Positions 1 to 9,238 of a stretch of 9,238 bases of DNA are shown here, piece by piece. Made by a program: the position numbers and the translations under genes. The DNA is from Pseudomonadota bacterium (GTDB taxonomy: Bacteria > Pseudomonadota > Alphaproteobacteria > Rhizobiales > Xanthobacteraceae): positions 1 to 9,238 of the forward strand of contig JAJYAH010000217.1 of NCBI GenBank assembly GCA_021779635.1. The letters run 5' to 3'. The notes under the pieces are model-generated. The model saw nothing but the letters and a program-made list of their open reading frames with translations, ran no database searches and was not told the DNA's origin. Position 1 is the first letter of the stretch. Every line of letters begins with the position of its first letter.

Positions 1-93
1 GCGTTGCGCATTGTCCCCCCTCCTCCAGTGACGCGAGGACTTGGTAATCCCTCTTGGAAGGTGATTGTGTCGGCCTCACGTGGCCAATACCTC

Positions 94-124
94 AAGCCGG
101 GCTCGCAAGGGCCCGGCTTTTTTT
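94..124 (+). terminator. Intrinsic terminator 1
   Basis: A perfect 9-bp stem (AAGCCGGGC at 94-102, GCCCGGCTT at 111-119) encloses an 8-base loop and runs into seven T residues at 118-124. This is the standard form of a rho-independent terminator reading on the + strand. It probably ends a transcript that starts left of the window, because no convincing reading frame ends just before it inside the window. Confidence 0.85.
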
Positions 125-340
125 CGCATTATATTCGTATTGTATAGGACGCGCTGCGCTGCGTTCGTTGTCCGTTGACAGGCTCAGTGCCGCCGCTCAT
201 CATCCGCCAATGATCACAAATCTGTGTATCGCAGCGCGGTCGAAAAATGTTCCCGTTCCGGGGACCGCAGATCGACGCGCGCGATAGACCTCTCGCCCAC
301 ATCGATCCCGCCAAACCCCGCCGTCTGGACGGGGTTTTTT
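125..340 (+). ncRNA. Candidate leader RNA or small RNA ending at terminator 2
   Basis: This stretch lies between two + strand terminators and holds no reading frame that looks coding; the frames present are rich in Arg, Ser and Pro, as expected of chance frames. A TTGACA hexamer at 175-180 could be a -35 element, but the hexamer 17 bases on (CATCAT) is a weak -10. GCGGTC and GACCGC around 234-269 can pair. A transcript starting here and ending at terminator 2 would be either an independent small RNA or an attenuated leader of the DapA-family gene. This is inference from layout only; no known RNA family was recognised. Confidence 0.2.
313..340 (+). terminator. Intrinsic terminator 2, just upstream of the DapA-family gene
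   Basis: AAACCCCG (313-320) pairs with CGGGGTTT (330-337) and the T run continues to 340. It ends 43 bases before the ATG of the downstream gene. GACGGG (328-333) can also pair with CCCGTC (346-351). That second hairpin shares bases with the terminator stem, so the two folds exclude each other. The position fits attenuation or the 3' end of a short RNA. The terminator shape is seen directly; the regulatory role is inferred. Confidence 0.75.
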
Positions 341-383
341 ATTGTCCCGTCTCCGGCGCAAAACCCCCAAGGAGATGGACCCC

Positions 384-1367
384 ATGAACGACCTTCGAAG
401 CCAATTGCGTGGCCTCTGGCTGCCGCTCGTTACGCCGTTTCGCAACGGCGAACTCGATGAAGCCTCACTAAGGCGGCTGGTGCGGCATTACGCGGCGCTT
501 CCCGTCGACGGATTGGTGCTCGCGGCCACCACCGGCGAAGGCCTGACCCTGACGCCGGAAGAAACCGAACGGCTGGTGTTCGCAGTGCGGGATGAAGCCA
601 GAGCGCTTGCCAGCGAAAGCCTGCCCCGCACTCGATGCGGGGTCGGTACCGGCAGGACTCTTCCGCTTTGCCTGGGCCTGTCCGGCAGCAACACGCGCGC
701 AATGTTGGACACCCTGGACCGAACCGCGAACTGGCCGATCGACGTCTATCTGATCTCCTGCCCGTATTATTCGCGGCCGTCGCAGCACGGATTGCAGCTT
801 CACTTCGTCGCGCTCGCCAATCGTGCGGCGCATCCGGTGATGCTCTACAACATCCCCTACCGGACCGGCGTCAATCTCGGCAACGACGCGATGCTGCGGC
901 TGGCCGATCATCCCAATATTGTCGGACTAAAGGATTGCTCGGCGGATCGGAACCAGTCGCGCGACCTGCTGCGCCGTCGCCCCGCGGGCTTTGCCATCCT
1001 GACCGGCGAGGACGCGCAATATCATGAAGCGCTGACCGACGGCGCCGACGGTGGAATCCTGGCGGCCGCGCATATCGAAACCGAAATCTTCGCGCGGATT
1101 CACGAGCTCTTGATGGCGGGCGAGCGCGAGGCCGCGCTGTCGCATTGGCGATCGGTCGCCGATCTCGCCCGATTGCTGTTCACTGAGCCGAGCCCGGCGC
1201 CGATCAAGCATTGGCTGTGGCGCACCGGATTGATCGACAGTGCGGAAGTGCGGCTGCCGATGACGCAAGTGAGCGCCGAACTGGCCGCACGGCTTGATCG
1301 GGAAATCGAGCGGTTGGCCTCACCCGCCCTTGCGAGGAGCCAGCAGGTCGCGGGAACGCGCGCCTGA
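384..1367 (+). CDS. DapA-family lyase/synthase (4-hydroxy-tetrahydrodipicolinate synthase-like)
   Basis: This is a class I pyruvate-type aldolase of the DapA/NanA superfamily, 327 residues against about 292 for E. coli DapA. AAGGAG at 369-374 lies nine bases before the chosen ATG. The other in-frame starts, at 342 and 375, lie ahead of or directly against this ribosome-binding site. Family landmarks appear in order: AATTGEG at 47-53 (the substrate-binding Thr-Thr pair), CPYYSRPSQHGL at 126-137, YNIPYRTG at 155-162 (catalytic Tyr155 and Arg160) and GLKDCS at 181-186, with Lys183 as the Schiff-base lysine. EPSPAPIK at 268-275 and EVRLPM at 288-293 match the C-terminal helical region. Two in-frame TGA stops end it. 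In DapA the reaction joins pyruvate and aspartate semialdehyde for lysine and diaminopimelate synthesis. Members outside lysine operons often act on other 2-oxo acids, and no lysine gene is nearby, so the substrate is left open. Confidence 0.9.
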   Translation: MNDLRSQLRGLWLPLVTPFRNGELDEASLRRLVRHYAALPVDGLVLAATTGEGLTLTPEETERLVFAVRDEARALASESLPRTRCGVGTGRTLPLCLGLSGSNTRAMLDTLDRTANWPIDVYLISCPYYSRPSQHGLQLHFVALANRAAHPVMLYNIPYRTGVNLGNDAMLRLADHPNIVGLKDCSADRNQSRDLLRRRPAGFAILTGEDAQYHEALTDGADGGILAAAHIETEIFARIHELLMAGEREAALSHWRSVADLARLLFTEPSPAPIKHWLWRTGLIDSAEVRLPMTQVSAELAARLDREIERLASPALARSQQVAGTRA

Positions 1368-1405
1368 TGACGGGGACAGGCTCCGCGACCGGTCCAGCGC
1401 AAGCT

Positions 1406-1453
1406 CGCGAGGGCTCGCCACGCCCGTCGAAAAAAGCCGCGCCAGCCCTCGCG
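1406..1453. repeat. 10-bp inverted repeat overlapping the small-peptide terminator
   Basis: CGCGAGGGCT (1406-1415) is the exact reverse complement of AGCCCTCGCG (1444-1453), 28 bases apart. The right arm lies inside the terminator of the minus-strand peptide gene, so this longer-range pairing would compete with the terminator stem. It may alternatively end the converging DapA-family transcript, although no T run follows on the + strand. Confidence 0.5.
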
Positions 1454-1455
1454 GC
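1430..1455 (-). terminator. Intrinsic terminator of the double-glycine peptide gene
   Basis: Read on the minus strand, GCCGCG (1455-1450) and CGCGGC (1441-1436) form a 6-bp GC stem around an 8-base loop, followed by six T residues (1435-1430). It begins nine bases after the stop of the 46-residue gene, which supports that frame being a real, separately terminated transcription unit. Confidence 0.8.
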
Positions 1456-1464
1456 GTTTCGGTA

Positions 1465-1605
1465 CTAAATGCGGAAATTCGGGTCCCGAATAATTCCGGG
1501 CGGAAGGGGTTGCGGATTGAGCCCGCCCGCGACCTTCTCCAGATCTTTCTCACTGAGCTGGTCACGCGTTTTCTTCTGTTCGGTCGGCCTTTTCTGGTCG
1601 GACAT
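1465..1605 (-). CDS. Small double-glycine leader peptide, possible exported bacteriocin-like or signalling precursor
   Basis: The product has 46 residues. ATG at 1605 is preceded by GAGGAG (1619-1614) at 8-base spacing, and an intrinsic terminator follows the TAG stop. The frame stays open upstream to 1740, but only this start has the ribosome-binding site. Residues 17-28, LSEKDLEKVAGG, fit the double-glycine leader consensus at every key place: Leu at -12, Ser at -11, an acid at -8, Leu at -7, Val at -4 and Gly-Gly at -2/-1. Such leaders are known to be cut after Gly-Gly by C39-peptidase ABC exporters. The leader half is charged (residues 1-24). The predicted mature part is LNPQPLPPGIIRDPNFRI: 18 residues, five prolines, no cysteine, so no lanthionine or disulfide is expected. 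No exporter, modification enzyme or immunity gene lies in the window. Export and function are inferred; the reading frame and leader match are seen directly. Confidence 0.75.
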   Translation of the reverse strand: MSDQKRPTEQKKTRDQLSEKDLEKVAGGLNPQPLPPGIIRDPNFRI

Positions 1606-1723
1606 TTGGAAATCTCCTCGGATTGACGTTTCGCTGACAAACGGGCCATCCGCTGCCTGCGTCGAGCGGCACCATTGCCGTTCGAATGATTTGTCGTACG
1701 AGCGCCGCCGGGGGTTTTTGGGA

Positions 1724-1750
1724 AGTGTGATTGAGATCACGGGTCACACT
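1724..1750. promoter_or_regulatory. CRP/FNR-family-like operator palindrome
   Basis: GTGATTGAGATCAC (1727-1740) is a perfect 5+5 palindrome with a 4-base centre, and TGTGA-N6-TCAC (1726-1740) fits the CRP half-site spacing. A wider pair, AGTGTGA (1724-1730) and TCACACT (1744-1750), forms a second 7-bp inverted repeat that shares the left arm. The centre lies about 130 bases upstream of the peptide start and about 200 bases upstream of the VOC promoter, so control of the peptide gene is the likelier role. The match to a CRP/FNR-type site is by eye. Confidence 0.45.
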
Positions 1751-1932
1751 CGAATGCGCCGTCGCGGGATGCCGATCACGGAAGCCTCACCCGAACCCCG
1801 CGCAACACATAACCAGCGGGATATGATAAATTCAAGGAAACCCAGGTTAGTGGCCGCGTGAGGCCAACCCCCGGACGCCCACGTTTCTTGCCTGGCTATT
1901 GGGAGGATCTGGCGCCATTGCCGGCTTCCTGC

Positions 1933-1962
1933 TTGACTCACGCATATCTCGACGGTTATACA
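1933..1962 (+). promoter_or_regulatory. Sigma-70-type promoter of the VOC-ArsR-SRPBCC operon
   Basis: TTGACT (1933-1938) and TATACA (1957-1962) each match five of six consensus bases and are 18 bases apart. Transcription would start near 1969, leaving a leader of about 75 bases before the first gene. Two near-identical octamers, ATCAATCA (1962-1969) and ATCGATCA (1984-1991), lie 22 bases apart, about two helical turns. They overlap the -10 and start region and could be half-sites for the ArsR-type repressor encoded downstream; that role is a guess. Confidence 0.6.
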
Positions 1963-2042
1963 TCAATCAATAGCCAACGGGTTATCGATCAAACGGAGTG
2001 ACCCGGCCCACACGGCGAACCTGACCGACGGAGAACGTACGA

Positions 2043-2435
2043 ATGAAGATCAAGCTGACCAGCGTGTATGTGGACAACCAGGAAAGGGCTCTGGGCTTCT
2101 ACACCGAGGTGCTCGGCCTGACCAAGAAGGCCGATTTCAGCAACGGGCCGTATCGCTGGCTGACCGTGGCCTCACCCGATGAGCCGGATGGAACCGAGCT
2201 GCAACTCGCGCTCAACGACAACCCGGCGGTCAAGGCCTACCAGCAAGCCATATTCCGGCAGGGCCAGCCCGCGGTCATGTTCTTCACCGGCGACGTCAAG
2301 GGCGACTACGAGCGCATCAAGGCGCGCGGCGCCGAGTTCACGATGCCGCCGACCGAGGTGACCGGCTCGACCATCGCCCAGCTGAACGACACCTGCGGCA
2401 ACCTCATTCAAATCACCCAGCTGGCGCGCTGGTAG
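2043..2435 (+). CDS. VOC-family (glyoxalase/bleomycin-resistance fold) protein
   Basis: This 130-residue single-domain protein of the vicinal oxygen chelate superfamily is made of two beta-alpha-beta-beta-beta modules. The first spans about residues 3-57, with the hallmark YVDNQERALGFYTEVLGL at 9-26. The second spans about 77-127, ending in DTCGNLIQIT at 116-125. Glu52 in the first module is a likely metal ligand. The position that often carries the C-terminal glutamate is Gln123, so metal binding and catalysis are uncertain. GGAG at 2030-2033 lies nine bases before the ATG. It is the first gene of a tight + strand cluster with an ArsR repressor and an SRPBCC protein, so it probably serves small-molecule detoxification or binding. 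The substrate cannot be told; antibiotic resistance should not be assumed from the family name. Confidence 0.85.
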   Translation: MKIKLTSVYVDNQERALGFYTEVLGLTKKADFSNGPYRWLTVASPDEPDGTELQLALNDNPAVKAYQQAIFRQGQPAVMFFTGDVKGDYERIKARGAEFTMPPTEVTGSTIAQLNDTCGNLIQITQLARW

Positions 2436-2458
2436 GACGGGCGGCTAACGAATCGCAA

Positions 2459-2782
2459 ATGGCGAACGCTCACGATGTGCTCTTCAGGACGCTCGCCGAT
2501 CCGACCCGGCGGGCGATCTTTGAGCGGCTGTGCCGCGAAGGAGAGCAGACGGTCGGGGCGCTGACGGCTCGGGCCGGGATCTCGCAACCGGCTGTCTCCA
2601 AGCATCTGGGAGTCCTCAAGCACGCCGGGTTGGTACGCGACCGCCACGAAGGACGACAGACCCACTACAGCGCGCAGCTTGGCGCCCTGGCCCCGCTGAT
2701 GGACTGGACCAGCCAGATGGCCGGGTTCTGGCAGAGCCGGTTCGACGATCTCGAAGACCTGCTCAAGAGGATGGACCAATGA
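2459..2782 (+). CDS. ArsR-family winged-helix transcriptional repressor
   Basis: This 107-residue protein is close to the usual ArsR size. It opens with the typical FRTLADPTRRAIFERL stretch (9-24). A helix-turn-helix spans about 31-55, with ISQPAVSKHLGVLKHAGLV (41-59) as recognition helix, and a beta-wing follows with RHEGRQTHY (62-70). The metal-sensing ELCVC-type cysteine motif of ArsR/SmtB sensors is absent. The only cysteine, Cys25, stands alone, so this belongs to the non-metal branch often paired with AHSA1-domain genes. The start is 23 bases after the VOC stop with a poor ribosome-binding site, suggesting translational coupling. The stop overlaps the next start in ATGA at 2779-2782. 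It probably represses its own operon by binding near the 1933-1962 promoter; the inducer is unknown. Confidence 0.92.
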   Translation: MANAHDVLFRTLADPTRRAIFERLCREGEQTVGALTARAGISQPAVSKHLGVLKHAGLVRDRHEGRQTHYSAQLGALAPLMDWTSQMAGFWQSRFDDLEDLLKRMDQ

Positions 2783-3204
2783 ACGAGCCGTCGGCGGGAA
2801 CGCGCTCCGTCGTTGTCGAACGGGAGGTGCCTTTTCCGCCGGAAAAGATCTGGCGCGCGCTCACCCAGCCTCATCTGATCGAGGAGTGGCTCATGAAGAA
2901 CGACTTCAAGCCTGTGGTGGACCACCGCTTCAATCTTCGAAAGAACCCTCAACCCAATGTGAGCATCGTTGTCGACTGTCAAGTCCTGGCCGTCGAGCCG
3001 CACAAAACGCTGTCTTACACCTGGGCGGCCTATGGTCTCGAGAGTGTCGTGACCTGGACCCTCACGCCCACACGCACGGGGACCCTGCTGCGCATGGAGC
3101 AATCGGGCTTCCGGCCGGATCAGCCGCAGGCCTACCACGGCGCCAGATACGGGTGGCAGCAATACTTTGAGGCCCTGGAGCAGCTGTTGGCGCGGACAGA
3201 TTGA
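2779..3204 (+). CDS. SRPBCC/AHSA1-domain protein
   Basis: The product has 141 residues and belongs to the START/Bet v1-like SRPBCC superfamily, AHSA1 branch. This fold has a curved sheet around a long C-terminal helix and a hydrophobic cavity that binds small ligands. Diagnostic stretches are VVEREVPFPPEKIWRALTQP (12-31), IEEWLM (34-39), EPHKTLSYTW (73-82), TWTLTP (92-97) and the closing helix GWQQYFEALEQLL (125-137). The start is fixed by the 4-base ATGA overlap with the ArsR gene, which implies coupled translation and matched amounts of both proteins. Such ArsR-AHSA1 pairs are common. The AHSA1 partner may bind the inducing compound or act on it, but no catalytic residue can be assigned from the sequence. 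Confidence 0.88.
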   Translation: MNEPSAGTRSVVVEREVPFPPEKIWRALTQPHLIEEWLMKNDFKPVVDHRFNLRKNPQPNVSIVVDCQVLAVEPHKTLSYTWAAYGLESVVTWTLTPTRTGTLLRMEQSGFRPDQPQAYHGARYGWQQYFEALEQLLARTD

Positions 3205-3271
3205 TGGCGGCGCATAATCGCTGCACTATTGCGGCCGCAAACGGGATCGGAATTCGAGACATCAGGATCCA

Positions 3272-3712
3272 ATGAATCCATCGGAACATATCGACCAGCT
3301 GATCGCAAAACTCACCGACTGGCGTGGCAAAACGCTCGCCGGCATCCGCAAGAGTTTCCTTGCCGCCGATCGGGAGATCGTCGAGGAATGGAAGTGGATG
3401 GGAAGCCCGGTGTGGTCTCGCGACGGAATGATCGCGGTCGCCAACGCCCACAAAGCCAAGGTGAAGCTTACCTTTGCCCACGGGGCGAAGCTGGCTGATC
3501 CTGACAAGCTCTTCAACGCGGGACTTGAAGGCAACGCGTGGCGAGCGATCGATTTTCTCGAGGGCGACGAGGTCAATGAACGCGCTCTGAAAAATCTGGT
3601 CCGTGCCGCGATTGATTACAACCAGACCAAATTGAAGAAGAACGCGCCTGCGGCTAAAAAGAAAGCGCCTGCGGCCACGCGAGCGAAAGCGCGCAAAAGC
3701 AAAAAGGCATGA
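3272..3712 (+). CDS. DUF1801-family protein with a lysine-rich C-terminal tail
   Basis: The product has 146 residues. The first roughly 118 match the DUF1801/YdhG-like family: an N-terminal helical part (4-30), EEWKWMGSPVWSRDGMI (38-54), KVKLTFAHGAKL (63-74) and a C-terminal helix (102-118). Family members have been compared structurally with frataxin, but the biochemical role is not settled. Residues 121-146 are a low-complexity tail with nine lysines and two arginines among alanines and prolines, built partly from a repeated APAAKKK-type unit. It resembles the tails of histone-H1-like proteins and could bind nucleic acid. The start is 67 bases after the SRPBCC stop. The ribosome-binding site is weak (AGGA at 3264-3267, only four bases before the ATG). 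Same direction and close spacing suggest it is the last gene of the VOC operon. Confidence 0.82.
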   Translation: MNPSEHIDQLIAKLTDWRGKTLAGIRKSFLAADREIVEEWKWMGSPVWSRDGMIAVANAHKAKVKLTFAHGAKLADPDKLFNAGLEGNAWRAIDFLEGDEVNERALKNLVRAAIDYNQTKLKKNAPAAKKKAPAATRAKARKSKKA

Positions 3713-3726
3713 AGCGATGGCTTTTT
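3701..3726 (+). terminator. Possible terminator at the end of the DUF1801 gene
   Basis: AAAAAGGCAT (3701-3710) can pair with ATGGCTTTTT (3717-3726) around a 6-base loop, with one G-G mismatch. The stem overlaps the stop codon, and its right arm ends in five T residues. The A and T runs are inside the stem rather than after it, so termination on either strand is plausible but not strong. Confidence 0.4.
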
Positions 3727-3744
3727 CTCGCATCGCCGGCCCAC

Positions 3745-3765
3745 ATCGGATGGGCGTGATCCGAT
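3745..3765. repeat. Hairpin between convergent genes
   Basis: ATCGGAT (3745-3751) and ATCCGAT (3759-3765) form a perfect 7-bp stem with a 7-base loop. It touches the stop codon of the minus-strand phosphotransferase gene. No T run follows on either strand, so it may protect 3' ends rather than terminate. Confidence 0.45.
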
Positions 3766-4781
3766 CAGCCCTGCTCTGCCCGTTTTAACATTTCATCGAA
3801 CCCTGGCGTCGCAAGGCCGCCGATGAAGGCTGCGAGCGACATCTTGCCGAAGGCGTAGGCAGTCTCTGGGCTACCGGACGCCAGCCGCCCCTCCACCACC
3901 GCGGCGCGGAACGCGGCGGGGCTGGATGCGGCAAGGCCGATATCCGGGACGGATCGTAGGGTATCAACAAGGCTATCGAGGACAATGCATCCGTAGAAGA
4001 GTCGCGTGAGCAACCGGATCACGCTTAGCCGGGCGCGCAACCGGCCGTTCGGCATCCGGCCGAAGGCCGCTTCGAGCAAGAGAGCCTCCAGCTCCGGCGC
4101 TTCCATGAGTTCGGTAGTCAGGATCGCGAGGTCCACCAGCGGATCGTTGCGGAACGCCATTTCCCAATCGATCAGCCACACCCGTTCGCCGTCGAACAGG
4201 ATGTTACGTGGATTGGGATCGTTATGGCATGAGACCAGGGAGGATGTGTCCCACGACAGGGCAGCGGAGATGCGTGCCAGCCCCTCCGCGTGCGCGTCCA
4301 GTCGTCCCGGCGCGAAGAAACTCGATTTACTCACGCCAGCCAACACACTCCCGATCACCTCGGGGAAGGAGCCAAGCATCGGAAACGGCGGCGTCGCCTG
4401 CACCCTCGAAATCAGTGCGCCGAGCGCGCGCGCCAGGCCCACAGGTCCGCCCGGATGCTCTGAAAACGGCCGGCTGGAAACGAAATCCATAATGACCACA
4501 CCGGTCGCCGGATCGCAGTAGAGGACTAGCGGCGCGGCGCCTGCGGCCGCAGCCGCAACCATGCATGCGATACCTCGCTGACGGTCGTGCAGCGCGACGC
4601 GCTCTGGCTCGATCCGCAGAACATACTTTCGTTCACGGACGTCGAAACGACAGATCAGAGCACCCGAAACGCCGCCCCCGACCGGCTGGAAATCGCGCAC
4701 CGTAGTTGCGCCGAACGTGGCCTGCAGCGCGGCGCGCACGGCGTCACGTCTTGCTTTCGGTATCAGTTCGAATGTTTGCAT
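3765..4781 (-). CDS. APH/choline-kinase-like phosphotransferase
   Basis: This 338-residue protein has the aminoglycoside-phosphotransferase/choline-kinase fold (COG0510-like), which moves phosphate from ATP to a small hydroxylated substrate. A glycine-rich loop GGGVSGA lies at 35-41, followed by YVLRIEP (53-59). The catalytic loop HNDPNPRN spans 186-193, giving Asp188 as base and Asn193 as Mg ligand. IDWEMA (204-209) replaces DFG, with Asp205 as the Mg ligand. A helical C-terminal substrate region follows. The frame is open to a GTG at 4820, but no ribosome-binding site is seen there. ATG at 4781 has a weak GGAC a few bases upstream and gives a natural N-terminus. It stands alone, convergent with the DUF1801 gene. 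The substrate is unknown (choline, thiamine, ethanolamine or a sugar are all possible), and drug resistance cannot be inferred. Confidence 0.85.
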   Translation of the reverse strand: MQTFELIPKARRDAVRAALQATFGATTVRDFQPVGGGVSGALICRFDVRERKYVLRIEPERVALHDRQRGIACMVAAAAAGAAPLVLYCDPATGVVIMDFVSSRPFSEHPGGPVGLARALGALISRVQATPPFPMLGSFPEVIGSVLAGVSKSSFFAPGRLDAHAEGLARISAALSWDTSSLVSCHNDPNPRNILFDGERVWLIDWEMAFRNDPLVDLAILTTELMEAPELEALLLEAAFGRMPNGRLRARLSVIRLLTRLFYGCIVLDSLVDTLRSVPDIGLAASSPAAFRAAVVEGRLASGSPETAYAFGKMSLAAFIGGLATPGFDEMLKRAEQG

Positions 4782-4963
4782 GGGTCGTCCGAATGTTGAG
4801 AAAGACTCGCGCGCTATCACGCGGTCAGTTTGGATTTGGTTAGCGGGCGTAAAACCCGAAATCCGACTCTCTATTCAGGACGAAATCTTCACTGGCCAGC
4901 AGCCTCCAAGCAGAACCTGACCTTATGGGGCGCGCGATGAGGGGTCAAGGTGAGCCCTGCTGC

Positions 4964-4978
4964 TCGGAACGAAGCGAA
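4964..4978. repeat. 15-base direct repeat, copy 1 (second copy 6943-6957)
   Basis: TCGGAACGAAGCGAA occurs here and again at 6943-6957, one copy in each intergenic region flanking the MFS transporter gene. In the second copy the left side completes a palindrome; here it does not. It contains GGAAC, the -35 core of EcfG-type promoters, but no CGTT at the right distance follows in either copy. Confidence 0.6.
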
Positions 4979-5067
4979 TCACCCCGAACAGACACTGGCT
5001 ACACACAGTCACGGAGGGTCCATACCTGCTCCCGGACAGTAGAGACTACCACGACGACCGTGAAAGT

Positions 5068-5098
5068 CGCGGAGGGACCGTGCTGCGATTCCTCCGCG
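5068..5098. repeat. 8-bp GC-rich inverted repeat
   Basis: CGCGGAGG (5068-5075) and CCTCCGCG (5091-5098) are exact reverse complements with a 15-base loop. It lies next to the nested hairpin downstream of the transporter gene. No T run adjoins it on either strand. It may contribute to 3'-end structure of the transporter transcript. Confidence 0.45.
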
Positions 5099-5100
5099 CG

Positions 5101-5160
5101 ATGCCGGCAACGCAAGCACGATGGCCGCGGGGTCGTCTCGATCCCGCGGCCACCCGGCAT
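5101..5160 (-). terminator. Nested GC-rich hairpin after the MFS transporter gene (possible terminator)
   Basis: An inner perfect 10-bp stem (TGGCCGCGGG at 5122-5131, CCCGCGGCCA at 5143-5152) sits within an outer 7-bp inverted repeat (ATGCCGG at 5101-5107, CCGGCAT at 5154-5160). On the minus strand the structure starts four bases after the transporter stop. It lacks a T run, so it could be a U-poor terminator or an mRNA 3'-end stabiliser. Confidence 0.5.
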
Positions 5161-5164
5161 TTGA

Positions 5165-6496
5165 TCAAGGCCTGTCGTGCTCCTCGGAAATGTCCTTGTT
5201 GGTGTAGTCGGGCATCAAGGCGGTAGCGACAATGCTGACGACCGCGCAGAACAGAATGTAGAGCGCAATCATGTAGCCCGATCCGGTGGCGGCGAGCAGT
5301 GCGGTGGCGATCAATGGCGCCGGCCCTCCGGCGATGACCGACGAGAGCTGGTAGCCGATCGAGCTGCCGCTGTACCGCAGCCGCGGGGTGAAGCATTCGG
5401 CGATCAACGCCGCCTGCGGACCATACATCAGGTCGTGCGGCACGAACGAAAGCACGATCGCGACGAAGATCAGCCCCGGCACCGCCGTGTTCAGCAGGCC
5501 GAAATACGCAAAGCCAAACAGCCCGGTCAGGACCGAGCCGATCAGATACATGCGCCGGCGCCCGATGCGATCCGACAGATATCCGGCCAGCGGGACGGTG
5601 AAAAGCGAGAGGACGCCGGCGCAGATCAGGCAGATGAGCAGGAAGTCGCGATCCTGATGGATGACCTGGGTGCCATAGGCGAAGATAAAGGCCAGATAGA
5701 TGTAGGCTGGCGCCTGCTCGGCCATCCGCGCCAGCGCCGCAAGGATGATCGACCGCGGCTGACGCTTGATCACCTCGATGACCGGGACCCGCGCAACACG
5801 GTTTTCGGCGACGATCCGCCGGAACGTCGGCGTCTCCATGATGCCGAGCCGGATGTAAAGTCCGATGGCGATCATCACGATGCTGAGCAGGAACGGGATG
5901 CGCCAGCCCCAAACCAGAAACTGGTCGCCGGAAATGCGGCTGAACACGAGCACTGCCACGTTTGCCAGCAGCAGCCCGGCGGGGCCACCGAACTGCGGCC
6001 ATGACGCGATGAAGCCGCGGTGCTGGTTGGTCCGTGCCCACTCCATCGAAAGCAGGACAGAACCACCCCACTCGCCCCCGACGCCCACGCCCTGGACGAA
6101 GCGGATGATGGTCAGGATGACGGCACCCCAGATGCCGATCTGGTCATAGGTGGGGACGAGACCGACCGCCGCGGTGGCAATCCCCGTCAGCAGCAATGTG
6201 GCTATCAGCGCCCCCTTTCGGCCGATCCGGTCGCCATAATGACCGAAGATCGCGGCACCGATCGGCCGGGCGATGAATCCCACGGTGTAGATCGCAAACG
6301 CCTCCAGCACGCCAACCAAGGGATCGGACTTGGGAAAGAAGAGCTTGCCAAAGACGAGGCCGGTCACCGTGCTGTAGAGCAGGAAATCGTACCATTCGAT
6401 GGTGGTGCCTACCGTGCTGGCGACCAATGCGCGGCGCAATTGTGCGCGGTGGTCGGCTTCCGGCAACGGGCTGGTTGTGATGTCCAATGTCGTCAT
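5165..6496 (-). CDS. MFS transporter, metabolite:H+ symporter (MHS) type
   Basis: This 443-residue inner-membrane protein probably has 12 transmembrane helices, full length for the family. The MHS signature GTTIEWYDFLLY spans 30-41. MFS motif A after helix 2 is GHYGDRIGRKGA (85-96), and its counterpart after helix 8 is GYLSDRIGRRR (305-315). RFVQGVGVGGEWGGSVLL (132-149) is also typical of MHS members such as ShiA, ProP and YhjE. Known relatives bring in organic acids, shikimate or betaines with protons; the cargo here cannot be assigned. AAGGAG lies about eight bases before the ATG on the minus strand, supporting this start. It stands alone. The nearest regulator gene is the Lrp/AsnC gene upstream on the same strand, 535 bases away, so a link is only possible. 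Confidence 0.93.
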   Translation of the reverse strand: MTTLDITTSPLPEADHRAQLRRALVASTVGTTIEWYDFLLYSTVTGLVFGKLFFPKSDPLVGVLEAFAIYTVGFIARPIGAAIFGHYGDRIGRKGALIATLLLTGIATAAVGLVPTYDQIGIWGAVILTIIRFVQGVGVGGEWGGSVLLSMEWARTNQHRGFIASWPQFGGPAGLLLANVAVLVFSRISGDQFLVWGWRIPFLLSIVMIAIGLYIRLGIMETPTFRRIVAENRVARVPVIEVIKRQPRSIILAALARMAEQAPAYIYLAFIFAYGTQVIHQDRDFLLICLICAGVLSLFTVPLAGYLSDRIGRRRMYLIGSVLTGLFGFAYFGLLNTAVPGLIFVAIVLSFVPHDLMYGPQAALIAECFTPRLRYSGSSIGYQLSSVIAGGPAPLIATALLAATGSGYMIALYILFCAVVSIVATALMPDYTNKDISEEHDRP

Positions 6497-6553
6497 TCTG
6501 CGTCTCCTTGGCCCATATCAGACTGGGACTTGCGGAATGCGTTTCGCCCCCCG

Positions 6554-6567
6554 TCCACGGAAGTGGA
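6554..6567. promoter_or_regulatory. Short palindrome upstream of the MFS gene
   Basis: TCCAC-GGAA-GTGGA is a perfect 5+5 palindrome with a 4-base centre, 58 to 71 bases upstream of the transporter start codon. Its size and place suit a dimeric regulator, but it matches no operator I recognise. Confidence 0.25.
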
Positions 6568-6747
6568 TGAGGGTATCGATGTCTGTTTTCTTGTTGGGGG
6601 CTGCGCCGTCATTGCGCGCTCGCGCCCATGCCGACTGGAGGAAGCCGGTCCTGGATGGATAGCGAGCGGCGCGTACCGAACGCCATCACGGGAGCGGACA
6701 TCCCTAATGACACGGTCTTGCAAACTAAAAAGCGTAGTCGCTCGATC

Positions 6748-6960
6748 CTACCGGTAAATTCGACCTTGGTCTATGGCAACGGCGCCACCGAACTTCCTCT
6801 GCTCGTCGAACGCTTCTCCGGCGTGCGCGGTGATACCGGACGTCGCGCCAGGCTCGATCGGCACGCCACAGAACGGCGCGCCGCCAACACGATAGATAGC
6901 AACCCTCACCCGGATCGGGGGAGACGGCAAGCGATTCGCGCTTCGGAACGAAGCGAACAC
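6748..6960 (-). CDS. Unrecognised small reading frame, possibly a gene remnant
   Basis: This is a frame of 70 residues from ATG at 6960 to TAG at 6748. Unlike the surrounding chance frames it is not Arg/Ser-rich from about residue 17 on. It reads like an ordinary soluble protein, for example GAPFCGVPIEPGATSG and AHAGEAFDEQRKFGGA, and most third codon positions there are G or C. The first 15 residues run through a palindromic repeat, so the true start may be later or missing. No ribosome-binding site is evident. I do not recognise the family. It could be a fragment of a decayed gene, a real small protein, or chance. Confidence 0.25.
   Translation of the reverse strand: MFASFRSANRLPSPPIRVRVAIYRVGGAPFCGVPIEPGATSGITAHAGEAFDEQRKFGGAVAIDQGRIYR
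6939..6957. repeat. Small palindrome with 15-base direct repeat, copy 2
   Basis: CGCTTC-GGAAC-GAAGCG (6939-6955) forms a 6-bp hairpin with a 5-base loop. Its right part, TCGGAACGAAGCGAA (6943-6957), is identical to 4964-4978 beyond the other end of the transporter gene. It lies 24 bases from the interspersed palindromic element and may belong to the same repeat cluster. Confidence 0.55.
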
Positions 6961-6980
6961 GGCTCACATCTAGGTCTTTA

Positions 6981-7034
6981 TTTGACGCGTTTTCTTTACG
7001 CGAACCGGTATCCACTTCGCTGGAAAACGCTCTA
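6981..7034. repeat. REP-like interspersed palindromic element
   Basis: An outer pair, GCGTTTTC (6987-6994) and GAAAACGC (7023-7030), and an inner pair, GCGAA (7000-7004) and TTCGC (7016-7020), form a near-continuous interrupted hairpin. The sequence around CGCGAACCGGTATCCACTTC closely resembles a short palindrome I remember occurring many times between genes in Bradyrhizobium and relatives; this is recall, not a search. It overlaps the stop codon of the Lrp/AsnC gene, so it forms the 3' end of that transcript. Confidence 0.65.
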
Positions 7035-7511
7035 GTCCAGGTGTTCAAGCGGCATCGGCGCGCTGGCTTTGTGTGCCTGTATGACGATGTTGCTTTTGAC
7101 CTCCCGAACGATCGGCCTGCCGAGCAAACGGTCGAGGAGAAACCGTTGGTAGTGAGCGAGGTCTGCCACCACGACCTCCAGAAAGTAGTCCGTTTCACCG
7201 GATACAAGGTGGAAGGTGATCACCTCTGGCATGGCGCTTACGGCCGTCACGAAGTCATCGGCGTCCTCGCTCGCATGCCCCTCTATTTTGACGCTGACAA
7301 ATACCGTCATGCCGAGACCAACCCGATCACGGCTGAGCAGGGCGCGATAGCCTTCGATGACCCCTTCCTGTTCCGGCCGCTTCACACGCCGCAGGCACGG
7401 AGACGGCGACAGGCCGATTTTCCTGGCGAGTTCGACATTGGTCAGGCGCGCGTCGGCCTGAAGCTCGGCGATCACGCGACGATCGAGCGCGTCAAATGTA
7501 TATTTTGGCAT
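7032..7511 (-). CDS. Lrp/AsnC-family transcriptional regulator
   Basis: The product has 159 residues from ATG at 7511. Starts at 7517 and 7544 are in frame too, and none has a good ribosome-binding site. 7511 was chosen because Lrp proteins begin just before the DALDRRVIAEL helix (7-17 here). The helix-turn-helix spans about 24-44, TNVELARKIGLSPSPCLRRV, followed by EGVIEGYRALL (49-59). The C-terminal RAM ligand-binding and oligomerisation domain covers about 66-145 and includes FHLVSGETDYFLEVVVADL (100-118). Such proteins act as octamers or dimers, sense amino acids and often control a neighbouring gene. The usual RRVKRLE linker reads RRVKRPE here, placing a proline (46) in the connecting helix. 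It is divergent from the NTF2-like gene, with a palindrome between, and its stop sits in a repeat element. Confidence 0.92.
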   Translation of the reverse strand: MPKYTFDALDRRVIAELQADARLTNVELARKIGLSPSPCLRRVKRPEQEGVIEGYRALLSRDRVGLGMTVFVSVKIEGHASEDADDFVTAVSAMPEVITFHLVSGETDYFLEVVVADLAHYQRFLLDRLLGRPIVREVKSNIVIQAHKASAPMPLEHLD

Positions 7512-7546
7512 GTTCATACAGCAGTTAGCGTCCAATAAGGTCATTC

Positions 7547-7562
7547 GTTGCGTTTTGGCAAC
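7547..7562. promoter_or_regulatory. Palindrome in the Lrp/NTF2-like divergent promoter region
   Basis: GTTGC-GTTTTG-GCAAC is a 5+5 palindrome in the 135-base space between the divergent starts at 7511 and 7647. Lrp/AsnC regulators commonly bind such sites to control themselves and the divergent gene. One arm is close to the alternative start at 7544. If that start were used, the site would overlap the translation start region. The binding role is inferred from position and symmetry. Confidence 0.35.
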
Positions 7563-7646
7563 TCAATCTAGCACACTTCGCAAGGACATGCCTGGTGCTT
7601 CGGTGCGATCTTCTCCGCACGCAATGATCCACCGGAGCCTGAAGAG

Positions 7647-8042
7647 ATGACTGAGAAGACCGCCCACGGCGCACTGCTGTCTGCCGTCAGCCAATATCTC
7701 GAAATGATGTATGACGGCGACCTGAGCCGGTTCGACACCGTTTTTGCCCCGACAGCCCAACTGCACGGTGTGCAGGAGGATCAGGTGCGCGTGCTGCCGG
7801 CCGCAGAGTATCGTAGGCTGCTTTCCTCGCGTCCATCGCCCAAGTCGAAAAATGCGCCGCGTCAGCAGGAAATTCTCTTGATCGATATGGCGTCGTTGTC
7901 GCAGGCGCTCGTCAAGGTTCGCGTTCGTATCGATGATGTACTCTTCGTCGATTACCTCTCTTATCACCTGATCGGCGGAGCATGGCTGGTAACGGCGAAG
8001 TCGTTCCACGTCGAGCGTCGCTTTGAGGCGGTATCGGCCTGA
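7647..8042 (+). CDS. NTF2-like/putative lumazine-binding domain protein
   Basis: This 131-residue protein matches the short alpha+beta cone of the NTF2-like superfamily, closest to the putative lumazine-binding group. The N-terminal helix AVSQYLEMMYDGDLSRF (13-29) is followed by TVFAPTAQLHGV (31-42), the strand QALVKVRVRIDDVLFVDYLS (86-105) and the closing GAWLVTAKSFHVE (111-123). These proteins form a pocket for a small ligand; some are enzymes and many are not. No catalytic set can be assigned. GGAG at 7634-7637 lies nine bases before the ATG, supporting this start. It is divergent from the Lrp/AsnC gene and is the likeliest target of that regulator besides the regulator's own gene. Confidence 0.82.
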   Translation: MTEKTAHGALLSAVSQYLEMMYDGDLSRFDTVFAPTAQLHGVQEDQVRVLPAAEYRRLLSSRPSPKSKNAPRQQEILLIDMASLSQALVKVRVRIDDVLFVDYLSYHLIGGAWLVTAKSFHVERRFEAVSA

Positions 8043-8066
8043 TACGCTGCTTATGCACCTGAACTA

Positions 8067-8080
8067 AGGGCTCACGCCCT
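8067..8080. repeat. Short hairpin between convergent genes
   Basis: AGGGC (8067-8071) and GCCCT (8076-8080) form a 5-bp stem with a 4-base loop in the 36-base space between the NTF2-like gene and the ATPase gene. It overlaps the ATPase stop. It has no T run and is too short to call a terminator with confidence. Confidence 0.3.
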
Positions 8081-9238
8081 AATCCAGCCGCGTGCGCGCC
8101 AGCCGTAGCGCATTGGCGATCACGCTGACGGATGACAGTGCCATCGCGGCGGCGCCCACCATCGGCGACAGCAAGATGCCGAACACGGGATAGAGCACGC
8201 CGGCGGCGATCGGCACGCCGGCGGCGTTGTACAGAAACGCAAAGGCGAGGTTCTGGCGGATATTGTGCATGGTCGCGACCGACAATCGCCGCGCCCGCAC
8301 GATGCCGATCAGGTCCCCGGTCAAGAGCGTGACGCCGGCGCTTTCGATCGCCACGTCCGTGCCGCCGCCCATGGCGACGCCGACATCGGCCGCCGCCAGC
8401 GCCGGCGCGTCGTTGACACCGTCGCCGACCATCGCGACGCGGCGGCCCTCATGGCGCAGCCGCTGCACCACCTCGCTCTTGCGCTCCGGCAAGATGCCCG
8501 CCTCGACCTCGTCGATCCCGAGCGTTTTCGCCACCGCCCGCGCGGTGGTCGGGTTATCGCCGGTCAGCATCACGATGCGCAGGCCGTCGTGGCGCAGCGC
8601 CTGCAAAGCGCGGCCCGCCGACGGCTTGACCGGATCGGCGATGGCGATGATTCCGGCGGCGCGCCCGGCCACCGCGACAAAGATGGCGGTGGCGCCGTCC
8701 TGCCGGGCAGTCTCCGCGGCGCTGTCCAGATCCGCCGTGGCAATCTTCAATTCATTCATCAGCATCGCATTGCCGAGCGCGACGGCGTTGCCGTCGACGG
8801 TTGCGGTCGCGCCCTTGCCGGAAGGCGACGCGAAATCACGGACCTCGCCGGGGCTCAGCTTGCGGTCGCTGGCGGCTTGCAGGATCGCCTGCGCCAGCGG
8901 ATGCTCGCTGCCGCGCTCGACGCCGGCGGCCAGCCGCAGCAACTGGTCTTCCTCAAAACCATCGGCCGGAATGATGCTGACCACCCTCGGCTTGCCTTCG
9001 GTGAGGGTTCCGGTCTTGTCGAGCACGATGGTGTCGATGCGCTCGAACTGCTCGAGCGCCTCGGCGTCGCGGATCAGAATTCCCGAATGCGCGCCGCGGC
9101 CGATACCGACCATGATCGACATCGGCGTGGCCAATCCCAGCGCGCAGGGGCAGGCGATGATCAGCACCGTCACCGCCGCGACCAGGCCAAAGGTGAAGCG
9201 CGGCTCCGGCCCGAATGTCATCCAGGCCGCGAACGCCA
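8079..9238 (-). CDS. copA: Copper-type P1B ATPase, C-terminal part (5' end outside window)
   Basis: The visible part has 385 residues and the frame runs off the right edge without a start. An internal ATG at 9221 is not the real start, because it lies just before transmembrane helix 6. Landmarks, counted from that Met, are [10 protein letters not shown] at 24-33 (metal-binding CPC in helix 6), DKTGT at 68-72 (phosphorylated Asp68), SEHP at 105-108 (the HP motif), SPSGKGA at 132-138 (ATP site), MLTGDN at 218-223 and GDGVNDAP at 266-273. Helix 7 carries Asn324 and Tyr-Asn at 331-332, and helix 8 carries MALSS at 360-364. CPC with YN and MxxSS defines the P1B-1 class, which exports Cu+ (also Ag+) from the cytoplasm. 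N-terminal metal-binding domains, if present, lie beyond the window. A CcoI/CtpA-like role in oxidase assembly remains possible; the symbol is a best fit. Confidence 0.92.

Follow-up and report, generated by a model that had tools for sequence, protein, structure and literature searches.

An orphan double-glycine peptide gene and the recurrent octapeptide LNPQPLPP in small, secreted-looking bacterial proteins

Introduction

The double-glycine (GG) leader consensus used for comparison in this work has hydrophobic residues at positions −12, −7 and −4 and glycines at −2 and −1. In Synechococcus, the small GG proteins EbfG1–4 depend on the C39 protein PteB for efficient secretion and serve biofilm formation, and a peptide of EbfG1 that was recovered is rich in proline (PMC4997328, available in part). 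By analogy, EbfG1–4 are a precedent for a non-antibacterial role of an exported GG peptide. The precursors of the NHLP type combine a conserved leader with a hypervariable core and may be encoded far from their partner genes (PMC2887384, excerpt). A proline-rich reference is apidaecin, GNNRPVYIPQPRPPHPRL, in which P11, R12, R17 and L18 were almost never changed in active variants, according to the accessible part of PMC11347161. Insect apidaecin-like peptides are produced as repeat polyproteins (PMC11549390, excerpt). Here we describe a GG peptide gene on a 9,238-nt contig of a Xanthobacteraceae bacterium (JAJYAH010000217.1; this whole stretch is referred to as the window), in which the leader is directly followed by the octapeptide LNPQPLPP.

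Results and discussion

The peptide gene and its surroundings

The peptide gene spans positions 1465–1605 on the minus strand (46 codons, with the stop included in the span). Translation and the relatives P0002–P0005 showed that the frame, coordinates, strand and 46-residue length given in the original prediction were all correct. The full precursor consists of a 28-residue leader, MSDQKRPTEQKKTRDQLSEKDLEKVAGG (1522–1605, minus strand), followed by the predicted mature part, LNPQPLPPGIIRDPNFRI (1465–1521 including the stop, minus strand). The C-terminal end of the leader, LSEKDLEKVAGG, contains L-12, S-11, D-8, L-7, V-4, G-2 and G-1, so that the predicted fit to a C39-type leader holds at the key positions L-12, L-7, V-4, G-2 and G-1; the assignment is also in agreement with the statistics of the pattern loci described below. 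Predicted cleavage after Gly-Gly would give an 18-mer with five prolines and no cysteine, as had been stated, and a calculated monoisotopic mass of 2056.158. Its first eight residues, LNPQPLPP (1498–1521, minus strand), form the unit that pattern loci, repeat counts and codon spellings mark as conserved. A single match to the corresponding pattern is present in the window, and 200 shuffles gave none.

A strong Shine–Dalgarno sequence had been claimed and was found as AGGAG at 1614–1618 (minus strand), 8 nt upstream of the ATG at 1605. Nine bases past the stop, a stem (1455–1436) with six G–C pairs begins, followed by T6 (whole feature 1430–1455, minus strand). Stem, position and T-run of the proposed intrinsic terminator were thus confirmed, but statistical support was not obtained: the whole window contains 9 terminator-like sites versus 7.5 expected from shuffles, and the fold z-score of the site itself is only −0.38. 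We call the site terminator-like because of its position and T-run. No promoter-like site was detected upstream of the peptide gene on its own strand, the sole one in the window being located at 175–203 on the plus strand. An in-frame GTG start would lead to an alternative 91-residue product (P0011), whereas the relative P0004 has 46 residues and a start position identical to that of the 46-residue frame.

According to Pfam, ten ORFs of the window encode metabolic, regulatory and transport proteins (DHDPS-like, glyoxalase, ArsR, AHSA1, DUF1801, APH-like, MFS, Lrp/AsnC, lumazine-binding-like and P-type ATPase). Genes for export, immunity or modification as known from GG-peptide systems are not among the ten, in line with the original prediction, and Rfam yielded no match in the window at gathering scores. 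The P-type ATPase fragment reaches no more than 86% identity in a sample of 50 Bradyrhizobium-genus genomes, so that the host probably belongs in or near this genus. The peptide itself matched no Pfam family at E ≤ 1, and none of its five NCBIfam matches reached the curated cut-off. One of these, the CTB family bacteriocin model NF038167, scored 12.7 bits versus a cut-off of 32 and covers residues 16–30, i.e., the leader end. An AlphaFold model showed one short leader helix and an unstructured core at low confidence (pLDDT 65), and the confidence of a second structure model was similarly low (pLDDT 62). A full-text literature search, whose coverage excludes most subscription journals, returned no match for the strings NPQPLPP and LNPQP; the sole match for related strings was an unrelated work on WW/PPxY protein polymers.

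Close relatives

Apart from the protein of the window itself, a protein search revealed five relatives. P0002–P0005 share 77–93% identity; their leader and GGLNPQPLPPG are preserved, as is most of the tail (e.g., GIIREPNFRT), while P0006 shares only the leader end and GGLNPQPLPP with the window peptide. For P0002 and P0003 the start was called upstream, and the extra residues EISKM are compatible with GAG-ATT-TCC-AAA-ATG. These protein letters suggest that the ribosome-binding region is conserved in both as well.

Direct orthologues were not found in 265 genomes of the genus Bradyrhizobium or in a 391-genome sample of the family. Leader-plus-core matches (E ≤ 0.01) occurred in 7 of the 265 Bradyrhizobium-genus genomes, each covering just 22–29 of the 46 residues, and in 2 of the 391 genomes of the family sample, one of them shared with the former set. 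One Bradyrhizobium genome (G004) encodes an intact LNPQPLPP peptide (L010/L063) together with two broken-looking copies: L067/L005 has a stop inside the leader, and the reading of L068 diverges from the family after LNPQPL. A truncated-looking end, LNPQPLPRE, was seen in L064. Another GG peptide of the genus, L061 (G062:C4:3812415), carries a different repeated word directly after its leader, GPVDGLR in two copies.

The broken-looking relatives L067/L005, L068 and L064 raise the question of whether the window frame, though genuine, is a decayed or silent gene, left as an orphan relic with no exporter. The lack of an exporter nearby and of a promoter-like site upstream would fit such a relic, but the frame is intact and equipped with a Shine–Dalgarno sequence and a terminator-like site, four relatives are 77–93% identical, and the 90%-identity cluster of the window protein comprises 2 sequences from 7 contigs. 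We therefore consider decay very unlikely.

GGLNPQPLPP loci across bacteria

We searched a GTDB species collection (described as covering 84,980 species, with contigs ≥ 3 kb) with a codon pattern for GGLNPQPLPP only, leaving the leader unconstrained. The search yielded 29 loci in 23 genomes from about seven phyla; taxa were taken from record titles, and some phylum names are our interpretation of these titles. Carriers include Alphaproteobacteria (Bradyrhizobium, Methylobacterium, Rhodoplanes, Acidisphaera, Rhodopila and others), Acidobacteriota, Myxococcota (Hyalangium), Chloroflexota (Dictyobacter), Eremiobacterota, two cyanobacterial MAGs and one Opitutaceae MAG. One Methylobacterium genome contains four copies of the peptide, and the dispersed peptide family that had been proposed thus became apparent. 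The GG-LNPQPLPP junction is kept at these 29 loci as well as in P0002–P0005.

At 25 of the 29 loci, positions −12, −7 and −4 were occupied as expected; when this DNA was translated in all six frames, the background was 54 of 2856 GG sites (1.9%; one-sided Fisher p = 3e-37 for the difference). The four exceptions were L005 with its interrupted frame, the cyanobacterial L014 and L020 with a slightly different leader, and L015, which is leaderless. In the last case, the Opitutaceae MAG, LNPQPLPP lies within or at the end of two small lysine-rich frames, one on each strand, neither of which has a GG leader. At the DNA level, 28 different spellings of LNPQPLPP were counted among 32 occurrences. The occurrence of 29 loci, the leader fit that had not been selected for and the diversity of spellings argue that the family did not arise by chance.

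The preference for synonymous sites that the original prediction entails was also observed, albeit among relatives and not close orthologues of the window gene: eight of nine pairs of related peptides showed dN/dS values of 0.29–0.62, and the ninth pair (L002/L091) was identical. These pairs were chosen among motif carriers, share members and include some paralogues, and their dN is lowered because all carry the fixed core (except for the cut end of L064).

A reversed-pattern control gave no matches in 297 Acidobacteriota and 111 Methylobacterium-genus genomes, compared with 17 matches in 12 genomes and 12 matches in 8 genomes, respectively, for the true pattern. All 12 Methylobacterium-genus matches lie in frames with GG adjoining the octapeptide or two residues upstream of it, one of which (L089) is without an ordinary start. 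Among the 17 Acidobacteriota matches are 2 GG peptides, and a single signal-like repeat gene accounts for 4; the other 11 occur in frames that are larger or doubtful and may be due to chance. The tail of a 515-residue open frame (L071:1-1548), which we presume to resemble a membrane pyrophosphatase, carries LNPQPEPP and LNPQPLPP. A 232-residue frame ending in LNPQPLPPGRQ (L076:838-1536) belongs to a Bryobacterales genome that also encodes two GG peptides. No match to the exact pattern was obtained in viral contigs. Searches with P0007 returned one weak match (46% identity) in plasmid records and a single match (E 6.5) among solved structures.

The presence of the motif in many dissimilar frames and phyla might be explained by a DNA element, mobile or repeated, in which LNPQPLPP is encoded in frame by coincidence, with no peptide function implied. 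Such an element is, however, at odds with the 28 spellings in 32 occurrences, with the five copies in L077, which are all spelled differently, and with the leader fit at 25 of 29 loci. We rejected this explanation as exceedingly improbable on the grounds of the differing codon spellings.

C39 exporters

A C39 peptidase domain was detected in 20 of the 23 carrier genomes; the three without it are MAG records of 3.2–3.8 Mb. This presence alone is modest evidence, because 8 of 14 control genomes were positive, too. Linkage is more telling: at 7 of the 29 loci a strong C39 match is no more than 6 kb from the peptide, versus 0.08 loci expected from C39 counts and genome sizes, the 6-kb limit having been chosen after the distances were known. 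An eighth linked locus, L102 from a Bradyrhizobium-genus genome, came from a separate search. Within the 2.6–8 kb examined, no C39-type exporter was found at the other 22 of the 29 loci, among them L012 with a weak ABC match.

A C39 ABC exporter is thus linked to relatives of the window peptide at L099, L100, L101, L102, L105, L106, L107 and L108. In Rhodoplanes (L106) the genes for HlyD, C39-ABC, a second ABC protein, a cyclic-nucleotide-binding protein and the peptide follow one another on one strand, and the Methylobacterium loci L099, L100 and L101 exhibit the order HlyD, C39-ABC, second ABC and peptide, likewise on one strand. At L102 the peptide, HlyD, C39-ABC and second ABC genes share a strand, with an opposite-strand ORF separating peptide and HlyD; this peptide ends in LNPQPLPRE, an inexact octapeptide. 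L105 comprises peptide, HlyD, C39-ABC and a second-ABC match, and L108 comprises peptide, HlyD and C39-ABC, while at L107 (Acidisphaera) the peptide lies on the strand opposite to the exporter. At L100 (L021/L089), the leader of the linked copy is not preceded by an ordinary start codon, and this copy may be broken. Directly downstream of the linked exporter, L108 encodes a second GG peptide (L108:9729-9911), whose core contains CTTC.

NHLP-type parts scored above the NCBIfam cut-off at 5 of the 8 linked loci. TIGR03796 was passed at L099, L101, L102 and L105, TIGR03794 at L105, and TIGR03797 at L106 and L023 (the same locus as L101). The truncated exporter pieces of L011 and L021 were just under the cut-off, and L107 and L108 were below that of TIGR03796. 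The unlinked exporter L103 of the Bradyrhizobium carrier G004 passes TIGR03794, TIGR03796 and TIGR03797. Exporters of four Bradyrhizobium-genus carriers are 70–75% identical to the Rhodoplanes exporter and reside on contigs other than those of the peptides. Strong C39 matches were present in 108 of the 265 Bradyrhizobium-genus genomes, including 4 of 5 exact-motif carriers (one-sided Fisher p 0.09) and 6 of 7 leader-like carriers (p 0.02). Since co-occurrence with the exact motif is not significant, C39 presence alone is weak evidence in this genus. A glycine-rich GG peptide (LLNDKELSIVSGG and similar) was observed beside C39 exporters of the genus (L103:11633-11809 and L104:1516-1680). Because it adjoins the same exporters, these may serve several dissimilar substrates.

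The proposal that the window peptide is a substrate of an exporter encoded elsewhere is supported, by comparison with relatives, through the C39 and HlyD genes found near some of them, and the search for exporters in carrier genomes pointed in the same direction.

For the neighbourhoods of the relatives, 120 of 141 called ORFs were tallied, with ORFs called by a simple GC3 rule. Among the families listed (25 of 109), only exporter domains matched at least three of the 120 ORFs, with the exception of SMC_N, which was below the cut-off in the one member displayed. No modification family among those listed matched more than two of the ORFs, and radical SAM proteins accounted for two. A recurrent immunity gene was not found among the 120 ORFs by Pfam, a search that an immunity protein without a Pfam model would escape.

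The NHLP-type exporters and the two radical SAM ORFs would be in agreement with a precursor of a modified peptide (RiPP), e.g., of the NHLP/Nif11 kind, whose modified product is moved by the exporter. Weak NCBIfam matches among 80 family members point the same way: TIGR04495 (XyeA) in 8 (best E 2.2e-4), TIGR03798 in 7, TIGR03793 in 5 and NF033456 in 5 (best E 8.3e-4). The window peptide, however, reached only 12.9 bits with TIGR03798 (cut-off 32.3) and did not match TIGR03793 at E ≤ 1; cysteine occurs in just 7 of 113 mature parts; and the cores of NHLP precursors are described as hypervariable in the excerpt cited above (PMC2887384), which the LNPQPLPP core is not. A RiPP is rendered less likely by the fact that modification enzymes do not recur, and we regard it as quite improbable.

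Octapeptide copies and repeat proteins

Of 7982 candidates scored with a profile built from 25 peptides, 2497 proteins reached E ≤ 1. Counting as a copy any stretch with at least 5 of 8 matching residues, 58 of the best 120 of these 2497 proteins carry two to five copies of the motif, and the later copies are exact LNPQPLPP in 61 of 73 cases. The commonest variant among the best 120 was LNPQPEPP; variants are under-sampled because the proteins were fetched by octapeptide words. Seven proteins lacking the GG leader served to build a second profile; of 7990 candidates scored, 1238 reached E ≤ 0.001, and 114 of the best 120 of these 1238 were new. The 114 proteins contain 3–10 copies each, and 412 of the 520 copies are exact. 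Start-to-start spacing is mostly 13–25 residues, and the spacers are dissimilar. A signal-like N-terminus was assigned to 87 of the 114 by a crude hydrophobicity rule, while the GG leader is missing in 113, P0210 alone fitting the GG-leader rule. Some of the named repeat proteins derive from Candidatus Angelobacter and Bryobacteraceae records. The gene at L077 encodes five copies, one of them LNPQPEPP. Since the octapeptide is retained while leader, spacers and probably export route vary, we take it to be the unit; many GG peptides, too, carry it more than once. A phenylalanine is found among the final six residues in 42 of the 62 single-copy GG peptides of P0001–P0120, and an F/R pair in 22 of the 62.

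Annotation of the family is sparse. NF038167 matched 31 of the 80 members at E ≤ 0.1 (best 3.3e-5). For the 79 members other than the window peptide, Pfam and NCBIfam E-values were all weak save single odd matches, and P0111 has the precomputed Pfam annotation PF28158. In the best 120 of 2497, a source gives the name 'bacteriocin-like protein' to four proteins and 'Bacteriocin' to one, so that single members had already been noticed by annotation; the remaining source names in the listed proteins are nearly all 'hypothetical protein'.

These five names, together with weak bacteriocin-leader matches (TIGR03949 in 20 and TIGR01847 in 13 of the 80 members), would suit a bacteriocin-like antibacterial, perhaps of the apidaecin sort, that would enter other bacteria and there bind to a conserved target, for instance the ribosome exit tunnel. 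A conserved intracellular target would account for a core that does not change over phyla. The word PQPxPP also occurs in apidaecin, GNNRPVYIPQPRPPHPRL (excerpt of PMC11347161), the repeat polyproteins of the partly available PMC11549390 parallel the multi-copy proteins described here, and the first octapeptide is followed by R in 54 of the best 120 of 2497 proteins. The octapeptide lacks, however, the critical R12, R17 and L18 and the PRL end of apidaecin, as far as these are defined in the accessible text of PMC11347161. Moreover, the mature net charge is 0 to +3 in 98 of 113 peptides, several multi-copy proteins have acidic spacers or lack a signal-like start, and an immunity gene is not recurrent. 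The 113 mature parts, for which the cysteine count was also made, include at least one non-GG member (P0105) and exclude P0011 and six others. Taken together, an antibacterial role appears unlikely.

Proposed role of the peptide

Gene, leader consensus, conservation of the octapeptide at the peptide level and exporter linkage in some relatives are observed. We consider it likely that the window peptide is real and exported after a C39-type GG cut, with LNPQPLPP as its working part and acting as an extended proline-rich ligand. The single-gene unit would provide the precursor of a small exported peptide. Judging from the relatives, a C39 ABC exporter, most likely of the NHLP type with an HlyD partner, would be encoded elsewhere in the genome, cut after Gly-Gly and release LNPQPLPPGIIRDPNFRI. 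The octapeptide would then act outside the cell, probably as an extended ligand of a conserved surface or matrix partner; a bacteriocin with a variable core is less favoured.

Going beyond the original prediction, the sequence comparisons identify the octapeptide as the conserved unit, which is also present outside GG-leader peptides. That it turns up almost unchanged in small, secreted-looking proteins from many bacteria unrelated to one another is suggestive of a short molecular tag or signal in widespread use. A core that is fixed across phyla and behind dissimilar N-termini points to a single conserved partner. In its broadest form, LNPQPLPP would be one fixed extracellular ligand, delivered by Gly-Gly/C39 and Sec-like routes, singly or in multivalent arrays, to a partner common to several phyla. 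We advance this cross-phylum reading tentatively, as a possibility of which we are not persuaded; if true, it would imply a common inter-bacterial tag or signal.

Comparison with known systems

Among described peptide families, the CTB family bacteriocins (NF038167) are approached by many weak matches in the family, yet the window peptide is below the cut-off. From class II bacteriocins and microcins the locus is set apart by the immunity gene beside the precursor, which Pfam revealed neither in the window nor recurrently near relatives. Apidaecin and LNPQPLPP have PQPxPP in common, and part of the LNPQPLPP family likewise shows multi-copy precursors; in contrast to apidaecin as described in the excerpts used here, the octapeptide has L at the R12 position, no critical arginines and no PRL end, and it is of bacterial origin and preceded by a GG leader. 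With the NHLP/Nif11 systems (TIGR03794, TIGR03796 and TIGR03797 exporters), several relatives of the window peptide share the same exporter parts beside them. The window leader is, however, below the NHLP/Nif11 cut-offs, a modification enzyme does not recur, and the fixed LNPQPLPP core is the reverse of the conserved leader and variable core outlined in the available part of PMC2887384. With other C39-exported GG peptides (class II microcins, ComC and EbfG) the peptide shares the leader consensus, the Gly-Gly, its size and, in some relatives, the exporter linkage. It differs from them in having no immunity gene and in its LNPQPLPP core, which is near-invariant over about seven phyla and is also present in proteins without a GG leader.
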